A model generated the notes under the pieces. The model had not been told where the DNA came from. It saw nothing but the letters and a program-made list of their open reading frames with translations, and did not search any database. A stretch of DNA of 64,000 nucleotides from Myxococcota bacterium (GTDB lineage: Bacteria > Myxococcota > XYA12-FULL-58-9 > JALHOP01). The DNA lies in the NCBI GenBank assembly GCA_022842935.1, contig JALHOP010000001.1, positions 372,001 through 436,000 on the forward strand, read 5' to 3'. How positions within the stretch are numbered: the stretch's first letter is position 1; the number at the start of each line of letters is the position of its first letter. Positions 1 through 64,000 of the stretch are shown here, piece by piece. The position numbers were made by a program, and so were the translations under genes.

Positions 1-1
1 C

Positions 2-364
2 GACTCGCAAACCTATCCCATCCCCGGGCTGTCCTTGCTTTACCCGACGCGTGGAAACTTCATCGCCGTGATTGGCGACCTCGGTGTCCCCGGCCTCACG
101 CGCACGGTGAAGCGAGCGATGCAGGAGGCGACACGCATCGACGTGCGCTCCATGAATGGACCCGCGCTGGTCGAGGGCATCGACTGGTCGGACCACAAGA
201 GCTACCGCGCTCAGGGATATCCCGCTGTCATGGTCACCGACACCGCGTTCTTCCGGAACCCGCGCTACCACACCGCCGACGACAAAGCCGACATGCTCGA
301 CTACGCGGGTATGGCCGAGGTGGTTTCGGGCGTCGCTGCGGCCGTGCGAGAGCTCGCGCGATAG
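2..364 (+). CDS. M28-family zinc aminopeptidase, C-terminal part (cut by window edge)
   Basis: The frame is open from base 2 and ends at TAG 364, giving about 120 residues of the C-terminus; the start lies outside the window. The text WSDHKSY, then GYPAVMVTDTAFFRNPRYHT and a closing DxxDxLDY-type stretch, is the usual end of M28 (aminopeptidase Y/S-like) catalytic domains, where the final His of RNPxYHT is a zinc ligand. The family removes N-terminal residues from peptides, usually in the periplasm or outside the cell. Signal peptide and the other zinc ligands cannot be seen here. The next genes lie on the opposite strand, so it ends its transcription unit. Confidence 0.8.
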   Translation, partial: DSQTYPIPGLSLLYPTRGNFIAVIGDLGVPGLTRTVKRAMQEATRIDVRSMNGPALVEGIDWSDHKSYRAQGYPAVMVTDTAFFRNPRYHTADDKADMLDYAGMAEVVSGVAAAVRELAR

Positions 365-392
365 TCCTGGGTGATGGTCCGCTAAAGCGACT

Positions 393-611
393 CTACGTGT
401 CTTCGCCAATGCTGCCGAGGTCGTCGACTTGGTAGACCTCGATGTGGCCGCATTTCTCGCAGACGAACTTGCGCAGCTCCACGCCGCCGAATGCGCGGTG
501 ATAGGTCTCGTCCTTCCAGTTGTGACGGGCGCGCGTCTCGATAGGAGACTGCGGCTGCATGTAGGCCGCGCACTTGGGGCAGACCTGCAAGTGCTTCTGC
601 GGCTTCTTCAT
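393..611 (-). CDS. Small zinc-ribbon-like protein, function unknown
   Basis: This is a 72-residue protein with two CxxC pairs, CPKC near residue 11 and CEKC near residue 51, about 37 residues apart. That spacing suggests one zinc ribbon formed by the two knuckles. The start ATG at 611 lies 5 bp after the yggX stop on the same strand, so the two are almost certainly co-transcribed. The reading frame stays open upstream through yggX, but only this start gives a compact protein. It has no signal peptide and should be cytoplasmic. Linkage to an iron-handling protein could hint at metal or redox biology, but I recognise no named family. Confidence 0.6.
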   Translation of the reverse strand: MKKPQKHLQVCPKCAAYMQPQSPIETRARHNWKDETYHRAFGGVELRKFVCEKCGHIEVYQVDDLGSIGEDT

Positions 612-616
612 GGCGC

Positions 617-886
617 TCACGACGGTGGGACGAAGCCTTCCGGGGGACGCACACCGCCGCCAAAGAAGAACTTCTCCATCTGCTCGCGCAGCACTTGCTG
701 ACCCTGCACCTCGGATGGGTTCAAGCGCATCTCGTTGATGACCATGGTCGAGTGCTTGAGCCATTGTTTCCAGGCTTCGGCCGAGATGGTTTCGTAGATG
801 CGTTTGCCGAGCTCGCCCTTGACCGGGGCGTATTCGAGCCCCGGCAGGTCTTTTCCGAGCTTTGCGCAATGAACCGTGCGCCCCAT
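617..886 (-). CDS. yggX: Probable Fe(2+)-trafficking / oxidative-damage protection protein YggX
   Basis: The 89-residue product matches the YggX pattern: MGRTVHC with the conserved early cysteine (Cys7), then PGELGKRIY-like KGELGKRIYETIS, EAWKQWLKHSTMVINEMRLN, and a C-terminal LxEQMEKFFFGG. YggX is a small cytoplasmic protein linked to protection of Fe-S clusters from superoxide and to iron handling. Length is right for the family (about 90 aa). The ATG at 886 is chosen because homologues start two residues before the RT of MxRTxxC. It is followed by the zinc-ribbon gene 5 bp downstream and is divergent from the HAD gene at 983, with a 96-bp shared upstream region. Confidence 0.9.
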   Translation of the reverse strand: MGRTVHCAKLGKDLPGLEYAPVKGELGKRIYETISAEAWKQWLKHSTMVINEMRLNPSEVQGQQVLREQMEKFFFGGGVRPPEGFVPPS

Positions 887-982
887 GAAGGCCTCCAGAG
901 GCGCGGAACTAACACACGGCGCGCACAAGCGGAAGCCATCCGCCCTTGCGAACCGCGAGGCTGACTGGTAGCTCCCGGCGCA

Positions 983-1720
983 ATGTCGAGTGTTGCCAAG
1001 CGCCCCCCAAAAAAGGCGGACGGCCCCAAGGTTCTCGAGCCTACCCTCGTCGCGCCGCGCCGCGCAGCTGCCTTCTATGACCTCGAAGGCACTTTGTGCT
1101 CGACCAACATCGTCCACACCTACGGCTACTTCGCGCGTAACCAGCCGACCTTCCTGAAGAGCTTCGTAAAGACAGCGTCGACGCTGGCCCAGGTTCCGTT
1201 CTTTGCGATCGCCGATAGCTACTCGCGCAAGCTCTTCAACGAGCTGTTCTACCGACGCTACAAGGGCGAGAGCGAAGATCGCTTGAAGCTCATGGCCGAA
1301 GAGATGTTCGAGACCGTTGTGAAGCCCGGCATCTACGAGCAGTCCTACGCCATGGTCCGTCAGTCACGCGCAGCTGGCTACGTGCAGGTGCTCGTAACAG
1401 GCGCCCTCGACCTTTTGGCTGAGCCGGTAGCACGCCATCTCGGTATGGACGTGTTCGTCGCCAACGAGCTCGAGTACGTCGACGGGTACTGCACGGGAAA
1501 GATCAAGCAGCCGCTCCTGGCCGGCGCGACCAAGGCGACCTGGATGCGCCAATACGCGGCGGAGAACGGCTTCGATCTCGAGCAGTGCCTCGCGTTCTCC
1601 GACTCGATGAGCGACCTTCCGATGCTCACGGTGGTCGGCAAGCCCTCTGTCATCAATCCCGACTTTCGCCTGAAGCAGCTGGCGCGCCAGTTCGATTGGC
1701 CGGTCCTGTCCTTCGCTTAG
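983..1720 (+). CDS. HAD superfamily IB phosphatase
   Basis: A 245-residue hydrolase of the HAD-IB type, related to phosphoserine phosphatase. Motif I is FYDLEGTL, with the nucleophile Asp33 but Glu35 where phosphatases normally carry a second Asp. Motif II is the Thr of LVTGALD, motif III a Lys in the KATWM region, and motif IV FSDSMSDLPML, which closes the magnesium site. The mid-segment with EEMFETVVKPGIYEQSY fits the helical C1 cap. HAD-IB members dephosphorylate small molecules, and some sit beside lipid acyltransferases; none is next door here. About 30 N-terminal residues, rich in Lys and Pro, precede the fold. The substrate cannot be called. Confidence 0.8.
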   Translation: MSSVAKRPPKKADGPKVLEPTLVAPRRAAAFYDLEGTLCSTNIVHTYGYFARNQPTFLKSFVKTASTLAQVPFFAIADSYSRKLFNELFYRRYKGESEDRLKLMAEEMFETVVKPGIYEQSYAMVRQSRAAGYVQVLVTGALDLLAEPVARHLGMDVFVANELEYVDGYCTGKIKQPLLAGATKATWMRQYAAENGFDLEQCLAFSDSMSDLPMLTVVGKPSVINPDFRLKQLARQFDWPVLSFA

Positions 1721-1785
1721 CGTACATCGCTTGTGAAGAGCGCCGTCGCTTGGGGTCTCATGAACGATGGGCGCTGGGACCGGTT

Positions 1786-2898
1786 TCACGACGGAGGCAC
1801 AAGCGGCGGGGGCCGCATCGGTAGCTCGTCGACCCCGGAGAACTTCGCTGGGAACGCGACGCTCGGCACCGGTGTGCCGTCGCGGTCCAGGGTGCGAACC
1901 AGCCCGCGCGCCACGACCTGCGGGTCCGCAAAAGCAGCCGCGAGGTCGTTGATGGGGCCAGCCGGTACGCCGCGTTGCTCGAGCGCCGCCAAGACCTCTA
2001 CCGTGTCCCATGTGGCGAAGGCTTGGCTCAATGACGCCTCGAGAGTGGCCCGATGTTCTACGCGCGAGCGGTTGTTTCCGTACCGTGGGTCACGCGCGAG
2101 CTCAGGGGTCGCGACCACGTCGCACAACGCGGCGAACTGTCCGTCGTTACCGACCGCGAGCATAATCCGCCCGTCACGGGTCGCGAAGTCCCGGTAGGGC
2201 ACGATGTTGGGGTGCGCGTTCCCCGTGCGTGTCGGCACATTGCCGCTGACCAGGTAGTTCATGCCTTGGTTTGCGAGCACCGCCATCTGGCTGTCCAAGA
2301 GGGCGAGGTCGATATGCTGGCCATGACCGGTAAGATCTCGCTGTCGCAGTGCCGCAAGAATCGACACCACGGCATACATGCCAGTGAACAGGTCGGAGAC
2401 AGCTACCCCGACCTTCATGGGCTCTCGGTCACCAGTGATGCTCATGAGACCGCTCATCGCCTGGATGAGCAGATCATAGCCCGCGCGGCGCGCGTAGGGG
2501 CCGGTCTGGCCGAATCCCGTGATCGAACAGTAGACGAGCCTTGGATTCAGCGCGCGCAGGCTCGGATAGTCCAGGCCGTGCCTCGCGAGCGTGCCGACCT
2601 TGAAGTTTTCGACGAAGACATCGGAGCCAGCGGCGAGGTCGCGGAGCGCCTGGGCTCCTTCTGGCTTGGTAAAGTCAGCCGCCATTGCGGACTTGTTGCG
2701 GTTCGCACAAAGAAAGTAGGCCGCGTCTCCCGAGCCATCGTTGACGAACGGTGGGCCCCAAGAGCGCGTCTCGTCGGGGCGACCCGGCTGTTCCACCTTG
2801 ATGACCTCGGCGCCCAGGTCGCCCAGCATCTGTGTCGCCCAGGGGCCGGCGAGCACCCGAGAGAGGTCCAAGACACGTATGCCAGAAAGTGGGCTCAT
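1786..2898 (-). CDS. Family III CoA-transferase (CaiB/BaiF type)
   Basis: A complete 370-residue member of the CaiB/BaiF family: it opens MSPLSGIRVLDLSRVLAGPW, then LGDLGAEVIKVEQPG and the FxxxNRNKxS block, all standard for formyl-CoA:oxalate- or acyl-CoA transferase relatives. The catalytic Asp expected after the first third is consistent with the QTGPYARRAGYDLLIQA stretch (GYD). The family moves CoA between carboxylic acids in the cytoplasm; the acyl substrate is not predictable. The ATG at 2898 has a GAGGG ribosome site five bases upstream. It begins 18 bp after the cellulose-synthase fusion gene on the same strand and may be read through from it, with no obvious functional link. Confidence 0.88.
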   Translation of the reverse strand: MSPLSGIRVLDLSRVLAGPWATQMLGDLGAEVIKVEQPGRPDETRSWGPPFVNDGSGDAAYFLCANRNKSAMAADFTKPEGAQALRDLAAGSDVFVENFKVGTLARHGLDYPSLRALNPRLVYCSITGFGQTGPYARRAGYDLLIQAMSGLMSITGDREPMKVGVAVSDLFTGMYAVVSILAALRQRDLTGHGQHIDLALLDSQMAVLANQGMNYLVSGNVPTRTGNAHPNIVPYRDFATRDGRIMLAVGNDGQFAALCDVVATPELARDPRYGNNRSRVEHRATLEASLSQAFATWDTVEVLAALEQRGVPAGPINDLAAAFADPQVVARGLVRTLDRDGTPVPSVAFPAKFSGVDELPMRPPPLVPPS

Positions 2899-2916
2899 GG
2901 GGTCCCTCGAAGTCAG

Positions 2917-5900
2917 CTAGTAGGCGTAGACGAGCCGTGTCGACAAGCCGACACGCGTGTAGACGTTCGACGTGCGCGTCAGGTCGGCCTCGCTTTCCCA
3001 CGTGAGCTTGGGCAAGATCTCATAGGAGTAGTGGATGCCGCCGCCGCCGCCGAAGCGGACACCTCCCGGCGTTGTCCCTGCCTTCTGGTATTGCAGTGCC
3101 GGGCCGGCGAACAGTCGCAGCTCATGAGCGGCGGTACGGACGCTCAAGCTCGCAGTGAGCGCGTTTGACCAGAAGAGATCGGGGCTGAAGTATCCATCGC
3201 CGAGTGGGCCGTCGAACGCCCCGTGATCGGTGCCGTAGTGGGTGAGGTAGGTCGTGGCGCCCAGGCCGAAGCGCGTCGTGCTGTCGGCGACGGCGAACCA
3301 CTGGGCGCCGCCTTCGGCTCCCAGCTGGAGATTCGAGCTGTCGCTGTTGGCGGTGATGAAGCCAAGGTGCGGAGCCACCCACGCGTGGAGGCGATCGTGT
3401 TCGATCCGCGCTTCCACGCGGGCGAGATGGGAGCGCGCTGCGCCACGACCTTCAGCACCGACGAGCGCAAGGTAGGAGTCGAAACGCAGGGTGCGCTCGA
3501 CACTGGGGCGCAAGAGTAGGTCACCAGCGCGGTGGTCGAAGGACGCGGCGACTTCAAGGCCAGCGTCGGCCAGCGTGTGAAGGTCAATACGAGCGCTCGC
3601 GAGATCGGCCTCGCCGACCAGTACCTCGGCAAAGGCACCGACGACGGCGCCGCTCGCGCGCTCGACCCCGCTCCAGTATGTTTCGCCGCCCGCGCGCAGG
3701 CCGGCGACCACCGTGCCCGCTACCTCGAGTGAGCCGCTCGCGGTCGCGCCGAAGCCATACAGCTCGTAGACCCCCGCCGGTTGGATGAGCGCGGTAACCT
3801 TGCCCGTGACGGCCGGACCATCGCGGCCTTCGAGCTCGTAGTTGAGGCGCGCCACCGTGGCGTCGTTGGGAGCGAGCTTGCGTGCGAGACGAGCTTGCTC
3901 GAGCGCTCGCTGTCGGTCGCCCTGCGCGGCGTAGGCGCGCGCGAGACCGACGCGCGGCCTGACGTCTCGTCCATCCGCTTTGGCGGCTTGATGGTAGAGC
4001 TCCAGCGCTTGGGGCAGGGTGTCTTCGTCACTGGCAAGGAGGCCCGCGTACGCAATGCGGGACTCTCGGTCGCCTGCCTTCGTTAGCCTCTCGTATTCGT
4101 CGAGCGCTTGCTTGCGGGTGCCGGCGCGGCGGGCCAATAGACCTGCATAGGCGCGTCTCGTCTTCGCATCTTCGGGCCGCATCCGGACTAGCTCAGAGTA
4201 CGTCGCGATCGCCTTGTCGTGATACTTGCCGTCCCGCGCGTAGAGCTCGGCGAGCGTGCGGCCGGTTTCGTAGTCGTGCCGCTCCTTCCACGTCTTCTCG
4301 TATTCGGGGATAGCGCGCGTCCCTTGGGCTTCGTCCCACAACAAGAGCTTCTGGTAGTCGCGGCGCAGCGTCGCGTCATTCGGTGTCGCGTCGAGCAGTC
4401 GTTCGTATTCGTCGAGCGCAGCCCGGACGTCTTTTTTGTCCTGGGCGAGGAGCTTCGCGAGCTCGAGACGCATCGCTGGGTCGTCCTTCTTCGCGAGTCC
4501 CTGGCGGTAATAGCGGATGGCGTCTTTTCGTCGGTAGCCGTAGCGCGACCACTTGAGGCGTTGCGCTTGCGCGAAGTTTACATCGGTGTCGTCGGGAAAA
4601 CGTGCCAGGTACTTGTCGTATTGCTCGACCGCTTTGTCGTACAGCCCCTGCTGCTCGTAAGCAGTGCCGAGGCTGCGCATGGCGTCCGCGTTGTCGGGGT
4701 TGAGCTCGACCGCCTTCTCGTAGGCCTCGATCGCTGCCTTGAAATTGCCGATCTCCATGTTGGAGCGACCACGCATCATGTACCAGGACTCACGGATGCC
4801 CTCGGCATGTGCGCTCGAGCAGACACCCATGACTAGCAGCGCGGGGAGCAGAGCGCGCGCGATGCCGCGGGTGAGGTGCCAGAACATCGCAAGGTTGCTC
4901 CGGGGTTCGTTCGCGTGCGCCCTCTCCCACGATTTTGGGTGGGCGTAGAGCGCGAGCAGTAGTGCGCGCCGCTCGGCTGCGCCTAGCACGAAGCGAAACC
5001 CGAGACGCAAACGTCCTCCCCCGAGCGGCTGCTCATAGACCCGCTTCGCCGGCAAGATGAGCGGCCCGTCGTACATGTCGAGCGTTAGGTCGGCCTCTGA
5101 CGCCATCGCTAGGACCGCCGCGGAGCGTGTCACTTCGAGGGCGCATCCCGAGAGGCTGACGTCGCGTGTCGCGCCCATCTCGATACCGTCGACGCGCACC
5201 TTGAACGTGCGCCGCAAGCGCTCCTCGACGCGTCGTTGGGGCCGCTCCCAAGCGACCAACAACGCCACTGCGAGGCCCAACAGGTTCACCGTAGCCCACA
5301 CGATGTTGAGCACGTAAGCGTCGCGCTCGATACCGAACGCTGTCATCTCGACGTAACCCTTGACGATGCCAGCGAGTGTCAGCAGCGCGGCAATGATGGT
5401 GAGTAACGAAGAGCTCGCATCGAAGCTCCGCTTCGTCGACACGATTCCCTTTGGAGTCACCTTGAAGCCGAGCGACTTCGGCAAGAAGAGGTCGAACATG
5501 GCGCGAAAAAGTGGGAACGAGACGACGAGCTCGTAGACGACGCCCCAACCAAAGCGCGGCCACCCGGGCAAGAGGGCGGACGAAACCATGGGCAAAAAGA
5601 TGATGGCCGGCATGAGATATGCGAGCAACTCGGGGAGGTCGGCGAAGAGAGGGTGAAGGTGGAAGAAGAGAAAGTAGAGGGGTGTGAGCCAGTAGATGAC
5701 CCGAAAGAGGGGATGCAGAAAGTAGTAGAGCGAGGCGAAGTAGCCTAGGCGCAAGCGAAGCGGCAGTCCGCGATGAAGGATTGGGTTGTCTTTGAAGAAG
5801 ATCTGTAAGCAACCAAGCATCCATCGACGCCGCTGAACCAGGTAGCTCGAGAGATTTTCGGCGGTGAGACCGACCGCGAGGTCTTTGTCGACGAAACGTG

Positions 5901-7902
5901 TGCGCCAGCCCCGGGCGTGCAGGTGCTGGCTGGTATGGATGTCCTCGGTGATCGATAGCAGATTGAACCCGCCGTTCTCGTCGAGTGCCTTCCGGCGAAA
6001 GAGCGCGCCGCTGCCGACGAAGAAGGCGCCACCCCAGCCGTCGCGCCCATTCTGGATGGCGTGGTTGAAGAGATCTTGTTCGTTCGCCACCGTGCCCTCT
6101 AGACGAAACGCGCGCTGAAAAATGTCGTCATTGTAGAAGTGATGTGGCGTTTGTACGACCGCGAGCTTGTCGTCGACGAACCACGACACTGTCTCTTCGA
6201 GGAAGCTCGTGACCGGGATGTGGTCGGTGTCGAACACCAAGACCAGCTCGCCCGAGGTCACCGTCATGGCGTTGTTCAGGTTACCTGCCTTGGCGTGCTT
6301 CTTGGGACCCTTGATGTAGCCGGCCCCGTGCGACGCCGCGAGGGTTCGCACCTCGTCGCGGTGGCTGTCATCGCAGACCCAGATCTTCTTGTTCGCGTAG
6401 CGCATGGCGACGGCCGCGATGAGGGTCTTGTCGAGTATGTCTGTCGACTCGGAGTAGATTGGGATGAGGACATCGACCGATGGCGTGAACGAGGGGACGT
6501 CCGGCCGTGCAGGCTTCTCGCGTGGCCACAGGCCGACTTGCAGCACGAGGAGCACGACGGTGGTGAAACTGTACGCTTCAGCACACCACAACGCGATGCT
6601 GATGATCGGCCCGAAAGTCTCGACGAAGTTGAGGCTGGTCGTGAGTCGCCACACGAGGTAGCGCGCACATAGTGCGAGCCCCGAGACCACGAAAGCGACG
6701 CGCGCCGCGCGGAACCGCTTTCCAAGAAAGAACGACACGAAGGTCGCTAGCACCCAGGCTAGCGGCAAGTGAACGAGAAAGCCCTCCATGTCGAATGGCC
6801 GGAGAAAAGCGAAGAGCTCGTTACCCTGGACGACGCGGTCGAGCGCGAAGGCTCGATCGAACCACAACCAGTTGTGCAGGTAGTAAGGCGTTTCCTTGTT
6901 TTGCAACGCCTTGCCAAAAAGCTGGGCGAGCTTCTCGCGCTCGAGGCGCTCGGCGAAGTCGCGGTCCTCGACCAATGCGAGCGCATGCACCGACGCGTAG
7001 TGGGGGAGCCCTTCGAGCTGCGATAGCGGATGACCGTTCGTGTCGTACCGCTCCACGAGCCTTCCGCTCGTCGCGTAGATTTCCTCGACGTTGTCGAGTA
7101 GCACGCGAGCACTGCGCTCGGCGCGGCCGTGCCACGCCGCGTCGACGGCAAGGCGAAAGAAGAGGGGCACGACGTCATAGCCGAACGTCGCGATTTTGCC
7201 GCCCGGCTTGCTTAGCAGCAGGGTGTTCTTGTTCTTGTCGAGGTAGACGATCTCGGGAGGAAGCTTGGTCCGTTCCTGCAGCCAGTCTAGGAGGGCGTAG
7301 CTCGAGGCCGCGAGCCCCCGCCAGTCGTGCTTCGCGTCGACCTCGGCGAACACTGTGTACGACGCCGGGGCGAGATAGCCGACGTGAATGGTGACGTAGC
7401 GCTCGCGGGATGCCCAGTTCCCCGCCGAGAGATAGGGAACTCCGTTCGCGACGACGACCTCCTGCTTCCAGATGTCGTCGATGAGCGCGAGCGCTTCGCT
7501 GCGATACGTCTTCACCTCGAAGAGCCGTGAAGCGACGATCAGGGCGAGAGCGATGTCGACGTCGGCGTCGCTCGCGGTGTTGTGGTCGACGACTCCGCGA
7601 CCATCGTGTTTCCAGGCGAATAACAGGTCGCGACGGGTCCTTAGGTTTTCCTTCGTCCATCGCCAGATCGACGCGAAGGCCTCTTTGTCGCGCTGCCAGA
7701 CCGCGCGGAGCATGCCGTAGCTCTGCGCCTCGCTGGTCGTAATGCCCCGCTCGTCGAGCTCCACGACGCGTCCATCTTTGACGTAGTCGAACTCGTAGCG
7801 GCTCCAAAGCGCTGAAAGCTCGTCGAGCTGACGCAGATAGCGGTCGCTCGTACGCTCGTCGGCCGGAGCGGCCGCGAGAATCAAGGAAAGCCAGAGGGTC
7901 AC
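2917..7902 (-). CDS. Giant fusion: GH8 endoglucanase - cellulose synthase (BcsA/PilZ) - TPR - BcsC-like outer-membrane barrel
   Basis: One uninterrupted 1661-codon frame with the parts of several bcs genes in order. Residues 1-14 resemble a signal peptide. About 20-350 is glycoside hydrolase family 8, with TSEAQSYGM (general acid Glu58) and SDADVDIAL (112-119). Membrane helices at about 375-460 lead to the GT2 domain: CDDS (510-513), KAGNLNNAM, FDTDH (557-561), QTPHHFYN, FFVGSG, TED (652-654), QRRRW (690-694), then more helices and FKVTPKG. PilZ for c-di-GMP spans about 890-985 with RVEER and DVSLSG. A second signal-peptide-like stretch covers 1006-1033. TPRs follow to about 1330, and the rest is Gly/aromatic-rich beta-barrel ending in RLVYAY. 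Known logic: BcsA makes cellulose, PilZ activates it, BcsC exports, BcsZ trims. No bcsB is adjacent. The start is GTG with a weak ribosome site. Confidence 0.9.
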   Translation of the reverse strand: MTLWLSLILAAAPADERTSDRYLRQLDELSALWSRYEFDYVKDGRVVELDERGITTSEAQSYGMLRAVWQRDKEAFASIWRWTKENLRTRRDLLFAWKHDGRGVVDHNTASDADVDIALALIVASRLFEVKTYRSEALALIDDIWKQEVVVANGVPYLSAGNWASRERYVTIHVGYLAPASYTVFAEVDAKHDWRGLAASSYALLDWLQERTKLPPEIVYLDKNKNTLLLSKPGGKIATFGYDVVPLFFRLAVDAAWHGRAERSARVLLDNVEEIYATSGRLVERYDTNGHPLSQLEGLPHYASVHALALVEDRDFAERLEREKLAQLFGKALQNKETPYYLHNWLWFDRAFALDRVVQGNELFAFLRPFDMEGFLVHLPLAWVLATFVSFFLGKRFRAARVAFVVSGLALCARYLVWRLTTSLNFVETFGPIISIALWCAEAYSFTTVVLLVLQVGLWPREKPARPDVPSFTPSVDVLIPIYSESTDILDKTLIAAVAMRYANKKIWVCDDSHRDEVRTLAASHGAGYIKGPKKHAKAGNLNNAMTVTSGELVLVFDTDHIPVTSFLEETVSWFVDDKLAVVQTPHHFYNDDIFQRAFRLEGTVANEQDLFNHAIQNGRDGWGGAFFVGSGALFRRKALDENGGFNLLSITEDIHTSQHLHARGWRTRFVDKDLAVGLTAENLSSYLVQRRRWMLGCLQIFFKDNPILHRGLPLRLRLGYFASLYYFLHPLFRVIYWLTPLYFLFFHLHPLFADLPELLAYLMPAIIFLPMVSSALLPGWPRFGWGVVYELVVSFPLFRAMFDLFLPKSLGFKVTPKGIVSTKRSFDASSSLLTIIAALLTLAGIVKGYVEMTAFGIERDAYVLNIVWATVNLLGLAVALLVAWERPQRRVEERLRRTFKVRVDGIEMGATRDVSLSGCALEVTRSAAVLAMASEADLTLDMYDGPLILPAKRVYEQPLGGGRLRLGFRFVLGAAERRALLLALYAHPKSWERAHANEPRSNLAMFWHLTRGIARALLPALLVMGVCSSAHAEGIRESWYMMRGRSNMEIGNFKAAIEAYEKAVELNPDNADAMRSLGTAYEQQGLYDKAVEQYDKYLARFPDDTDVNFAQAQRLKWSRYGYRRKDAIRYYRQGLAKKDDPAMRLELAKLLAQDKKDVRAALDEYERLLDATPNDATLRRDYQKLLLWDEAQGTRAIPEYEKTWKERHDYETGRTLAELYARDGKYHDKAIATYSELVRMRPEDAKTRRAYAGLLARRAGTRKQALDEYERLTKAGDRESRIAYAGLLASDEDTLPQALELYHQAAKADGRDVRPRVGLARAYAAQGDRQRALEQARLARKLAPNDATVARLNYELEGRDGPAVTGKVTALIQPAGVYELYGFGATASGSLEVAGTVVAGLRAGGETYWSGVERASGAVVGAFAEVLVGEADLASARIDLHTLADAGLEVAASFDHRAGDLLLRPSVERTLRFDSYLALVGAEGRGAARSHLARVEARIEHDRLHAWVAPHLGFITANSDSSNLQLGAEGGAQWFAVADSTTRFGLGATTYLTHYGTDHGAFDGPLGDGYFSPDLFWSNALTASLSVRTAAHELRLFAGPALQYQKAGTTPGGVRFGGGGGIHYSYEILPKLTWESEADLTRTSNVYTRVGLSTRLVYAY
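4804..4887 (-). other. Internal signal-peptide-like segment with possible internal translation start inside the cellulose-synthase fusion
   Basis: Codons 1006-1033 of the fusion read as a textbook Sec signal peptide: an in-frame ATG (4885-4887), basic residues (HLTRGIAR), a hydrophobic core (ALLPALLVMGVC) and an AHA site before Glu-Gly. It falls exactly between the PilZ domain and the first TPR, where separate bcsA and bcsC genes would meet. GGAG lies about ten bases upstream of the ATG, so a second, separate TPR-barrel protein could start here. Alternatively the polyprotein may be cut by signal peptidase after residue 1033. Confidence 0.6.
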
Positions 7903-8003
7903 GCTGCCCGGCTTTCAGCACGCCCGCGCAGGGAAGACAACCCGGACCCGGGCTTGTCTAACCCCGTGTTGACTCTGCGCTATGTGGCGGATAGTCCACC
8001 GCC

Positions 8004-9596
8004 GTGCCACTTCACGACCTCGAACAGCTCGTCACTTACGTCGACAAAGACTCGGCCCCCCGCATCATCCACTTCGGCGAGGACTTCCTGCTCGAAGACT
8101 TGCCGGTCGGGACACGTGTCATCTATCCCCCGCCGCCTCTTGCCGGTCTCGCCAACGTCGACGCCGCGATTCGCCACGCCGTGACGCACCCACTCGGTAT
8201 GGAGCCCCTCCACGCGTTGCTTACGCCGGGTATGAAGGTCACCATCGCGGTCGACGATATCTCGTTGCCGTTGCCGCCCATGAAGACGCCGGAGGTGCGT
8301 GAGCGCATCCTGAACGTCGTCCTTCAGATGCTCTCTGACTACGGGGTCGATGACGTCCACATCATCATCGCCACGGGTGTCCACCGCCGCATGACCGAGG
8401 GCGAGGTCAAGCGGATGGTCGGCGCGACGATCTTCAAGGCGTACTGGCCGGACCGGCTCTACAACCACGACGCCGAAGATCCGAATGGCATCACGTCGCT
8501 CGGCGAGACCGACGCGGGCGAGAAGGTTGAGCTCAACAAGCGCGCCTGCGAGAGCGATCTCATCATCTACGTCAACATCAACCTTGTGCCCATGAATGGG
8601 GGCAACAAGTCGGTCGGCGTAGGTTTGTGCAACTACCGGACGTTGCTCTCGCACCACAACCCGAAGGTGCTCCGCGCGACCGAGACGTACATGACGCCCG
8701 AGCGTTCGCACATGCACGGCATCTACAATCGCATCGGGCGCTTCATCAACTCGAAGCTCAAGGTCTTCCACATCGAGACCGTGCTCAACAACCGCATGTA
8801 TGACGCGCAGCTCGACTTCCTTGGGCGTAACGAAGACCACTTCACCGACCTCGACTGGCTCAAGTTCGATGCCATGCGCTTCTCTCTCAAGCACCTGCCG
8901 CGCGGCGCCAAGAACAAGATGATGATGAAGGTGCCAGCGGCCTATGAGGTCGTGCAGGTCACGGCTGGCGCAACCGAGCCCGTTCACGAGAAGACGCTCG
9001 AGAAGTCCTTCCAGCAGTACACGGTGCCCGTAAAGGGCCAGTGCGACATCCTCATCATGGGTGTGCCGTACATCTCGCCGTACAACGTGAACTCGATCTT
9101 GAACCCGTTGCTCGTGCAGGTGCAGGCGCTCGGCTACCTCCACAATATGCACAAGGGTACTCCGCTGTGCCGTCAGGGGGGCACACTCATCGTCTGCCAC
9201 CCGTGCTTCGATGGCTTCGATCCGGAGCATCACCCGAGCTACATCGAGTTCTTCAACAGGCTCCTGCCAGAAACCCGCGACGCCATGACGTTGCACAAGA
9301 AGTACGAGCGCGAGTTCGCGCAGAACCCGTCGTACATCGATCGGTTCCGGTTCGGGCACGCCTACCATGGGTCACACCCGTTTTTCATGTGGTACTGGGG
9401 CGAACGCGGGCGCCAACACTACGGGCGCGTTATTGCCGCTGGTGCGGACAACTCGCGCGTGCCGGAGCTGCTCGGTTGGGAGCGCGCCGACTCGTTGCAA
9501 GAGGCCATCGCCATGGCGCGCGCGACGGCGCCGTCCTCTCCCGAGATCACTCACATGCACTACGCGCCCATCTTCATCTGTGACGTGCAGGCGTGA
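8004..9596 (+). CDS. LarA-like nickel-pincer racemase/epimerase homologue (DUF2088)
   Basis: A 530-residue protein whose N-terminal half carries LarA (lactate racemase) signatures: IAVDDIS at 81-87, [14 protein letters not shown] at 121-134, the LYNHD His at 155, and [10 protein letters not shown] at 199-208, where Lys202 aligns by eye with the lysine that anchors the nickel pincer cofactor in LarA. LarA homologues racemise or epimerise 2-hydroxy acids in the cytoplasm. At 530 aa it is longer than typical LarA (about 420 aa). LarB, LarC and LarE, which build the cofactor, are not in the window, so activity is an inference. The start is GTG; the stop overlaps the following PilZ gene by 4 bp. 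Confidence 0.75.
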
Positions 9597-10213
9597 AGAT
9601 GACGAGCAACAAGCGTAGTCACATTCGTATCCTGGTGGCCTTGAAGGTCACGGCCGAGACGGCCACGGGGCGCGTCAAGGCCCTCACCAAGAACCTGAGC
9701 GTAGGCGGTGTGTATCTTTTGACGGACGCCAAGTGGGCTGCCGGCACGCGGGTCGACCTCAACCTCGCGCACAAGGGCGTCGAGGTGCAGATGCGCGCCG
9801 AGGTTACCCACCGCCGCGAAGACGGTATCGGCATGCGTTTCGTCGACCCAGCGCCGGTCGCCGTCACCGAGCTCATTGGCGTCATCGACGACATCTGCAG
9901 CAGCGGTGTGGATCTCGATGGTGACATGCTGAACGTCGACGAACGCTTGGTATTGTTTCGCCGTGGGATGCTCGAATACGTCGGTCGCGTCGAGCGGGCC
10001 GGGGAAGGTGTCATCGCCATCGAGACGGCGGAGAAGCTACGCCAAGGTGAGCCTCTCCTCGTGTTGCTGCCAGCGCGCAGCGACGGGGCTCACGTGCGTG
10101 AGATCGTTGGTTCGTTCGCCGAGGTCATGCAACCCGTCGATAGTGGCTTCACCGCGCGCTTCATCGATGCAAGCGACGAGTTCCTTACCGCCCTGAAGCG
10201 GGTCAACCAGTGA
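9593..10213 (+). CDS. PilZ-domain protein
   Basis: A 206-residue protein starting with a PilZ domain: RSHIR (8-12) supplies the RxxxR half of the c-di-GMP site and NLSVGG (34-39) the [D/N]xSxxG half, followed by a run of beta strands ending near GIGMRFVDP. The C-terminal half (about 100-206) looks like a second beta-rich, PilZ-like domain without those motifs. The GTG start overlaps the LarA-like stop (GTGA), and an ATG two codons later is an alternative. Its own end overlaps the SDR gene in the same way. Coupling puts a probable c-di-GMP sensor in an enzyme operon, divergent from a PilZ-bearing cellulose synthase. Confidence 0.82.
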
Positions 10214-10971
10214 TAGACGCCTCGCGGTTGACCGTCCTCGTGACTGGCGCGACCTCGGGGTACGGCAAAGCCACGGCGGAGCGCTTCCACGCCGCAGGTG
10301 CGCGGGTGGTCGTTACGGGCCGGCGCAAAGACCGACTCGACGCGATGCGGGCGCAGCTCGGTGGGCGCGTTTTGCCACTTTGCTTCGACGTCGCCGATCG
10401 TGGCGCTGTCGCCGCCGCACTTACGGCGCTGCCAACGGACTTCGCGGCCATCGATGTGCTGGTCAACAACGCCGGTGGCGCACTCGGGCTCGAGCCCGCG
10501 CATCAGGCGAATCTCGATGACTGGGACGCCATGGTCGACGTCAACATCAAGGGCCTTACCTATGTGACGCGCGCGGTTCTCCCAGGCATGGTCGAACGCA
10601 ATCGCGGCCACATCGTGAACCTCGGAAGTGTCGCTGGCTCCTATCCATATCCTGGGGGCAATGTTTACGGGGCCACCAAGGCGTTCGTCGCTCAGTTCTC
10701 GCTGAACTTGCGCGCCGATCTCCATGGCACGGCAGTGCGCGTCACCAGCATCGAACCCGGTTTTTCGGAGACCGAGTTTTCGATCGTCCGTTTCAAGGGC
10801 GATGTCGAGCGAGCGAAGAATCTTTACGCCGGAACGGAGCCATTGCGCCCGGCCGACATCGCCGAGAGTATTTTTTGGTGTGCGACCTTACCTGCGCACG
10901 TAAACATCAATCGCCTCGAGGTCATGCCGACCGTGCAAGCGTTCGCACCGTTTCCGATCAAGCGGGGATAG
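10210..10971 (+). CDS. Short-chain dehydrogenase, YdfG-like
   Basis: A 253-residue classical SDR. It has the Rossmann glycine motif TGATSGYG near residue 12, NNAGG, the catalytic YxxxK as YGATK, and PGFSETEFSIVRFKGD followed by LPAHVNINRLEVMP, which closely follow E. coli YdfG (NADP-dependent 3-hydroxy acid dehydrogenase). YdfG-type enzymes oxidise L-allo-threonine, serine or 3-hydroxypropionate-like acids in the cytoplasm. The GTG start overlaps the PilZ stop by 4 bp, so it is the third gene of the coupled LarA-like/PilZ/SDR operon. Both enzymes acting on hydroxy acids is suggestive of a shared pathway, but that is inference. Confidence 0.88.
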   Translation: MIDASRLTVLVTGATSGYGKATAERFHAAGARVVVTGRRKDRLDAMRAQLGGRVLPLCFDVADRGAVAAALTALPTDFAAIDVLVNNAGGALGLEPAHQANLDDWDAMVDVNIKGLTYVTRAVLPGMVERNRGHIVNLGSVAGSYPYPGGNVYGATKAFVAQFSLNLRADLHGTAVRVTSIEPGFSETEFSIVRFKGDVERAKNLYAGTEPLRPADIAESIFWCATLPAHVNINRLEVMPTVQAFAPFPIKRG

Positions 10972-11060
10972 ACCGGGCGAGGCGAGGGTTGGCCCAAAGA
11001 GCGATGTTGGTTCGTCCAATGCGTAGCGAGATGAAGGCAGCGCTCGCCAAGTCCGCTCGC

Positions 11061-11561
11061 CTACTTGCGCTCTGTCTGAAAGATCGCCTCGAGGGTCTTG
11101 TCGCGCTCGGCGCCGGCCTTCGGCAGGCTCTCGAGAATTCGCTTTGCCTCCGCTGGCGTCGGCACATGCTTCAAGTCCGACCCGCTCGGAATGATGTTCG
11201 TCACCGAGCTTGGGAGGTGACTCTTCAGGTTCTTGGTTAGGAAGCCCGCTCCAACGCCCCCCGCCGCGACCGTCGCTGCCAGCCCGACGAACGCCATCTT
11301 GCCAATGGCGATGATGCGCATGACGAGGAAGACTGCCGCCGCGATCCCGAGGCCCCAGCCGAACGAGGGCCAGTGCATGTGCTCGACGGCATCACCCGCG
11401 ATGCCCTCGGCGACGCCAATCGCTTTGCTGGTGCTCGTGTTGTCCTTGATGGTGAGCTTCTCGAGGGTGCCCTTGAGCTCTCGCGGCACGTCGCTCACCG
11501 CGTCGACGAAGTGGGCATCGCCGTTCGCGTCGATGTAACGATAGAAGGTCTTGTCAGCCAT
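11061..11561 (-). CDS. Membrane protein with DUF4124-like N-terminus, unknown function
   Basis: The 166-residue product begins MADKTFYRYIDANGDAHFVD, a pattern like the short DUF4124 module (tyrosine-rich YRYxDxxGxxHFxD), but without the usual signal peptide. Two adjacent hydrophobic stretches follow in the middle (about residues 66-110, rich in Gly, Ala, Val), then a charged C-terminal tail with a predicted helix. The ATG at 11561 is the only reasonable start. It is convergent with the SDR gene (89 bp away) and divergent from the M1 peptidase gene (79 bp). No function can be assigned. Confidence 0.6.
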   Translation of the reverse strand: MADKTFYRYIDANGDAHFVDAVSDVPRELKGTLEKLTIKDNTSTSKAIGVAEGIAGDAVEHMHWPSFGWGLGIAAAVFLVMRIIAIGKMAFVGLAATVAAGGVGAGFLTKNLKSHLPSSVTNIIPSGSDLKHVPTPAEAKRILESLPKAGAERDKTLEAIFQTERK

Positions 11562-11640
11562 GGCCGGGCTTCATTGAACCACAGCCGTAGCCTTCGCGCA
11601 TGCTTGTTCATTGGCTTGCAGACTGCTACCGGGCCAGGCC

Positions 11641-14442
11641 ATGTGGAAGGCGTTTCCGTTCTTCGCGGTTCTTCTCGGGCTTGGCTGCGTTCGCGGCAGC
11701 AAGGTGCCCGCGAAGGGCATGACCGAACCTCTCGAGCGACTCGACCTCGAGGCGGACGAAGGGCTGCCGCTGGGGAAGCTGCCGCAGAGCGCGACACCTA
11801 CCGGGTATGCGCTCAACCTCACCATCGATCCTGCGGCGGAGGACTTCAGCGGCGACGTCGCAATCAAGGTCCTGCTGCACAAACCGCACGAGGCCATCTG
11901 GATGCATGGCCGTGGTTTGCGCGTGAAGAGCGCCCAAGTGACCTTGTTTGACGGCAAGGTCATCCCTGCCACCTGGCAGCAGATGACGCCGGACGGCCTT
12001 TCACGCCTGTCGTTCGGTCAGAACCTGCCGCCGCAAGAGCTCACCGTCGTCATCGGCTACGACGCGAGCTTTAGCCACCGGGTCGAAGGTCTTTATAAGG
12101 TCGTCTCCGATGGCAAGCCGTACGTCTTCGCGCAGCTCGAGGCCATCTCGGCCCGGCTTGTCTTTCCCGGCTTCGACGAGCCGCGCTTCAAGACTCCCTT
12201 CGACATCACCATCACTTCACCCAAGACGGTGACAGCGGTCAGTACGACGCACGTCGTCAACGAGGAGCTCGAGGGTCGCGGCAGGCGCGTCCGTTTCGCT
12301 CGTACAGAACGCTTGCCGACCTACTTGATCACGTTCGCAGTTGGCGACTTCGACGTCGTCGACGGCGGCATGATTCCCGCGAACGCCGTCCGTCAGCAGC
12401 CATTGCCGCTCCGGGGGATCGCGGTGAAAGGGCAGGGCTCAAAGCTCGCTTATGCCCTGGCGACCACGGGCGAGCTTCTCGCCATCCTCGAGGACTATTT
12501 CGGAACGCCCTATCCATTCGACAAGCTCGACATGATCGCGGCACCAGACTTTGCTGAGGGCGCGATGGAAAACGTTGGCGCCATCGTGTTCCTCGACAAG
12601 TTGCTTTTCGTCGATCCCAAACAGTCGACGCTCGAGGAGAGGCGCGCCCACGTCGAGACCATGGCGCACGAGCTCGCGCATATGTGGTTCGGCAACACGG
12701 TCACCATGCGTTGGTGGGATGATACGTGGCTCAACGAAGCCTTCGCCAACTGGATGGGCTATCGCGTCGCCGAGGTCTTCGACCCCAAGCTCGACGCGGC
12801 CCTCTCAGGTCTCGAGGCGACGCTTGCTAGCATGCATACGGACAGCCTGGTCGCTGCGCGGCAGGTCCATCAACCGGTCGAAAGCAATCACGATATTGCC
12901 AACGCCTTCGATTCGATCACCTACGACAAGGGCATGGGCGTACTCGGCATGTTCGAGTCGTACATGGGGCGCGAGGTCTTCAGGACGGCGGTGCGCAACT
13001 ACCTCGACAAGTACCGCTTTGGTAACGCCACCGCCGCGGAGTTCTTCGCGACACTCGGCGAGTCGAGCGGCGCTGACGTGAGCCACGCTCTGCAGAGTTT
13101 CGTCGAGCAACCCGGCGTGCCCCTCATCGGCGCGCAGACCGTGTGTACGCCACAGGGAGCGGCGCAGCTTACCCTCGACCAGTCGCGCTATCTGCCTCTC
13201 GGTTCGGAAGGCGACCCTGAGCGCCAGTGGAAGGTTCCCGTGTGTGTCCGCTATAGCATGCAGGGTAAAGCGCACAAACAGTGCTGGCTTCTCACCTCGC
13301 CGTCGGCTCAAGTAACCCTCGACAAGCCGGGCTGTCCCGACTGGCTAATGCCCAACGCCGATGCCGCTGGCTACTACCGCTTCGCGATTCCAGCGGACGA
13401 AACTACGAAGCTGCAGGCGGCCCTTGCGCGTAAGGACTTGAGCCGCGGAGAGGCGCTTGCCTTCGCGGACAGCTTGCGTGCTTCCGTCGCCGCGGGCCGC
13501 GCCTCTCCCGTGGATGTCTATGAGGCGCTACCTGTCCTCGTCGCACAACGTGACACGCGTATCGATGCGCAGGCGATGGCTGCCATCGCTGTCACGCGCG
13601 ACCGCTACGTCGACGCTTCGGCGCGCGCTGCCGTCGAGGCCTTTGCACGCGACCTTTTCAAGGGGCGCGTCACGACCGCCGACTTCGACCGCCGCGCAGG
13701 TGAAACCGAAGAGGCTCGCACAGCGCGCTCTAGCTTGGTGACGTTCCTCACGGAAATCGGCGCCGACCCAGCGTTCCGCAAGGAGGCGCAACGCCGCGGA
13801 ATGGCACTCCTCGCCGCGCGCGAAGCGGGGAAGACCGGCGACGATGTCGTTGATTCGGCCCTCGCGGGCACCGTCATCGCGGTCGCCGCCGTGGAGGGTG
13901 GCCGTTCGGTGCAAGAGCGAGTCATCGCATTGCTTGGCAAGCAGGAAGATCCGCGATTACGGTCGCCGCTCATCACCGCTTTAGGTAGCGCCCGCGAGCC
14001 CGAGCTCGTACGGCAAGCGCTGGATCGCGCCTTGACGGATACCGTCCGCGCCGCCGAGTTCTGGGGTGTCGCCCACCCGCTGGGCACTCGGCGTGAGAGC
14101 ATGGCTACCGCGTGGGACTGGTTGCAGACCAACTTCGACGCCGTGCGCGCCAAGGTTCCAGAGGAGCAGCACGCGTACATTCCCTACCTGGCGCTCGACT
14201 TCTGCACCGCCGAGCGCGCCGCCGAGGTCGAGACCTTCCTGCGCCCGCGTATCGAAAACCTGACCGGCGGACCTCGCGCGCTCGCCGCAGTCCACGAGGC
14301 CATTGGACTCTGCGCCGCCCGCTATGCGGCGCACCATACTCTTATCCAGAGCTATTTCCTCGAACGCGAAAAGGCCAAACCGAAGAGCGCTGTACGGGGG
14401 AAAGACGCGGCGCCGGCGGGCGTGTTAGGGAGTGGACGGTGA
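11641..14442 (+). CDS. M1-family metallopeptidase (aminopeptidase N-like) lipoprotein
   Basis: A 933-residue zinc aminopeptidase. The start ATG at 11641 gives MWKAFPFFAVLLGLGC, a lipoprotein signal with Cys16 as lipidation site, so the enzyme should be membrane-anchored in the periplasm or outer membrane. An upstream TTG at 11611 keeps the frame open but adds ten residues that spoil the signal. The exopeptidase motif GAMEN is near 308, and HELAH (343-347) plus Glu366 in NEAF form the zinc site of HExxH-x18-E. The rest is the helical ERAP1-like C-terminal domain. Its TGA overlaps the GTG of the next gene (GTGA), indicating translational coupling. Confidence 0.92.
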   Translation: MWKAFPFFAVLLGLGCVRGSKVPAKGMTEPLERLDLEADEGLPLGKLPQSATPTGYALNLTIDPAAEDFSGDVAIKVLLHKPHEAIWMHGRGLRVKSAQVTLFDGKVIPATWQQMTPDGLSRLSFGQNLPPQELTVVIGYDASFSHRVEGLYKVVSDGKPYVFAQLEAISARLVFPGFDEPRFKTPFDITITSPKTVTAVSTTHVVNEELEGRGRRVRFARTERLPTYLITFAVGDFDVVDGGMIPANAVRQQPLPLRGIAVKGQGSKLAYALATTGELLAILEDYFGTPYPFDKLDMIAAPDFAEGAMENVGAIVFLDKLLFVDPKQSTLEERRAHVETMAHELAHMWFGNTVTMRWWDDTWLNEAFANWMGYRVAEVFDPKLDAALSGLEATLASMHTDSLVAARQVHQPVESNHDIANAFDSITYDKGMGVLGMFESYMGREVFRTAVRNYLDKYRFGNATAAEFFATLGESSGADVSHALQSFVEQPGVPLIGAQTVCTPQGAAQLTLDQSRYLPLGSEGDPERQWKVPVCVRYSMQGKAHKQCWLLTSPSAQVTLDKPGCPDWLMPNADAAGYYRFAIPADETTKLQAALARKDLSRGEALAFADSLRASVAAGRASPVDVYEALPVLVAQRDTRIDAQAMAAIAVTRDRYVDASARAAVEAFARDLFKGRVTTADFDRRAGETEEARTARSSLVTFLTEIGADPAFRKEAQRRGMALLAAREAGKTGDDVVDSALAGTVIAVAAVEGGRSVQERVIALLGKQEDPRLRSPLITALGSAREPELVRQALDRALTDTVRAAEFWGVAHPLGTRRESMATAWDWLQTNFDAVRAKVPEEQHAYIPYLALDFCTAERAAEVETFLRPRIENLTGGPRALAAVHEAIGLCAARYAAHHTLIQSYFLEREKAKPKSAVRGKDAAPAGVLGSGR

Positions 14443-15152
14443 GTGACGAGCCTATCGATACCAAGACCCGTACCGACCAAGAGCGCATCGTCGACGCCCG
14501 CATGCGCCTGCGGGAGCGCTTCTTCGCGCGGATGGCGAGCACGCCGTCGATGGCCGACGACAAGCCTCTTGGCGAAGGGGCGCCCAATCGGCACGGCATG
14601 CCGCGCCTACCGCAGGGCCAATACGAGACCAAGAAGTGGCCGGTGCTCGACCTCGGGCGTCAGCCGCACGTGCCGCTCGAGACGTGGACGCTCGAGCTCA
14701 AAGGTGCGTGCAAGCGTCCGCAGACGCTCAAGTGGGCGGACTTCATGGCGCTCGAACAGGTCAGTGACACGAGCGACTTTCACTGCGTGACCACCTGGTC
14801 GAAGTTCGACATGGCTTGGCAGGGTGTGCGCTTCTCCGAGCTCGCCGCGTTAGCGGACGTCGACGAAAGGGTGACGCACGTCATGACCTACGGCTACGAC
14901 GGCTACACGACGAACTTGCCGCTAGTCGAAGCGCTCAAGCCCGACGTGTTGCTCGTGCACACCGCGAACGGCGCCCCGCTGTCCGTCGAGCATGGCGGCC
15001 CACTGCGTATGATCACGCCGCAGCTCTACGCCTGGAAGGGCGCGAAGTGGATCAAGGCCATCGAGTTTCTGCTCGTGGATCGCAAAGGGTTCTGGGAAGA
15101 ACGGGGCTACTCGAACACCGCATACCCTTGGCGTGAAGACCGCTACGGCTAA
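14439..15152 (+). CDS. Sulfite-oxidase-fold molybdopterin oxidoreductase
   Basis: A 237-residue protein with the sulfite-oxidase molybdopterin domain: VPLETWTLELKG, then FHCVTTWSKFDMAWQGVRF with Cys116 as molybdenum ligand, and HGGPLRMITPQLYAWKGAKW near the end. This is the YedY/YuiH-like catalytic domain without a dimerisation domain, a haem domain or a Tat signal, so it is probably cytoplasmic, unlike the MsrP/YedY reductase. The GTG start overlaps the M1 peptidase stop by 4 bp. Frame-open upstream sequence is inside the peptidase gene and is not coding. The substrate is unknown. Confidence 0.85.
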   Translation: MSDEPIDTKTRTDQERIVDARMRLRERFFARMASTPSMADDKPLGEGAPNRHGMPRLPQGQYETKKWPVLDLGRQPHVPLETWTLELKGACKRPQTLKWADFMALEQVSDTSDFHCVTTWSKFDMAWQGVRFSELAALADVDERVTHVMTYGYDGYTTNLPLVEALKPDVLLVHTANGAPLSVEHGGPLRMITPQLYAWKGAKWIKAIEFLLVDRKGFWEERGYSNTAYPWREDRYG

Positions 15153-15166
15153 CGCGGTCTCCGCGT
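15152..15166. terminator. Hairpin between convergent genes (candidate terminator)
   Basis: ACGCGG-TCT-CCGCGT forms a perfect 6-bp stem with a 3-base loop. It starts at the last base of the oxidoreductase stop codon, 11 bp from the end of the convergent M16 gene. No T-run follows on either strand, so it is a weak intrinsic terminator at best and may simply protect 3' ends. Confidence 0.4.
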
Positions 15167-15177
15167 GACCGGCGCTG

Positions 15178-16704
15178 TCAGCGCAGGGCGGGGTTGCCCT
15201 GCGGACCGCCCGGGGTTGTCGAGCCACCTTTCTTGTCGGCCGGCGGCGGCGCGCGCACCTCGACGCTGCGTGACATGTCGGACTGTCCGAGAGCCTCGAG
15301 CTGCGCCTTGAGCTGGCTTTCATCACCGACGACGACAATCTCGAGCTTGTCGTCGTCGATGTGCTCTTTGACGGCTCTGGCGATGTGCTCGAGCGTGACC
15401 TCGTTGAGCTTGGCGCCGATGGTGCCGTAGTAGTCGAGCGGCAGGTCGTACATGTAGATGGTGCTCATCATGCGCGCGAGGGAGCGCACCGTGTCGAACT
15501 CTCCGGGGAGCGACTCAATGTAGTTGCTCTTCGCGCTTTCTAGTTCCGCGGCGGTGATGCCGCTTTGGCGGATCTTGCGGATCTCGAGAAGGATCTCGTG
15601 AATTGCGGGGGCGGCCACCTCGGGACGCGTGCTCGTCGCGACGAAAAATGCGCCGGGGCCGCGACCGTAGTTGAAGGCCGACGAGGCTCCGTAGGTGAAA
15701 CCCTTCTGCTCGCGCAGGTTCATGTTGATTCGGCTGTTGAACTGGCCGCCAAGCACGAGGTTCGTGAGGACCAGCGCGTAAAAGTCAGGATGCGAGCGCG
15801 GGACGCCAACGTGCCCAGCCAAGATCTGCGCCTGCGCCGCGCCCGCTTTGGGCACGAGGATGATGCCAGGCTTACGTGGGGCCACCGGGCCGATGGCGGG
15901 CGGCGTATCGGTCCCTTTCCAGCCGCCGAAGCGACTCTCGGCGAGCTTGACGGCTTCGGCGCTCGTGATGTCACCGACGACGATGACTGCTGCGTTGCCT
16001 GGTCGGAAGCGTTTGGCGTGGAATGCTTTGAGGTCGTCGCGTTTCACCTTGGAGAGACCATCTGGGGTGACGGCGGCGCTACGGCCATAAGGATGATCGC
16101 CGTAGATTGTTTGCAATAGCGTACGCGAGGCCAGGCGTGGAGGGCTGTCGCGTTCCTGTAGCAGATTCGTGGTCATCTGCGCGCGCACGCGCTCGAGCTC
16201 GTCGCTCGGGAAGCTGGGGTTTTGGACGACGTCGGCGAGGACGTCGAAGGCCTGCGGCAGGTTGTCGCGAAGCACCTGCACGAAGGCGGCGCTACCATCG
16301 AGATCGGTGGAGCTCGTGATCTGCGTGCCCAGCGTCTCGATAGCCTCGTCGATATCGGACGCTTTGCGCGTCGCCGTGCCCGACTGCAGCATGTTCGCGA
16401 CCATCTGAGCGATGCCTTCGTGGCCCTTGGTGTCGGCGGAGGTCCCGCTACGCACCACGAGTTGCACCGCTACTAGCGGCAATTCGTGCTTCTCGATGAC
16501 GAGCACCGTGAGGCCATTCGCCAGCACCGTTCGTGACGGTATCGGCCCAACGAAGTCCTTGGGCTTGCCGGGTTTTGGCTGCTCGCTTCGGAATGCATGG
16601 GTGGCGTCACCGGGGCCATTGGCGCCAGGGGTCACCGGTTTGTCGCCTCCACGGGTGCAGGCGAATGCCAAAACGGACATGAACGAGACGAGTGTGCGAC
16701 GCAT
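15178..16704 (-). CDS. M16-family peptidase homologue lacking the zinc motif (lipoprotein)
   Basis: A 508-residue insulinase-fold protein. ATG at 16704 gives MRRTLVSFMSVLAFAC, a lipoprotein-type signal with Cys16. The M16 start SRTVLANGLTVLVIEKHELPLVAVQLVV is clear, but where active members carry HxxEH this protein has KGHEGIAQMVANML, with neither His-Glu pair nor zinc ligands. The RxxGaSSAF-like C-terminal half (GFTYGASSAF, GPGAFFV) that contributes Arg-Tyr to partner binding is present. It overlaps the stop of the HxxEH-bearing M16 gene by one base (TAATG). Known two-subunit M16 enzymes pair one zinc-bearing with one zinc-less chain, so these two probably form a heterodimer. Confidence 0.87.
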   Translation of the reverse strand: MRRTLVSFMSVLAFACTRGGDKPVTPGANGPGDATHAFRSEQPKPGKPKDFVGPIPSRTVLANGLTVLVIEKHELPLVAVQLVVRSGTSADTKGHEGIAQMVANMLQSGTATRKASDIDEAIETLGTQITSSTDLDGSAAFVQVLRDNLPQAFDVLADVVQNPSFPSDELERVRAQMTTNLLQERDSPPRLASRTLLQTIYGDHPYGRSAAVTPDGLSKVKRDDLKAFHAKRFRPGNAAVIVVGDITSAEAVKLAESRFGGWKGTDTPPAIGPVAPRKPGIILVPKAGAAQAQILAGHVGVPRSHPDFYALVLTNLVLGGQFNSRINMNLREQKGFTYGASSAFNYGRGPGAFFVATSTRPEVAAPAIHEILLEIRKIRQSGITAAELESAKSNYIESLPGEFDTVRSLARMMSTIYMYDLPLDYYGTIGAKLNEVTLEHIARAVKEHIDDDKLEIVVVGDESQLKAQLEALGQSDMSRSVEVRAPPPADKKGGSTTPGGPQGNPALR

Positions 16705-18041
16705 TAGTTCTGCCCCACGTGTGGCAACGGGACTGTTGTAAGGATGACGCGATGGTCTTTGACGAGCAGCTCTTTGGCGACGCGCTGCACGTCGGCGCTG
16801 GTGATCGTCTGATAGGTGCCGATCCACTCGCGTACGTAGCCGGGGTCGCCAGTGTAATGCGTGAAGAAAGCTAGCGTGTCCGCTCGTGCCCCGACTGTCT
16901 GAAGCTCTGCCATGTGGTCGGTGATGATGCTGTTCTTGGCGGCGGTCAGTTCTCTCGACGTTGGTGGGGCTTCGCCGACTAGCTCATCCAAGACCTTTTG
17001 CATCTCGTTTTCGAGCTTCGCGGCTGAGACGCCGGGGCGCGCTGTCGCCATGATGGTGAATACCGAGCCCAAGCTATGTGATGACTGGTCCGCTGTAACG
17101 GATTGAGCGATTTGTAAATCGTGGACCAAGCGCTTGTGCAGACGCGACTGGCGCCCGTCACCCAGAACCGCCGCAAGGATGTCGCATACGTAATCGTCGC
17201 GCGAGAACGGTTTGGGAGACACCCACGCCATGTGCACGCGCGGGAGCTGCACGTTCTCCGTAACGTCGACCCTCTTCTCGTTCTGGAGCTTCGGCTCGGG
17301 GACGACGCGCGAGTTGCCAACCGCGCGGTCGGGCAGCGTCGCGAAGTACTTGTCGACGAGTGCCTTGGTCGGCTCGATGGCGATGTCGCCAGCGATGACG
17401 AGAATCGCGTTTCGCGGCGCATAGTAGCGGTCGTAGAAGCCTTGCACGTCCTCGAGGGTCGCGGCGTTCAGGTCCTTCATGGAGCCGATCACCATGCCGT
17501 AATACGGATGGCTCGGTGGGTAGATCGACTGAATGAGCTGTTCGCTCGAGGCTCCGTAGGGCCGGCTCTCGATTTGCTGACGGCGTTCCTCCTGGACGAC
17601 GGCGCGCTGGTTGTCGAGCTTCTCCTGCGAGATAGTCAGCCAGCCCATGCGGTCGCTCTCCAGCCACAGCGCAAGCTCGAGCTGATGCGCCGGCACGACC
17701 TCGTAGTAGTTGGTTCGATCGTAGTTGGTGCTGCCGTTCAAGTCGGATGCGCCGGCAGCCTCGAGCAGGGCAAAATGTCGGTCGTCTCCGACGTGCGCCG
17801 ACCCCTGAAACATCATGTGCTCGAAGAGGTGCGCGAAACCCGAGCGGCCCGGTTCTTCCTGTGCTGCGCCGACCTTGTACCAAACTTCGACCGCCACCGT
17901 CGGCACGGTGTGGCTTGGGCTCAAGATGACTGTGAGTCCGTTCGGCAGGGTGTAGCGCGTGAACGGTAGCTCGAGCGCTTTGAGAGCGTCACCGGGCTCG
18001 GAGGCGAGCAGCGTGGTTGCGACGATGAGAGATGCCAGCAT
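16704..18041 (-). CDS. M16-family zinc metallopeptidase, active subunit
   Basis: A 445-residue M16 peptidase from the ATG at 18041, which gives signal sequence MLASLIVATTLLASEPGDA. A TTG at 18074 would add 11 residues and is less likely. The inverted zinc motif is HLFEH (71-75) in SGFAHLFEHMMFQGS, with the downstream Glu in the NxxTNYDRTNYYE region typical of the family. It should act in the periplasm together with the zinc-less M16 protein encoded immediately after it (TAATG overlap). A GGGGCT-N7-AGCCCC hairpin ends right at the start codon and could limit translation. Confidence 0.9.
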   Translation of the reverse strand: MLASLIVATTLLASEPGDALKALELPFTRYTLPNGLTVILSPSHTVPTVAVEVWYKVGAAQEEPGRSGFAHLFEHMMFQGSAHVGDDRHFALLEAAGASDLNGSTNYDRTNYYEVVPAHQLELALWLESDRMGWLTISQEKLDNQRAVVQEERRQQIESRPYGASSEQLIQSIYPPSHPYYGMVIGSMKDLNAATLEDVQGFYDRYYAPRNAILVIAGDIAIEPTKALVDKYFATLPDRAVGNSRVVPEPKLQNEKRVDVTENVQLPRVHMAWVSPKPFSRDDYVCDILAAVLGDGRQSRLHKRLVHDLQIAQSVTADQSSHSLGSVFTIMATARPGVSAAKLENEMQKVLDELVGEAPPTSRELTAAKNSIITDHMAELQTVGARADTLAFFTHYTGDPGYVREWIGTYQTITSADVQRVAKELLVKDHRVILTTVPLPHVGQN

Positions 18042-18096
18042 GGGGCTGGCAAATAGCCCCAGGTCGCCTTTCAAGCAACCTGGGAGCTATTCGTCA

Positions 18097-18180
18097 TGCC
18101 CGAAAAAGGACTCGAACCTTCACGGAGTTGCCCCCACCAGGACCTGAACCTGGCGCGTCTACCAATTCCGCCATCCGGGC
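18097..18180 (-). tRNA. tRNA-Leu (CAG)
   Basis: Read on the minus strand the gene begins GCCCGGATGGCGGAATTGG and ends TTCGAGTCC-N4-TCGGGCA. The acceptor stem pairs GCCCGGA with TTCGGGC (one G-U). The anticodon arm is CCAGG-TTCAGGT-CCTGG, giving anticodon CAG. A long variable arm and 84 nt total are those of a type II tRNA. The T-arm GGTTCGAGTCC is standard. The 3' CCA is not encoded. It lies between the M16 operon and the MFS gene on the same strand. Confidence 0.95.
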
Positions 18181-18221
18181 TTGCAGCGGCGGGTCATAAA
18201 CAAACGCCAGAATTCCGTCAA

Positions 18222-19388
18222 CTACGCTCTCGCGGGAACCTTCCACCACAAGCGCTGCGTCCCGACAGCCACCAGGACGGCGATGACGTCGAGCGCCGCA
18301 GCAACGACGAACATGCGTTCGCCGCCGTAGTGATCGAGGACCCAGCCGAAACACGATGTGCCGACGGCGCCGCCGACACCCAGGACGGCAGCGCTGTACA
18401 GACCCTGCATGGCGGCGCGCCGACCTGGGGGGGCGTTCAGGCGAAAGACCTCGAGCTGAGCCACCCACCATAACGCGAACGAAAAAGCGTGGCCCCCTTG
18501 GACCACGATGAGCAACGTGGGGTTCGTGGCGAATGCAGTCCCGAGCCAGCGCAACACGCTCAAGGACAGACTCACGAGGATCCAGGTCGCCGCTGGTGCG
18601 CGCTTCAAGAACCGACCAAAGAAAAAGAGAGTAGCGGTCTCGCAGGCGATTGCGGCCGCGACCCCGAGCCCCGGCACGTTCGGTGGAAATCCGCGCCAGC
18701 GGACATGCGACGAGAAGAAAACGTTGTAGGCCTCGACGGATGCCCAGTGCACGGCTCCGACCGCCATGAGCGCGAACACGCCGGCGGGAATACGCACGCG
18801 AGGCGCGACGGCTGCATGCGGATGTTCCATGCGCAAGCCAGGCGGCAACCAGAACATCGCGACCACCATCATGGTGTTGGCGGCGAGGTATGCGGGCAGC
18901 GCGGTTGCACCGGCTTGGTCGTAGGCCATGCTGCCGACCACCGAGGCGAGGCCGAGCGCGGCGAGGCCATAGCCGATGCTCCCCCACAAACGGATGCGCC
19001 CGTAATTCTCCGAGCCGCGCTCGTGGAGAGTCGTCGCGTCAAGAATCGGGATGGCGACGCTGCGAAAGGCCGCCTGTGTCCACATGAAGAGGGCCGCGCT
19101 CGCAAGCCCTTGCGCGAAGTACAGGCCCGTGGCGGCGATGAAGCCGGCCACCATCGCCAGCTTGAGCACGAGGTAGGGTTTGCCGGTGCGGTCGGCGATA
19201 CGCGTGGTCAGGGGCTGAAAAACGATCGACGTCGCGATGCGACCCGCGTAAAGAACGCCCACATCCCCGGGTGATAGCCCGATGTGGGTGAAGAAGAACG
19301 GCATGTAGACGTATTCGAGCCCGATCGTCGCGTAGTAGGTAAAATAGGCGGTCGAAAGGCGTCTAGCGACGGTGGCCGCATCGGGCAT
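18222..19388 (-). CDS. MFS transporter, HcaT/PPP-like family
   Basis: A 388-residue inner-membrane protein with about twelve hydrophobic helices. The N-terminus (STAYFTYYATIGLEYVYMPFFFTHIGLSPGDVGVLYA) and the QPLTTRIADRTGKPYLVLK loop resemble the phenylpropionic acid permease (HcaT/YcaD) group of the major facilitator superfamily, and the loop after helix 6 (TTLHERGSENYGRIRLWGSIGYGLAALG) is the family's hallmark motif. It would move a small organic molecule by proton symport or efflux; the substrate is unknown. The ATG at 19388 is chosen as the only start before helix 1. The tRNA-Leu gene follows 42 bp downstream. Confidence 0.85.
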   Translation of the reverse strand: MPDAATVARRLSTAYFTYYATIGLEYVYMPFFFTHIGLSPGDVGVLYAGRIATSIVFQPLTTRIADRTGKPYLVLKLAMVAGFIAATGLYFAQGLASAALFMWTQAAFRSVAIPILDATTLHERGSENYGRIRLWGSIGYGLAALGLASVVGSMAYDQAGATALPAYLAANTMMVVAMFWLPPGLRMEHPHAAVAPRVRIPAGVFALMAVGAVHWASVEAYNVFFSSHVRWRGFPPNVPGLGVAAAIACETATLFFFGRFLKRAPAATWILVSLSLSVLRWLGTAFATNPTLLIVVQGGHAFSFALWWVAQLEVFRLNAPPGRRAAMQGLYSAAVLGVGGAVGTSCFGWVLDHYGGERMFVVAAALDVIAVLVAVGTQRLWWKVPARA

Positions 19389-19502
19389 GCCTGCAATGCC
19401 CTACATGGGCTGCGCCATTCTGAAAAGATCTAGGTCGGTAAATCGATGAAACGTGTCGTTGAATCACGGAGAGGCTCCGCGCCTCGGCGAGGGGATCCGC
19501 CA

Positions 19503-20105
19503 ATGAAGGTGTTGATTGCCGATGACGAACCGATGTCACTGCGCATCTTGCAAGCGCAGCTGATTCGGGCCGGCTTCGAGGTGGCGACTGCCTCCGACGG
19601 CGTTGCCGCAATCAGCGTCCTCGCCCAGCCCGACGCACCCCAGCTCGTGGTCCTCGACTGGAATATGCCGCGCGCCTCGGGCCCCGAAGTCTGTCGTTGG
19701 ATTCGCGCACAGAAGAGCCGCTACACCTACGTTTGCCTGGTGACGGCGCGTGACACGCAAGCCGATCTGCTCGAAGCGCTCGATTGCGGCTGCGATGACT
19801 ACGTAAAGAAGCCGTACGACCCCACCGAGCTGCGCGCCCGCTTGCGCGTTGGTGAGCGCATCGTCAACCTCGAGGCGAAGCTTACCGCAAAGGTCGCCGA
19901 GCTCGAGGAGGCGGCAGCGCACATCAAGCAGCTTCAGGGTCTCATTCCGATCTGCATGCATTGCAAACGTATCCGCGATGACGGAGCGTCGTGGCAGAAG
20001 ATGGAGTCGTATATCGAGCAGCGTTCGAACGCCGTCTTCAGTCACGGCCTTTGCGATAGCTGCCTGGAACAACACTATCCGGTCGAGAACGAGGCCGCGC
20101 CGTAG
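19503..20105 (+). CDS. Response regulator with coiled coil and C-terminal four-cysteine module
   Basis: A 200-residue protein. Residues 1-120 form a receiver domain: acidic DDE at 7-9, phospho-acceptor Asp52 in VVLDWNMP, Thr81 and Lys102/103 (YVKKPYD). A short coiled coil follows (about 121-145, leucine/alanine heptads), then GLIPICMHCKRIRDDGASW and SHGLCDSC, so two CxxC pairs (151/154, 184/187). This cysteine module is seen at the end of other bacterial regulators and PAS proteins, but its role is not known to me; zinc binding is an inference. No DNA-binding domain is present. The start ATG at 19503 is preceded by GAGGGG. The last 31 bp overlap the convergent ABC gene. No kinase is adjacent. 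Confidence 0.88.
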   Translation: MKVLIADDEPMSLRILQAQLIRAGFEVATASDGVAAISVLAQPDAPQLVVLDWNMPRASGPEVCRWIRAQKSRYTYVCLVTARDTQADLLEALDCGCDDYVKKPYDPTELRARLRVGERIVNLEAKLTAKVAELEEAAAHIKQLQGLIPICMHCKRIRDDGASWQKMESYIEQRSNAVFSHGLCDSCLEQHYPVENEAAP

Positions 20106-20764
20106 CTCACGGTACGGGCGCCGAGGGCGGCGACGAGCTCGCTGTCGTGCGTGATCACGAGGAAGCCGGTGCCCGCCGCCGCGCTCTCGCGGAAGAGCTC
20201 GACGACTGCTCGACGTGATTGCTCGTCGAGCGCCGAGGTGGGTTCGTCGGCGATGACGAGCTCGGGCCTCACCATGAGAGCCATCGCAATCAAGGCGCGC
20301 TGCAACATGCCACCGGACCAGCGGTGCGGGTGCTCTTGCATACGCGTGCCAGCGTCCTCGATACGCAGACGCGCAAGAAGTGCCTCTGCCCGCGCGGTCG
20401 CCACCTTGCTCGAAGCCCCCTCATGAACCTCGGCGACTTCGGCGATCTGGCGGGCGACGGTGTGGAAGGGACTCATCGATGCGGCGACGTCCTGGGGGAC
20501 CCAGGCGATGCGCTTACCGCGCACGCCGCGCAGAGCAGGCTCGGACAGATCGGTGAGTATTAGCTCGCGGAACGCGATACGCCCGCTGCGCTCGGTGCCT
20601 TCCGGAAGCAGTCCGAGGATCGCAAGACCGAGAGTCGATTTACCGCACCCCGAGGGTCCTCGGAGGGCGACGATCTCGCCGGCGGCGACGGTGACCTCGG
20701 GACAGGTGAACACCGACCGACCCGGGTCTGGGAAACGCACGCGCACGTTGCTGACGCTCAGCAT
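20075..20764 (-). CDS. ABC transporter ATP-binding protein, oligopeptide/nickel type
   Basis: A 229-residue ATPase with Walker A GPSGCGKST, Q-loop WVPQD, signature WSGGMLQR, Walker B LVIADEPTSALD and the switch His in ITHD. The spacing and the RWSGGMLQRALIAMAL text resemble the OppD/NikD/DppD branch, or the solitary ATPases of related exporters. No permease or binding protein is nearby, so it is an orphan in this window. The 3' end runs 31 bp into the opposite-strand response regulator gene, an unusual antisense overlap but with both frames intact. Confidence 0.88.
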   Translation of the reverse strand: MLSVSNVRVRFPDPGRSVFTCPEVTVAAGEIVALRGPSGCGKSTLGLAILGLLPEGTERSGRIAFRELILTDLSEPALRGVRGKRIAWVPQDVAASMSPFHTVARQIAEVAEVHEGASSKVATARAEALLARLRIEDAGTRMQEHPHRWSGGMLQRALIAMALMVRPELVIADEPTSALDEQSRRAVVELFRESAAAGTGFLVITHDSELVAALGARTVSYGAASFSTG

Positions 20765-20784
20765 ATTGGCTATGACTCACAACC

Positions 20785-21105
20785 ATGTTCGTCGAAGGCG
20801 AAGTCGAGATCAAAATCAAAGACAAGAGCGCGCTCGCGCTCGACGACCACAACTTGAAGCTCTGGGTGCAGCGCAGCTTCAAGGACATGTGCTGCTATCG
20901 TATCTCCAACTTCAAGCGTGACGACGAAACCAAGAGTCTGCGCGCGGTTGTGGCCTTGAAGCTCGACGTCTTGCCGGAGACCGAGAAGAAGCTCATCGAG
21001 GCGCGGCCAAACGACATTGGCATGCTGCGTTCGTTCATCGAGAAGATGTTCGACGGCAAGGGCGCCGTGCGAGCTATCGGCGATCCGAAGCTACGCCCGA
21101 ATTGA
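20785..21105 (+). CDS. Small conserved-looking protein, unknown
   Basis: A 106-residue soluble, mixed charged protein: MFVEGEVEIKIKDKSALALDD, then paired beta-like stretches and an alpha-helical tail ending near DPKLRPN. It has no signal peptide, membrane span or motif I recognise. The ATG at 20785 is divergent from the ABC gene start (20764) with only 20 bp between them, so the promoters must lie inside the neighbouring coding sequences or be very compact. It is followed by another small gene and then the cNMP-domain gene on the same strand, with spacings of 32 and 3 bp, suggesting one operon. Confidence 0.6.
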   Translation: MFVEGEVEIKIKDKSALALDDHNLKLWVQRSFKDMCCYRISNFKRDDETKSLRAVVALKLDVLPETEKKLIEARPNDIGMLRSFIEKMFDGKGAVRAIGDPKLRPN

Positions 21106-21137
21106 TAGGCGTCCGGCAACGGGGGGGTTGACCGGGG

Positions 21138-21413
21138 ATGTCGCTGGTCAAAGTTGCACGCATGCTCGAGCGGCGGCCACCCGATAGCCGCTTTCGCGAA
21201 CAACTCTTCTGGCTGGTCGACTTGGTGTACGCTTGCAAGTCGAGCGGGGATGCCGAGCTCATGAAACACGCGCGTTTCGTCGAAGGGGCGCTCGGCAACC
21301 TCGGTGAATTCATGCAAACGGGCGACTCCGAGCTGCTTACGCAAGCGAGCGCCCGCGTCGAGGATTTCGCCCGCGTCGTCAAGGCAGCAGTCGACGCCCT
21401 ACCCAAGGAATAG
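21138..21413 (+). CDS. Small helical protein, unknown
   Basis: A 91-residue protein predicted to be nearly all helix (MLERRPPDSRFREQLFWLVDLVY, then AELMKHARFVEGALGNLGEFM and VEDFARVVKAAVDAL). No cysteine, no signal peptide, no named family recognised. The GGGGGG/CGGGGATG region supplies a ribosome site for the ATG at 21138. It stops 3 bp before the cNMP-domain gene, so the two are probably translated together, and a partner or regulatory role for that protein is possible. Confidence 0.55.
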   Translation: MSLVKVARMLERRPPDSRFREQLFWLVDLVYACKSSGDAELMKHARFVEGALGNLGEFMQTGDSELLTQASARVEDFARVVKAAVDALPKE

Positions 21414-21416
21414 CTC

Positions 21417-22742
21417 ATGGCCGGCACAGCGCAGCAGACCTTCAATCAAGCCGAAGACGCGCTCCGCGGCGGTAGGTACGCCGAAGCGTTGACCGGCTAC
21501 ATGCAGGCAATTGCCGCCGTCCCAACTTTCTGGCGCGCGCGTTTCCGTGTCGGCGATGCGCTTTTGTCGTCGAAGGCCAAGGCTCGTGCCCTCGAGGTTT
21601 ACAAGGACTGTGCTTGGTACGCGATGAAGGCGGGTATGCCACTCGAGTCATTGCTCGCCATCAAGATGGCGTCGTTCATCGACCCAGCCTTTCATGACGG
21701 CATCGAGATCCTCGCCGATTTGTATTCAGCTGAGTCCGAACGTGTCGCCGAAGGCGCCGAACCCAAGGCCCCGAAGCTCGACACGCAGGTCGGTCCGCCT
21801 GAGCGGATGAGCGGCGAGGCGCTGCTCGAACACGCTGAGAAGGTCGCAACCGACTTCAGCATGTTTGGCGACGGCGCCGACAAAGTGCCGCCGATCCCCC
21901 TGTTCTCCTTTCTCGACGAAGAGTCGTTCGCGGTCGTGCTTGCGAGCCTTCAGCTCCGGCGCTTCGTGAAGGGGCAGGTCGTCATCCAAGAGGGGAGGCC
22001 GGGTGACTCTTTCTTCATCATCGTTTCGGGCACCGTTGGCGTGACACGCCAGCTACCCAACGCGCAGGGCGCGCCTCGCGCGGTTCAGCTCGCGCGCTTG
22101 CACCCGGGGGCTGTGTTCGGCGAGATGGCTCTGATCTCGAACGCGCCGCGAACGGCCACAGTGACCGCTGAAGAAGACTGCGACGTGCTCGAGCTAAAGC
22201 GCGCGGCGCTGCAAGAGCACGCGCATCGACTCAACAGCGTGACGCGTGCGTTGCATGCTTTCACCAACGAGCGCTTGCTCACGAACCTTCTCGCGACGAG
22301 CCCAATCTTCAAGCCGTTCCCGAAGTCGGTGCGCGGTGAGATTATCAAGAAGTTCAAAGACTTCCCCGTCGACGCAGGCGACGAGCTCATCGAAGAAGGC
22401 GAACAGGGACAGGGGCTCTTCATGGTCATGAAGGGTGAGGTCGAGGTTTCGAAGAAAGACGCCGACGGGCACCACGTGCGGCTCGCGATGTTGAAGGAGG
22501 GCGACGTCTTCGGCGAGATCGCCCTCCTTCAAGACACGCCCACCACCGCGACCTGCAAGGCGGCAACCGCCGGTCAGCTCCTGTTGCTTCCGAAGGGCGA
22601 CTTCAAAGCGACCATCACGCGGCACCCCGAGCTCAAGGAGGGCCTCTCGAAGCTCACCGCCGAGCGGCTCCAGAAGACGAAGTCCATGATGAACCCCGAC
22701 GAGCTGATGGTCGTCGAGGACGATGACCTCGTGCTCTTGTGA
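21417..22742 (+). CDS. Protein with N-terminal TPR-like helices and two cyclic-nucleotide-binding domains
   Basis: A 441-residue cytoplasmic protein. Residues 1-110 look like TPR helices (AGTAQQTFNQAEDALRGGRY, ALTGYMQAIAAVP). Two CAP-like cNMP domains follow. The first (about 160-285) has GDSFFIIVSGTVGV and FGEMALISNAPRTATVTA, keeping the phosphate-cassette Arg. The second (about 300-425) has GQGLFMVMKGEVEV and FGEIALLQDTPTTATCKA, with Thr where that Arg should be. So only the first is expected to bind a cyclic nucleotide in the canonical way. No output domain such as HTH or kinase is visible; it may act through protein contacts via the TPR region. Last gene of a probable three-gene operon. 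Confidence 0.85.
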   Translation: MAGTAQQTFNQAEDALRGGRYAEALTGYMQAIAAVPTFWRARFRVGDALLSSKAKARALEVYKDCAWYAMKAGMPLESLLAIKMASFIDPAFHDGIEILADLYSAESERVAEGAEPKAPKLDTQVGPPERMSGEALLEHAEKVATDFSMFGDGADKVPPIPLFSFLDEESFAVVLASLQLRRFVKGQVVIQEGRPGDSFFIIVSGTVGVTRQLPNAQGAPRAVQLARLHPGAVFGEMALISNAPRTATVTAEEDCDVLELKRAALQEHAHRLNSVTRALHAFTNERLLTNLLATSPIFKPFPKSVRGEIIKKFKDFPVDAGDELIEEGEQGQGLFMVMKGEVEVSKKDADGHHVRLAMLKEGDVFGEIALLQDTPTTATCKAATAGQLLLLPKGDFKATITRHPELKEGLSKLTAERLQKTKSMMNPDELMVVEDDDLVLL

Positions 22743-22771
22743 CTCGGACGCCACACGCCTGAATTCACGTC

Positions 22772-23643
22772 ATGGGCGGTCGCGGTGAATCCTGCTCCGC
22801 TCGTGCGGGTTGGTGGTGTATTGCCCGGCCCAACCAAGGCATGCTCTGGTTCTACGACACGCTCGAGGATGCGACCGTCGTCATTGACGCGGCCATTCTC
22901 GCGCCGAGCTCGTCCGATGACGACATGCCGCAGGGCCGGCGAGCTAGCCTCAACAGCCAGTTCCGGCCGACCGCCGGCGGGCTCCAAGCGCTCGAGTGGG
23001 ATTGGAACGTGTCGGACAATGAGTCGACCATCGTCCGGCGTGACACCATGAAGGACACCACCATTGCGACGTGGTTCGTCGAAGGCCGTGTCGCGGATGT
23101 CCGTCCGGCTACTTGAACTGGATGCCTGACGGCAGCCTCCTGCGGCTCGACGCGAGTGGCGAAACCTTCGTCGAATCGGTCGACGGCCGACGGGTGGTAG
23201 CGGCCACCACGGTGGCGCTTCCACCGGGACTGGTCCCGAGTTACTTCGAACCGAGTCATGACGGACGCCAGCTTGCCGTCGTGTTGGTCGACGCGGCCTC
23301 CGTAACGGCGGAGCGCGACGTGTGGCTGGCCGACGCTGCGACCGGCGTCCTTGAACGCTACACCAAGACGAAGATCTCGAGCTTGGTGATCTGGTCGCCA
23401 GACGACGCCTACATCGCCTTCGACACGGACACTGGATTTCTCTGCAACGGCTTTGGTTGCCTGGGCGAGTGCGCAATTTTGTATGCGCCACGCTTGGGTC
23501 GCAACATCACGGCGCTGGGTGGCAGTGACGACTCTGCGTCCCTTTGGTTGGTACCGTGGTCCAAGTCGGGGCGAGAGACTCGTCAAGTGCTCGCTGGTGG
23601 GCTGGACCGCCTTACGCGACTGAGTCCCGCACCGCAGCAATGA
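22772..23643 (+). pseudogene. Frameshifted WD40/TolB-like beta-propeller gene, 5' end also missing
   Basis: Two overlapping frames carry one protein. The first, 22772-23116, runs MLWFYDTLEDATVVID to TTIATWFVEGRVADVR and stops at TGA. The second, usable from about 23098, continues PSGYLNWMPDGSLLRLDASG and reaches TGA 23643 with PD40-type repeats (YFEPSHDGRQLAVVLVD, VIWSPDDAYIAFDTD). One base out of step near 23100 separates them. There is no signal peptide or natural start ahead of the first part, which begins 29 bp after the cNMP gene, so it may be a decaying gene. A sequencing error explains the frameshift equally well but not the missing N-terminus. The 3' end overlaps convergent hemE by 32 bp. 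Confidence 0.62.
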
Positions 23644-24643
23644 TCGCTTTGACGTTTTCCACCGGCGTCTCGGGCAGCACGCCATGGCCGAGGTTGAACA
23701 CGAAGCCGTTGCGACCTCGCATCTCGGCGATGATCGACTGCACTCGCGAGCGGACCACTTCTGGTGTGGTGAACAGCGTCGTCGGATCGAGGTTGCCCAT
23801 CAGTGCCGTGACCTTTGGCAGTCGCCGGCGCGCTTCCGTCATGCTGATGGTCCAGTCGATACCGACGACATCAGCGCCGAGCGTTGCGACCTCCTCGAGG
23901 TGCGCTCCGACATCGCGGGCGAAGTAGATCACGGGGGCGCCTGTCTCTTTCAGTGCCGCGATGACCCGCCTTGCGTACGCGAAAGCGAAGGTGGACAGCT
24001 CCGGCGCGGCGAGCACGCCAGCGCTGGTGTCGAAGAGCTGCACCGTGTCGCAGCCCGCGGCGAGCTGCGCCTTGCAGTGGGCGAGCACGACGTCGCTAAC
24101 ACGCTCTAGCAAGGCATGCATGGTCTTGGGGTCCCCGTAGGCGAGGCGCTTGGCCTCGCGCCACGTCTTCGATGGGTCGCCTTCAATCATATAGGCCGCC
24201 AGCGTGAATGGCGCGCCGACGAAGCCGATCAACGCAACCGCTGGATCGAGCTGGGCGCGGGTGAGCCGGATGGCCTCGAGGACATAGCCTAGGTCACGCT
24301 CTGGTGACACGTCACGGAGCCGCGCGACGTCGGCGGCGGTGCGCACCGGGCTTTTGAACTTCGGGCCCGGGTCGAAGGTTAGTGGGAGTCCCATCGCCTC
24401 GCCCGGTAGGGTGATGTCACTGAAGATGATCGCGGCGTCGGTCCCGAGGATGCGCGCAGCGTCGAGCGTTGCCTGCGCTGCGTATTCGGGCTTCACGCAG
24501 AGCTCGTAGAAGCCTCCCGCCTTGGCGCGCAACGCCTGGTACTCCGGCATGTAACGACCGGCTTGTCGCATCAACCAAACCGGTGGGCGATCGAGCGCTT
24601 CCCCCCGGCAAGCTTGCAGAAAACGTGTAGAGTGGCCGGCCAT
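23612..24643 (-). CDS. hemE: Uroporphyrinogen decarboxylase
   Basis: A full-length 343-residue HemE, which removes the four acetate carboxyls of uroporphyrinogen III to give coproporphyrinogen III in the cytoplasm. The N-terminal family motif PPVWLMRQAGRYMPEY is intact (the Arg pair binds substrate), as are FSDITLPGEAMG, FVGAPFTLAAYMIEG, VQLFDTSAG and NLGHGVLPETPVENVKAII at the end. The ATG at 24643 is expected from homologues. It shares two of its three start-codon bases with the divergent hemF start, so each gene's promoter and ribosome site must lie within the other's coding region or the mRNAs are leaderless. Confidence 0.97.
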   Translation of the reverse strand: MAGHSTRFLQACRGEALDRPPVWLMRQAGRYMPEYQALRAKAGGFYELCVKPEYAAQATLDAARILGTDAAIIFSDITLPGEAMGLPLTFDPGPKFKSPVRTAADVARLRDVSPERDLGYVLEAIRLTRAQLDPAVALIGFVGAPFTLAAYMIEGDPSKTWREAKRLAYGDPKTMHALLERVSDVVLAHCKAQLAAGCDTVQLFDTSAGVLAAPELSTFAFAYARRVIAALKETGAPVIYFARDVGAHLEEVATLGADVVGIDWTISMTEARRRLPKVTALMGNLDPTTLFTTPEVVRSRVQSIIAEMRGRNGFVFNLGHGVLPETPVENVKAIIAAVRDSVA

Positions 24644-25550
24644 GCGCAGTCATATGCAGTCGCTCGTGACCGAAGTTCAAGCGTCGTTGACCGCGAGCCT
24701 CGAGGCCGTCGACGGAAGTGGCCGTTTTCGGCGGGACGGTTGGTCGCGCGATGGGGGTGGCGGCGGTACCAGCTGCATCCTCCAGGATGGGGCAGTCTTC
24801 GAGAAGGCCGGCGTCAACGTGAGCAGTGTTCACGGTACCCTGACCCCAGAGGCCGCGCGAAGTATGGGGGGAGGAAAACATCTGGGAGACGAGGCACTCG
24901 AGTTCTTCGCCTGTGGCGTTTCGGTCGTCATCCATCCCCACAATCCGATGGCCCCCACCGCTCACTTCAACTACCGCTATCTCGAGCGCGGGCCGGCAGA
25001 GTCGCCTGCTGCCTGGTGGTTTGGTGGGGGCGCTGACCTAACGCCGAGCTATCTCTTCGAGGACGACGCGCGGCACTTTCACCGCGTCCACAAAGAGGTC
25101 TGCGACAAGCACGACCCCGCCTTCTATCCGCGTTTCAAGAAATGGTGCGACGACTACTTTCTCATCACGCACCGAGGTGAGCGTCGCGGTGTCGGCGGCA
25201 TCTTCTTCGATGACCTACGCGACCGTCCGCAAGAGCAGCTCTTCGCGTTCGTCCGCGATTGCGCGCAAGGGTTCGAGCGCTCGTACGTCCCGCTAGTCTC
25301 CTTGCGTAAGGACATGGCGTACAGTGAAGCGCACAAGCGTTGGCAGCAACTGCGACGTGGTCGCTACGCCGAGTTCAATCTCGTTTACGACCGAGGAACC
25401 CTCTTCGGTTTGCGCACCGCTGGCCGTATCGAGAGCATCCTCATGTCGCTGCCGCTGACGGCGCGCTGGGAATACGACGTGCAACTCGCGCCCGGCTCGC
25501 CAGAAGAGCTGCTCACCCGTGCGTTGCGCGAGCCGCGTGATTGGCTCTGA
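24642..25550 (+). CDS. hemF: Oxygen-dependent coproporphyrinogen III oxidase
   Basis: A 302-residue HemF, which oxidatively decarboxylates coproporphyrinogen III to protoporphyrinogen IX, the step directly after HemE. Diagnostic text: AVDGSGRF, DGGGGGTSCILQDGAVFEKAGVNVS, VSVVIHPHNPMAPTAHFNYRY, WWFGGGADLTPSYL and YAEFNLVYDRGTLFGLRTAGR. The ATG at 24642 overlaps the hemE start codon; an ATG at 24654 (residue 5) would avoid this and is also plausible. Presence of the aerobic enzyme implies growth with oxygen. The hemE/hemF pairing on opposite strands suggests joint control of consecutive haem steps. Confidence 0.97.
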   Translation: MRSHMQSLVTEVQASLTASLEAVDGSGRFRRDGWSRDGGGGGTSCILQDGAVFEKAGVNVSSVHGTLTPEAARSMGGGKHLGDEALEFFACGVSVVIHPHNPMAPTAHFNYRYLERGPAESPAAWWFGGGADLTPSYLFEDDARHFHRVHKEVCDKHDPAFYPRFKKWCDDYFLITHRGERRGVGGIFFDDLRDRPQEQLFAFVRDCAQGFERSYVPLVSLRKDMAYSEAHKRWQQLRRGRYAEFNLVYDRGTLFGLRTAGRIESILMSLPLTARWEYDVQLAPGSPEELLTRALREPRDWL

Positions 25551-25680
25551 CCTCGGCGCTTGCCGGTGGTGGCAGATAACGGAGCTTCGGCTCGCCTGCG
25601 CCGGTTGCGTTGCGGTGACATACGCACGTCATCCACGGAGGCAGCAGAACGAACCTGCGTTTGTGCGAAAAAAGCTAACC

Positions 25681-25740
25681 ATGAGATCGAAAAACCATAG
25701 GTTGTTAGAAGAGTTTTGCCGGCTCGTTCTCCGCGGTTAA
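25681..25740 (+). other. Possible 19-codon leader reading frame before the sugar-dehydrogenase lipoprotein
   Basis: ATG 25681 to TAA 25740 encodes MRSKNHRLLEEFCRLVLRG and ends 10 bases before the next gene's start. It lies in an A/T-rich patch (about 25665-25720) that contrasts with the rest of the window and could contain the promoter. No strong ribosome site precedes it. It may be a translated leader, or chance. Confidence 0.25.
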
Positions 25741-25750
25741 CACTTGCGTC

Positions 25751-27904
25751 ATGCGCCTCACTGCAACCCGCGTCGCCTCCCTCATTGCGCTGCTCGCAAG
25801 CTGCACCGGGTCAGTCTCGAAGGATCCGTCTGCTCCATTTCGTCTCATCGTCGTCACCGGCGACGCGCAATCAGCAGTGCGATCTACCGCCGTGCCCGTC
25901 GCTCCCCGCGTGCGTGTGCTGAACGCCGCGGGGGAGAGCATCGCGGGTGTGGACGTGCGCTTCGTGGTGATCGACGGAGGAGGCAGCGCGCTCCCTGAGG
26001 CGCGCGCAACAGACGTTCATGGCGAAGCCCATGTCGATGACTGGCTGCTGGGCCCGCAAGCTGGCAACAATCAACTCCGAGCCGAGGTCGACGGAGTTGC
26101 CCCGGTCGTCTTCTCGGCGACGGCCATCGTCAACCCCAGCGAAATTGGGAGCCCGACGACCACTGGCCTCGTGGAGGGCGACGGACAAAGTGCCCTGGTC
26201 GGCACGCCCGTCGCCATCGCTCCACGTATTCTTGTCACCGACGGCAGCGACAATCCGATTGCAGGCGTTGAGGTGCTGTTCACCGTGATCGAGGGTGCCG
26301 GTATCGTCTCGCCTGCATCGCGCGTTACGGGACCCGATGGAACGGCGGCGCCCGATCAGTGGCTCATGGGCCTTGCCGTTGGCGTGAATCGCCTGCGCGC
26401 CGAGGTTCCGGGGCTCGCTCCGATCTTCTTTCGAGCCAACGCAACACCTGACGCAGCAGGCGCTTTCGTCATTGTCAGCGGCAACAACCAGAACGGGAGC
26501 GTTGGCCAAGCGCTCGGCGAGATGCTGCGCGTGCGCCTCACGACACAGGCGGGCGCCCCGCGCGCCAATCAGTCTGTGACCTTCAGCACGACCAACGGAA
26601 CGGTCGCGCCACTGACCGTCCAGACCAACAGCGCGGGCGAGGCCGCTGCGAGCTGGACACTCGGCGCGACGCAAGGTACGCAGTCCGCGCAGGCGCGCGT
26701 GGATGATCTGCCGGCGCTCACGTTCACGGCCTACGCATTCGGCACGGGCACACCCAACATCAACACGGTGCAAACTGTTGCGACGCTTGGCGGGCGGCCG
26801 TGGGGAATCGGATTCCTGCCGGATGGAACGATGCTGATCACCCTACGTGGTGGCAGCATCGTAGCGTTGCGACGCGATGCCGCGGTCGCCACTGGCTACG
26901 ACCCACAGCCTGTCCAGGTCGCGGCAGCACCGCCTGGCTTCAATGCGCAAACCCAAAGTGGTCATCTCGGCCTCGCCGTCGATCCGAGCTTCGACGTCAA
27001 CGGCTATGTGTTCACCTACGCGTCCATCCAGGGCGCCGGTTCGTCTCAACCCGACAACCGAGTGCTGCGGTGGCGTCGCGTGAGCGCAAGCAACGCGGTC
27101 GGCTTCACCTTACAGCTCGACGCGACGATCTTGAGTGGGATCTCGTGGGGAGACAACGGAGGTCACTCCGGTGGTCGCATCAAGATGGGCACTGACGGCA
27201 TCATCTGGGTTTCGACGGGTGATGTCCGCAATGGCAGTGTGCCGCAGAACGTGGGTGTGCTCGGCGGCAAGGTCTTGCGGATCACGCGCACTGGCGACCC
27301 CGCTCCGGGGAATCCCGACCTGGGGCCTGGCTCGCGCCCGGAGATCTACTTTTACGGAATTCGTAACCCCAATGGCCTGACTCTCTCCGCTGACGGGTCG
27401 ACCGGGTATTTGTGCGAGCACGGTCCGTCGGCACCGCAGGCAGATGAGGTCACCAAGCTATCGGCCGGTGGCAACGGTGGTTGGGATCCCTCCTTCATTC
27501 CGTGCACGACGCCCAGCACGCCCTACTGCGGCACGGGACCACAATGCCCGTGCGAGCAGCCGAGTTGCTACTGCGGCTATAACGGACGACCGACGACGAT
27601 GCAGGTCAACGGCGACGTCGTTGAACCACTTTGGGGCCCGACGGCCGCTGGCATGAGTGGTTGCGACTTCTTGCGTGGAGCACGGTGGCAAGGCTGGGAG
27701 GGCATGCTGATGGTGGGATTCCTGGCTGGCGAGCGCCTCGCGGCGATTCGCATCAACGGGACGGAGACTGGCACGAGCCAGGTCGTCGACCCGGCGCGGA
27801 ATGTCGGGCTTCGTGTTCGCGAAGTCATCAGCGGGCCCGACGAGGCCGTCTACTTGGCCGAAGACGAGTCGAATGGTCGCATCTTGCGCATTCAGCCGCA
27901 GTGA
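25751..27904 (+). CDS. Lipoprotein with Ig-like repeats and PQQ-type sugar dehydrogenase beta-propeller
   Basis: A 717-residue surface or periplasmic protein. MRLTATRVASLIALLASC is a lipoprotein signal (Cys18). Three Ig-like Big_1-type repeats occupy about 30-335; each contains a VxPRVxVxxxxGxxIAGVxVxFxVIxGxG block and ends with a NxLRAEVxGxAPxxF line. From about 345 the glucose/sorbosone dehydrogenase (GSDH) propeller begins: GGRPWGIGFLPDGTMLIT, SGHLGLAVDPSFD, WGDNGGHSGGRIKMGTDG, YGIRNPNGLTLSADG, and a closing VREVISGPDEAVYLAEDE. A cysteine-rich insert (about 577-600) is likely disulfide-bonded. GSDH proteins oxidise sugars with PQQ and pass electrons to a membrane acceptor; PQQ use is inferred. 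Start chosen for the signal peptide. Confidence 0.87.
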   Translation: MRLTATRVASLIALLASCTGSVSKDPSAPFRLIVVTGDAQSAVRSTAVPVAPRVRVLNAAGESIAGVDVRFVVIDGGGSALPEARATDVHGEAHVDDWLLGPQAGNNQLRAEVDGVAPVVFSATAIVNPSEIGSPTTTGLVEGDGQSALVGTPVAIAPRILVTDGSDNPIAGVEVLFTVIEGAGIVSPASRVTGPDGTAAPDQWLMGLAVGVNRLRAEVPGLAPIFFRANATPDAAGAFVIVSGNNQNGSVGQALGEMLRVRLTTQAGAPRANQSVTFSTTNGTVAPLTVQTNSAGEAAASWTLGATQGTQSAQARVDDLPALTFTAYAFGTGTPNINTVQTVATLGGRPWGIGFLPDGTMLITLRGGSIVALRRDAAVATGYDPQPVQVAAAPPGFNAQTQSGHLGLAVDPSFDVNGYVFTYASIQGAGSSQPDNRVLRWRRVSASNAVGFTLQLDATILSGISWGDNGGHSGGRIKMGTDGIIWVSTGDVRNGSVPQNVGVLGGKVLRITRTGDPAPGNPDLGPGSRPEIYFYGIRNPNGLTLSADGSTGYLCEHGPSAPQADEVTKLSAGGNGGWDPSFIPCTTPSTPYCGTGPQCPCEQPSCYCGYNGRPTTMQVNGDVVEPLWGPTAAGMSGCDFLRGARWQGWEGMLMVGFLAGERLAAIRINGTETGTSQVVDPARNVGLRVREVISGPDEAVYLAEDESNGRILRIQPQ

Positions 27905-27948
27905 AGGCCCACGGACCGTGACCGTAAGGTCGCGCGGCTTGAGATCGA

Positions 27949-28713
27949 ATGAATCCTTTCTTCTTCGGCACACGTGAAAAACAGCTCTACGGAGTGCATC
28001 ACGCGCCACGCGCGATGACGCGTGATGTGGCGGTGTTGCTGTGCAACGCTGGTCCTCAAGAGTACATGGCTACCCACTGGGCCATGCGCCGGCTGGCCAA
28101 CCTGCTTACGCAGCGCGGCCATCACGTGCTGCGTTTCGACTACCTCGGCACCGGCGACTCGGCCGGAAATCAGAACGGGCTCACGCTCGACACCTGGCGT
28201 GAGAACATCGTGCTTTCCTCGCGCGAGCTGCGCGACTTGTCAGGGGCGAGCAGAGTGCACGTGGTCGGACTACGACTTGGCGCCGCTCTCGCGGCACAGG
28301 CAACCACGTGCGGACTCGATGTCGAAGATCTTGTCCTGTGGGAGCCGGTCGTCCGAGGTCCAGACTACGTCAACGAGCTTCGGGTTCTGGCGCTGCGCAA
28401 GTTTGCCCGCTTACTCTACTATGACGGCGCGCGCGACGACGAGCTTGCAGGCGAGCCGTTTCCACCCGCGATGGCGGAAGAGACCGCGATGCTTGATCTG
28501 TTTGGCGGCGTCCCTCGCGCTAGGCGCGTGCTCGTTTTTTCTTCACGAGAAAAGCCACTTCATCGCGAGCTCGTCTCGCACATCAACGCGCGTGGGGGCC
28601 GGGCGGAGCACGCGACGCTCGCAGAAACGGGAGACAACGACGCCCGAGTAGATGGCGCAATGCTCTCGTCCTCCGTCGTCCACGCCATTGCAGAAAGTCT
28701 CGCGCGTCCATGA
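27949..28713 (+). CDS. Alpha/beta hydrolase-fold protein with Arg at the nucleophile position (exosortase-associated hydrolase 2-like)
   Basis: A 254-residue alpha/beta hydrolase fold: LLCNAGPQEYM, then HHVLRFDYLGTGDSAG (the oxyanion/RFDYxGxGDS motif) and VHVVGLRLGAALAA. In ordinary members the nucleophile elbow is GxSxG; here it is G107-L-R109-L-G, so the catalytic Ser is absent. GLRLGA is, to my recollection, the typical elbow of hydrolase 2 of exosortase A loci, where it is found beside a second hydrolase. The next gene is such a second hydrolase, with a 4-bp ATGA overlap, followed by an NRPS. Likely a binding or editing role on carrier-bound acyl groups, but this is inference. Confidence 0.75.
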   Translation: MNPFFFGTREKQLYGVHHAPRAMTRDVAVLLCNAGPQEYMATHWAMRRLANLLTQRGHHVLRFDYLGTGDSAGNQNGLTLDTWRENIVLSSRELRDLSGASRVHVVGLRLGAALAAQATTCGLDVEDLVLWEPVVRGPDYVNELRVLALRKFARLLYYDGARDDELAGEPFPPAMAEETAMLDLFGGVPRARRVLVFSSREKPLHRELVSHINARGGRAEHATLAETGDNDARVDGAMLSSSVVHAIAESLARP

Positions 28714-29621
28714 ATACGCAACATCTCCCGGTAGTCAGCAGCGATTCGGTAGCATCGGGAACCATCTATATCGAACGTGCTGTGCGCTTCGGCGCACACG
28801 GCGGACTCGTCGGCGTGCTGACTGAACCCGAGCGTCTCGTCGATAATGCGCCCGTCGTTCTAGTCGCGAACGTTGGACTCAATCACCATGTGGGTCCGCA
28901 CCGGCTGTGGGTCGACCTCGCGCGCAACTTGGCGGAACGTGGTTTTGCCACACTGCGCTTCGACTCAGCGGGCCTCGGCGACAGCGAACCACGTCGCGAG
29001 ACAGTTCCAGACATCGAGCGCGCCTGTCTGGACTTGCAAGATGCGATGGACCTCGGGCGTAAACAGCTCGCTGCGACGCGTTTCGTGCTCATCGCGCTTT
29101 GCTCGGGTGTCGACAGCGCTCACCGTGTCGCCCTCCGCGCCTCCCAAGTGGTCGGTGCGGCGTTCATCGACGGCTACTCGCACCGAACGCCGGGGTTCTA
29201 CTTTAGGCACTACATGCTGCGTCCGCTCCAGTGGACGCGTTGGCGACGCTTCGTCCGACGTCGATGGGTGCAGCGCACCACCGGGACAGTCTCGCGGGGT
29301 GCCGAGGAAGGTGAAGCGATTTTCGAACGTCATTATCCAAGCGTAGAGCAGTTACGTAGCGATTTTGATGTCATGCTCGCGCGCAATAAGCGGCTGTTCT
29401 TCGCCTACACAGGCGAGCTCGACGTCAGCTTCAACGCGCGCCGTCAGTTCTACGAAATGTTTCCGCGCCTCGCGGGGCAGGCGGGGTGCGAGATCGAGTA
29501 CTACGCCAAAGCAGATCATGTCTTTTCTTTTGCGAACGACCGCCAAACGCTGGTCGCGCGCCTTTGTTGCTGGATGGAGAGCGGCTTTGGAGAGTCGCCA
29601 CCACTGAACCAACTCCGTTAG
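28710..29621 (+). CDS. Alpha/beta hydrolase-fold protein with Cys at the nucleophile position (exosortase-associated hydrolase 1-like)
   Basis: A 303-residue partner of the preceding gene (ATGA overlap). It has VVLVANVGLNHHVGPHRLWVDLARNLAERG, RFDSAGLGDSEPR, and the elbow IALCSGVDSA, placing Cys131 where Ser is usual; Ser132 is adjacent. A late His is in AKADHVFSF and could complete a triad. Cys-nucleophile hydrolases exist (for example dienelactone hydrolase), so thioesterase activity is plausible. The 3' end overlaps the start of the NRPS frame by roughly 50 bp, implying coupled translation. The Arg-type and Cys-type pair resembles hydrolase pairs of exosortase A loci, although no exosortase is in this window. 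Confidence 0.75.
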   Translation: MNTQHLPVVSSDSVASGTIYIERAVRFGAHGGLVGVLTEPERLVDNAPVVLVANVGLNHHVGPHRLWVDLARNLAERGFATLRFDSAGLGDSEPRRETVPDIERACLDLQDAMDLGRKQLAATRFVLIALCSGVDSAHRVALRASQVVGAAFIDGYSHRTPGFYFRHYMLRPLQWTRWRRFVRRRWVQRTTGTVSRGAEEGEAIFERHYPSVEQLRSDFDVMLARNKRLFFAYTGELDVSFNARRQFYEMFPRLAGQAGCEIEYYAKADHVFSFANDRQTLVARLCCWMESGFGESPPLNQLR

Positions 29622-32600
29622 CGCCCCGTACCAAGGGCTGGGAGGCGATCATTCGCGTCGAGGAAGTTGATTTCGATCCGTTCGCCGATGGCGAAATCTC
29701 CGTCACGGGTCAGTGTACTGCTGCGCAGCGCGAGATCTTCGCGGCGGCGGCCCTTGGCGACGGAGCATCGTGCGCCTTCAATGAGTCGGTTCGTTTGCGT
29801 CTCGATGGGGCGTTGGACGTCGCCGTCTTGACGAACGCCTTGCGTGACCTCGTCGCACGACATGAGTCACTGCGCATGACGTTCTCGAACGACGGGCGTA
29901 CCTTTGTCGTCGCCCGCTCTATTGCGGTGAAATGCCCGGTCGTTTCGCTCGCGAGCGTTGAGGATCTCGAGGCCATCGTGACGGACGAGGTCAGCACACC
30001 GTTCGACCTCGTCAGTGGACCGCTGGTGCGTTTCGTTCTGGCGCGCCTCGATACAAGTTCGCACGTCCTGGTGATCACTGCGCACCACATCGTCTGCGAC
30101 GGATGGTCGTTTGGAGTTCTCGTTCGCGACCTCGCGTGCCTCTACAAAGCCCATGTCTCCGGTCAGAGCCATGAAGCACCGGCTGCGCGCTTCAGCGACT
30201 TCGCGCAGGCTGAGGAGATCTACGCGTCGACGCCGGAGTACGCTGAGGATGAACGTTATTGGGTTGCGAAGTTCTCGCAGCTGCCCGAGGCGCTCGAATT
30301 GCCGCTCGACAGACCTCGCCCCAACGAGCGCACATATGCATCAGCTCGACTCGACTACGCGCTGCCCAGCGACGCCGTCGATGCCGCGCGCAAGCTAGGC
30401 GCGGCCGAACACGCCTCCCTATTCACCACAATGCTTGCCGCCTTCTCGGCGCTCGTCCATCGACTCAGCGGCAACGAGGACGTCGTCGTACTCATCCCGA
30501 GCGCTGGACAGGCAACGAGCGGCTTTTCGGAGCTCGTTGGTCATTGCGTTAGTGCCCTGCCTATTCGGCTCGCCGTACGCAGCGCCGACGCCATGAGCGA
30601 TCTCTTGAAGCGGACGCGAAGCGCCATGCTCGACGCAATCGAGCATCGTCACCTTACCTACGGCGCTCTAGTGCAGAAGCTCGGAGGACAGCGCGAACCG
30701 AGTCGGAAGCCTTTGGTCTCCGTGGTCTTCAACCTCGAACAGACGGTGGAGAGTGAGCGCATCGGCATGGGGCCGGTGCGAACGACGTTCTCGAGCAACG
30801 CGCGTCGATTCGAGAGTTTCGACCTCTTCGTCAATGCGAGCGAACTGCGCGGCGCAGTTACTCTTGAAGTGCAATACGCGACCGAGATGCTTGACGCCCC
30901 GACCGTGCGCACGTGGTTGGACGCGTACGTCGAGCTGCTCCGTTGCTGGGCTGGTGATCATCATCGAGCGGTTGGACGTGTGGCGCTTGGCGCGGTGCAC
31001 CGCAACGTCCACAGCGTGCGTCAGCGCCCACGCGTCACAGCCCACTCCCTCGTCTTCGAGCAAGCACGTCGTACGCCAGACGCGGTTGCGATTGAACAGG
31101 GGACAGAGCGCGTGACGTACATGCAGCTCGCAAGGCAAGCGCGGGCCGTCGCGGAGGCGCTTGCGCGCGTTGGAGTGACGCCCGGTGCAGCAGTGGCAGT
31201 GCATCTCGAGCGAACCCCACGGCTCCCGATCGCACTTCTGGCGGTGCTCGAGGCTGGCGGCTGTTACGTCGCGCTGGACGCAACTGTGCCACCCGAGCGG
31301 CTCCGCTTCATGATCGATGACGTCGGCGCGCGTGTCGTGGTCACCGAAACATCACTCGCGGGCACATTCGGCGATTCGTCCCTCGTCTCGATCGCAATCG
31401 ACAAGATACTCGCCGCTCTGCCTGCCACGGCGGACGAGGTGACATCGATGTCGCTCGGAGACCCCGAGTCAGTGGCCTTCGTTGTGTATACGAGCGGCTC
31501 TACGGGCAAGCCGAAAGGCGTGAGCCTTACCCACCAAGGTCTCGTCAACTGCTTGCTCGGCATGCGCGAGACCCTGGATGTTTCCGAGAGCGATACAGTC
31601 CTCGGCACGGCAACGCTCGCTTTCGACATGGGTACCGCCGATGTATTCCTGCCGCTCATCGTTGGCGCGCGTCTGGTGATTGCCACCGATGAGCAGGGCT
31701 CCGACGGCCAAGCGCTAGCGGAGCTCATCGAGGCTCACGACGTCTCGTTCATGCAAGCTACGCCGTCACGTTGGCGGCTCGTCGTGGGGTCGCGCTGGCG
31801 CGGAAGCGGCAAGCTGAAAGCGGTGGCAGGCGGCGAGGTCCTCACCGCCGAGCTCGCCGAGGCCATCAACGCCAAGAGCTGCGCGCTTTGGAACGGCTAT
31901 GGTCCCACCGAGACATCAATATACGCTACATTCTCCCGCGTGCCGCGCGGCGAGACGCGCATCGGCCTCGGCGAACCCATCCCCAATACATCGCTATTCG
32001 TCGTCGACCGCTATGACGAACCTGTCTTACCGGGCGTGATTGGCGAACTCTGCATCGGCGGTCTAGGGGTTGCACGCGGCTACATCAATCGACCCGAGCG
32101 CAACGCCGCGCGCTTTGGCATGCTCGGTGGCGAACGCATTTATCGATCGGGTGACCTGGTGCGGTGGCATGCCAACGGCTTCCTTGAGTTCGTCGGGCGC
32201 GCCGATACGCAGGTTAAGCTGCGCGGCTTCCGCGTCGAGCTGGCGGAGATTGAGACCGCGTTGCGAACACATGTCGCTATAGCGGATGTTGCTGTGTCGA
32301 CCTATGCGCGAGCGGAGCACGACACGCAGCTTGTCGCATACGTCGTTGGGCGGCCTGACGTGTCGTGGAGCGAGAGCGAGCTGCGTAAACATGTTCGCGC
32401 GATACTCCCGAGCTACATGGTGCCGCACGCGTTCAAGCGCTTGGATGCGTTGCCATTCACAACGTCCGGCAAAGTGGATCGCAAGCTATTGCCGGTTCCC
32501 GAGCCCGATACCGCTGTCTCCGGTCACGTTGCCGAGGTGGCGCAAACACCAACAGAAAAAGCGGTCGCATCTGCCTATAGCGAAGCATTGGGCGGCCTAC

Positions 32601-32830
32601 CCGTCGGCCTGCACGATAACTTCTTCGACCTCGGTGGCCATTCGCTCGCCTGTGTGAAGGTCGTCGCAACCATAGAGAAAGCGACGGGTAAGCGCCTGAG
32701 TGCTCGGCTCGTGCTTCGCGACTCGGTGCAGCAGGTGGCAGCCTACCTCGATGCATCACCATCACCGGTCGACGAGAGTCCGCGGCCGTCGCTAAGCGAG
32801 CGCATCTATTCGCGGTTGTTCAAGCGCTGA
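29564..32830 (+). CDS. Single-module NRPS: condensation - adenylation - carrier protein, no thioesterase
   Basis: About 1088 residues. The condensation domain (about 45-470) has AAQREIFAAA and HHIVCDG (174-180), the catalytic HHxxxDG. Adenylation (about 505-1000) has YTSGSTGKPKGV, NGYGPTETSIYATF, GELCIGGLGVARGY, YRSGDLVRW and FTTSGKVDRKLL with the acyl-adenylate Lys. The carrier domain has DNFFDLGGHSLACVKV with phosphopantetheine Ser1027; a short tail ends the protein. By eye the specificity code is D-M-A-Q-V-G-G-I-Y-K, not matched to a known amino acid. The start is uncertain: no ATG or GTG precedes the C domain after the hydrolase stop, and TTG 29564 or 29567 inside the upstream gene is my best guess. 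Release probably needs a trans-acting enzyme. Confidence 0.87.
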   Translation: MLLDGERLWRVATTEPTPLAPRTKGWEAIIRVEEVDFDPFADGEISVTGQCTAAQREIFAAAALGDGASCAFNESVRLRLDGALDVAVLTNALRDLVARHESLRMTFSNDGRTFVVARSIAVKCPVVSLASVEDLEAIVTDEVSTPFDLVSGPLVRFVLARLDTSSHVLVITAHHIVCDGWSFGVLVRDLACLYKAHVSGQSHEAPAARFSDFAQAEEIYASTPEYAEDERYWVAKFSQLPEALELPLDRPRPNERTYASARLDYALPSDAVDAARKLGAAEHASLFTTMLAAFSALVHRLSGNEDVVVLIPSAGQATSGFSELVGHCVSALPIRLAVRSADAMSDLLKRTRSAMLDAIEHRHLTYGALVQKLGGQREPSRKPLVSVVFNLEQTVESERIGMGPVRTTFSSNARRFESFDLFVNASELRGAVTLEVQYATEMLDAPTVRTWLDAYVELLRCWAGDHHRAVGRVALGAVHRNVHSVRQRPRVTAHSLVFEQARRTPDAVAIEQGTERVTYMQLARQARAVAEALARVGVTPGAAVAVHLERTPRLPIALLAVLEAGGCYVALDATVPPERLRFMIDDVGARVVVTETSLAGTFGDSSLVSIAIDKILAALPATADEVTSMSLGDPESVAFVVYTSGSTGKPKGVSLTHQGLVNCLLGMRETLDVSESDTVLGTATLAFDMGTADVFLPLIVGARLVIATDEQGSDGQALAELIEAHDVSFMQATPSRWRLVVGSRWRGSGKLKAVAGGEVLTAELAEAINAKSCALWNGYGPTETSIYATFSRVPRGETRIGLGEPIPNTSLFVVDRYDEPVLPGVIGELCIGGLGVARGYINRPERNAARFGMLGGERIYRSGDLVRWHANGFLEFVGRADTQVKLRGFRVELAEIETALRTHVAIADVAVSTYARAEHDTQLVAYVVGRPDVSWSESELRKHVRAILPSYMVPHAFKRLDALPFTTSGKVDRKLLPVPEPDTAVSGHVAEVAQTPTEKAVASAYSEALGGLPVGLHDNFFDLGGHSLACVKVVATIEKATGKRLSARLVLRDSVQQVAAYLDASPSPVDESPRPSLSERIYSRLFKR

Positions 32831-32856
32831 TCCAAGCGCGCAGTAAGCGATCGAGA

Positions 32857-32953
32857 ACCAAGATCGACCAAAACCAAAACCAAGATCGACCAGAAACCAA
32901 GATCGACCAGGAACCTACCTCGAGACCAAGATCGACCAGGAACCTACCTCGAG
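32857..32953. repeat. Left repeat array flanking the RAYT transposase
   Basis: Four copies of ACCAAGATCGACCA start at 32857, 32879, 32896 and 32925. The last two belong to a perfect 29-base tandem repeat (32896-32924 and 32925-32953), each unit being ACCAAGATCGACCAGGAAC followed by CTACCTCGAG. Degenerate copies continue to about 33000 (TGGTCGACCAGAGG, CTACCTCGTACCTCG). It lies just 26 bp after the NRPS stop. The core AGATCGACCAGGAAC recurs, reverse-complemented, in the array on the other side of the transposase gene. The rest of the 303-bp gap (about 33000-33136) holds nothing else I can identify. Confidence 0.9.
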
Positions 32954-33136
32954 ACGTTGATCCGAGACGTTGGTCGACCAGAGGCGGTGATCTACCTCGT
33001 ACCTCGCCTGCGTAGCTCGAGCGTCATTCTCGCGTCGCGAATTGGCGCATCCACCCTGACTGGATAGCGCAAGACGCCTCCGCCCGCCCATCGGCGCCCA
33101 CCGCTGCGGCACGGTCGGTGCATTCCCCCGTGGTGC

Positions 33137-34159
33137 ATGAGTTCACCGCTGCAGGATGTTGAGTTAGGTCGCGAAGCCGGTCTGCTCGCGGGCTACCACC
33201 ACGCGCGCTACATCGATGCCAACACTCCCGTGCATGTGATCACGCGTGTCTTTCAAGGCAGGCATCTGCTGCGGCCTTGCCCTGAGCTCAACGCGATCGT
33301 TGTAGGCGTTGTGGGACGCGCACTGGAGCGCTTCGCTGATGTTCGGCTCTACGCTGCCGCTTTCCTCTCGAACCATCTCCATCTCATGCTTCAAGGTCCG
33401 CCAACACAGGTCCCAGCGTTCATCGGTTTCATCAAACGCGAGATCTCCCGCCGTTGGGGCCACCGCCCGGATGTGGGCTGGCACGGCACGATGTGGCACG
33501 AGTACCTCGCGACAGCGTTGCCTACGCCAGACAGTGAAGTGCATTGCCTGAAGTATGTCCTGAGTCAGGGCGTCAAGGAGGGTCTGGTCGCCCGTCCCGA
33601 AGACTGGCCCGGCGTTCATTGTGCACGCTCGCTGGCGACGGGCGCACCACTGACGGGAGCATGGCTCAATGCCACAGACTATGGACGCGCGGTCGATCGT
33701 GAGGCTCGGAAGGTCCGCCCAAAACCAATTGCAAAGGAAGACTTTCTCACCGCGTACGATGTGAATTTCGCACCCATCCCGTGCTGGGCTCACCTCGACG
33801 AGCTAGCGCGGCAAGGCGAGGTTAAGCGCCTCATAGAAGAGATCGTCGCTGAAGGAGAGGCCTCGCGTGCCGGCGCTCCGCCACTAGGTGAGCGCCGGAT
33901 CCGTGGTGTATCCCTCGAGCACCGCACAAGCGTCCCTCCGCCGCCATGGTGGACACGACGGCGACGCATGCTCTGCTGGGCTTTGCCGAGCGCCGCAGCA
34001 ACCCGGTGCTTTCTTCGGGCGTACTGGACCTTTCAAGCCCGCTTTCGCGAAGCCGCGATAGAAGACGCGCGACAGCGAGGTGCTGTCTATCCAGAGGGCG
34101 CGTTCATCCCGGGAAGGTGGAAAACAAGTACACCCGCACCAACTGCCCAATCGGCTTGA
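33137..34159 (+). CDS. REP-associated tyrosine transposase-like protein (Y1/HUH family)
   Basis: A 340-residue member of the Y1_Tnp family (IS200/IS605-like, RAYT branch). HVITRVFQGRHLL is the first strand, FLSNHLHLML holds the HUH metal motif His80-Leu-His82, and CLKYVLSQGVKEGLV has the candidate catalytic Tyr140 in the typical RAYT YxxxNPVKAGLV setting, followed by EDWPGVHCARSL. These enzymes cut and rejoin single-stranded DNA at hairpin or repeat sites next to their gene; RAYTs are usually single-copy and not themselves mobile. A C-terminal region of about 150 residues, longer than in many RAYTs, has a WTRRRRM basic patch. Both sides carry repeat arrays with a shared core in inverted orientation, its likely substrates. 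Confidence 0.85.
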   Translation: MSSPLQDVELGREAGLLAGYHHARYIDANTPVHVITRVFQGRHLLRPCPELNAIVVGVVGRALERFADVRLYAAAFLSNHLHLMLQGPPTQVPAFIGFIKREISRRWGHRPDVGWHGTMWHEYLATALPTPDSEVHCLKYVLSQGVKEGLVARPEDWPGVHCARSLATGAPLTGAWLNATDYGRAVDREARKVRPKPIAKEDFLTAYDVNFAPIPCWAHLDELARQGEVKRLIEEIVAEGEASRAGAPPLGERRIRGVSLEHRTSVPPPPWWTRRRRMLCWALPSAAATRCFLRAYWTFQARFREAAIEDARQRGAVYPEGAFIPGRWKTSTPAPTAQSA

Positions 34160-34413
34160 GGCCGATCACAGAGGGCGCAAATCGCCACCTAAACACGTCT
34201 GACACTGCACGCACCACGCAACCTCTCGAGCCCGGAGGAGGGGTTCGCCGATTGGTATACGCGGCGCTGGTCTACCATCGCCGCAAGTTCCCCCGCACCC
34301 ATTCATCCACCGCCCGACCGCCACTTCGCCCGGTGCGGTGTGGAACTGCACGTGAATGAAGGTGGCGCGCAGATGGACGGCCCCAGAATCTGGTCGCTCA
34401 TCGGTCGCTCGCG
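34160..34413. other. Non-coding spacer after the transposase gene
   Basis: Between the transposase stop and the right repeat array. No coding frame with convincing composition, no RNA gene recognised. A GGTCTACCATCGCCGCAAGT stretch near 34268 and TGGTCGCTCATCGGTCGCTC near 34391 look like decayed repeat units. It may hold the recombination end of the element. Confidence 0.4.
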
Positions 34414-34560
34414 GAGAAAGTTCCTGGTCGATCTGGTCTTTGGTCTTTGGTCGATCTGGTCTCGGGGAAAGTTCCTGGTCGATCTGGTCTTCGCGGGGAA
34501 AGTTCCTGGTCGATCTGGTCTTTGGTCGATCTGGTCTTGGTCTTCTGGTCGATCTGGTCT
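34414..34560. repeat. Right repeat array flanking the RAYT transposase
   Basis: Six perfect copies of TGGTCGATCTGGTCT start at 34425, 34448, 34476, 34507, 34523 and 34546, so the period is irregular (23, 28, 31, 16, 23). Three copies are preceded by a second module, GAAAGTTCC, whose GGAA-AG-TTCC form in the second and third is a near-palindrome able to form a small hairpin. Read on the minus strand the array gives AGATCGACCAGGAAC, identical to the core of the left array on the plus strand. The irregular spacing and mosaic order distinguish it from a CRISPR or a simple satellite. Confidence 0.9.
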
Positions 34561-34622
34561 TTTCGGTGCGCGGCCCATCAGACGCTCCCGGGAACTGGTT
34601 TGCCAAGCGCCTGATGACGTAG

Positions 34623-35432
34623 ATGAATCGTATGAACCACCGAAGTGTGTTTCTCATCCTCCTCACGTGTGCCCTGGCTTGTGACAAGCGTACCGCTGAA
34701 GAAAAGGGCCGCGACCTTGCCAGCAACAAGCTCGATATGGCGCAGGGCGCGGCGAGCGCCCTCGAAGAGCGAGCCCAGAAGCTCGGCACCTCGGTGGGGC
34801 ATGGCGTTGGCGATCTCGTACGGGGGGTCGGCGGCGGTGTCGACGACGTCTTGCATCCTACCGTGGCGGTCGAGCTCGACGCGTCCGCGCGAGCGGCCGG
34901 TGTCGATGTGACCCGCGCCAGTCGCGGAGACGATGTCGCTGGTCGTGGTGTCATCGTCGCCCACCTCACGTTCGCTTCGGCTTTCGCGGGGCGTCTCGAG
35001 TTGCGCGCTTTCGGCGCGGATGGCACCGAGCTTGGCCGCGGACGCATGGATGAGACTGTTGACATTGAGGCCAGCGCGGCGACCGACGCACGTTTCGGCT
35101 TCGACGCCGCTGTGAGACTCGGCACCGTCAAGTCCTACCGTCTGCTCACGTTGCCCGCGTTGCGCCTAGCGACCCATCAGAGCCTCGAGGGCGTAACCGC
35201 GTCGCAACTCCGACTGAAGGGTAACGTCGTCTCCGTGTACCTCGTCTTCGAACGCCCCTTCCAAGGCACGATCGAGGCGCGAGCGCTCGCCGATGACGCG
35301 AGCGAGCTTGGTCGGGCGGCGCTTGGCGCTCCGCTAAAGCAGGCGGTAGGATCCGCGACGCGCATCGAGCTCGTCTTCGACGACGGGACCGCGATGGGCC
35401 GGGTTGCTGGCATCGAGCTGAAAAAGAAGTGA
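34623..35432 (+). CDS. Putative lipoprotein, unknown
   Basis: A 269-residue exported protein. MNRMNHRSVFLILLTCALAC is a plausible lipoprotein signal with Cys20. After a helical stretch (about 22-75, Ala/Glu/Lys-rich with a GDLVRGVGGGVDDVL segment) come two similar beta-rich halves, about 80-165 and 180-265. Each contains a GxxVSVYLxFxxPFxGxIEARAxxDDxxELGRA-like line (compare IVAHLTFASAFAGRLELRAFG with VVSVYLVFERPFQGTIEARAL), so this looks like an internal domain duplication. No named family is recognised. It starts 62 bp after the right repeat array and is convergent with the S41 protease gene. Confidence 0.65.
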   Translation: MNRMNHRSVFLILLTCALACDKRTAEEKGRDLASNKLDMAQGAASALEERAQKLGTSVGHGVGDLVRGVGGGVDDVLHPTVAVELDASARAAGVDVTRASRGDDVAGRGVIVAHLTFASAFAGRLELRAFGADGTELGRGRMDETVDIEASAATDARFGFDAAVRLGTVKSYRLLTLPALRLATHQSLEGVTASQLRLKGNVVSVYLVFERPFQGTIEARALADDASELGRAALGAPLKQAVGSATRIELVFDDGTAMGRVAGIELKKK

Positions 35433-35441
35433 GCGCTCGCC

Positions 35442-37325
35442 TCAGCGTCCTGCTGTCGCGATCATCCCCGTGATGGTGCGGTTCACCGCCTCCTTCATGT
35501 CGGCGCCATCCTCACGCAGATCGCGGAAGGTTGGCGAATACGTGACCTCGGGCTTCACACCGCGTCCCTCGATAGGGTTCTCCACCCGCGATGGGTCTTC
35601 GTCGCCCAAGTCGGCGACACTACCGGTGATGGTCACGAAGTCGATGCCGACCTTGTTGAGCCACTTTTCGCGAATGACATAGCCACCGGCGCCCGCCGTG
35701 GTCTCGCCCATGATCAGCGCGCGTTTGTTTTGTTGCAGAGCCGACGGGAAGAAATCGCCGCATGAGTAGCAGGTCGCGTTGACGAGGCAGAGAATCGGTT
35801 TGCTATAGGTCGCGCGCGTCGAGGGATTCACGACGCCGATACCAGTCAGTGGGAAAGCGTCGGTGAAGTCTTTGCCGGCGTCGAATTCAGCCTTGATGTG
35901 CCGCGCATGGCCTCGCATCTTCTCGGCGAGGTCGAGCGTCACGGGGTAGCCAGCGATGGTCTTCCCCAACACCTTGCGGGCCTGCGCGTCCGTTTTGACG
36001 GCCTTGAGCTCTTCGAGCAACTCGTCGGCATCGAACGCCTCTTGGGGTGTGATCTTCTCCTGTTGCTTGGGCATCTTCAGCGGCTCGGTCGAGAGCATCG
36101 AGAGCAGCGCCATCATGTAGTGGAAGTACCCGCCGGGGTTGTTCTGCTGATCGATGACCAGGGCGTCGGTCGTCGCCTCGAACTTTTCGATGAGCTCCGC
36201 GAACGCCTCCACGGCCGCGTCGGGGTCGTCGACATCAAACGAGCTGATGCGGATGACTCCGACGTTTTTTCCCTCGGGCGTTCGATAGACGTACGCGTCG
36301 AAGGGATTCTTTGAATCGGTGCGGAAGATGATGGGGCCGAGGTCCGGCAGCAGCGTCTTGCGCCCACCCATGAGGAAAGGGTCGGCTGCTCCGCTCTTTG
36401 GTGATTTCGCCGCCTGGATCGCTTCCTGATCGACGAAGCGATGTGCCGTCATGTCGAGGGTGCGTGTGCGGGGCGCTTCGGCGCCTCGGATATTGAGGAT
36501 GCCACTACCGACCGGCTTGGGGTTGATGCGCTCGGACGTCACGTTCCAAGCGAGATCATGCGTCAGCACCTTTCCGTCGGCGCGCTTGAATTTGATGGTG
36601 CGCGTTTGCTCGCTTGGCAGCGGCTCGGCGACTCGGCCGCGAAGCACCGTGAGCATGGTCGCGGCGGCGGCATCATCCGCTTTGGCGTTGCTACGCGGAA
36701 GATACGCGAGATTACGCGTCACGGCCTCGGTGATTGGCTTGCCGTCGATCTCGAGCACTTCGTCGCCCTCTTGGAAGGGGAAGTCGCTCTCTGGCAGTTT
36801 CTCGCGGTCGACCGAGCTGACGGCGTAGCGCCCTTCGATTGGCCGGATACGGAAGGGAAGGCGCGCCTCGCTGGTGCGCAGCAGGGCCATATTCACGTGA
36901 TAGTCGTTCATTGCATTGATGAACTTATGCGCGAGCAACTGGAAGTCGGCGACCATGGCATCTTGGCTGCGCGTCGGGTCGATGATCGCCGCGATCGCTG
37001 CGCGCGTTTCGGCCTCGGCCTTGTCGACGTCCCAACCGTGGTCCTGCTTCTTGACCACGGCGGCCCCGTAGCGGGCCCGGTAGCGGTCCGCGAGTGTCCG
37101 CAGTTCATTCTCGAAGAGCTGTTTGAGTGCCGCAGCTCCCTTTCTTCCGATGCCGGCCGTTGGCGCAGCGCTTGCTCCCTGGAGCTTGGGCGGGCTCGCG
37201 GTCGACACGACGTCGGCCGTCGGATTGGCGGTGGGGGAAGTCGACGCGACGGCGCCAAGGGCCACTGGGGGCAAAAGGCTCGCGCCGATCACGCGCTTGG
37301 AAGGCGTAACCCGAGTATCCGACAT
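35442..37325 (-). CDS. S41-family peptidase (C-terminal processing protease-like) with PDZ domain
   Basis: A 627-residue protein. A PDZ segment lies near 175-210 (FPFQEGDEVLEIDGKPIT). The S41 core follows: GVIRISSFD, ALVIDQQNNPGGYFHYMMALL, then KPILCLVNATCYSCGDFF, with the catalytic Ser in the TCYSCGD elbow, and RALIMGETTAGAGGY before ITGSVADLGDEDP. The closing IEGRGVKPEVTYSPTFRDL matches the family's GxGVxPD ending. S41 proteases cleave unfolded C-termini, usually in the periplasm. A short hydrophobic stretch near residues 14-28 could be a signal anchor. Cys residues flanking the Ser are unusual. It is convergent with the lipoprotein gene (9 bp apart). Confidence 0.83.
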   Translation of the reverse strand: MSDTRVTPSKRVIGASLLPPVALGAVASTSPTANPTADVVSTASPPKLQGASAAPTAGIGRKGAAALKQLFENELRTLADRYRARYGAAVVKKQDHGWDVDKAEAETRAAIAAIIDPTRSQDAMVADFQLLAHKFINAMNDYHVNMALLRTSEARLPFRIRPIEGRYAVSSVDREKLPESDFPFQEGDEVLEIDGKPITEAVTRNLAYLPRSNAKADDAAAATMLTVLRGRVAEPLPSEQTRTIKFKRADGKVLTHDLAWNVTSERINPKPVGSGILNIRGAEAPRTRTLDMTAHRFVDQEAIQAAKSPKSGAADPFLMGGRKTLLPDLGPIIFRTDSKNPFDAYVYRTPEGKNVGVIRISSFDVDDPDAAVEAFAELIEKFEATTDALVIDQQNNPGGYFHYMMALLSMLSTEPLKMPKQQEKITPQEAFDADELLEELKAVKTDAQARKVLGKTIAGYPVTLDLAEKMRGHARHIKAEFDAGKDFTDAFPLTGIGVVNPSTRATYSKPILCLVNATCYSCGDFFPSALQQNKRALIMGETTAGAGGYVIREKWLNKVGIDFVTITGSVADLGDEDPSRVENPIEGRGVKPEVTYSPTFRDLREDGADMKEAVNRTITGMIATAGR

Positions 37326-37404
37326 CGCTGACCTCCGGGGATTTCCGAAGTATCGACCGAGTCATGGGACGCGTTGCTGGGGTTTGAGGTAGAGTACCGG
37401 TCCC

Positions 37405-38577
37405 ATGTCCAAGCCCACCTTCGATGCGCCGCCCCCTCCGGCCGACCTCGACGGCCTCAGGCGCGAGAATCAGGCTCTCCGCAAGGAAGTCGAGCGCTTC
37501 AGACAAAGCGAAGCCAAGGCGGCCGAGCGCAAGAAGCGCATCGCCAAGGCGGCTGGGTCGATGCTCCTGCCCGTCTTCGATCGCCAGCGCGTGGTGCGAA
37601 GCTTCATGGCGCTCATCGAGACCGTGGCAGGCTTCGCTGGGCCGCGCGAGGCCTGGCCCACACGTGACGATGTCATCAACGACGGCAAGCTGTTCGCGGT
37701 CGCGTTCATGCGCTTCGTGGTCAAGCGACGCGTGTTCATGTTCGTGTTTTCGTTGCTCGCCTTCAGCGTGCCTGGCCTGCAGCTTTACGTCGCGCTCAAG
37801 CAGAACGAGATCATCGAGAACCAGAACAAATACTTCGATATCCAGGTCTATGACACGGTGACGCGCGCGATCACGAGCGGTGACACGACGGCCAAGCAGA
37901 TCACCACCGCGCTACTTGCCCGCGAGGACTTCGATCTCCTGAACGGCATCATTGCACAGGTTTTCACGACTGAGGCGAGTGGTGCCTTCAGCTCGCAAGA
38001 CGTCGGCCGCTCGCAGGGCTTGTTCCTACGCGAGAGCGCGGCGCGTGGCCATCTCGTCGCGGCGCTCACCCAGGCCATCGAACGTCGCGGCGAGCACGTC
38101 GGCGCGAACAAGACCTGGGCCGAGCTCGAGCCGACCTTGCGCGCGGTGATGGTCGACGCAAGCTACCGTGTGCCGCAGCTCCTGCGTGCGAGCGGAGGGG
38201 TCGACGACCCGTCCATCAATCACGAAGCGCTGCGATATGTTTTCAACCTTGGCCTGCTGGTTCGTAAGTCGTGGGCGTGCGCCGTGTCCGCTTCAGAAGA
38301 CAAGCGTTTCTTCGCGGCGGTCGCCGGCTACTTCAACGGTGCTGCGCAAGCGCGCACGAGCAGCGACACCCAGTTCCACACCGTCTTCGTATCGGGCACG
38401 CAAGAGGTGCTACTCGACCTCGCAGAACGGCCTGGCCTCGGGGAAGCTCCCAAGAAGACCCCCGACGACAAGGTGCCGCAACTGCTCGCCAAGGGTTTCC
38501 AGACGCTGCGCCAGGGCGTCGCGCCGAAAAACGCCGCGGCGTGGGATAACTTCAAGAGGACGCTGGAGGTCCCATGA
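37405..38577 (+). CDS. Membrane-anchored protein with N-terminal coiled coil, unknown
   Basis: A 390-residue protein. Residues 12-50 form a charged coiled coil (ADLDGLRRENQALRKEVERF and on), a cytoplasmic segment follows, one membrane helix lies at about 110-130 (VFMFVFSLLAFSVPGLQLYV), and a 260-residue, mostly helical C-terminal part would then be periplasmic. The predicted topology is cytoplasmic coil, span, periplasmic domain. No family recognised. Its stop overlaps the start of a lipoprotein gene by 4 bp (ATGA), so the two products probably work together in the envelope. It is divergent from the S41 protease gene (79 bp). Confidence 0.65.
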   Translation: MSKPTFDAPPPPADLDGLRRENQALRKEVERFRQSEAKAAERKKRIAKAAGSMLLPVFDRQRVVRSFMALIETVAGFAGPREAWPTRDDVINDGKLFAVAFMRFVVKRRVFMFVFSLLAFSVPGLQLYVALKQNEIIENQNKYFDIQVYDTVTRAITSGDTTAKQITTALLAREDFDLLNGIIAQVFTTEASGAFSSQDVGRSQGLFLRESAARGHLVAALTQAIERRGEHVGANKTWAELEPTLRAVMVDASYRVPQLLRASGGVDDPSINHEALRYVFNLGLLVRKSWACAVSASEDKRFFAAVAGYFNGAAQARTSSDTQFHTVFVSGTQEVLLDLAERPGLGEAPKKTPDDKVPQLLAKGFQTLRQGVAPKNAAAWDNFKRTLEVP

Positions 38578-39884
38578 AACGCTTGGCTCTCGCCTTCGTC
38601 GTATTTACTGCCTGCGGTTCGGAGCCCAAGGGGCAAGGTCCAGTGGTCGCCGTCAATGACGCGGCCGCCTGGCGCAAAGGCATCATGCCTCCCGAGCTTG
38701 CGAGCTTCGTGGTCGCGGTTGGAGAGGGTTCGAACGAAGACGCGGCACGCGCGGCCGCTATGCAGACGCTCGAGCGTTCCATCTGGGGCGAAGTACCGGT
38801 GCCACAGAGCCCGACCGTACCGCGCTCCGACCTGCTCGAGAAGACCGATGCTGGGGACACGCACGCCGTGCTCGTCGCGGTCGACAAGGCCGTGCTCTCT
38901 CGCGTGATGCAGGCGCGTATCGCGACCATCGGTTACGCGGCCGACGACCCGAGTGCACCCTACGGCACGCGGCTCGCCATAGCGATCGCAAACATGGCCA
39001 AGGGCCGTGAGAAGCAGCAAGCGTGCGTCTGGGTGAACACGTGCTCGACTGACGAAGGCGCAGCCATGCGCGAGGCGTTGCTTGCCCGCTTGAACGAGCT
39101 CGAGCTGGTGGCGAGCGCGGGAGGTGTACCTTTTCGCCGCGGTGTCGGTCCGCTAAAGCAAGCGACCGTGGTCGCTCGCTTGCGCGACCGTCCGACCGCG
39201 CCAGCCTACGGCATCACGTTGCGCGCGCTCGACGGAAATCAGCCCCTGGGCGGCCCCGTGAGCACTGCGAGCGACGGCTCCGCCCGCTTCGACCTCGCTG
39301 GGTGCGGGAGCATGCAAGCACGCGTCGTCCTCGATGCCCCGCAGCTCACCGACATTACGCTCCCCGAGGTCGCGGTCACGCTACGAGAGATCACCTCGAA
39401 CAACGCGCACGTCGCGGTCCACCTCGACGTTACCGCCGACGACAACCGTGTGGCCGCAGACGGCGCCGAGAAGGCATTCATCGACGCCTTGGCGAGCGTC
39501 GGCATGGCGAAGCCCGATGCCCTGTCGCCCCGTCTTGCAGCAGTGCTCGCATCGCCACGTCAGACCGACCTTGCGCTGCGCGACATGGCCGAGCTCGCCG
39601 ACGGAGCGATCGACGTCGTCGTGGCCGGCACGGTGCAGACCGCCTTTGCGAACCGGATGGGCGCACGCTCGGTTTGGCACGAGGCCAAAGCGAAGATCTC
39701 CGTCTACGATATCTGGACGGGTGCCCTGATCGCCGAGCACAGCCGCGAAGCCCAGGCCGTCGGCTTGGGCGACGGCGCCGCGCAGGCCAAGGCGATCGCC
39801 GAGGTCGCAAAGCTCCTCGCGGCCGACATCAAGAATGATGTCGTTGGGTTATCCTCTGGGGGTTCGGTGGCGCGGTCGCGCTAG
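38574..39884 (+). CDS. Putative lipoprotein, unknown
   Basis: A 436-residue exported protein. MKRLALAFVVFTAC is a lipoprotein signal (Cys14). Residues 40-120 (VAVGEGSNEDAARAAAMQTL) resemble the repeated-residue part of LPP20/LpoB-like lipoproteins. A later part, GAIDVVVAGTVQTAFANRMG then AKISVYDIWTGALIAEHSREAQAVG, is like the LpoB/CsgG type of secretion or regulator lipoproteins with its VxGxVxxxF and VxVxDxxTGxxxxxxxxEA pattern. These resemblances are by eye only. ATGA overlap with the membrane gene upstream points to a two-component envelope module. Confidence 0.62.
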   Translation: MKRLALAFVVFTACGSEPKGQGPVVAVNDAAAWRKGIMPPELASFVVAVGEGSNEDAARAAAMQTLERSIWGEVPVPQSPTVPRSDLLEKTDAGDTHAVLVAVDKAVLSRVMQARIATIGYAADDPSAPYGTRLAIAIANMAKGREKQQACVWVNTCSTDEGAAMREALLARLNELELVASAGGVPFRRGVGPLKQATVVARLRDRPTAPAYGITLRALDGNQPLGGPVSTASDGSARFDLAGCGSMQARVVLDAPQLTDITLPEVAVTLREITSNNAHVAVHLDVTADDNRVAADGAEKAFIDALASVGMAKPDALSPRLAAVLASPRQTDLALRDMAELADGAIDVVVAGTVQTAFANRMGARSVWHEAKAKISVYDIWTGALIAEHSREAQAVGLGDGAAQAKAIAEVAKLLAADIKNDVVGLSSGGSVARSR

Positions 39885-39905
39885 AGACTGTCCCTTCGCT
39901 GCCGC

Positions 39906-39927
39906 CTGAGCTCGCAACACAGCTCAG
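39906..39927. terminator. Hairpin between convergent genes (candidate terminator)
   Basis: CTGAGCT-CGCAACAC-AGCTCAG makes a perfect 7-bp stem with an 8-base loop. It covers the hslO stop codon and lies 22 bp after the lipoprotein stop. There is no T-run, so the call is tentative. Confidence 0.4.
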
Positions 39928-40829
39928 TTCTGACTGGCAATGAGCTCGTCGTGCGCAGCCTGCATGTCGTCGCGGCCCATGGTGTAAACGGTCCCGCAGA
40001 AGTCGCAGGTGACCTCGACTGGGTCGCCCTTGGCGATCATGTCGGAGAGGTCGTGGGCGGTGAGCATCCGGAGGGCTCCGCGCACGCGGTCGACGGAGCA
40101 GCGGCACTTCCAGGCGATCGCGCGTGGCTCTTCGACCGGCTCGGCGCCGGGAGCCACGTCGCGTAGCACAGCGAGAACGTCGCCCCCTTTGGCGAGCAAG
40201 CGCTTCGCGAGCTCACCGTCGCGCAGCTTCGCTGCGATGGTTTCGAGTGAGGCGACGTCGCCGTGTGGCAAGGGCTGCAAGATGACGCCTGCCGCGTGAC
40301 GGACCGCGAGCTTGTCATCGAGGAGGACCTCGCAGGTTAGGCTCGTGACGATTTGATCGGACACGCGCACCGCCGACTCGACGTCGTGATCGACCTCGCC
40401 GCTCACGAGGTCGCTCGTGCTCTGCACGAAGTCGGCGCGCCCAGGCTCGCGAATCATCGAGCAGCTGCCAGGGGCGATGGCGTGGCCGACGCGGATACGC
40501 AGCGTGGGGTCCTCGCCGGGCACCAACGGAAAGCCGATATGGGGGTTTCTCACGTAGCCGCGCAAATAACCGTCGTCCGTCATGTCGGCGAAGACCTGGC
40601 GCAGCTGGCCGCGACCGACGATTTGCAAGCTGAGCAGGCCCCGGCGTTTCTGGACCGCCGAGACCAACGCCGTGGCGGTGAGCAACCGGCCCAGCGCAAT
40701 GGAGGCCGTCGAGCCGAGATCATGCAGACGCTGAGCTTCTTGGCAGGTCGCTGTGGTGTCGGCGGCGGCGATGACGACGCCATGTGAGCGCACCAGCCAG
40801 CTGTGGACGGCATCGCGTGACATATCCAT
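39924..40829 (-). CDS. hslO: Redox-regulated chaperone Hsp33
   Basis: A 301-residue Hsp33. The N-terminal holding domain includes LLTATALVSAVQKRRGLLSLQI and GYVRNPHI; the C-terminal zinc switch is WKCRCSVDRVRGALRML followed by VTCDFCGTVY, giving the CxC...CxxC set that binds zinc when reduced and forms disulfides under oxidative stress. Hsp33 holds unfolding proteins in the cytoplasm during such stress. The ATG at 40829 (MDMSRDAVHSW) is chosen because the longer open frame adds residues unlike homologues; the ATG at 40823 is also possible. It is divergent from the MATE transporter gene with a 28-bp gap. Confidence 0.94.
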   Translation of the reverse strand: MDMSRDAVHSWLVRSHGVVIAAADTTATCQEAQRLHDLGSTASIALGRLLTATALVSAVQKRRGLLSLQIVGRGQLRQVFADMTDDGYLRGYVRNPHIGFPLVPGEDPTLRIRVGHAIAPGSCSMIREPGRADFVQSTSDLVSGEVDHDVESAVRVSDQIVTSLTCEVLLDDKLAVRHAAGVILQPLPHGDVASLETIAAKLRDGELAKRLLAKGGDVLAVLRDVAPGAEPVEEPRAIAWKCRCSVDRVRGALRMLTAHDLSDMIAKGDPVEVTCDFCGTVYTMGRDDMQAAHDELIASQN

Positions 40830-40857
40830 CGGTCTATCATAAGAGCGCGCCAAGGCG

Positions 40858-42201
40858 ATGCAGGCGAACCGCATTCGTGATGAGCTCCGCGAGCTCTTGA
40901 GCCTGATGTTGCCGCTTGCCCTGGTTCAGGTCGGCTACACGGCGCTGGGCTTCGTCGACACCGCGATTGCGGGGCTCGACCGCGGCGTCACCATTGCGTC
41001 TGTCGGGCTTGGTGGTGGGCTGTTCTATTCGGTGGCGGTGCTCGGTACCGGAACAGCGCTCGTCGTCGATCCGTTGGTGTCACAAGCGCTCGGCGCCGGC
41101 GACCGGGTCCACGCGCGGCGGGTGTTGTGGAACGGCATCTATCTCGCCGCGTTGATCACCGTGCCCCTGACCATGATCATGCTCGTGACGGCGCTGTCCC
41201 TCACGAGCTTCGGGGTCGAAGCCGAGGTCGCCGAGGGGACTTTTGCGTACCTGCTGGGCCGCGCGCTGTCGCTCTTTCCGCTCATCTGTGCGGTCACGAT
41301 GCGCGGCTATCTCCAGGCCGCCGGGCACCCGCGCGTCATTCTCTGGGCGGTCTTGGTCGCAAATCTCTTGAATGGACCGCTCAGCTACCTGTTCCTGCCT
41401 CGCTACGGCGCTCTCGGCATCGGCGTCGCGGCGGCGCTCGGGACCCTGGGCCAACTCGCCATTCTCGCGTGGGTGGTGTCACGGGTGCCAGTCCCCGAGG
41501 GCACCGAAGAGCGCTACCGCCATTTTGACCGCGTGGTCTTCGCCCAGCAGGTGCGCGTGGGCGTGCCGATTGGCCTTCAGATGTTCGCCGAGGTCGGTGC
41601 CTTCGTGCTGGTCGGCGTGCTTATGGCGCGTGTCTCGGCGGTCGCCATCGCGAGCCACCAGGTGGCCCTCATGTTCGCGAGTATTACCTTTTCGGTCTGT
41701 GTCGGCATGGGGTCGGCCACCTCGGTGCAGGTCGGTCGCGCGATCGGCGCGGGAGATACGGCGAAGACGCGGCGGGTCGGTTTGCTCGGGCTCGTGCTCG
41801 GCGGGGTCATCATGCTGATCCCGTCGGTGGTCATGACCGTTATACCGGACATTGTCGTTCAGGTCATGACGCGTGACCCCGCGATCGTGCACCAGGCCGC
41901 AGTCTTCCTGCGCATCGCGGCGGTCTTTCAGATCGTCGATGGGGTGCAAGCGGTGGGCGCAGGCGCGCTTCGTGGCGCAGGCATGACCCGCGTCTCTTTC
42001 ATCGCGAATCTCGTTGGCCACTGGCTCATTGGCATCCCGCTGGCTCTGCTTTTGACCTTTGGCTTCGACTTTGGGCCTTCTGGCTTGTGGTGGGGACTCA
42101 CGGTGGGGCTCGCGGTCGTGGCGGCCTGGCTAGCCATCACGTTCTGGCATGCAAGCAAGAAGCCCATCGTTGCCTTGCGTCGCGATACCGCCCATGGCTG
42201 A
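40858..42201 (+). CDS. MATE-family efflux transporter
   Basis: A 447-residue inner-membrane protein with twelve hydrophobic helices in two related halves. The first helix carries PLALVQVGYTALGFVDTAIAG, the usual MATE start (PxxxxxxxxxxxxxDTxxxG), and IGLQMFAEVGAFVLVGVLM begins the second half, with TSVQVGRAIGAGDTAKTRR as the typical inter-helix loop. MATE proteins export drugs or metabolites in exchange for Na+ or H+. The gene stops immediately before the GTG of the amidase gene (no intervening base), so it heads a three-gene cell-envelope operon ending at the terminator near 43660. Confidence 0.93.
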   Translation: MQANRIRDELRELLSLMLPLALVQVGYTALGFVDTAIAGLDRGVTIASVGLGGGLFYSVAVLGTGTALVVDPLVSQALGAGDRVHARRVLWNGIYLAALITVPLTMIMLVTALSLTSFGVEAEVAEGTFAYLLGRALSLFPLICAVTMRGYLQAAGHPRVILWAVLVANLLNGPLSYLFLPRYGALGIGVAAALGTLGQLAILAWVVSRVPVPEGTEERYRHFDRVVFAQQVRVGVPIGLQMFAEVGAFVLVGVLMARVSAVAIASHQVALMFASITFSVCVGMGSATSVQVGRAIGAGDTAKTRRVGLLGLVLGGVIMLIPSVVMTVIPDIVVQVMTRDPAIVHQAAVFLRIAAVFQIVDGVQAVGAGALRGAGMTRVSFIANLVGHWLIGIPLALLLTFGFDFGPSGLWWGLTVGLAVVAAWLAITFWHASKKPIVALRRDTAHG

Positions 42202-42768
42202 GTGGCGCATGTGAGCATGCCGCAATTTCGTTTCGAGCAGGCTTTGGGCGTCGAGAGATTGAAGTCGCGCGCGCTCGCGGACGTGACCGGCGTCATCGTC
42301 CACCGCATCGAAGTTTCGCAAGAAGACCCGTCGTACGGAGACACTCCAAGCGAGGTCGCTCGCTTTTTTCGTGAACACCCGGTCGGGCTTAAGGCGACCG
42401 GGGGCGACATGCCATACCCGCTCCTCGTCGAACGCGACGGCCAGGTAACGCAAACAGTGCCGCTGAGGTTCGTCACCCCACACGCTAAAGCGCACAACGT
42501 GAGAAGCGTCGGCGTCGGGGTCATCGGCGATTTCCGCAATGCGCTACCGTTGCCGCGTCAACGTGCCGCCGCCATCGCCGTATGCGCGGCCTTGCTTACG
42601 CGCTTCAATCTGGCGGTCGAAGCCATCAGTGGTCATGACGAGCTTCAGGGCGGCTCGAACGATCCCGACAAAATCTGCCCCGGGTCGGGGCTTGCGCCCG
42701 CCGATGTGCGTGACGAGGTTCGCGCCTTGCTCGCGACCGGTGCCGTAGAGCTGCCATTCGTATGGTGA
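42202..42768 (+). CDS. N-acetylmuramoyl-L-alanine amidase-like protein (Amidase_2 / PGRP fold)
   Basis: A 188-residue hydrolase. Zinc ligands of the T7-lysozyme/PGRP fold are visible: VIVHRIE, the His-Ala-Lys-Ala-His-Asn stretch with VGVGVIGDF, and the final Cys in DPDKICPG (T7 lysozyme also uses Cys as third ligand). SGHDELQGGSNDPDKICPG is the family's GHxDxxxxxKxCPG line. It would cut the bond between MurNAc and the stem peptide. No signal peptide is seen from any of the starts (GTG 42202, GTG 42211, ATG 42217), so export is uncertain. It directly abuts the MATE gene and overlaps the next gene by 7 bp. Confidence 0.83.
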   Translation: MAHVSMPQFRFEQALGVERLKSRALADVTGVIVHRIEVSQEDPSYGDTPSEVARFFREHPVGLKATGGDMPYPLLVERDGQVTQTVPLRFVTPHAKAHNVRSVGVGVIGDFRNALPLPRQRAAAIAVCAALLTRFNLAVEAISGHDELQGGSNDPDKICPGSGLAPADVRDEVRALLATGAVELPFVW

Positions 42769-43640
42769 AAAAGCGCGTCTTCTTGCTCGCGGTGATCGTC
42801 GCGGTCGGCGCGCTGCTCTACGTCGCTAGGTCCTCGCAGACGCCAGCGGCGGGACTCGGCGCGCAAGGCGTGCAGCTGGTCGCGATACCGTCACTGGGGG
42901 CGGAGGTCTTTTACCTCGATGCTGGTAGCATCGTGAAGCGCGGGCCTCCTCGTATGCTCGTTGTCCGCTTTGCCGGACCGGTCGAGCTCGTTCCTCATCA
43001 CTTCGCGCGGGATGGCATGCCGCGCGCCGCGCCCATCGAGGAGTGGTCGGAGCGCTTGCATGCGCCGATCGTCTTCAACGCGGGACAGTTCGACGAGAAG
43101 CTCAATCACCTGGGCTGGCTCAAGGCCGAAGGCGGATGGATCTTCGCCGACCGCAAAGCGCAGTGGAAGGGCTTGCTCGTCAGCGGTCCGACCGAGGGCG
43201 GCGCCTTCAGCGGCATTGTCGACCTCGAGCACGCAAGCCCCGACATTACCGACGCCTACCGCCATGTCGTCCAATCGATGATGCTCATCGACGAGGAATC
43301 GCAAGTGCGGGTGCGCGACACGGAGCGCACGGCGTGCCGCACCGTCGTCGCGCAGGACGACAAGGGGCGCGTCCTGATTCTGGTCTCCGAAGGCGCCATT
43401 ACGCTAGGCGACCTGGCTCGCTGGCTGGGTGAGAGCAGCCTCGGCATCGCACGCGCCATGAACCTCGACGGTGGGATCGAAGCGCAGATCGCGATCAGCA
43501 CCCCCGAGCTCAAGCTCGCCCTTTACGGGCAATACGGCACCGGCAGCAACGTCTTCGAGAACGTCGGCCCCGTGCGCTTCCCGCTGCCTGCGGTCATCGC
43601 GGTCCGAGCAGCGACACAGGTTGCGGGAAGTCCTCCCTGA
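42762..43640 (+). CDS. Phosphodiester glycosidase family protein (NAGPA/DUF2233)
   Basis: A 292-residue exported or anchored protein: MVKKRVFLLAVIVAVGALLYVA is an uncleaved-anchor or signal sequence. The catalytic domain has APIVFNAGQFDE, GWLKAEGGWIF, then RTVVAQDDKGRVLILVSEG and ARAMNLDGGIEAQIAI, matching the NAGPA-type fold (uncovering-enzyme family), which cleaves N-acetylglucosamine-1-phosphodiesters. In bacteria members act on cell-wall teichoic or other glycan phosphodiesters. It follows the amidase with a 7-bp overlap and ends 12 bp before a terminator, completing a MATE/amidase/glycosidase operon. Confidence 0.82.
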   Translation: MVKKRVFLLAVIVAVGALLYVARSSQTPAAGLGAQGVQLVAIPSLGAEVFYLDAGSIVKRGPPRMLVVRFAGPVELVPHHFARDGMPRAAPIEEWSERLHAPIVFNAGQFDEKLNHLGWLKAEGGWIFADRKAQWKGLLVSGPTEGGAFSGIVDLEHASPDITDAYRHVVQSMMLIDEESQVRVRDTERTACRTVVAQDDKGRVLILVSEGAITLGDLARWLGESSLGIARAMNLDGGIEAQIAISTPELKLALYGQYGTGSNVFENVGPVRFPLPAVIAVRAATQVAGSPP

Positions 43641-43652
43641 CCCGGGCAGGGG

Positions 43653-43672
43653 GTGACACGGTGTCACTTTTT
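43653..43672 (+). terminator. Rho-independent terminator of the MATE/amidase/glycosidase operon
   Basis: GTGACA-CGG-TGTCAC followed by five T residues (43668-43672). Perfect 6-bp stem, 3-base loop and T-run, 12 bp after the glycosidase stop. The best intrinsic terminator seen in the window. Confidence 0.85.
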
Positions 43673-43766
43673 CGCACACCGTGACGCCGACGACGCCGAT
43701 ACAGCCTGCCAGCACCGGGGCATTGCACCGGGCAACCTACCGATTTCGCTGGAAAAGAGCATCGAT

Positions 43767-44234
43767 ATGGCAAACCTTACAGACCGTGCGCCGGGCATTG
43801 CCGTGACGCCGTTACCCTCCGTCCAAACGCCCGAAGTGAGGGCCGCGCGTGAGCGAGTCAACGAGGCCATGCGCGCCGCTCACTGGAACGACAATCGCAT
43901 CACCCCCAGCGAGATTGGGAGCATCGTCGATGCGGTTGCGAGCGACGGCATCAGCATCGAAGAGCTTACCGCAGTACGTTCTTTGCTTGAGGAGGCCCGC
44001 CGTGTCTTGCCGAGGCTCATCAGCGAGCACGACGCCGCGAAGGCAGCCTCCGACGGCATCAGCGCACGGGTCGCGCGCGGCGAGGTGCTCACCAAAGACG
44101 AGTTCATCGCCATCGAGACCCGGTACCTCGAGGCCGTGGACGCCTTGCGCGAGGGCCAGAACCAGATCCCTGCCTACGACGACCTCATGCAGCGTCTCAT
44201 GCAGATCTACGCTCGCACCGCGCCGCGTATGTAG
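43767..44234 (+). CDS. Helical protein, unknown
   Basis: A 155-residue soluble protein, acidic to neutral, with predicted helices throughout (AARERVNEAMRAAHWNDNRI, TPSEIGSIVDAVASDGISIEE, ALREGQNQIPAYDDLMQRLM). NDNRITPSEIGSIVDAVASD has the look of an EF-hand-like loop but lacks the usual calcium-site spacing. The frame is open from 43653, but that is within the upstream terminator; ATG 43767 has GGAAAAGAG eight bases upstream and is the proper start. No family recognised. A hairpin follows its stop. Confidence 0.65.
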   Translation: MANLTDRAPGIAVTPLPSVQTPEVRAARERVNEAMRAAHWNDNRITPSEIGSIVDAVASDGISIEELTAVRSLLEEARRVLPRLISEHDAAKAASDGISARVARGEVLTKDEFIAIETRYLEAVDALREGQNQIPAYDDLMQRLMQIYARTAPRM

Positions 44235-44248
44235 CCCCTCGGGGGGCT
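44233..44248. terminator. Hairpin after the helical protein gene (candidate terminator)
   Basis: AGCCCC-TCGG-GGGGCT: 6-bp GC-rich stem with a TCGG tetraloop, beginning at the stop codon's second base. A second small stem, AGGGG-ACCTCG-CCCCT, lies at about 44265-44280. No T-run, so strength is uncertain. Confidence 0.45.
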
Positions 44249-44375
44249 CCCGGCGTCCGAAAGAGGGGACCTCGCCCCTGAAGGTCGATCGCCTACACTT
44301 TTGAGGAAACCTCCGCCCGTCTTGCGCACCGTCTCTTTCGTGGATGGTCGCCGCAGCCAGGCAGGAGGTTCGCTC

Positions 44376-46025
44376 ATGAGTAGCCGAGGGTGTTGTCGCG
44401 CTGGGCTCCTCATCGCGGCTTACGTGCAGCTCCTTGGGTGCGTTGGGATGATCGGCGACACCGAGGCCGGCGCTACGCTCGAGGGCGAAGGCATCACGTC
44501 GGCGGATACCGCGGCATTCTGCGACAACGTGGAGCCGGTCTTTGGCAAAACCGCCCTGCGGCGCATGAATACCCGCGAGGTGACCAACGCTCTGCGCGAC
44601 CTGCTGGGCGACGCCACCCTCGAGGTACGCGGCTACCCCACGGACTACTTCAGCGCGATGGGCTTCGACACCGACGATGTCTCGACGCGCACCCCGCCGC
44701 TCGACACTGAGAAGATCCTCGAGGTCTTCGACGACGTCATCGCACAGCGCTTGTCGCGTCCTCAAGCGCCGCTCGTCGCCTGCGAGAGCGCGGGCGACCG
44801 ACGCGCTTGCTTGACGGCGGCTCTGCCAGCGCTACTACGGCGCGCCTTTCGCGCGCCGCCCACCGCCGCCGAGGTGAACGCGCTCGCAGACCTGGCTCTC
44901 AGTGCGGCTGACGCGCGCGAGGGCACGACTCTCGCGCTTACTGCCGTAATCGCGTCGCCACGCTTCCTGTTTCACGTGGTCGACTACGCGAGCGGTCGCG
45001 ATGGGGCGCTGCACGCGCTCTCGCCTTATGAGCTCGCGCAGCGCCTGTCATTCTTCTTGTGGTCGTCCATTCCGGACGTCGAGCTCCTCGACGCGGCACG
45101 CGACGGCGAGCTCGACGACGACGCGGGCATCGTTGCGCAGGCGCGACGCATGCTTGCGGACGAGCGCGCGGCTGCTTTCCTCGCGAGCTTCCCGTCGCAG
45201 TGGTTGGGCTACCGCAAGCTCGCAACGCTTCAGCGCTCGCCGACGAGCTTCCCAGAGTTCGACGCCGAGCTACGTGCGGCGATGCGCGAGGAGGCGAACC
45301 TACTTTTTCGGCACGTGGTCACCGAGTCGCTGCCCATCGACACGTTGGTGACCGCGGACTTCAGCTTCGCGAACGCTCGACTCGCGGAGCACTATGGAAT
45401 GCGCGAGCCCGTGGGGGCGGGGTTCGTGCGGGTGCCTCTCGATGGTGTCCGCCGTCGCGGCATCCTCACGCAGGCCGCGGTGATGACGGCGACGTCGCAA
45501 ACCAACGAGCCGAGCCCGATCCACCGCGGTCTCGCGGTGCTCGAGCACGTGCTCTGCACGCCCGTGCCGGCTCCCCCAGATGGCGTCGCGACGCTCGAAC
45601 GTATCGACCCCGCGCTGCCGATGCGGGACCGCTTAGCGCAGCATCGGAGCGACCCCAGCTGCGCCGCTTGCCACAATACGATCGATCCGGTTGGGCTTGC
45701 CTTCGGCAACTTCGACGCGGTCGGAAAGTGGCGCGACCTCGACCAAGGTAAGCCGATCGACGCGACGGGCACGACCGACGACGGGACAGCGTTCTCGATG
45801 CCGGGTGAGCTCGCCACATGGATCGGCAAAGGCGACAAGCTCGAGCAATGCGTCGCGGAGCACCTCGCGGCCTACGCGGTCGGGCGTGTGATTCGGGGGC
45901 GTGAGCGCTGCCAGATGAGCACCTGGCTTAAAAACCTCGCGGCGGGCGAGCAGCTCACGTTGACCGAGTTGGTCGAGCGCATGGTCGTGAGCCCATGGTT
46001 TCGCACGAGCACCGTGCAGGACTGA
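44376..46025 (+). CDS. DUF1592-type multidomain protein with CxxCH (lipoprotein)
   Basis: A 549-residue exported protein. ATG 44376 follows a good AGGAGG and gives MSSRGCCRAGLLIAAYVQLLGC, a lipoprotein signal. The modules appear in order: DUF1587 (RRMNTREVTNALRDLLG), DUF1595 (LLRRAFRAPPTAAEVNAL), DUF1592 (SPYELAQRLSFFLWSSIPD), DUF1588 (RRGILTQAAVMTATSQTNE with CAACHNTIDPVG) and DUF1585 (AAYAVGRVI). The CAACH motif is a candidate haem c site or a metal site. This suite is known from Planctomycetes and Myxococcota and is of unknown biochemical function. It is followed by a DUF1552 gene, its usual neighbour. Confidence 0.85.
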   Translation: MSSRGCCRAGLLIAAYVQLLGCVGMIGDTEAGATLEGEGITSADTAAFCDNVEPVFGKTALRRMNTREVTNALRDLLGDATLEVRGYPTDYFSAMGFDTDDVSTRTPPLDTEKILEVFDDVIAQRLSRPQAPLVACESAGDRRACLTAALPALLRRAFRAPPTAAEVNALADLALSAADAREGTTLALTAVIASPRFLFHVVDYASGRDGALHALSPYELAQRLSFFLWSSIPDVELLDAARDGELDDDAGIVAQARRMLADERAAAFLASFPSQWLGYRKLATLQRSPTSFPEFDAELRAAMREEANLLFRHVVTESLPIDTLVTADFSFANARLAEHYGMREPVGAGFVRVPLDGVRRRGILTQAAVMTATSQTNEPSPIHRGLAVLEHVLCTPVPAPPDGVATLERIDPALPMRDRLAQHRSDPSCAACHNTIDPVGLAFGNFDAVGKWRDLDQGKPIDATGTTDDGTAFSMPGELATWIGKGDKLEQCVAEHLAAYAVGRVIRGRERCQMSTWLKNLAAGEQLTLTELVERMVVSPWFRTSTVQD

Positions 46026-46040
46026 CGGAGGAGAGTCGTG

Positions 46041-47387
46041 ATGAAGCGTTCTTGGGAAATCGAGCGGCGCACGTTCCTGCGAGGGCTGGGGGTCTGCGTG
46101 GGCCTTCCGTTGCTCGACCTCATGCAGCCGGCGATCGCGCGCGCCCAAACCGCAGCGACCCGGCGCTTGGTGTGGATCTACACCCCGAACGGCATCATGC
46201 CGGACGGACCGAGCGACCGGCCGCCCAGCTATCTAGAGAACACCCTCACCGATGTGCAGGCCGATGTCAGCACAGTGCTCGGTTTGACGAACCAGTACCA
46301 AAACGTGTCGGGCAGTCACTTCGCGTATTGGGCGCCGTTCTTGAGTGGGCAACCCACCAATCAGCCAAGCGCAGCCGCCAAGACCTTCGACCAATACATC
46401 GCGCCCCTGCAGCGCGGTGCGACGCTCGAGACCACGAGCATCAACGCCTATCCTGATCCGAGCCCGTATCTCTACAACGCCATCCAGGCCAACAACCCGT
46501 CCTGGCGTGGCGCCGACCAGTACGTTCCAGCGTACACGAATCCGGCCGACCTCTATACCAAGCTCTTCGGCAACGGCGTGCCCGTCGAGGTGGACACTCG
46601 CCTAGCCGATCAGCTCGCGCGTCGGCGTGGCGTCCTGCACTACGTCATGGACGACGTGCGTAAGGTACGCGCCATGGCCGGCGCCGACGACCGCGTACGC
46701 ATCGACGAATATCTCGAGGGCGTCAACGAGATGGACGGAAGGCTGCGCGCGCAAATCGAGGGGACGCCAACGCAGACGAACTGCGCGGCGCCTGACCCCG
46801 TCGTCGCCTCGCAAAACTATCCGCAGCGCCTGCAGTCGTTTTACGACATGGTCTACTATGCGCTGCGCTGCGACCTCACTCGCGTCGTCACGTTCTTGCA
46901 TGCGAGCGAAAACACCTCGCTCTATCACCGCTCGTTCGTGCCGGGACTCGTGACCAACACCACGTGGCACGTGAACTCGCATTACATGTCGCCGGGCTAT
47001 ACCGACGACCCGAGCTTACCCAGCAACTCGACCGACGAATCGACGAACCGCGCCGACTATGCGCGCATCCTCGCATGGCACAACACGCGTATCGTGGACT
47101 TCGTCAAACGCCTGAAGGCCACGGCGCTGCCCGGTGGCGGTACGCTCCTCGACGAGTGTTGCGTTGCCTGGGGCACGTGCCTTGGCGAATCGACGGGTCA
47201 CGACCGTACCGGCTTGTTCTGGACACTCGCTGGGACCGCGAACGGAGCTTTGCGCAAAGGCGCGCGTATCCGCGCGACGTCGCCGGCTCAAATCAGCAAT
47301 TTGTGGCTAACGATCATGCGCGCCTTCGGGACCCCAGCGACCAGCTTGGGAGACGCAAGCAGTGTCATCTCGGGGCTGCTTGCCTGA
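46041..47387 (+). CDS. Tat-exported DUF1552 protein
   Basis: A 448-residue protein. The ATG at 46041 is chosen because GGAGGAGAG lies five bases upstream; a GTG at 46038 is one codon earlier. RRTFLRGLGVCVGLPLLDLM is a Tat signal with the twin-arginine RRxFL motif, so the protein is exported folded, probably with a cofactor. The remainder matches the DUF1552 family (WIYTPNGIMPDG, LTNQYQNVSGSHFAYWAPFL, GHDRTGLFWTLAGTANGAL), related at distance to sulfatase-like DUF1501 proteins. The DUF1592 partner is 15 bp upstream, so the two form an operon; family function is unknown. Confidence 0.83.
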   Translation: MKRSWEIERRTFLRGLGVCVGLPLLDLMQPAIARAQTAATRRLVWIYTPNGIMPDGPSDRPPSYLENTLTDVQADVSTVLGLTNQYQNVSGSHFAYWAPFLSGQPTNQPSAAAKTFDQYIAPLQRGATLETTSINAYPDPSPYLYNAIQANNPSWRGADQYVPAYTNPADLYTKLFGNGVPVEVDTRLADQLARRRGVLHYVMDDVRKVRAMAGADDRVRIDEYLEGVNEMDGRLRAQIEGTPTQTNCAAPDPVVASQNYPQRLQSFYDMVYYALRCDLTRVVTFLHASENTSLYHRSFVPGLVTNTTWHVNSHYMSPGYTDDPSLPSNSTDESTNRADYARILAWHNTRIVDFVKRLKATALPGGGTLLDECCVAWGTCLGESTGHDRTGLFWTLAGTANGALRKGARIRATSPAQISNLWLTIMRAFGTPATSLGDASSVISGLLA

Positions 47388-47403
47388 GCGGCGCGCGCGC
47401 CGC
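47388..47403. terminator. GC-only palindrome after the DUF1552 gene
   Basis: GCGGCGCGCGCGCCGC is a 16-bp perfect palindrome that begins immediately after the TGA. It can fold into a GC-rich hairpin and may stop transcription or protect the transcript end, but there is no T-run. Confidence 0.4.
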
Positions 47404-47475
47404 CGTGTCAGCCTGTCTCGTTGTCGTCGCGTCACGGCTTTCTCCGCATCATCTCCCATGCGACTCACGGCGCGT

Positions 47476-47494
47476 GCCACCAACGACTGGTGGC
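47476..47494 (+). promoter_or_regulatory. Hairpin in the 5' leader of a lipoprotein gene
   Basis: GCCACCA-ACGAC-TGGTGGC is a perfect 7-bp stem with a 5-base loop, ending 14 bases before the start codon and next to the GAGG ribosome site. It could modulate translation or mark the transcript 5' end. Evidence is structure only. Confidence 0.35.
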
Positions 47495-47508
47495 GAACGT
47501 GAGGTTCT

Positions 47509-47976
47509 ATGTTCATGCGACGTGTGTTGAGTGTTCTTGCGGTAGTAGTGGTGTTCGTTGGCTGCAGCGGTGCGAAGAACGCAGAGAGTTACCACAACGA
47601 GCTCATGTCGGTGCTCAACGGCAACGAAGGCTCGATGAGCGAGATGAACACGGCCATGGGCAGCCGTGACTGGGCTGCCGCCGAGAACGTGCGCAAGAAG
47701 TGGCTCGGGGCTGTCGAGCAGCAGGTCGCGAGCGTCGAGAAGATGGGTGCCTTTGACGGTGACGCCGCGTTTCAGAAGACAGTGCTCGACGCGCTGGGTG
47801 GGCTCAAGAAAGTACTCGTCGAGGCGTATCCCAAGCTGATTGAAATCCGCTCGAAGGGTCTCGACGACCAGGCCTCGGAGTCCAAGGCTTTGGGGGACAT
47901 CAACAACGCCCTCGAGGGGCTTGCGACCAAGGTCAATCAAGCCTCGGCGACGTTCGCGGCCAAGCACTCCAAGTAA
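47509..47976 (+). CDS. Small lipoprotein, unknown
   Basis: A 155-residue lipoprotein. MFMRRVLSVLAVVVVFVGC is a lipobox signal (Cys19); ATG 47515 would give the slightly shorter MRRVLSVLAVVVVFVGC and is equally possible. The mature part is a long helical bundle: AESYHNELMSVLNGNEGSMSE, VRKKWLGAVEQQVASVEKMG and a C-terminal helix ending KHSK. Conserved Tyr-His and Trp-rich positions suggest a family, but I cannot name it. GAGG lies four bases before the first ATG, and a hairpin is just upstream. Confidence 0.7.
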   Translation: MFMRRVLSVLAVVVVFVGCSGAKNAESYHNELMSVLNGNEGSMSEMNTAMGSRDWAAAENVRKKWLGAVEQQVASVEKMGAFDGDAAFQKTVLDALGGLKKVLVEAYPKLIEIRSKGLDDQASESKALGDINNALEGLATKVNQASATFAAKHSK

Positions 47977-48012
47977 AGGCTCGCGCGATAGCGATAGCCT
48001 CTTTGGCTACTC

Positions 48013-48762
48013 TCAGCGGCTGACTTGCGATAGCGCAAGCAGCCGCTTGGTGAGGACCGGCATGATCTCGGCTGCCCTTCCCACCAGCTGTGCGTCGAAG
48101 GTGCTGGTGGTCGGCTCCAGATTGACCTCAATGGTGAAAGCACCACGCGCTTGCGCCGCAGCTACAAACCCAGCGGCGGGGTAAACGACGCCGCTCGTGC
48201 CGATGCTCATGAACACCTCGCACGCGAGCGCCTCGGCGATCACGTCCTCCATGAAGAACGGCACCTCGCCAAACCACACGATGTGTGGTCGCATGGGTCT
48301 GCTACAGCGGTCACACGTGTCGGTGATGGCGAGGGCGGTCCGCCATGTGATCACGGCGTGACAGCCAGTGCAGCGAATCTTCGTGAGCTCGCCGTGCATG
48401 TGCCACGCACGCGTCGAGCCTGCCCGCTCGTGTAGGTCGTCGACGTTCTGCGTGATCAATGTGAAACGCTCACCGAAGGCGACCTCGAGCTCGGCAAGCG
48501 CGCGGTGCGCGGCGTTCGGATGAACAGAGGGGAGCTTCTCGCGGCGCTCGTTGTAGAACGCATGGACGAGCTCGGGGTCTCTTGCGAAGGCTTCCGGCGT
48601 CGCCACCTGCATGATGTCGAAGGTGCGCCATAGACCGCCCATGTCGCGGAAGGTCGGGATACCGCTTTCGGCGGACACACCTGCCCCTGTCAGCACCGTA
48701 AGCCTGCCCGCGTCGGCAAGGCGAGCAGCGACGCGTTTGGCGACGTCATCGATGTCGTTCAT
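48013..48762 (-). CDS. NAD-dependent protein deacylase, Sir2 family (CobB-like)
   Basis: A 249-residue class III-type sirtuin. VLTGAGVSAESGIPTFRD is the NAD-binding site, TQNVDDLHERAG the Asn-Asp core, WHMHGEL carries the catalytic His, and CTGCH with CDRCSRPMRPHIVWFGE the zinc-binding cysteines. The FYNERR text (Tyr-x-x-Arg) is the pair that lets sirtuins accept succinyl- or malonyl-lysine, as in CobB and SIRT5. It removes acyl groups from lysines in the cytoplasm, using NAD+. The ATG at 48762 overlaps the MBL-fold gene stop (ATGA); further upstream open frame is not coding. Last gene of the rph operon. Confidence 0.93.
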   Translation of the reverse strand: MNDIDDVAKRVAARLADAGRLTVLTGAGVSAESGIPTFRDMGGLWRTFDIMQVATPEAFARDPELVHAFYNERREKLPSVHPNAAHRALAELEVAFGERFTLITQNVDDLHERAGSTRAWHMHGELTKIRCTGCHAVITWRTALAITDTCDRCSRPMRPHIVWFGEVPFFMEDVIAEALACEVFMSIGTSGVVYPAAGFVAAAQARGAFTIEVNLEPTTSTFDAQLVGRAAEIMPVLTKRLLALSQVSR

Positions 48763-49538
48763 GGCTTCGGCAAGCGCTCGCTCTCGACGATGCTGGACTC
48801 CCACGCGAGGTACAACGCGTGACCATCGCCGCGTGGCGTGAACGTCGCGCCTGCAACCGCAGCGAAACCATGCCCACCTAGCCGCTGCAGGGTCATGCGA
48901 AGTTGCTCGCGATGGTCCACCAGCCAAAACGACGGCGTCGTGAGCTTGCCATCATGCGTGGCGAACGCAGGGCCCACGAAGGCCGTGTCCCGCGCGACAT
49001 AGCTGAGTCCATGATCGCTTACGCCCGGCGTCGCAATCGCCTCGATGCCAATGCCGTCAACGACCATGCGCGCGCCGGGCAGGAGTGGCTGCAGCAAGTT
49101 TCCGCGCTTCCCGTGGGTGTGCATACGGCCCCACAACCGAGCGACCGGGGCACGTACCGACCGGCTGCCCCGTACCAGGTCCTCGTCCCCGGCTCCCAGG
49201 AAGACGGGGGCATCGCGAAGGGCGTCTAGACCGGCCACGGTGAAGGGATGTGGACTGGTGATGAAGATAGCGCGGATGTCGGCGACGCTTCGTCTCTCGC
49301 GAGCGAGCTCGGCGAGGATGCCGGCCGCCGAGCTGTCGCTACCGGCGTCGATGAGCACGACACCTGTGTCGCCGCGCAGCAAGTACGCGTAGCTCTTGCC
49401 CGTTGCGACGGCCACGACGCCAGGAGCAACCTCGACGCGAGCGGGTCCGTCGACGTCGCGAAGTTGCGTCGCCATGACGCCCAAGCCGGCGACGATGAGT
49501 GCCGTCAGCGTGGCCAATGCAAACACTCCCCAGCGCAT
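48759..49538 (-). CDS. MBL-fold protein with degenerate metal motif
   Basis: A 259-residue protein with an N-terminal membrane anchor or signal (MRWGVFALATLTALIVAGLG). The fold is the metallo-beta-lactamase type: GKSYAYLLRGDTGVVLIDAG, then AIFITSPHPFTVAG where the normal HxHxDH motif should be. Only one His of that motif remains, so a normal two-zinc site is unlikely; the later SDHGLSYV and GGHG stretches keep a His each. It may be a structural or ligand-binding relative, perhaps with altered metal use. Its end overlaps the sir2 start by 4 bp, tying it to that gene in translation. It is 24 bp upstream-linked to the RlmM-like gene. Confidence 0.7.
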   Translation of the reverse strand: MRWGVFALATLTALIVAGLGVMATQLRDVDGPARVEVAPGVVAVATGKSYAYLLRGDTGVVLIDAGSDSSAAGILAELARERRSVADIRAIFITSPHPFTVAGLDALRDAPVFLGAGDEDLVRGSRSVRAPVARLWGRMHTHGKRGNLLQPLLPGARMVVDGIGIEAIATPGVSDHGLSYVARDTAFVGPAFATHDGKLTTPSFWLVDHREQLRMTLQRLGGHGFAAVAGATFTPRGDGHALYLAWESSIVESERLPKP

Positions 49539-49562
49539 GTGGCCTCAAGCTGTAGCCCGCCT

Positions 49563-50654
49563 TCAGACTCGGCGCAAAGCCGTGCCGAAGACGGTGACCT
49601 CGTTCTTGTTGGCAGCGAGCTGCCGAACCCAGCCGCGCGCGCGGTGCTTCATGAGGAGAGCGCGAGTGTCGCGCACGGCGGCAAACGGGTCATCACCCTT
49701 GAGCTTCAAGGTGACACAGAACACTCTACAGAGCCGCGCGCCCAGCCATGTGTCGAGCATCGCGAGTGAGCGTTCCGGCACAGCCGCGACGTCGCAGAGC
49801 AGCCAATCCACCGGCCGTTCGGGCACGAAGCGAAACGCATCGCCTCGTTCGAAGACGACGCGTGGGTGCTCCATGAGGTCGTCGCGAAGCGGACTGCGAT
49901 CGACGCTAACGACGTGAGCACCGCGGTCCGCGGCGATAAACGTCCAGCCGCCCGGAGACCCACCGAGGTCGACACAACGGTCCGCCGCGCCGATGCGCTC
50001 GCCGAGATGGAGCTCGGCTTCGAGCAGCTTTCTGTAGGCTCGCGATGGTGGGCGCATATCGTCATGAACAGGAGCAATGCCGGCGGGAAACCGGCTGACG
50101 ACGTCGCCCACGACCTGGGCGTCGGAGGGTAGAGTGACCGACCAGTACGCCGCGTCGGGTGCAAGCGCCAGGACCTGAAACAAGGCTTCTTCGGCCGTGG
50201 CGGGCGAGCTGTCCTTGACGCGTGTCCGCTCTAGACGACGCTGCTTCTTGTGCAAGAGCTCTTCTATAGCGTTCTCGACCAGGACGCAGCGACGGGGCGA
50301 TACCGGTGGGGTGTCGTCTGGATGCGTAAACACGTGCAGGCGCCACGAACCCTCGTGATGCTTCAGGGTGTCGAGCAGAGCGTCGAACGACTGACGCGCG
50401 AGCTGACTCACAGAGGCCGCGGTCAAGAGAGTCGGTCGCACCAAACACTGGCTTGCAAAAGCAAGGTTGGCTGGCAGGGCCGCCTCGTTCGCATCGAGGT
50501 CAGACGCGAATACCCCAGGCGACAAGGTCCGATGTGAGCTTGCTGGATACGCGTCCACGAGCTCGCGCGCCAAGAGCTCGTCACGTCCAGCGAAGGCGAG
50601 ATGCAGGCGAGGGACCGTGGGCTTAACCTCGCCGCTCGGTTGTAATGTGGCCAA
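49563..50654 (-). CDS. FtsJ-type SAM-dependent 2'-O-methyltransferase, RlmM-like
   Basis: A 363-residue methyltransferase with an N-terminal half typical of the RlmM/THUMP-like arrangement (poorly conserved) and a C-terminal FtsJ domain: PPSRAYRKLLEAELHLG, SAM motif VDLGGSPGGWTF, CDVA and the final KNEVTVFG. The K-D-K-E catalytic tetrad of 2'-O-ribose methyltransferases is visible (Lys in RKLLE, Asp in LLCDVA, Lys in LKLKG, Glu in KNEVT). RlmM methylates C2498 of 23S rRNA in E. coli; the exact target here is not certain. A TTG at 50654 is the only start before the domain. It lies in the rph-rdgB operon. Confidence 0.82.
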   Translation of the reverse strand: MATLQPSGEVKPTVPRLHLAFAGRDELLARELVDAYPASSHRTLSPGVFASDLDANEAALPANLAFASQCLVRPTLLTAASVSQLARQSFDALLDTLKHHEGSWRLHVFTHPDDTPPVSPRRCVLVENAIEELLHKKQRRLERTRVKDSSPATAEEALFQVLALAPDAAYWSVTLPSDAQVVGDVVSRFPAGIAPVHDDMRPPSRAYRKLLEAELHLGERIGAADRCVDLGGSPGGWTFIAADRGAHVVSVDRSPLRDDLMEHPRVVFERGDAFRFVPERPVDWLLCDVAAVPERSLAMLDTWLGARLCRVFCVTLKLKGDDPFAAVRDTRALLMKHRARGWVRQLAANKNEVTVFGTALRRV

Positions 50655-50672
50655 TACGCGTAGGCACTGTGG

Positions 50673-51266
50673 TTAGCCGGCAAGGTGGCGCATGAGAGCC
50701 TGCAGGGCCTTGGCGCGGTGACTGACGGCGTTTTTCTCCGCCGGACTGTATTCGGCGAAGGTGCGCGTCGACCCTGTCGGCACGAACATCGGGTCGTAGC
50801 CGAAGCCAAAGGTGCCACGCTCGCTGGCGGTGATCGTTCCCTCGACTTCGCCGCGAAAGAAGAGTGGCTTTTTGTTTTTCTCGACGTACGCCAAGACGCA
50901 TATGAAGCGTGCCTTCGGCTTCTCGTGGCCCGCGAGAGCCGCATGCAGTTTCACGCGGTTGGCCGCATCCTGTTCGCCGCGCTTGAGGCCTGCCCCCGCG
51001 TAGCGCGCCGAGTGGATCCCTGGAGCGCCACCCAATAGGTCGACCGCTAGACCGGAATCGTCCGCCAAAGCGGCGTCATCCGTCCAACGGTGAATGGCCC
51101 GCGCCTTCTTCTCGGCGTTTGCCTCGAAGCTGTCGCCGTCCTCGACCACCTCGAACGCGGGCAGGTCGTCGAGTCCAAGCACTTCGATACCGGCGGCACC
51201 CAAGATGGCGCCGATTTCACGGACCTTGTACGCATTGTGCGTCACGAATCGCAGTCTTCGGTTCAC
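50673..51266 (-). CDS. rdgB: Non-canonical purine NTP pyrophosphatase (RdgB/HAM1)
   Basis: A 197-residue RdgB/HAM1-family enzyme, which hydrolyses dITP, XTP and ITP to monophosphates and so keeps deaminated bases out of DNA and RNA. The opening [17 protein letters not shown] is the substrate-binding ATxNxxKxxE-like motif (here THNxxK), [11 protein letters not shown] carries the catalytic acidic residues, [23 protein letters not shown] is the hallmark, and [10 protein letters not shown] follows. The GTG start overlaps the rph stop by 4 bp, so it is translationally coupled. Gap to the next gene is 18 bp. Confidence 0.95.
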
Positions 51267-52009
51267 TTGGCCTCGATGGTTGTCCCAGAGGCTCCTAGTT
51301 TTACCTCCACCGCGCGCCGTTGCACGTCCGTGATGATCGGCAGCGACTGGAGGGCATATTCGAGCATGGTGTCGAGCTGCGTCTTGGAGAAGGGGTTACC
51401 TTCGGCGGTCCCTTGCACCTCCACGAGATGACCCGCGCCGGTCATGACGACATTCATGTCGACGTCCGCTCGAGCGTCCATTGTGTAGTCCAGATCGAGC
51501 TGCGGCGTGCCGTCGATGACCCCGACCGAGATCGCGCACACCGTGTCGCGCAAAGGATTCTGCTTGAGCTTGCCTTCCTCTTGAAGCCAGCGCACCGCCA
51601 GCGCCAGGGCAACGTAGCCACCGGTGAGTGACGCGGTCCGCGTGCCGCCGTCGGCCTGGATGACGTCGCAGTCGATGGATACGGTGCGTTCGCCGAGCTC
51701 GCGCATATCGACCACCGCGCGCAGGCCGCGTCCGATGAGGCGACTGATCTCCTGGGTGCGACCGTTGATCTGGCCCTTGTGCGAGTCGCGCTGGCGCCGC
51801 GTGTTGGTCGCGCGCGGGAGCATGTCGTATTCGGCGGTCACCCAACCTTGGCCTTTGTTCATCAGCCACGGCGGCACCTTCTCATCGATGGACGCCGTAC
51901 AAATGACCTTGGTCGAGCCGAGCTCGATGAGGACCGAGCCTTCGGGGTGCTCGAGGTAGTGGGGGGTGATGCGGAGAGAACGGAGCTGGGTGGCAGTGCG
52001 ACGTGGCAT
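51263..52009 (-). CDS. rph: Ribonuclease PH
   Basis: A 248-residue RNase PH, a phosphate-dependent 3'-5' exoribonuclease that trims tRNA 3' ends. It has [46 protein letters not shown], the RxxR-type [30 protein letters not shown] phosphate/RNA-binding block, and [20 protein letters not shown] with the catalytic acids. Length is normal for the family (about 240 aa). It is the first gene of the minus-strand rph-rdgB-methyltransferase-MBL-sir2 operon and is divergent from the Amidase_3 gene (61 bp). Confidence 0.97.
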
Positions 52010-52070
52010 GGGGGCGGGTTGTGCCGAAGATTCGCGTGCCAGGCAACGCGACAGCTATGCTCGGGCGGCA

Positions 52071-52802
52071 ATGCAGCTCATTCTCGCGCTTGTTCTCACC
52101 GCCTCGCCGTTGCCGCTGATTGTCGTCGATGCCGGCCACGGAGGCGCTCAGGACGGGGCCGTCGGGATCTGCGGCGCCAAGGAGAAAGATGTCACGCTCG
52201 GCATTGCGACCGAGCTGGCTCGTATCCTCGTCGCGAGCGGCAAGACGCGGGTCCTTTTGACGCGTGCTGACGATGCGACGATCGACTTGAAGGAGAGAGC
52301 GCGTTTCGCCAATGACTCCGGCGCCGATCTGTTCGTTTCGGTGCATGCGAACTCGGGCTCACACGAGCGCTCACACGGGATCGAGACCTACTTCTTGTCA
52401 CGGACCATGAGCGACCGCCGGATCGCGAAGCTGGTCGCCCGCGAGAACGAAACGTCGAAGGTCGAGGTCGCCAAGGACGAGACCACGCGTGTGCTCGACA
52501 ATCTCTCGCTCTCCGCTTCGCATGGTGAGAGCGCGCGCTTCGCTGAGCGTCTGCATACCATGCTCACGCGTGAGCTCGGCCTGCCCGGCCGTCGCGGCGT
52601 GCTGCAGGCGCCGTTCTTCGTGTTGCTCGCGGCTCGCATGCCTGCGGTGCTCGTCGAGACCGGGTTTCTCACCAACAACGACGAGTGCAAGAGGCTCGCG
52701 AGCCTCGAGCATCAGGAGAGCCTCGCTAAGGTCATCGCCGGCGCAATCTTGTTGCATGTCGCCCGTGAAGAGCTGGCTGTCGCCAAGCCCGCCGGGCGCT
52801 AG
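52071..52802 (+). CDS. N-acetylmuramoyl-L-alanine amidase, Amidase_3 (AmiC type)
   Basis: A 243-residue periplasmic enzyme. MQLILALVLTASPLPLIVVD begins with a short signal-like stretch that runs straight into the domain. Zinc ligands: His in VVDAGHGG, Glu in GAKEKDVT, His in FVSVHANS; the catalytic Glu is in VLVETGFLTN. It cleaves the MurNAc-peptide bond in septal or lateral peptidoglycan. It has no AMIN or SPOR targeting domain, so it is a minimal AmiC-like form. The frame is open from 51966, but ATG 52071 is the sensible start because it gives the signal peptide. It is divergent from rph, so an rph promoter must share the short gap. Confidence 0.9.
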   Translation: MQLILALVLTASPLPLIVVDAGHGGAQDGAVGICGAKEKDVTLGIATELARILVASGKTRVLLTRADDATIDLKERARFANDSGADLFVSVHANSGSHERSHGIETYFLSRTMSDRRIAKLVARENETSKVEVAKDETTRVLDNLSLSASHGESARFAERLHTMLTRELGLPGRRGVLQAPFFVLLAARMPAVLVETGFLTNNDECKRLASLEHQESLAKVIAGAILLHVAREELAVAKPAGR

Positions 52803-52822
52803 CGGCCCTCGGACCCACCGCT

Positions 52823-53986
52823 TTATGAATCCGGCTGGCCCTGAACGAAGTCACGACCCGGCGGATCTTCGGCCGTGTAGACGGTCACGATCAAGCGCCG
52901 CGACGCTTCGAAGATTGCCGCCCTGTACCCAAGGCTTTCGAAGTGCGCGGCGACCCGTTCGGCGAGCTCCGGCTGTTCCGAGGGGATGAGATTGGTGCGA
53001 GCGCGGGGGTGCGCAGTGCTGTCGCGCTCGCCGGCGAGCCCGCCCGCAAGAATCGCGACACAACGCTCAAAGGTCACAGGGGTGGCGGCCGCAGCAGGCA
53101 CGAGCGCCGTCGTTGCCGGTGCATCCGCCTCCGAACCCGTCTCGGTGGCGTAAGGTTTGGGCGAGCCTTCGACCGTTTCGAGTAGCCTGCGCAAGCGCCA
53201 GCGGTTGCCATCGCCACGATCGACAGCGACCTGCAGCGCGCCACGCGTGAGCTCGGCGAGCAATCCGCGGGCATCCGCATCGAGCCCTTCGACCCGCCGC
53301 ATCACCACTTCAGTGCTCGACATCGCATAGACGCTGATCTCACCGTTTGGCGTGATGGTGTCATCGAGGAGCTCTGCAAGCGCTTGGGCCCGCGCGAGGT
53401 CATCAGGCGCCATCGCATCGGCGTGTCGCACCATCGGCCCTAACGCCTCGCTGAACTTCGGGCTGACGGCACCGCGCTCGCCCAGGTCACGCAACAGGCC
53501 GCGTGCCCTTAGCGCCATGAGGTCACGGCCAAGGCCAGACAGCTTGCCGAACGCGCCCTCGAGCTCAGCGACGCTCCGCGCGCTCGAGGTTGCTTTATCG
53601 GTGAGCTTCGAGGTGTGGCGCCTCTTGGCAAGCACATACGTTCCGCCTGACGCGGCAGCCACCCCAAGGCCCAGGGCGCCCATCGCGAGTCCGGTGATGT
53701 CGCGGCTGGGATCGATGGCAGCGACCATGCCACCAAGGAGGGTAAAGTAACTGCCAAACGCGGCTGCCAGCCAACCGTTCACGCTGTGTCGTACCGCCGC
53801 GTTGCTCGCGCGGTACTCAGAGCCCGCTGGCAGGAGCTCGTGGCGTAAACCTTGAATCCGCGCGTTGAGTTGTGCGGTACGCAGCGCCTGCGTTTCGTAC
53901 GGCACGAGCGTGCCTGCGCTTGCCGGCGGCTCGGCTACGACGAACGATAGGGGCAACGGGCGCGTCATTACGACAGTCGAAGACAT
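52823..53986 (-). CDS. Membrane protein with long helical domain, unknown
   Basis: A 387-residue protein from the ATG at 53986, chosen because a GGGGG stretch lies seven bases upstream; an ATG at 54028 is an alternative. Two adjacent hydrophobic stretches (about 70-125, GWLAAAFGSYFTLLGGMVAA and ITGLAMGALGLGVAAASGG) look like a membrane hairpin, then a long predominantly helical domain (ARSVAELEGAFGKLSGLG to RWRLRRLLETVE) and a Thr/Ala-rich linker precede a C-terminal mixed domain ending PPGRDFVQGQPDS. No named family. It faces a cluster of other unrecognised genes. Confidence 0.6.
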   Translation of the reverse strand: MSSTVVMTRPLPLSFVVAEPPASAGTLVPYETQALRTAQLNARIQGLRHELLPAGSEYRASNAAVRHSVNGWLAAAFGSYFTLLGGMVAAIDPSRDITGLAMGALGLGVAAASGGTYVLAKRRHTSKLTDKATSSARSVAELEGAFGKLSGLGRDLMALRARGLLRDLGERGAVSPKFSEALGPMVRHADAMAPDDLARAQALAELLDDTITPNGEISVYAMSSTEVVMRRVEGLDADARGLLAELTRGALQVAVDRGDGNRWRLRRLLETVEGSPKPYATETGSEADAPATTALVPAAAATPVTFERCVAILAGGLAGERDSTAHPRARTNLIPSEQPELAERVAAHFESLGYRAAIFEASRRLIVTVYTAEDPPGRDFVQGQPDS

Positions 53987-54124
53987 GGAGACCCCCCGTT
54001 CGATTTCCGGCGGGTTATCGGTCGCCATCCATGCGCGTTGCCCGTTCTGCTGTGTCCGGGCGTCAGCCTGCTCGCGGTCGAGCGCGACAAGGGCCGTTGC
54101 GGGCGCGAAGTCGCCCGGGTGCTT

Positions 54125-54451
54125 TCAGGAGATGGGCTCGCAGCTCAATGGACGCTCGATCTCTGGGGCGGGCGAACGCGCCATACGCGCGGCGAACTGG
54201 TCGTAGCTTTGGCCCGCCTTGAGCGCCTCAATCACCACAGCGTAGCTACCGTCACGGTCGCTCAGCCATGCAGGAAGAGCCTGATCGAACACCGCGCGGT
54301 CAGCGGCACTCAGATTGGCCACGCTACTCTGCAGCCCCGCGAATTCGGCTTCGGAGATCCCGCGATAGCATCCGCCGTCATACGCCTCTTGGGTGCCGCT
54401 CTTGAGGATGGAATCGACAGCGGCGTTGCCCGTGATTGCATAGATGCCCAT
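54125..54451 (-). CDS. Small protein, unknown
   Basis: A 108-residue protein: MGIYAITGNAAVDSILKSG, then GCYRGISEAEFAGLQSSVAN and FDQALPAWLSDRDGSYAVVI. GGAGAACGTCG precedes the ATG at 54451, a proper ribosome site. It is mainly helical, has no signal peptide and no membrane segment, and no family is recognised. On the same strand as the 52823-53986 gene with a 138-bp gap. Confidence 0.6.
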   Translation of the reverse strand: MGIYAITGNAAVDSILKSGTQEAYDGGCYRGISEAEFAGLQSSVANLSAADRAVFDQALPAWLSDRDGSYAVVIEALKAGQSYDQFAARMARSPAPEIERPLSCEPIS

Positions 54452-54721
54452 CGACGTTCTCCGGTCCTACAAGGTCGAATAAGGATACCCCATCATTCCA
54501 GCTCTTCACGGGGGATTCGCGGTGCTGGGCTGGCACCATGGCGGGTGCGGAACGCGAGCACGCGGCGCAACTCGCGCCTCCAGCCAGCCGATAAAGGGCG
54601 GACGAGAGCTGTGATTCGGCGACGTGTATGGCCGCCATCCGTGCGAGGCGCGATGTTGGCCCTCAGCGTCACGGCGCGCGCCGCGATCGCGAGATCGTAG
54701 AAGCACGCTACGGAGTTTGTC

Positions 54722-55303
54722 TTGAAGGTAGCGCTCCAGAGACCCCACGTAGCCCAGCCGCAGAGATCCAGCGTTCTAGCCTACGTCCGTGAGCGTGAGC
54801 CCATCCCGAAGCCGTCGGCTTTGGAGCGCGTGCGCGGGGCGGGCTATGGCGCCGTAGCGCCCCTTCGGCACCTCATCGAAATCGTGGCCGTCGGGGCCGT
54901 CACGGCGGTCGTTGGCGCGCCCGAGCCCGTTGTCCTGCTCGCCACCGGCTGCGCCGCTGCAGGCTGCTCCCTCGTCGGTATGCTGAGCGAGGCCTTTCGC
55001 CCGACACGAGCCGCCCAACAACCCGTTGACGTCGTCGTCCCCACAGTGGCCGCAACGCGCGAGGCCTTCGTCGCACCGGTGGCCGACGTGACGCCGCCCG
55101 GCCGCATTGACCCCATCACATGGCTGCGGCAGTCGGAGCTCGCCCGCGCGACGTGTTTTACTGGGGTGGGAAGTGCACTGACCGCTGGCGCGTTGACCGC
55201 GCTCGGCCTCCCGTTGGCTTGGCAACTCGTGCTGGTTGGTGGTCTCGGCCTCGCTGCGGTTGGCCTCGTCGCCACCCGAAACCTAACGCCCGAGGCACCC
55301 TGA
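54722..55303 (+). CDS. Membrane protein with two hydrophobic hairpins, unknown
   Basis: A 193-residue protein. It starts at TTG 54722 with a GGAG six bases upstream; no better start exists before the membrane helices. Two hydrophobic segments near 50-80 (LIEIVAVGAVTAVVGAPEPVVLL and on) and two more near 145-185 (ATCFTGVGSALTAGALTALG and LAWQLVLVGGLGLAAVGLVATR) suggest four spans. Between them is a Pro/Thr/Val-rich stretch. No homologue recognised. It is convergent with the next gene (10 bp). The 270 bp before it (54452-54721) contain nothing I can identify. Confidence 0.55.
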   Translation: MKVALQRPHVAQPQRSSVLAYVREREPIPKPSALERVRGAGYGAVAPLRHLIEIVAVGAVTAVVGAPEPVVLLATGCAAAGCSLVGMLSEAFRPTRAAQQPVDVVVPTVAATREAFVAPVADVTPPGRIDPITWLRQSELARATCFTGVGSALTAGALTALGLPLAWQLVLVGGLGLAAVGLVATRNLTPEAP

Positions 55304-55313
55304 GGAATCGCCT

Positions 55314-55742
55314 CTAGGCCGACAGAGGTCTTTGCGCAGCCCAGGTCTCGGCGCCCGACCAGGTTGCGAGAGCGGCGTTGATGGCGACGCCGGCCGGACC
55401 CGGCAACAGCGCGCACGAAAGCCCACCGACCATCAGGGCGGCGCCAGCTGTCGCGAGGCGACGCGGACCCACTCGGTCGGTACTGCAGTAGGCCAGGCCT
55501 CCGCGTATACCGGCCACCAAGATCTGTCCAAAACCCCAGACCGCTGTTGCAGCCCCCACGAGGGGCGCAGCCGGCGTCAAAGCGGCTGCGGCGTTCGCTC
55601 CGAAAATGGTGGTGTCGGCCATGCTCCAACGGACGAGATTACGTTGCTCCTCCGGCGTCTTGGGCGGATTGACCGAGCCGTTGTTGCGGGAATTGACCAC
55701 GAACCAATGGCTGATACGGTCGGCGGCGTTGGTGATACTCAT
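55314..55742 (-). CDS. Small membrane protein, unknown
   Basis: A 142-residue protein from ATG 55742 with AAAGGG upstream; the frame is open further, but that part is unlikely to be coding. MSITNAADRISHWFVVNSRNN, then a hydrophobic region (about 45-80, GANAAAALTPAAPLVGAATAVWGFGQILVAG) and another near 105-130 (TAGAALMVGGLSCALLPGPAGVAI) predict two or three spans. Ends in AETWAAQRPLSA. No family recognised. It is convergent with the gene at 54722-55303. Confidence 0.55.
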   Translation of the reverse strand: MSITNAADRISHWFVVNSRNNGSVNPPKTPEEQRNLVRWSMADTTIFGANAAAALTPAAPLVGAATAVWGFGQILVAGIRGGLAYCSTDRVGPRRLATAGAALMVGGLSCALLPGPAGVAINAALATWSGAETWAAQRPLSA

Positions 55743-55902
55743 AAAAACATCCCTTTGCGTCTCGGCGGTTGTCTCTTCGAGTCTCGGCACCCAGGGCCTT
55801 CGGGTTGCTTCACCATGACCCTGCCACGCCTTCAGGGTGACCCTGGCCCGCAACGTGGCCAGGCAACCCCCCTCTCAAACCCCGCGATAAAACGGCCTCG
55901 CC

Positions 55903-56832
55903 ATGGCCCATCGTGTTCAACCCGCCTACGAAACCTGGCGCCTGGGTAACCCCCGGGACGTCGCGACGCCGACGGACGGCGGCGTACTCCTCGAGGGCGG
56001 CGGTGGCGTCGATGACTCGTACCGGTGGCTCGTGCGTCGCGCCAGGGGCGGCGATTTTCTGACCCTGCGAACGAGCGGGGCGGACGGCTACAACCCCCAC
56101 ATCGCGGGCCTCGCCAAGCCGAGCTCGGTCGAAACCATCCTCTTCCGCTCACGGCGCGCGGCCTACGACAGGCGGCTCGTCGCCAAGGTTCGCAAGGCCG
56201 AAGCGATCTTCATCGCGGGCGGCGACCAGGCAAGGCACCGCGAGCTCTGGCGGGACACGCCAGTCATGCGCGCGGTCAACGAAGCCGCGGCCCGCGGCGT
56301 TCCCGTGGGAGGCAACAGCGCGGGGCTCGCAGTCATGGGCAGCCACATGTTTCATTCCGTCGGACCCCAGATGGTCAGGTCCGCCGAAGCGCTCGCTGAC
56401 CCGACCTCGCCGCGCATCCGGCTCGACCGGGGCCTGCTGGACTTGCCCGACTTGCAGGGCGTCATTACCGACACGCATTTCACACAACGGGATCGACTCG
56501 GCAGGCTGGTCGCGTTCCTCGCGCGGCTCGCAGCCGAAGGTCACGCGCTGCCGGTGCGCGGCATCGGCGTCGATGAAGATACGTCGGTCGCTATCGACGA
56601 GCACGGCATCGGCACAGTGCTCGGGAAGCACCATGTGACCATCGTCGAGGTGGCGGCGGCGCCTACGGTCTACGCGAGCGGACGTCCGCTCGGAATCGAC
56701 GGGGTGCACGTGCGACGACTCGCGCCCGGGGACCATTTCGACTTTCGCGCCTGGACGACGCGTGACGGCACGCGCCACCAAGCGCAGGTCAGAGACGGCG
56801 TGTTGAGCATCCGCGACCTCGCGCACGAATGA
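55903..56832 (+). CDS. Cyanophycinase-like peptidase (S51 family)
   Basis: A 309-residue S51-type hydrolase. KAEAIFIAGGDQARHRELW is the family's GGDQ motif, GVPVGGNSAGLAVMG has the nucleophile Ser in NSAG (GTSAG in most members), and VITDTHFTQRDRLGRLVAFL is the cyanophycinase DxHFxxRxRxxRL line. Cyanophycinase degrades cyanophycin (a polymer of Asp and Arg); other S51 enzymes are dipeptidases. No signal peptide is visible, so it is probably cytoplasmic, and no cyanophycin synthetase is in the window. The ATG at 55903 is used; the frame has no earlier start. Confidence 0.82.
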   Translation: MAHRVQPAYETWRLGNPRDVATPTDGGVLLEGGGGVDDSYRWLVRRARGGDFLTLRTSGADGYNPHIAGLAKPSSVETILFRSRRAAYDRRLVAKVRKAEAIFIAGGDQARHRELWRDTPVMRAVNEAAARGVPVGGNSAGLAVMGSHMFHSVGPQMVRSAEALADPTSPRIRLDRGLLDLPDLQGVITDTHFTQRDRLGRLVAFLARLAAEGHALPVRGIGVDEDTSVAIDEHGIGTVLGKHHVTIVEVAAAPTVYASGRPLGIDGVHVRRLAPGDHFDFRAWTTRDGTRHQAQVRDGVLSIRDLAHE

Positions 56833-56903
56833 CCTGCCAGTGCCGTCTTGGCAACACGGCCGCCAAGCTGCACGATGCGTAGCGACGAAGTGAGCGAGCT
56901 CCA

Positions 56904-57542
56904 ATGCGTGTCGTCCGCGGCAACATCCTTACTATCGGCCCCGCGGGGGCCTCCCAGCGCGAGGCTATCTTCACTGCCTTGCGGCGCGCGGACATACACC
57001 CGAGCCTGGGGCTGAAGGCGCCCCCGCTGCGAGCGCAGTTCGACACCGACGTGCTCGAGCTCCATCGCGGCGAAGAGATGCGCCGCGAGCCTGTCCGCTA
57101 TCACGCATTGTCACGCAATGACGATGGCCGCTTCGTTGGCTTCTTCCTCGACTTTGGCTGGGACCATCCCAACGACAGCATCCGTGAGCTCGATTTGGTG
57201 TTTCCCGACGAGGCTGATCGCAACGTGGGGGCTTATTTCGACGCCACCATCATCGTTAGCCAATACTTGTTCGAGAACGCTCTCGCGAAGCGCGTACGCT
57301 GGAGGGTGCGCGCCCACGGCGAGCGCGTTCCGCAGCGCCACCAGCGCCACGGGGCCCGGCTCGTCGCGAAACAGGTCGAGCGCCACCCCGTCACCGGCGA
57401 GTGGATGAATACCTATATCTTCGAATTCGCCATCGCCGACTACCAGCGTTTGCTGCAGCGGATAGGGGAGGACGGCTCGACGGACGACTATGCCAAATCA
57501 CGGAGCGGCATCTGGGATGTGCTGCGAAGTCGTGGCAACTGA
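56904..57542 (+). CDS. Unknown protein
   Basis: A 212-residue soluble protein (MRVVRGNILTIGPAGASQREAI, ALSRNDDGRFVGFFLDFGWD, ELDLVFPDEADRNVGAYFDA, ADYQRLLQRIGEDG). It contains acidic and aromatic patches in alternation with arginines, suggesting an alpha/beta fold, and has no membrane or signal sequence. No family can be named. It lies 71 bp after the S51 gene and 16 bp before the M48-like gene on the same strand, so a three-gene operon is likely. Confidence 0.6.
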   Translation: MRVVRGNILTIGPAGASQREAIFTALRRADIHPSLGLKAPPLRAQFDTDVLELHRGEEMRREPVRYHALSRNDDGRFVGFFLDFGWDHPNDSIRELDLVFPDEADRNVGAYFDATIIVSQYLFENALAKRVRWRVRAHGERVPQRHQRHGARLVAKQVERHPVTGEWMNTYIFEFAIADYQRLLQRIGEDGSTDDYAKSRSGIWDVLRSRGN

Positions 57543-57558
57543 CGTATAGTGAGAAGCG

Positions 57559-58269
57559 ATGTCACGGCGTATCGAAGGCGGCCTCTCCAGTCAGCTCAAT
57601 CCCTTCGGGCCACAGTGGCCGACCAGTAAAGATCCGGGGCAAATCCCGAGTGTCGGCGAGCAGGTCCAGCGCGCCCTGTTCAGCCGGCCGCTGCCGCTGG
57701 TGCTCGACCCCGCCAAGTTTCCCATGCTGGCCGAGCAGATGCGGCTCCTGAATCGTTACAAGAAGAAGCTCGCAGCGCTCGCCGGCGACGAAGACGACGA
57801 CTACACCCTGAACCTCGCCGACGGCCCGATCGCGCAAATTGACGAGCAGGGCAACATTTACATGGGCGCCCAGTTCTTGTTCGCCGCGCGCGACAATCCG
57901 GAGCTTATGGTTGGCGTCTTGGCGCACGAAATCGGTCATCGTCCCCGCCGCTGGGCCGACTACAAGGTTCGCAAAGACCTCACCAAAGAAGACCTCGAAG
58001 CTCTCTGCCGCCACGAAGAGACCCGCGCCGACCTGTTCTCGGGACGTGCGCTCGCCGAGCTCGAGATGTCCGCCGAGCCACTCGTGCAGTTCCTGTTGAA
58101 TCAGACGCAGCTCGCGACCCCGCACCCCGAATATTTCCCACCCGAGGTGCGCGCTCAGGTCATCCGCGATGCGCACATGAGCCGTGGTTACGCGCTCGAG
58201 AGCCGCAAGAAGCTCTTCCCCGACTATGAGCGCCTGCATTCGCCGAAGGGGCACCTCGGCGAGTTCTAA
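57559..58269 (+). CDS. M48-like zinc metalloprotease
   Basis: A 236-residue protein. LMVGVLAHEIGHRPRRWADY carries the HExxH zinc motif as HEIGH (123-127), and CRHEETRADLF supplies Glu153/154 as the third ligand of the ExxxD type, with an Asp nearby. NxPELMVGVLAHEIGH is like M48 (HtpX/Oma1) domains but without the family's membrane helices, and GNIYMGAQFLFAARDNPEL precedes it. It may process unfolded or damaged proteins; no export signal is visible, so cytoplasmic location is likely. The gap to the upstream gene is 16 bp. Confidence 0.8.
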   Translation: MSRRIEGGLSSQLNPFGPQWPTSKDPGQIPSVGEQVQRALFSRPLPLVLDPAKFPMLAEQMRLLNRYKKKLAALAGDEDDDYTLNLADGPIAQIDEQGNIYMGAQFLFAARDNPELMVGVLAHEIGHRPRRWADYKVRKDLTKEDLEALCRHEETRADLFSGRALAELEMSAEPLVQFLLNQTQLATPHPEYFPPEVRAQVIRDAHMSRGYALESRKKLFPDYERLHSPKGHLGEF

Positions 58270-58341
58270 AGTAGCCGCCGTGTGACCACACCGGTGGCGG
58301 GCGGCTTGGCGAGCTTGCCGCAAAGGCGTAAAAATTTGGCG

Positions 58342-58719
58342 ATGGGTTTTACCGCTAGCATCCGCGCCGACGTGAACGCCGAGCTTGCAGCCGCCTCGGA
58401 AGCCGAAGCAAAGGGCGACCCCGCCGCAGGCTTCCGTTACTTGGAGCGCGCGCACGTACTGGGGCAGGCTTCCACGCTGCATCATGTCCGTGTGCACGTC
58501 CGAATGCTTCTCTGGGGGCTCCGGCGTCGCTCACTTCGCGAGGTGCTTGGGCAGCTTGGTCGGCTCGTCGGGGCCGCTACCAAAACCATCGTCTGGGTGC
58601 CGGTAGGCAACACAGGTGGAGCGGGCGTGAGCCCTTTTCGGGCCATGCCAATCCCCGCCGATCTGCAGCGCCGTATTGATGCGGCGCGGCGTCGCCAAAA
58701 AAGAAACGGGGCCCCCTGA
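58342..58719 (+). CDS. DUF3703 family protein
   Basis: A 125-residue protein with the DUF3703 pattern: LERAHVLGQASTLHHVRVHVRML, RRRSLREVLGQLGRLVGAA and TKTIVWVPVGNTGGAGVSPF. The ATG at 58342 fits the family start (MGFTASIRADVNAEL); a GTG at 58282 in frame would add 20 residues. It is an unknown-function soluble family. It follows the M48-like gene by 72 bp and is convergent with ahcY (35 bp). Confidence 0.8.
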   Translation: MGFTASIRADVNAELAAASEAEAKGDPAAGFRYLERAHVLGQASTLHHVRVHVRMLLWGLRRRSLREVLGQLGRLVGAATKTIVWVPVGNTGGAGVSPFRAMPIPADLQRRIDAARRRQKRNGAP

Positions 58720-58733
58720 GGACCCCGCTCGAC

Positions 58734-58747
58734 TACGCTTAAGCGTA
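58734..58747. terminator. 14-bp palindrome between convergent DUF3703 and ahcY genes
   Basis: TACGCTTAAGCGTA is a perfect 14-bp palindrome with no loop, in the 35-bp gap between the two stop codons. A CGGGG...CCCCG pair (about 58707-58727) overlaps the DUF3703 end. It may act as a bidirectional terminator or a protein site, but no T-run is present. Confidence 0.35.
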
Positions 58748-58754
58748 CCGCGTC

Positions 58755-60269
<1,515 letters not shown>

Positions 60270-60414
60270 GGAACCCCTCGGACGTTGAATTGCGCGGCTC
60301 TATAGCCCTTCGCATGGTGATTTCCAAGGGGCGCAGGGAAGGGGCTTCGCAGGACCTGCCAGGACGTCAGGCGCACGTCGTACGCACCCGCGCATCGAAC
60401 GCTGCCTGGGCTCG

Positions 60415-61557
60415 ATGTTATCGAAAGTGGCGCCCACAATCGCACCAGCGCGGAGCTTGCACTTGTCTTGGGCGGACCGCCCCGAGGCGACGACGGTGCG
60501 GATCGCGCCTGCCTGCGAGCGTCGTGTCACCAACCTTGCGAGTCAGCAAGCGGCGTCAGCCCTCATCGCTTCCCCGCTGAGCCAACCACTCGCACTCCGT
60601 GCACCCGACGCTGGCGAAGCGGCTGGGTTTGCTCGCGCGGTCCGTGTCATCGAGGCGGGTATCGCTGCCCGCGCTTCGGAGGTGAGCCACCCGCGTCACC
60701 TGCCGCGGCTCCTCCATCACGGCCGGCGAACCGACATCGTGGTCGTCCAGGTGCACGGACTCTACGAGTCGCCGCAATACGGAGCGGGTCTTGCGCGCGT
60801 CATGCATGCCGAGGGCGCGAACGTGTTGTCGGTCTTGCTCCCCGGCCATTGGTCGAAGCATCCCGAAGATCTCGACAACGCGAGCCATGAGGCCTGGGTC
60901 GCGGAAGTGCGGGGCGCGATCGATCGCGCGGCGGCGCTCGGTAAGCGTGTCGTGCTCGCAGGCTTCTCGACGGGCGGACTTCTTTCCGTAGACGCCGCGC
61001 TCGAAGATCCACGCGTCAGCGCCCTCATGTTGTGGTCACCAGCGCTGTACGTGAGTCAGGGCTCCTACTGGGGCGCGGTCTTGGGGAAGCCGTTGGGGCT
61101 GACACTTCACCACCTGCGCCCGGCGGAGGTCCCCGCTCCCGACGGCTTCGACCGCGGCTACTATTCGGCTAGCGCGGGGGTCGAGGTCGTCGATCTCATT
61201 GCTTCGCTTCTCGGCCGGCATGGAGGGCACGGTCGCACCGACGCTGAGCGACGGCGCGCCATCGCTCAGCGCCTCGAGCTACCCACGCTCATGGTTGTCA
61301 CCGACGAAGACACGACCGTGCCGGTCGGTCCCTCCCTCGATTTCTTCGATGGGTTACGCGGTCCGAAGCGGCTCGTGCGCTACGAGCGCGGCATGGGCAT
61401 CAAACACGGCACCATCGCCAAGAGCTCGTCCGACGTGTTCGCCGGCTGGGAGCAGCATTACAATCACCAGTTCGACGCGATGGCGCGCGAGGTCGGATCT
61501 TTCATGCGTGCGTTGGCGAAGCCCGCGCTGCCCGGTCACGCGTCGTCGCGACCCTGA
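60415..61557 (+). CDS. Alpha/beta hydrolase (carboxylesterase/lipase-like)
   Basis: A 380-residue hydrolase fold protein. After about 95 residues of low-complexity N-terminus comes VVQVHGLYESPQYG (oxyanion-hole HG), VVLAGFSTGGLLSVDAAL (nucleophile elbow GFSTG), the acid in VVTDEDTTVP and the His in IKHGTIAKSSSDV. The set Ser-Asp-His is complete. It is probably a cytoplasmic or exported carboxylesterase acting on short-chain or lipid esters. A signal peptide is not clear; the MLSKVAPTIAPARSLHLSWADR start has weak features. The frame runs from ATG 60415. It is divergent from ahcY (145 bp). Confidence 0.8.
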   Translation: MLSKVAPTIAPARSLHLSWADRPEATTVRIAPACERRVTNLASQQAASALIASPLSQPLALRAPDAGEAAGFARAVRVIEAGIAARASEVSHPRHLPRLLHHGRRTDIVVVQVHGLYESPQYGAGLARVMHAEGANVLSVLLPGHWSKHPEDLDNASHEAWVAEVRGAIDRAAALGKRVVLAGFSTGGLLSVDAALEDPRVSALMLWSPALYVSQGSYWGAVLGKPLGLTLHHLRPAEVPAPDGFDRGYYSASAGVEVVDLIASLLGRHGGHGRTDAERRRAIAQRLELPTLMVVTDEDTTVPVGPSLDFFDGLRGPKRLVRYERGMGIKHGTIAKSSSDVFAGWEQHYNHQFDAMAREVGSFMRALAKPALPGHASSRP

Positions 61558-61571
61558 GCGCGTCGCAACGT

Positions 61572-62276
61572 TTAGACCAGGCGGCCGCCCATGGAACGGC
61601 GCGGGGTGAGCTCGCCCTCGACCTTGCGAATGTCGCGTCGCAGCTCTCGCTTCGACTGCTCGAACGAGCCGTCCGTATAGGCCGCTTCCTTGAGCTTGGT
61701 GAGGCCGTCGCGCGCGTCGCCGTTCGCGCCGAAGATGCGGTCGCCGGCGAACTTCAGCAGGGCAAAAGCCTCGCTCGGTGTGATTTTCGTGTGCTCGATG
61801 CCGCGCAGGGCGAGGCCGATGTGGTGCAAGGCGTCGCTCATCGGTTCTCGCGCCACGCGCTGGCCCTCGCGATCGCGGTAACCCCAGCGGTCGGCGCGAT
61901 AGATCACCTCGTCCAACGAGCGCTGGCCGGTGCCGGAAGTCTGTATGCGATCGCGGAGGAACGCGTGCATCGTGAGCAGGGCAGCAGCCACGTTCGCGGC
62001 GCCGGGGCCGTGCACGGCCTCGCCATGACGCTCGACCAGACCAAGCGCCTGCTCAATCTCGCGAAGCGACACCTGTTCCTGCCCAGGCACGAAGTTGTGC
62101 ATCAAACACTGCACGGTCTGGCCGACCGAGTCCTCGGTTGCATCCACCGATGACTGGTACGCGCTGGGCACGCTCTCGCCCAGCACCATCGCGGTGAGAA
62201 TTCCTCGGATTCGCGAGGCAGGCCCCGTGAACAACGGCTGCGCTCTCTGGAACGCCCGGACATCGCTTACGTCCAA
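61572..62276 (-). CDS. Helical protein, unknown
   Basis: A 234-residue soluble protein starting at TTG 62276 (no ATG or GTG until residue 30, MVLGESV). It is largely helical: QPLFTGPASRIRGILTAMVL, SLREIEQALGLVERHGEAVH, NVAAALLTMHAFLRDRIQTS, SDALHHIGLALRGIE, and a basic tail (RELRRDIRKVEGELTPRRSM). The KITPSEAFALLKFAGDRIFG segment resembles the TPSEIGSIVDAV segment of the 43767-44234 protein, perhaps a shared helical module of this genome. No named family. It is convergent with the alpha/beta hydrolase gene (14 bp) and divergent from gltA. Confidence 0.55.
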   Translation of the reverse strand: MDVSDVRAFQRAQPLFTGPASRIRGILTAMVLGESVPSAYQSSVDATEDSVGQTVQCLMHNFVPGQEQVSLREIEQALGLVERHGEAVHGPGAANVAAALLTMHAFLRDRIQTSGTGQRSLDEVIYRADRWGYRDREGQRVAREPMSDALHHIGLALRGIEHTKITPSEAFALLKFAGDRIFGANGDARDGLTKLKEAAYTDGSFEQSKRELRRDIRKVEGELTPRRSMGGRLV

Positions 62277-62447
62277 AGCCCCACGCCTCGCGAGCTGGAC
62301 GTTTGAGTGGCGAAGGTCGTTGCAACGAGTTTTATCGCTTGCCGCCGGAGGGTCGATGCTGCGCCGGGGGCTGACCGTACTGCATGACCATATGACAGCG
62401 GTTTTCGCGCGTTACCCGAGCAAGCGACGCCCCCCGCGACACGTTAG

Positions 62448-62465
62448 TGCGTAAACGTTTACGCA
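62448..62465. promoter_or_regulatory. 18-bp perfect palindrome, LacI/GalR-type operator, upstream of citrate synthase
   Basis: TGCGTAAACGTTTACGCA is a perfect palindrome with a central CG, the style of LacI-family operators (PurR: ACGCAAACGTTTGCGT). It lies 90 bp before the gltA start and just upstream of a candidate promoter, TTGCCC (62471-62476) - 17 bp - TATTCA (62494-62499). No LacI-family gene is in the window. Confidence 0.6.
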
Positions 62466-62470
62466 ACGTC

Positions 62471-62499
62471 TTGCCCGACGCCGCCTCAGCGACTATTCA
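62471..62499 (+). promoter_or_regulatory. Candidate sigma-70-like promoter for citrate synthase
   Basis: TTGCCC (62471) and TATTCA (62494) are separated by 17 bp. The match to TTGACA/TATAAT is only partial. Support comes mainly from its place next to the palindrome and 57 bp before the start codon. Confidence 0.3.
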
Positions 62500-62555
62500 T
62501 CGTGACGCGCTGCCCCAATGCGCCTCGCAACAGCTCGAAGAAGTGAGAAGAAACG

Positions 62556-63845
62556 ATGACGGATAAAGCGACCCTCACCCTCCGCGGCAAGACCTATGAG
62601 CTCCCGATCCAAGTCGGCACCGAAAACGAGGTCGCGATCGACGTCCAGCAGCTCCGCGCGCAGTCTGGTGCCATCACCTTTGACCCGAGCTATGGCAACA
62701 CCGGCGCTTGCGAGAGCAAGATCACCTTCATCGACGGCGAGAAGGGCATCCTGCAGTACCGGGGCTATCCCATCGAGCAACTCGCCGAGAAGTCGTCGTT
62801 CCTTGAGGTTGCGTATCTGCTCATCAACGGTGAGCTACCGAGCGCAGAGAAGCTCACGGCCTTCAGCGATCGTCTGACCCGTCACTCGCTGATTCACGAA
62901 GACATGCGCCGCATGTTCGAGGCCTTCCCGAAAGACGCGCACCCGATGGCGATTCTTTCGTCGGTCGTCTGCGGTCTTTCGACGTATTATCAGGACACGC
63001 GCGTTTGGCAGGACGAGGCCGCTCTCGACCTCACCATTCACCGCCTCATCGCCAAGCTCCCCACCATCGCGGCGTTCTCGTACCGCAAGTCACACGGCTT
63101 GCCGCTCATGTATCCGGACAACGCGATGAGCTACGTCGAGAACTTCATGCGCATGATGTTCGGTTTCCCGACGGAGCCGTACAAGGTGTCGCCCGAGCTC
63201 GTCAAAGCGCTCGACGTCCTCCTCATCTTGCACGCGGATCACGAGCAGAACTGCTCGACCTCGACGGTCCGCATGGTTGGAAGCTCGCAGGCGAACCTCT
63301 TCGCGTCCATCGCGGCGGGTATTTGCGCGCTCTGGGGTCCGCGTCACGGCGGCGCCAACCAAGAGGTCCTCGAGATGCTCGAGGAGATCAAGCAAGACGG
63401 TGGCGACGTTGCCAAACACATCGCCAAGGTGAAGGACAAGAAGGCTGGCGTGAAGCTCATGGGCTTCGGTCACCGCGTCTACAAGAACTTCGATCCGCGC
63501 GCGACCATCATCAAGAAGCAGACCGACAAGGTCCTGCAAATCATGAAGAAGAACGACCCGCTTCTCGACATCGCCAAGCAACTCGAAGAGGCTGCCCTGC
63601 GCGACAGCTTCTTCGTCGAGAAGAAGCTTTATCCGAACGTCGATTTCTACTCGGGCATCATCTACCGCGCTCTCGGCATCCCGACGAACATGTTCACGGT
63701 GCTTTTTGCGATGGGTCGCCTGCCCGGCTGGATCGCCCAGTGGAAAGAGATGAAGGACCAAGACTCGCGCATCTCGCGCCCGCGTCAGGTGTACACAGGC
63801 GCGACCAAGCGCGATTACGTCGCGCTCGACAAGCGCGCGAAGTAA
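62556..63845 (+). CDS. gltA: Citrate synthase
   Basis: A 429-residue type II (hexameric-type) citrate synthase, joining acetyl-CoA and oxaloacetate at the start of the TCA cycle. Motifs: TLRGKTYELPIQ N-terminus, FDPSYGNTGACESKITFIDG, GILQYRGYPIEQLA, LHADHEQNCSTSTVRMVGSS (His and substrate contacts), GPRHGGANQEV, and KLMGFGHRVYKNFDPRA with catalytic His; the Asp is in the SFFVEKKLYPNVDFYSGI block. The ATG at 62556 has an AGAAGTGAGAAG upstream. A LacI-type palindrome precedes the gene, pointing to repressor control. The next gene starts 3 bp after its stop. Confidence 0.97.
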   Translation: MTDKATLTLRGKTYELPIQVGTENEVAIDVQQLRAQSGAITFDPSYGNTGACESKITFIDGEKGILQYRGYPIEQLAEKSSFLEVAYLLINGELPSAEKLTAFSDRLTRHSLIHEDMRRMFEAFPKDAHPMAILSSVVCGLSTYYQDTRVWQDEAALDLTIHRLIAKLPTIAAFSYRKSHGLPLMYPDNAMSYVENFMRMMFGFPTEPYKVSPELVKALDVLLILHADHEQNCSTSTVRMVGSSQANLFASIAAGICALWGPRHGGANQEVLEMLEEIKQDGGDVAKHIAKVKDKKAGVKLMGFGHRVYKNFDPRATIIKKQTDKVLQIMKKNDPLLDIAKQLEEAALRDSFFVEKKLYPNVDFYSGIIYRALGIPTNMFTVLFAMGRLPGWIAQWKEMKDQDSRISRPRQVYTGATKRDYVALDKRAK

Positions 63846-63848
63846 GTC

Positions 63849-64000
63849 ATGGGCGTCAAGCTCCTCACCATGCGTTGCCGCGACGGCGCTCCGGCGCTCG
63901 ACGAGGGCACGCGCAAGCTGCTCGAGGTCGAGGTGCCTTCATGGCGGGTGGTCAACGACCACCACCTCGAGAAGCAATACGCGTTCAAGGACTTCGCGCA
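63849..64000 (+). CDS. phhB: 4a-hydroxytetrahydrobiopterin dehydratase (pterin-4a-carbinolamine dehydratase), N-terminal part
   Basis: Starts at ATG 63849, 3 bp after the gltA stop, and runs out of the window after about 50 residues. MGVKLLTMRCRDGAPALDEG, LLEVEVPSWRVVND and HHLEKQYAFKDF match the PCD/DCoH family, whose active site includes the HHLE histidines (positions 38-39). The enzyme dehydrates the carbinolamine pterin in aromatic amino acid hydroxylation or acts as a transcription co-factor. The end of the gene is outside the window. Probable co-transcription with gltA. Confidence 0.82.
   Translation, partial: MGVKLLTMRCRDGAPALDEGTRKLLEVEVPSWRVVNDHHLEKQYAFKDFA

Follow-up and report, generated by a model that had tools for sequence, protein, structure and literature searches.

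A variant of the bacterial cellulose machine in which synthase, trimming enzyme and BcsC-like export pore are joined in one gene

The window, a stretch of 64,000 nucleotides from a Myxococcota draft genome, contains an apparently new form of bacterial cellulose machinery, with the synthase, the trimming enzyme and the export pore joined in one gene. An earlier note on this DNA had described a single frame of 1661 codons carrying a GH8 domain, BcsA, PilZ residues, a signal-like stretch, TPRs and a BcsC-like end; this description is borne out by the frame itself, by Pfam and NCBIfam profiles and by motifs, and the frame, for which no strand had been named, lies on the minus strand. The best explanation, and in our judgment a reasonably probable one, is that the gene encodes, as one precursor, a machine that synthesizes and exports cellulose or a similar beta-glucan without BcsB. 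The complete single-frame fusion is known from one genome, and the firmer part of the finding is the occurrence, at the level of a clade, of GH8-BcsA together with BcsC and without BcsB.

The fused gene and its domains

GC content at the third codon position is approximately 0.8 and remains in phase from end to end of the fused gene, junction included. The features discussed below are as follows (window coordinates, strand, description):

complement(2917..7902), minus strand: whole fused gene; GTG start, 1661 codons (1661 aa), no internal stops
7855..7902, minus: N-terminal signal-like segment VTLWLSLILAAAPADE, from reading of the sequence and alignment to relatives
7078..7806, minus: GH8 (BcsZ-like) domain, residues 33-275; Pfam 116 bits, motifs TTSEAQSY and GYD
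6541..6780, minus: three transmembrane (TM) segments before the glycosyltransferase (GT), residues 375-393, 399-417 and 436-454; from hydropathy, read as BcsA TM2-TM4
5662..6483, minus: GT2 catalytic domain (GT2 families, residues 474-747); FDTDH 557, TED 652, QRRRW 690
5248..5466, minus: gating loop FKVTPKG (813) and TM segments 829-847 and 867-885, from motif and hydropathy
4951..5238, minus: PilZ domain, residues 889-984; RVEER, DVSLSG (914), Pfam below threshold
4843..4917, minus: post-PilZ helix HANEPRSNLAMFWHLTRGIARALLP, residues 996-1020; homologous to the synthase tail of relatives and the final synthase-derived stretch
4885..4887, minus: internal ATG (M1006), a candidate internal start, with GGAG about 10 nt upstream
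4804..4866, minus: signal-peptide-like segment GIARALLPALLVMGVCSSAHA, residues 1013-1033; predicted cut between AHA and EG (1033/1034)
3808..4797, minus: about nine TPRs (BcsC-like solenoid), residues 1036-1365; Pfam from 1041, single-sequence model
2920..3807, minus: C-terminal part (residues 1366-1661), BcsC-like and interpreted as an outer-membrane barrel; last residues RLVYAY

Both the GH8 fold profile (116 bits) and the catalytic Glu and Asp (SEAQSY, GYD) are present in the N-terminal half. The synthase carries the BcsA motifs DxD, TED and QxxRW as well as the gating loop FxVTxKG, and its best-scoring model is the NCBIfam cellulose synthase family TIGR03030 (residues 377-1011); as the score of 482.5 bits falls below the equivalog cut-off of 699, the protein is named BcsA-like and the polymer it makes may be other than cellulose. 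Among solved structures, BcsA from E. coli and Rhodobacter and GH8 endoglucanases come nearest, with BcsA entries 7LBY and 4HG6 as the best PDB matches. Hydropathy indicates three TM segments ahead of the GT and the usual set behind it. Because alignment to 4HG6 starts at window residue 401, equivalent to residue 66 of the Rhodobacter BcsA chain, the first TM segment of BcsA appears to have been replaced by the signal segment and GH8, an arrangement that would leave GH8 periplasmic and both GT and PilZ cytosolic. Cys is absent from the N-terminal segment of the window protein, which consequently has no lipobox, while most relatives possess one (e.g. LLAC), such that GH8 would additionally be lipid-anchored there.

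The motifs of a C-terminal PilZ domain, RxxxR and DxSxxG, are found as RVEER and DVSLSG, with a profile score of 21.5 bits against a Pfam cut-off of 22.5 and 40-64 bits at the same place in relatives. Single-sequence folding of the BcsA part returned a pLDDT of 36. In the exporter half, the N-terminal TPR solenoid expected of BcsC is recovered both by Pfam and by the single-sequence model, which is confident over residues ~1052-1360 but not over the barrel. The BCSC_C trace (residues 1459-1608) reaches 19.6 bits versus a cut-off of 23.5, compared with 43 bits for the homologue in genome G139, and the C-terminal residue is aromatic, as is typical of outer-membrane barrels. The fused gene is the sole match to GH8, and likewise to BCSC_C, in its own genome.

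Neighboring genes encode a CoA transferase, a Lar_N protein, a PilZ protein, an SDR, and M1 and M16 peptidases. The PilZ protein, which stands alone (9593-10213, plus strand, 54.7 bits), is encoded ~1.7 kb upstream of the fused gene, beside the Lar_N gene (lactate-racemase type, 8004-9596), and might provide another c-di-GMP input. Two M16 peptidase genes lie side by side at 15178-18041 (minus strand) and probably form a pair of the YfmF/YfmH type. An open reading frame at 7980-9368 (minus strand) was rejected as a gene, as it matches no family and overlaps the Lar_N gene on the opposite strand.

A BcsB-free family of two-gene loci

The GH8-BcsA-PilZ chain occurs in 12 of the 195 genomes of the phylum that were searched: the window genome, ten genomes of one GC-rich family, and G139, a member of another family. 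Carriers in the GC-rich family, which appears to be Anaeromyxobacter-like, have genomes of mostly ~5 Mb; GC content, determined for two of the loci, is 76-78%. The GH8-synthase part of the relatives is 54-58% identical to that of the window, and in a tree of the BcsA core all fused sequences fall on one side of a branch (support 100/99), with G139 nearest to the window (61%, support 86/99, unstarred). Occurrence in 12 genomes of a single clade establishes GH8-BcsA as a family rather than a sequencing accident. The novelty that the earlier note saw in the all-in-one chain is therefore narrowed: its GH8-BcsA half belongs to this family. What sets the chain apart is the further fusion to BcsC, which no other readable locus shows, together with the lack of BcsB, a point that the note had overlooked. 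The GH8-BcsA fusion is absent from the other searched genomes of the window's own order, suggesting loss or horizontal acquisition.

Each of the nine relatives whose locus is readable past the 3' end (G020, G037, G069-G073, G076, and G139) displays the arrangement zA-stop-C; loci of G074 and G075 end at contig edges and were left out of this comparison. Specifically, PilZ is followed in these nine by the helix, an extra domain of ~105 residues ending in YLAA, and a stop. Within ~10-45 nt of that stop begins a second gene, bcsC, which encodes a signal peptide, TPRs and a C-terminus of the BcsC type. The extra C-terminal domain (e.g. L062, 7440-7734) matches no Pfam family and is possibly a degenerate second PilZ, to judge by the DxSxxG motif that most copies contain. 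Among the 195 genomes the full fusion turned up only once, in the window genome. A scan of the full-length protein against genome contigs returned a single match, to an unrelated TPR, and a search for the junction in viral contigs returned none. A plasmid tblastn with the GH8-BcsA query yielded no record holding 80% of the query at one place; among the matches listed, bcsA and GH8, where both occur, are separate genes.

BcsB (PF03170) has no match in the window genome, which is 97% complete, and is undetected in all 12 GH8-BcsA fusion genomes, that one included, while the same search finds it in 9/9 phylum genomes with a stand-alone BcsA. Since these genomes are related, the comparison does not comprise 21 independent observations, and with G075 66% and the window genome 97% complete single absences are weak, though the pattern is not. 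BcsB and a stand-alone BcsA are present in G078, which shares its family with most of the genomes that carry the fusion. The BcsB partner of the BcsA-BcsB complex of type I-III bcs systems was thus found neither in the window genome nor in the other fusion genomes. Nor is a hidden BcsB-like gene evident beside the relatives' loci, where only phosphodiester glycosidase, kinase-like, PsiE and hydrolase genes occur, none of them common to all loci; adjacent genes scanned in the window and relatives include no BcsB-like or HlyD-like partner, and those scanned at the locus no TolC. The phosphodiester glycosidase (NAGPA) gene of G037 (L033, 12826-13641) lies upstream of zA on the same strand and is absent at G139. 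A further genome, G051, carries two separate classical bcsA-bcsB loci, L034 (contig 37) and L035 (contig 13), with a GH8 match near each.

The junction and its interpretation

The relatives' synthase profile matches window residues 5-1021 and their BcsC profile begins at 1017, and the fusion point lies at approximately 1020/1021 (window 4842/4843). The alignment score of the post-PilZ helix against the relatives' synthase was reached by 0 of 20000 shuffles, while ALLVMGVCSSAHA, with the EGIRESWY that follows it, aligns with the relatives' BcsC and so belongs to the BcsC-derived side. Past PilZ, a basic stretch containing R residues leads into a hydrophobic core and then into AHA before EG, an AxA motif that resembles a normal signal-peptidase I site. 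In the window alone the ~105-residue domain is missing, along with the stop and the beginning of bcsC, and the remaining ends join in frame inside the former signal peptide. As all three elements are lost, and as homology on both sides reaches the join, a single missed stop is insufficient; a lost or misread stop codon is ruled out by the missing domain. The earlier note had regarded separate genes in all homologues as grounds for abandoning the single chain. The BcsA/BcsC junction is indeed absent from 9/9 readable relatives, but the domain loss defeats the explanation by a missed stop. Of the two options it gave, that one chain would span both membranes or be processed, the first is not required, as the sequence at the join can be taken for a signal peptide open to cleavage.

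In the precursor reading that we favor, the N-terminal signal segment would place GH8 in the periplasm, in the position of the first TM of BcsA, and the three TMs would carry the GT2 domain into the cytosol, where it would polymerize UDP-glucose and thread the chain through the membrane upon c-di-GMP binding to PilZ. Past PilZ, where the helix is fused onto the BcsC signal peptide, the polypeptide would re-enter the Sec path. Most likely signal peptidase I would then cut between AHA and EG (1033/1034), freeing a TPR-barrel exporter of ~68 kDa beside a synthase of ~113 kDa (sizes estimated from residue counts) in a 1:1 ratio. The fusion itself most likely arose from an ancestral two-gene zA-C locus through an in-frame deletion that removed ~105 codons, the stop and the bcsC start. 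Points against the precursor reading are the sub-threshold PilZ and BCSC_C scores, the TIGR03030 score below its cut-off, the published dependence of BcsA on BcsB (PMC11379886) and the single genome in which the complete fusion occurs.

The same junction can be read without cleavage, in which case one polypeptide would span the inner membrane, periplasm and outer membrane, and a covalent link would replace the bridge otherwise provided by BcsB. The frame has no stop, the join immediately precedes TPR1, and the genome lacks BcsB, to which TPR1 of E. coli BcsC is tethered (PMC11379886), such that another link is needed. However, a good cleavage site is retained at the join, BcsC is separate in nine relatives, and it would be unusual for a barrel to reach the outer membrane while its N-terminus stays fixed in the inner one; we consider the uncut chain unlikely. 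Translation might also begin at M1006, giving free BcsC in addition to the complete fusion and so keeping a two-gene output despite the lost stop. Though the ATG is preceded by GGAG and MFWHLTRGIARALLPALLVMGVCSSAHA by itself reads as a complete signal peptide, M1006 lies within the synthase-derived helix, away from the old bcsC start, and a GGAG at such a position can be due to chance, which leaves an internal start improbable.

Two further explanations were weighed. An assembly or binning error, with a stop and the second domain present in the true genome, might be suspected given a single draft genome of 46 contigs, 97% complete, and the lack of a second example among 195 genomes. Yet the join lies in frame inside a 774 kb contig with coding periodicity kept, and the homologous ends meet with only a few residues of overlap or gap; moreover, an error would have had to remove ~400 bp in frame, as no single-base error can delete ~105 codons. 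Such an artifact has, in our estimation, only a slim chance of being the cause. The fusion could instead represent a decaying copy, a step toward loss of the system, and the PilZ score below that of relatives, the missing second domain and the searches of order-level relatives that gave no match are in keeping with this. With 1661 codons free of stops and the catalytic, gating and PilZ motifs all intact, decay is nevertheless very improbable.

Known systems and implications

The fused protein shares with the BcsA-BcsB-BcsZ-BcsC systems of E. coli and Rhodobacter sphaeroides the GT2 motifs, the FxVTxKG loop, QxxRW, PilZ, a GH8 partner and an exporter with TPRs and a putative barrel, and differs from them in having GH8 ahead of BcsA, no BcsB, and the exporter in the same frame, with approximately nine TPRs versus the 19 of E. 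coli BcsC (PMC11379886). Fusion of bcs subunits through lost gene boundaries is likewise known from Zymomonas, as BcsZC and BcsAB (PMC7112194); those fusions, however, join pairs only, Z with C or A with B, and BcsB is kept, partly as BcsAB (PMC7112194). Cyanobacterial type IV (XcsA) systems also lack BcsB and pair a PilZ-bearing cellulose synthase with an endoglucanase, but their XcsB (HlyD-like) and channel (TolC-like) are separate proteins, whereas the exporter of the window is BcsC-like (PMC12430437). Closest are the zA-C loci of the nine relatives, which have the same GH8-BcsA-PilZ chain and BcsC type and no BcsB, and differ in their extra ~105-residue domain, stop codon, separate bcsC and, mostly, N-terminal lipobox. 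No usable paper was found on a GH8-BcsA fusion, a BcsB-free BcsA/BcsC pair or a synthase-exporter fusion in a literature search with poor coverage of subscription papers; provisionally, the whole single-chain arrangement is undescribed, in agreement with the earlier note, which knew of no description of all parts in one chain.

E. coli BcsA depends on BcsB for its activity, and BcsB holds TPR1 of BcsC as well (PMC11379886); a clade without BcsB must therefore solve both jobs otherwise. The GH8 fusion may serve the first, that of BcsA activity, and the covalent link seen in the window may, at least while the machine is being assembled, serve the second, that of tethering. Such a clade can show which jobs BcsB performs and what may substitute for it. 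By tying exporter to synthase, the window gene comes near to a one-gene system that can be expressed and tested, and it poses the question of whether an export machine is made as a precursor cut by signal peptidase or as one chain holding both membranes. Were the uncut reading true, a single polypeptide would trim, synthesize and export a glucan while anchored in both membranes.

Follow-up and report, generated by a model that had tools for sequence, protein, structure and literature searches.

How can an inner-membrane synthase and an outer-membrane exporter be made from one gene and still reach their own membranes? The question is raised by the window analysed here, a stretch of 64,000 nucleotides from a Myxococcota bacterium, in which a single open reading frame (2917..7902, minus strand; 1661 amino acids, GTG start) encodes in order a GH8 cellulase, a BcsA-like synthase with a PilZ domain, a signal-peptide-like segment and a TPR/outer-membrane BcsC. 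The frame begins with a putative N-terminal signal peptide, MTLWLSLILAAAPA (7861..7902, minus strand; about residues 1-14), recognized by reading the sequence, and a similar hydrophobic N-terminus is found in those relatives whose start was read. In four of these relatives (L036, L039, L040 and L041) the N-terminus carries a lipobox-like LLAC and the GH8-BcsA protein may be a lipoprotein there; the N-terminus of the window fusion has no Cys. The GH8 endoglucanase domain (7078..7806, minus strand; residues 33-275; PF01270, 1.9e-33; PDB 1wzz, 4.3e-20) resembles BcsZ, having the GH8 fold together with the catalytic Glu and Asp in the motifs SE (57-58) and YD (242-243), both of which align with 1wzz.

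The synthase part (4870..6774, minus strand; residues 377-1011) matches TIGR03030, the NCBIfam CelA profile and a BcsA equivalog, at 1.8e-144, under the curated cut-off; among known structures it matches 7lby and 4hg6, the BcsA proteins of E. coli and Rhodobacter. It has the GT2 motifs of a BcsA (D, DxD, TED and QxxRW, here including DTDH, FFVGS, TED and QRRRW), transmembrane segments and a PilZ domain (4951..5238, minus strand; residues 889-984), which keeps DVSLSG and matches PF07238 at 3.1e-4, marginally under the cut-off. The canonical BcsA motif is FFCGS, in place of which the window has FFVGS. The product may be a beta-glucan other than cellulose. The exporter part starts with a TPR solenoid (3823..4782, minus strand; residues 1041-1360), which is detected by Pfam TPR profiles, appears in a single-sequence AF2 model as confident helical repeats amounting to about nine to ten predicted TPRs, and finds TPR proteins in Foldseek. 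The same model does not build the barrel. The BcsC-type outer-membrane barrel region (2920..3816, minus strand; residues 1363-1661) is instead recognized by the C-terminal profile of the relatives' BcsC proteins, at 1.6e-37 on that part alone; the match to PF05420 (BCSC_C) at the C-terminus is weak and barely under its cut-off. The signal peptide, the TPRs and the C-terminal barrel of a BcsC exporter are all represented, and the relatives' BcsC profile covers residues 1017-1652. A scan of the genome contigs gave one TPR match only, and in a plasmid search no record covered 80% of the fusion protein.

The segment between the BcsA match (TIGR03030, 377-1011) and the TPRs, which Pfam detects from about residue 1041 on, had been described in the original prediction as a complete signal peptide at codons 1006-1033, starting at an in-frame ATG with GGAG ten bases before it. 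The coordinates are exact: the ATG (M1006) lies at 4887-4885 and the Shine-Dalgarno-like GGAG at 4898..4901, both on the minus strand and separated by ten bases. The n-region, M1006-R1016 (MFWHLTRGIAR; 4855..4887, minus strand), contains HLTRGIAR at residues 1009-1016 and is followed by the h- and c-region ALLPALLVMGVCSSAHA (4804..4854, minus strand; residues 1017-1033), which reads as ALLPALLVMGV and CSSAHA and has a predicted signal peptidase I cut at AHA↓E, the AHA ending at residue 1033 (4804). The segment thus has the n-region, the h-region and the A-x-A of a Sec/SPI signal, and aligns with BcsC signal peptides. It is the sole pass in 18,804 amino acids of CDS-like open reading frames of the window under a self-made rule (two or more Arg/Lys, a hydrophobic 12-mer and AxA) that is strict and uncalibrated, finding no N-terminal signal peptides either. 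Its hydrophobic 12-mer has a Kyte-Doolittle mean of 2.47, within the 2.02-2.75 of the relatives' BcsC signal peptides. No lipobox with Cys at +1 occurs in residues 1006-1045, the Cys there being preceded by Val, and the c-region is of the SPI type. As a protein sequence, then, the segment resembles a signal peptide beyond chance by the rule, by hydropathy and by alignment.

The origin of this segment becomes apparent from other members of the phylum. In a search of 195 genomes, nine provided a locus (L035-L043) in which a GH8-BcsA gene stands next to bcsC and which was read whole, and in 9/9 of them bcsZA (encoding GH8-BcsA) and bcsC are separate genes, with BcsA terminating in ...YLAA followed by a stop, and bcsC beginning at a start of its own with its own signal peptide. 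The window is matched at residues 771-1021 by a profile built from the relatives' BcsA tails, and from residue 1017 onwards by a profile built from their BcsC proteins, so that the fusion breakpoint falls at residues 1017-1021 (4840..4854, minus strand) and the segment sits at the BcsA/BcsC boundary, as predicted. By alignment, SWERAHANEPRSNLAMFWHLTRGIARALLP of the window is BcsA tail (L037, AWARAHETHTRSSLVLTWHFLTGIARSL; L041, TRSQLAMALQLLAGIARAFLPL), which in the relatives runs about 110 residues further, and ALLVMGVCSSAHAEGIRESWYM is the end of a BcsC signal peptide with the start of the mature protein (L041, ALLALPLTAHAGLAETWYL). The cleavage region aligns with AHA/ARA↓GL...WYL of the relatives, L041 having ...LPLTAHA↓GLAETWYL. 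Because the BcsA profile extends to 1021 and the BcsC profile begins at 1017, the signal peptide is composite on this alignment evidence: the BcsC signal peptide supplied most of the core and cleavage site, ALLVMGVCSSAHA, and the C-terminal tail of BcsA supplied the ATG, the GGAG (codons for Arg-Ser) and the n-region. The signal peptide is thus present as predicted, but it is not one complete, inherited unit.

This origin bears directly on one of the two routes that had been proposed for releasing a BcsC-like protein, namely translation initiation at the ATG at 4887 to yield a second, separate pre-BcsC. The in-frame ATG, the GGAG ten bases upstream and the signal-peptide-like sequence after it all invite this reading. 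However, Met occupies the same position inside bcsA in 8/9 relatives, where it starts nothing, and L041 has an identical GGAG-N10-ATG inside bcsA, far upstream of its stop and not used as a start. Recurring as BcsA tail codons in relatives, the ATG and GGAG no longer lend support to internal initiation. Nor is the motif beyond chance: 12% of synonymous shuffles of the open reading frame have a Shine-Dalgarno-like motif at M1006 (P = 0.12), such a motif precedes 2/20 internal in-frame ATGs of the frame, M1144 having one at equal spacing, and a spacing of 10 is long. Internal initiation as the source of the exporter is consequently unsupported, and we regard it as very unlikely.

Most simply, the fusion would have arisen by a deletion that took out what was left of the BcsA tail together with its stop codon, the spacer and the start of bcsC, although the change may also have run the other way, from an ancestral fusion that was divided in the other genomes. 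The window fusion lacks about 110 residues that the C-terminus of L037:871-4251 and the tails of the other relatives have after PilZ; most of these tails carry a DxSxxG-like motif and might represent a second, degenerate PilZ domain. Since Pfam finds nothing in that stretch of L037, this tail is PilZ-like at most. Only one genome shows the fusion. An open frame of 2225 amino acids in G037 was considered as a second BcsA-BcsC fusion and rejected, since its locus has a stop codon and a bcsC that starts on its own. The single draft genome, in 46 contigs, and the two genes in 9/9 relatives also leave room for an assembly deletion artefact or a locus decaying at the strain level, with two normal genes kept in the population. 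Against this, there are no Ns, the halves are in frame, codon-position GC shows a coding pattern unbroken through the join, the catalytic motifs are intact, and BcsA and BcsC homology both reach the join. We therefore consider such an artefact or decay unlikely.

A transmembrane scan finds three segments (375-454) ahead of the GT domain, in keeping with GH8 in the periplasm and GT2 in the cytoplasm. Behind the GT domain it finds four more and one that looks interfacial, the even count leading back to a cytoplasmic PilZ domain if 788-806 is taken, on the model of known BcsA, to be an interfacial helix; hydropathy places the internal signal at 1013-1031. With three segments before GT and PilZ last on the cytoplasmic side, the internal signal would be oriented Nin-Cout and would deliver the TPRs behind it to the periplasm. 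From its sequence, the segment is probably best read as a site of cleavage by signal peptidase I, and the predicted cut after residue 1033, the second route of the original prediction, is favoured over internal initiation by the inherited BcsC site, by the topology, and by AcsAB and a BcsA-BcsB fusion described below. In this scheme, a deletion would have joined a two-gene glucan operon without BcsB (bcsZA-bcsC) at a breakpoint inside the bcsC signal peptide to give a polyprotein. Its N-terminal signal would place GH8 in the periplasm, and GT2 and PilZ would be kept on the cytoplasmic side by the BcsA membrane segments. With its positive n-region from the BcsA tail and its core and AHA from BcsC, the composite internal signal peptide would then enter Sec Nin-Cout and be cut by signal peptidase I behind residue 1033, and the freed TPR-barrel half would reach the outer membrane by way of the periplasm, like any normal BcsC exporter. 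We hold this combination, fusion by deletion and release of the exporter half by signal peptidase I, to be reasonably likely.

The other fate would be that the segment stays as a transmembrane anchor, so that a single polypeptide joins the synthase in the inner membrane to the pore in the outer membrane and takes over from BcsB, the usual tether of BcsC. Its hydropathy would allow this, the Kyte-Doolittle value of 1.64 for its 19-mer being inside the range of BcsA transmembrane segments, and the tether itself is missing: no recognisable BcsB (PF03170), the usual partner of BcsA, is present in the 97%-complete window genome or in ten relatives with a GH8-BcsA gene. The inherited AHA cleavage site is intact, however, and the stretch of 17 residues from Arg to the cut, the Pro and the polar CSSAHA end are more like a signal peptide, and tethering a barrel in that way has no precedent known to us. 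In E. coli, BcsC is tethered by BcsB, on which BcsA activity depends, and BcsB (70 Å) and 19 TPRs (about 150 Å) span the periplasm (PMC11379886). The nine to ten or so TPRs modelled for the fusion would seem too few by comparison, which tells against a simple bridging of the envelope by an uncut chain. Retention as an anchor is therefore quite unlikely, and a real, uncut fusion, with periplasmic cellulase, synthase, TPRs and pore in one chain linking both membranes in place of BcsB, can be given very little credence.

The lack of BcsB extends beyond the fusion. Genomes with an ordinary BcsA have BcsB in 4/4 cases, and bcsZA occurs without BcsB in 11/11 genomes checked, those read carrying FFVGS and not FFCGS. 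The bcsZA genes of L035-L043 and the window may possibly constitute a BcsB-less class of glucan synthase.

If signal peptidase I does release the exporter half, the locus would offer a natural example in which one precursor supplies a synthase and an outer-membrane exporter at a fixed 1:1 ratio and is divided by the general signal peptidase. It would also indicate how two genes whose products work at different membranes may be joined with targeting preserved, the break falling inside a signal peptide.

Several systems can be compared with this locus. First, the Anaeromyxobacter-like bcsZA-bcsC loci (L035-L043) share with it the GH8-BcsA fusion, a short-TPR BcsC, FFVGS and the absence of BcsB, but consist of two genes with a stop between them, the longer BcsA tail and a bcsC start followed by its own signal peptide. 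Second, another locus of the phylum (L046:2623-7020, on contig G051:C37) has a BcsA-BcsB open reading frame of 1465 amino acids from stop to stop, reading ...FSRPDAWRLWSASRRAAVTVAALLLVLPLLAAC at the join. Its internal signal peptide is of the lipoprotein type, ends in LLAAC and occupies the same position behind PilZ as in the window fusion. Other BcsA genes of this family end in a longer tail, so that here too a shortened BcsA tail is joined straight to an internal signal peptide; this fusion differs from that of the window in its lipoprotein-type site, in the BcsB downstream and in its lineage. Given this separate fusion, the BcsA tail is suggested to be a repeated fusion site. Third, the Bradyrhizobium FbcH cytochrome b/c1 precursor likewise has a membrane protein followed by an internal signal peptide, at which signal peptidase is known to cut, as is predicted for the window; it belongs to an unrelated pathway and its product remains in the inner membrane. 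Fourth, Bcs subunits are combined in one open reading frame in the BcsZC and BcsAB fusions of Zymomonas (PMC7112194), which have no BcsA-BcsC junction, BcsZC being wholly on the periplasmic/outer-membrane side; in the literature searched, the published fusions are BcsAB and BcsZC (PMC7112194), and no BcsA-BcsC fusion was found. Finally, AcsAB of Gluconacetobacter hansenii is made as one polypeptide and processed into AcsA and AcsB (PMC4877109). Like the window fusion it is a cellulose-synthase polyprotein with the BcsA part first, split after translation as is predicted here, but its second part is a BcsB, periplasmic and anchored in the inner membrane, and not an outer-membrane exporter.

Follow-up and report, generated by a model that had tools for sequence, protein, structure and literature searches.

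A candidate two-component off-loading device beside thioesterase-less NRPS and PKS termini in Myxococcota and other phyla

Thioesterases of types I and II, which serve non-ribosomal peptide synthetases (NRPSs) and polyketide synthases (PKSs), normally act through a serine nucleophile, and stand-alone α/β hydrolases encoded beside NRPSs are often type II thioesterases. To our knowledge, neither type has a dedicated inactive partner or a dedicated clade of terminal peptidyl carrier proteins (PCPs). Another pair of hydrolases, exosortase-A hydrolases 1 and 2, occurs in exosortase-A-type loci, which belong to exopolysaccharide regions. Their family names (TIGR03100 and TIGR03101) mark them as no more than hypothetical equivalogs, and in the literature that we searched we found neither a tested function nor a trans-release role for the pair; a Burkholderia exopolysaccharide paper offers only speculation on a TIGR03100 gene (PMC3584217). 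Release in trans is known for the penicillin-binding-protein-type thioesterases SurE and PenA (PMC11735501), and aminotransferase-containing PKS–NRPS lines are known for mycosubtilin, microcystin and chitinimine (PMC13291983). Trans release of NRPS products and exosortase-type hydrolase pairs are, each taken singly, already known kinds of system.

Here we describe a three-gene locus in a 64,000-nucleotide stretch of a Myxococcota genome (the window; source genome 6.28 Mb in 46 contigs, 97.4% complete). On the forward strand, genes for two α/β-hydrolase-fold proteins, referred to here as h2 and h1, precede a gene for a one-module NRPS (Table 1). All three frames are intact and have coding-type G+C. 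As a first-pass annotation of the sequence had stated, the frames of h2 and h1 overlap at ATGA and the NRPS consists of condensation (C), adenylation (A) and PCP domains; a Pfam scan of the protein found no thioesterase or reductase domain, and the core motifs (HHIVCDG, the A-domain motifs and DNFFDLGGHSL) are intact. An overlap of h1 with the NRPS, claimed in the same annotation, does not hold. The mechanical NRPS frame can be extended as far back as a GTG at 29486, but resemblance to other NRPSs sets in only at VDFDPFA (about 29666). Across 29486–29620, codon-position G+C is 0.64/0.58/0.42 in the NRPS frame, which is non-coding-like, and coding-type in the h1 frame; a real long overlap is thereby ruled out. 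Between the end of h1 and the onset of NRPS homology there is no in-frame ATG, GTG or TTG; a plausible start codon is an ATT at 29651, which GGGAGG (29640–29645) precedes by five bases.

The trio stands alone among unrelated genes, which include heme synthesis genes and genes for a glucose/sorbosone dehydrogenase (GSDH), Hsp33 and an S41 peptidase. The GSDH-domain protein, which carries bacterial Ig-like repeats, is encoded on the same strand 44 bases upstream of h2 (25751–27904), and the two genes may share one transcript. Just downstream of the NRPS lies a RAYT-like gene (33137–34159; NF047646, 44.7 bits against a cut-off of 80).

Table 1. Features of the three-gene locus in the window, and the second cluster in the same genome
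Feature	Position	Strand	Remarks
h2, α/β-hydrolase-fold putative pseudoenzyme, 254 aa	27949–28713	+	TIGR03101 86 bits, PF12697; model pLDDT 83
h2 Arg109, nucleophile elbow GLRLG	28273–28275	+	Arg in 13/15 carrier-linked or fused relatives and in every exosortase-type row
h1, α/β-hydrolase-fold, Cys elbow, 303 aa	28710–29621	+	TIGR03100 69 bits, PF12146/PF12697; pLDDT 76
h1 Cys131, putative nucleophile, ALCSG	29100–29102	+	Alignment column invariant; every exosortase-type h1 row has Cys
h1 Asp154, putative triad acid after β6, FIDG	29169–29171	+	Asp/Glu in 12/15 relatives; exosortase-type Asn
h1 His270, putative triad base, ADHxF	29517–29519	+	Kept in full-length h1 relatives except L038
NRPS, C-A-PCP without thioesterase, start uncertain	29651–32830	+	PF00668, PF00501, PF13193, PF00550; homology and codon-position G+C
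N-terminal DFDPFA motif of NRPS	29669–29686	+	Common to NRPSs following an aminotransferase-PKS protein
Condensation domain, post-aminotransferase clade	29714–30982	+	Tree support 0.998 with contig-9 NRPS2 C1
Adenylation domain, specificity positions DMAQVGGIYK	31052–32500	+	No standard code recognised
Terminal PCP, h2/h1-linked clade, one-residue deletion, DSVQQVA	32549–32752	+	Clade support 0.973
Contig-9 cluster (L018; G000 contig 9)	214261–232057		Complete-looking; NRPS1, NRPS2 and h2–h1, no thioesterase

To describe the two hydrolases, we aligned 15 h2–h1 pairs (from Myxococcota, Rhizobacter, a Pseudomonadales MAG and Planctomycetota) and compared them with 18 loci of exosortase type, all from a single order of Pseudomonadota. 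The elbow residue of h2 is Arg in all but two pairs (L046, Gly; L047, Lys), and no conserved catalytic His was found in h2 across the 15 pairs. In h1 the elbow residue is Cys in all 15 pairs, and 13 of the 14 h1 sequences that reach that far have a DHxF-type His, the exception being L038. The h2 Arg and the h1 Cys and His recur in every aligned row of the exosortase-type loci. The h1 position after β6, where the catalytic acid of NRPS thioesterases is known to lie, is acidic in most relatives (Table 1); exosortase-type h1 has Asn there, so the acid assignment is not universal. The elbows named in the first-pass annotation were recovered in context (V-G-L-R109-L-G in h2 and A-L-C131-S-G in h1), and neither protein has the GxSxG serine of type I and II thioesterases, an absence that, judged from the alignments, is a family trait of h2-type and h1-type proteins. 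The accompanying statement that both hydrolases lack the nucleophile therefore stands as regards Ser, but true loss of a nucleophile concerns h2 alone, because h1 keeps Cys. With a conserved Cys, an acidic Asp154 and a conserved His270 in h1, only h2 looks catalytically dead; h1 is plausibly a Cys–Asp–His enzyme and h2 a pseudoenzyme. AlphaFold2 models of both are α/β hydrolases (pLDDT in Table 1), and the h1 model has VIA Z scores of about 18–20 to esterases and thioesterases. The structural matches comprise generic esterases, DcsB and the myristoyl-ACP thioesterase 1THT; as matches to generic α/β hydrolases they do not discriminate function.

The nearest NCBIfam family of h2 is that of exosortase-A hydrolase 2 (TIGR03101; 86.4 bits against a curated cut-off of 202.75), and that of h1 is exosortase-A hydrolase 1 (TIGR03100; 68.7 bits against 168.45). 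Both scores fall below the cut-offs; the family traits are nevertheless present, as an Arg elbow and linkage to hydrolase 1 in h2, and as a Cys elbow and a C-terminal DHxF His in h1. By these measures h2 and h1 are distant relatives of exosortase-A hydrolases 2 and 1, and neither qualifies as a member. The earlier statement that exosortase A loci contain a similar pair near a carrier protein thus proved right in kind, the two families being the nearest ones: in exosortase-type loci an h2–h1 pair occurs together with an acyl ligase and a small acyl carrier protein (ACP), and in 15 of the 18 loci the ACP gene is the immediate upstream neighbour of h2 (elsewhere in the sequence examined in one, not found in two). 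A link to an exosortase in this genome was dropped: a search of the source genome with TIGR02602 gave no match at E 0.01, an absence that at 97% completeness is not absolute.

Matches to h2 occur in 56 of 195 sampled genomes of the phylum (E 1e-25), with none in seven listed genomes of the same order. One genus, g42 (probably Corallococcus), accounts for 16 sampled genomes with an h2 match, and in all five examined the match follows an NRPS gene and an aminotransferase gene. The corallorazine pathway was rejected as an identity for this Corallococcus-like cluster, since the corallorazine line terminates with a reductase domain and neither a hydrolase nor an aminotransferase figures in its paper (PMC11342130). 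Outside this genus, NRPS termini precede the pair in Rhizobacter, and PKS termini do so in one Pseudomonadales MAG and one Myxococcota MAG; in Planctomycetota and further Pseudomonadota it comes after an NRPS or a PKS terminus. The five terminal NRPS or PKS proteins from other genomes that were scanned contained no thioesterase or reductase domain. The recurrence of the h2–h1 order across phyla makes the observation more than chance. As regards conservation of the trio, its parts are kept as something like a unit, but the usual order places the NRPS or PKS terminus before h2 and h1, and the order in the window, with the NRPS last, is unusual. In one planctomycetotal locus (L016:1623–4337) A, PCP and h2 form a single polypeptide, with h1 as the next gene, and fusions of h2 to h1 are frequent (L038, L044, L046, L047 and others). 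Five loci with fused h2–h1 (L044, L045, L084, L085 and L086) lack a detected NRPS or PKS domain, which suggests a further role of the pair; an 866-aa protein adjoins the fusion in L044 and L084. In another locus (L089:2424–6278), two tandem h2–h1 pairs adjoin an oppositely oriented NRPS gene.

The source genome itself encodes a second pair, on contig 9, that is 52% (h2) and 57% (h1) identical to the pair in the window. It lies immediately behind a three-module NRPS (NRPS2; (C-A-PCP)x3, 3,148 aa, without a thioesterase) in a cluster that also encodes NRPS1 (A-PCP-KS-AT-ACP-class III aminotransferase, 2,230 aa). The C domain in the window is 51% identical to that of NRPS2 module 1 and 26–28% identical to the other two, its PCP is 71% identical to the last PCP of NRPS2 and 33–36% identical to the others, and the C-terminal tails of the two proteins end alike; the NRPS in the window thus has a C domain of the first type but a PCP of the last type. 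In the C-domain tree it groups with C1 of NRPS2 (support in Table 1) within the C domains that follow aminotransferase proteins, and NRPSs in that position share the N-terminal DFDPFA motif. This placement, which is not that of a starter-type C domain, speaks against the first-pass suggestion that the locus makes a small acyl-amino acid or a tag.

No aminotransferase-PKS donor is encoded near the locus in the window. Ketosynthase matches in the genome include proteins on contigs 1, 9 and 12; with contig 9 examined and contig-12 proteins scanned in part, contig 9 alone was shown to carry an aminotransferase, and within that scope contig-9 NRPS1 is the only clear donor candidate for the module. 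A single-module counterpart occurs in another genome (G027), where A-PCP-KS-AT-ACP-aminotransferase is followed by one C-A-PCP module and then by fused h2–h1. The specificity positions are DVQFIAHVVK in NRPS1 and DILQLGMIWK in all three modules of NRPS2, which suggest proline and glycine, respectively; those of the A domain in the window fit no standard code known to us. On these assignments the contig-9 product would be a proline-derived β-amino acid followed by three glycines, and the module in the window may make a one-residue variant of it. A further NRPS/PKS cluster on contig 12 (L020, 50000–66000) includes an AT-PCP-C protein; its C domains are divergent, and the HHxxxDG pattern was not found in them.

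The carriers beside these pairs form a group of their own. In a carrier tree, 13 of 14 terminal carriers that adjoin h2–h1 fall into one clade (support 0.986). In an enlarged tree the clade holds 17 of 20 h2–h1-adjacent carriers (support 0.973) and no other carrier; those of L016, L136 and L130, 3 of the 17 non-redundant h2-adjacent terminal carriers, lie outside it. The clade is marked by a one-residue deletion before the last helix, where [ST]LxQ replaces PTVxxLA. The mark is present in 13 of 17 non-redundant terminal carriers and in none of 25 others (Fisher P about 1e-7), a post hoc value: part of these data had served to define the mark in the first place. In loci fetched after the mark had been noticed, it occurs in 4 of 6 terminal and 0 of 8 other carriers (P = 0.015), and the deletion alone in 5 of 6 and 0 of 8 (P = 0.003). 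The corresponding region of the exosortase-locus ACPs is not demonstrably homologous to that of the NRPS PCPs. Within single proteins the last carrier departs from its predecessor: in the last two modules of NRPS2 the A domains are 75% and the PCPs 31% identical, and in those of the Corallococcus-like NRPS 90% and 40%, which indicates that the PCP, and not the module, is tuned to the neighbouring h2–h1. In two PKS proteins beside h2–h1 (L011:4057–9990 and L014:4166–9997), an orphan C-terminal fragment of an adenylation domain stands just before the terminal PCP, as if fragment and PCP had been grafted on together with the pair.

The pair sits beside the last carrier domain, with which it seems to have evolved in concert, and is therefore probably a two-part release tool, that is, an off-loading device that acts in trans on the last carrier of a thioesterase-less line. 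From the observed genes, gene order, motifs, families, co-occurrence, fusions, PCP clade and lack of a thioesterase, we infer the interaction of h1, h2 and PCP, and with it the catalysis, substrate, donor and product. In this scheme h2 would be a non-catalytic partner that docks on the specialized terminal PCP and on h1; h1 would take the acyl or peptidyl chain as a thioester on Cys131, with Asp154 and His270 completing the triad, and would then hydrolyse, cyclise or transfer it. Points against the scheme are the three terminal carriers that lie outside the clade, the Asn at the acid position of exosortase-type h1, the residue exceptions in L046, L047 and L038, and the fused pairs in loci that show no NRPS or PKS domain. 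In the window the device would serve the one-module NRPS, the C domain of which is of a type expected to take a β-amino-acyl chain from a PKS-aminotransferase protein. Linkage, fusions and the terminal-PCP clade strongly favour the earlier proposal that the hydrolases act in trans on the PCP; sequence separates neither release from editing, which that proposal had named together, nor hydrolysis from cyclisation or transfer to an acceptor.

Editing would make h1 and h2 proofreaders of mis-primed PCPs, similar to type II thioesterases, with release spontaneous or by an unlinked enzyme. The frequency of such enzymes among stand-alone hydrolases near NRPSs is in keeping with this, and there is no cis thioesterase for comparison. 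Type II thioesterases, however, use Ser and act on all carriers, whereas the special sequence features found here track the last carrier and not the internal PCPs of the same protein; the pair also sits directly behind the terminal carrier gene, and an A-PCP-h2 fusion exists, so that we regard proofreading as quite unlikely. Unlikely, but ranking above it, is an acyltransferase pair that would pass the carrier-bound acyl or peptidyl group to a sugar, polysaccharide or amine and not to water. A Cys nucleophile suits transfer, and in the exosortase-A-type loci the pair accompanies a small ACP and an acyl ligase within exopolysaccharide regions; the locus in the window, however, shows no recognisable glycosyltransferase or acceptor gene.

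As a further alternative, the trio could be a copy of the contig-9 line that is decaying or already dead. Its isolation among unrelated genes, the missing loading protein, the lack of a clear NRPS start codon and the lack of matches in the seven same-order genomes would fit such a history. Yet the three frames remain open at about 50% divergence from the contig-9 copy, with coding-type G+C, complete C, A and PCP motifs and the residues at the catalytic positions of h1 and h2 retained, which makes absence of a present function very unlikely.

Off-loading by h2–h1 would explain product release in thioesterase-less myxobacterial assembly lines, including the PKS-aminotransferase-NRPS line of g42, and the position of the pair beside such termini, together with the dedicated terminal carrier clade and the PCP–h2 fusions, points to a concrete role that can be tested, in which a Cys enzyme with a pseudoenzyme partner would off-load the carrier. 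We tentatively entertain, as possible rather than probable, a wider reading in which carriers of NRPS, PKS and exosortase-A systems are all served by an undescribed, widespread machine that consists of a Cys enzyme and an Arg-elbow pseudoenzyme and has a carrier clade evolving along with it, and in which the termini in the window and on contig 9 share one loading/aminotransferase protein in trans. A shared loading protein would yield two products from one starter line.

Compared with known systems, the pair most resembles exosortase-A hydrolases 2 and 1 in comprising two proteins in the same order, with an Arg elbow in one, a Cys elbow and His in the other and a carrier usually directly upstream. 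It differs in scoring far below the family cut-offs, in belonging to a genome without an exosortase match, in having an NRPS PCP as its carrier and in having Asp, where exosortase-type proteins have Asn, at the acid position. As in the mycosubtilin, microcystin and chitinimine lines, a KS-AT-ACP-aminotransferase module feeds a C-A-PCP module in the contig-9 cluster and its relatives; unlike those lines, these have an A-PCP starter and putative release by h2–h1, and the aminotransferase protein is absent from the window. SurE and PenA are likewise stand-alone enzymes that release the products of NRPSs without a thioesterase domain, the role that is putative here. They use Ser/His/Asn/Lys and combine a penicillin-binding-protein-like catalytic domain with a lipocalin-like domain, whereas h1 and h2, a Cys enzyme and a pseudoenzyme as predicted, are plain α/β-hydrolase folds, each a single short domain that matches only α/β-hydrolase Pfam families. 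That fold is what they share with the type I and II thioesterases of NRPSs and PKSs, with DcsB and 1THT among their structural matches.
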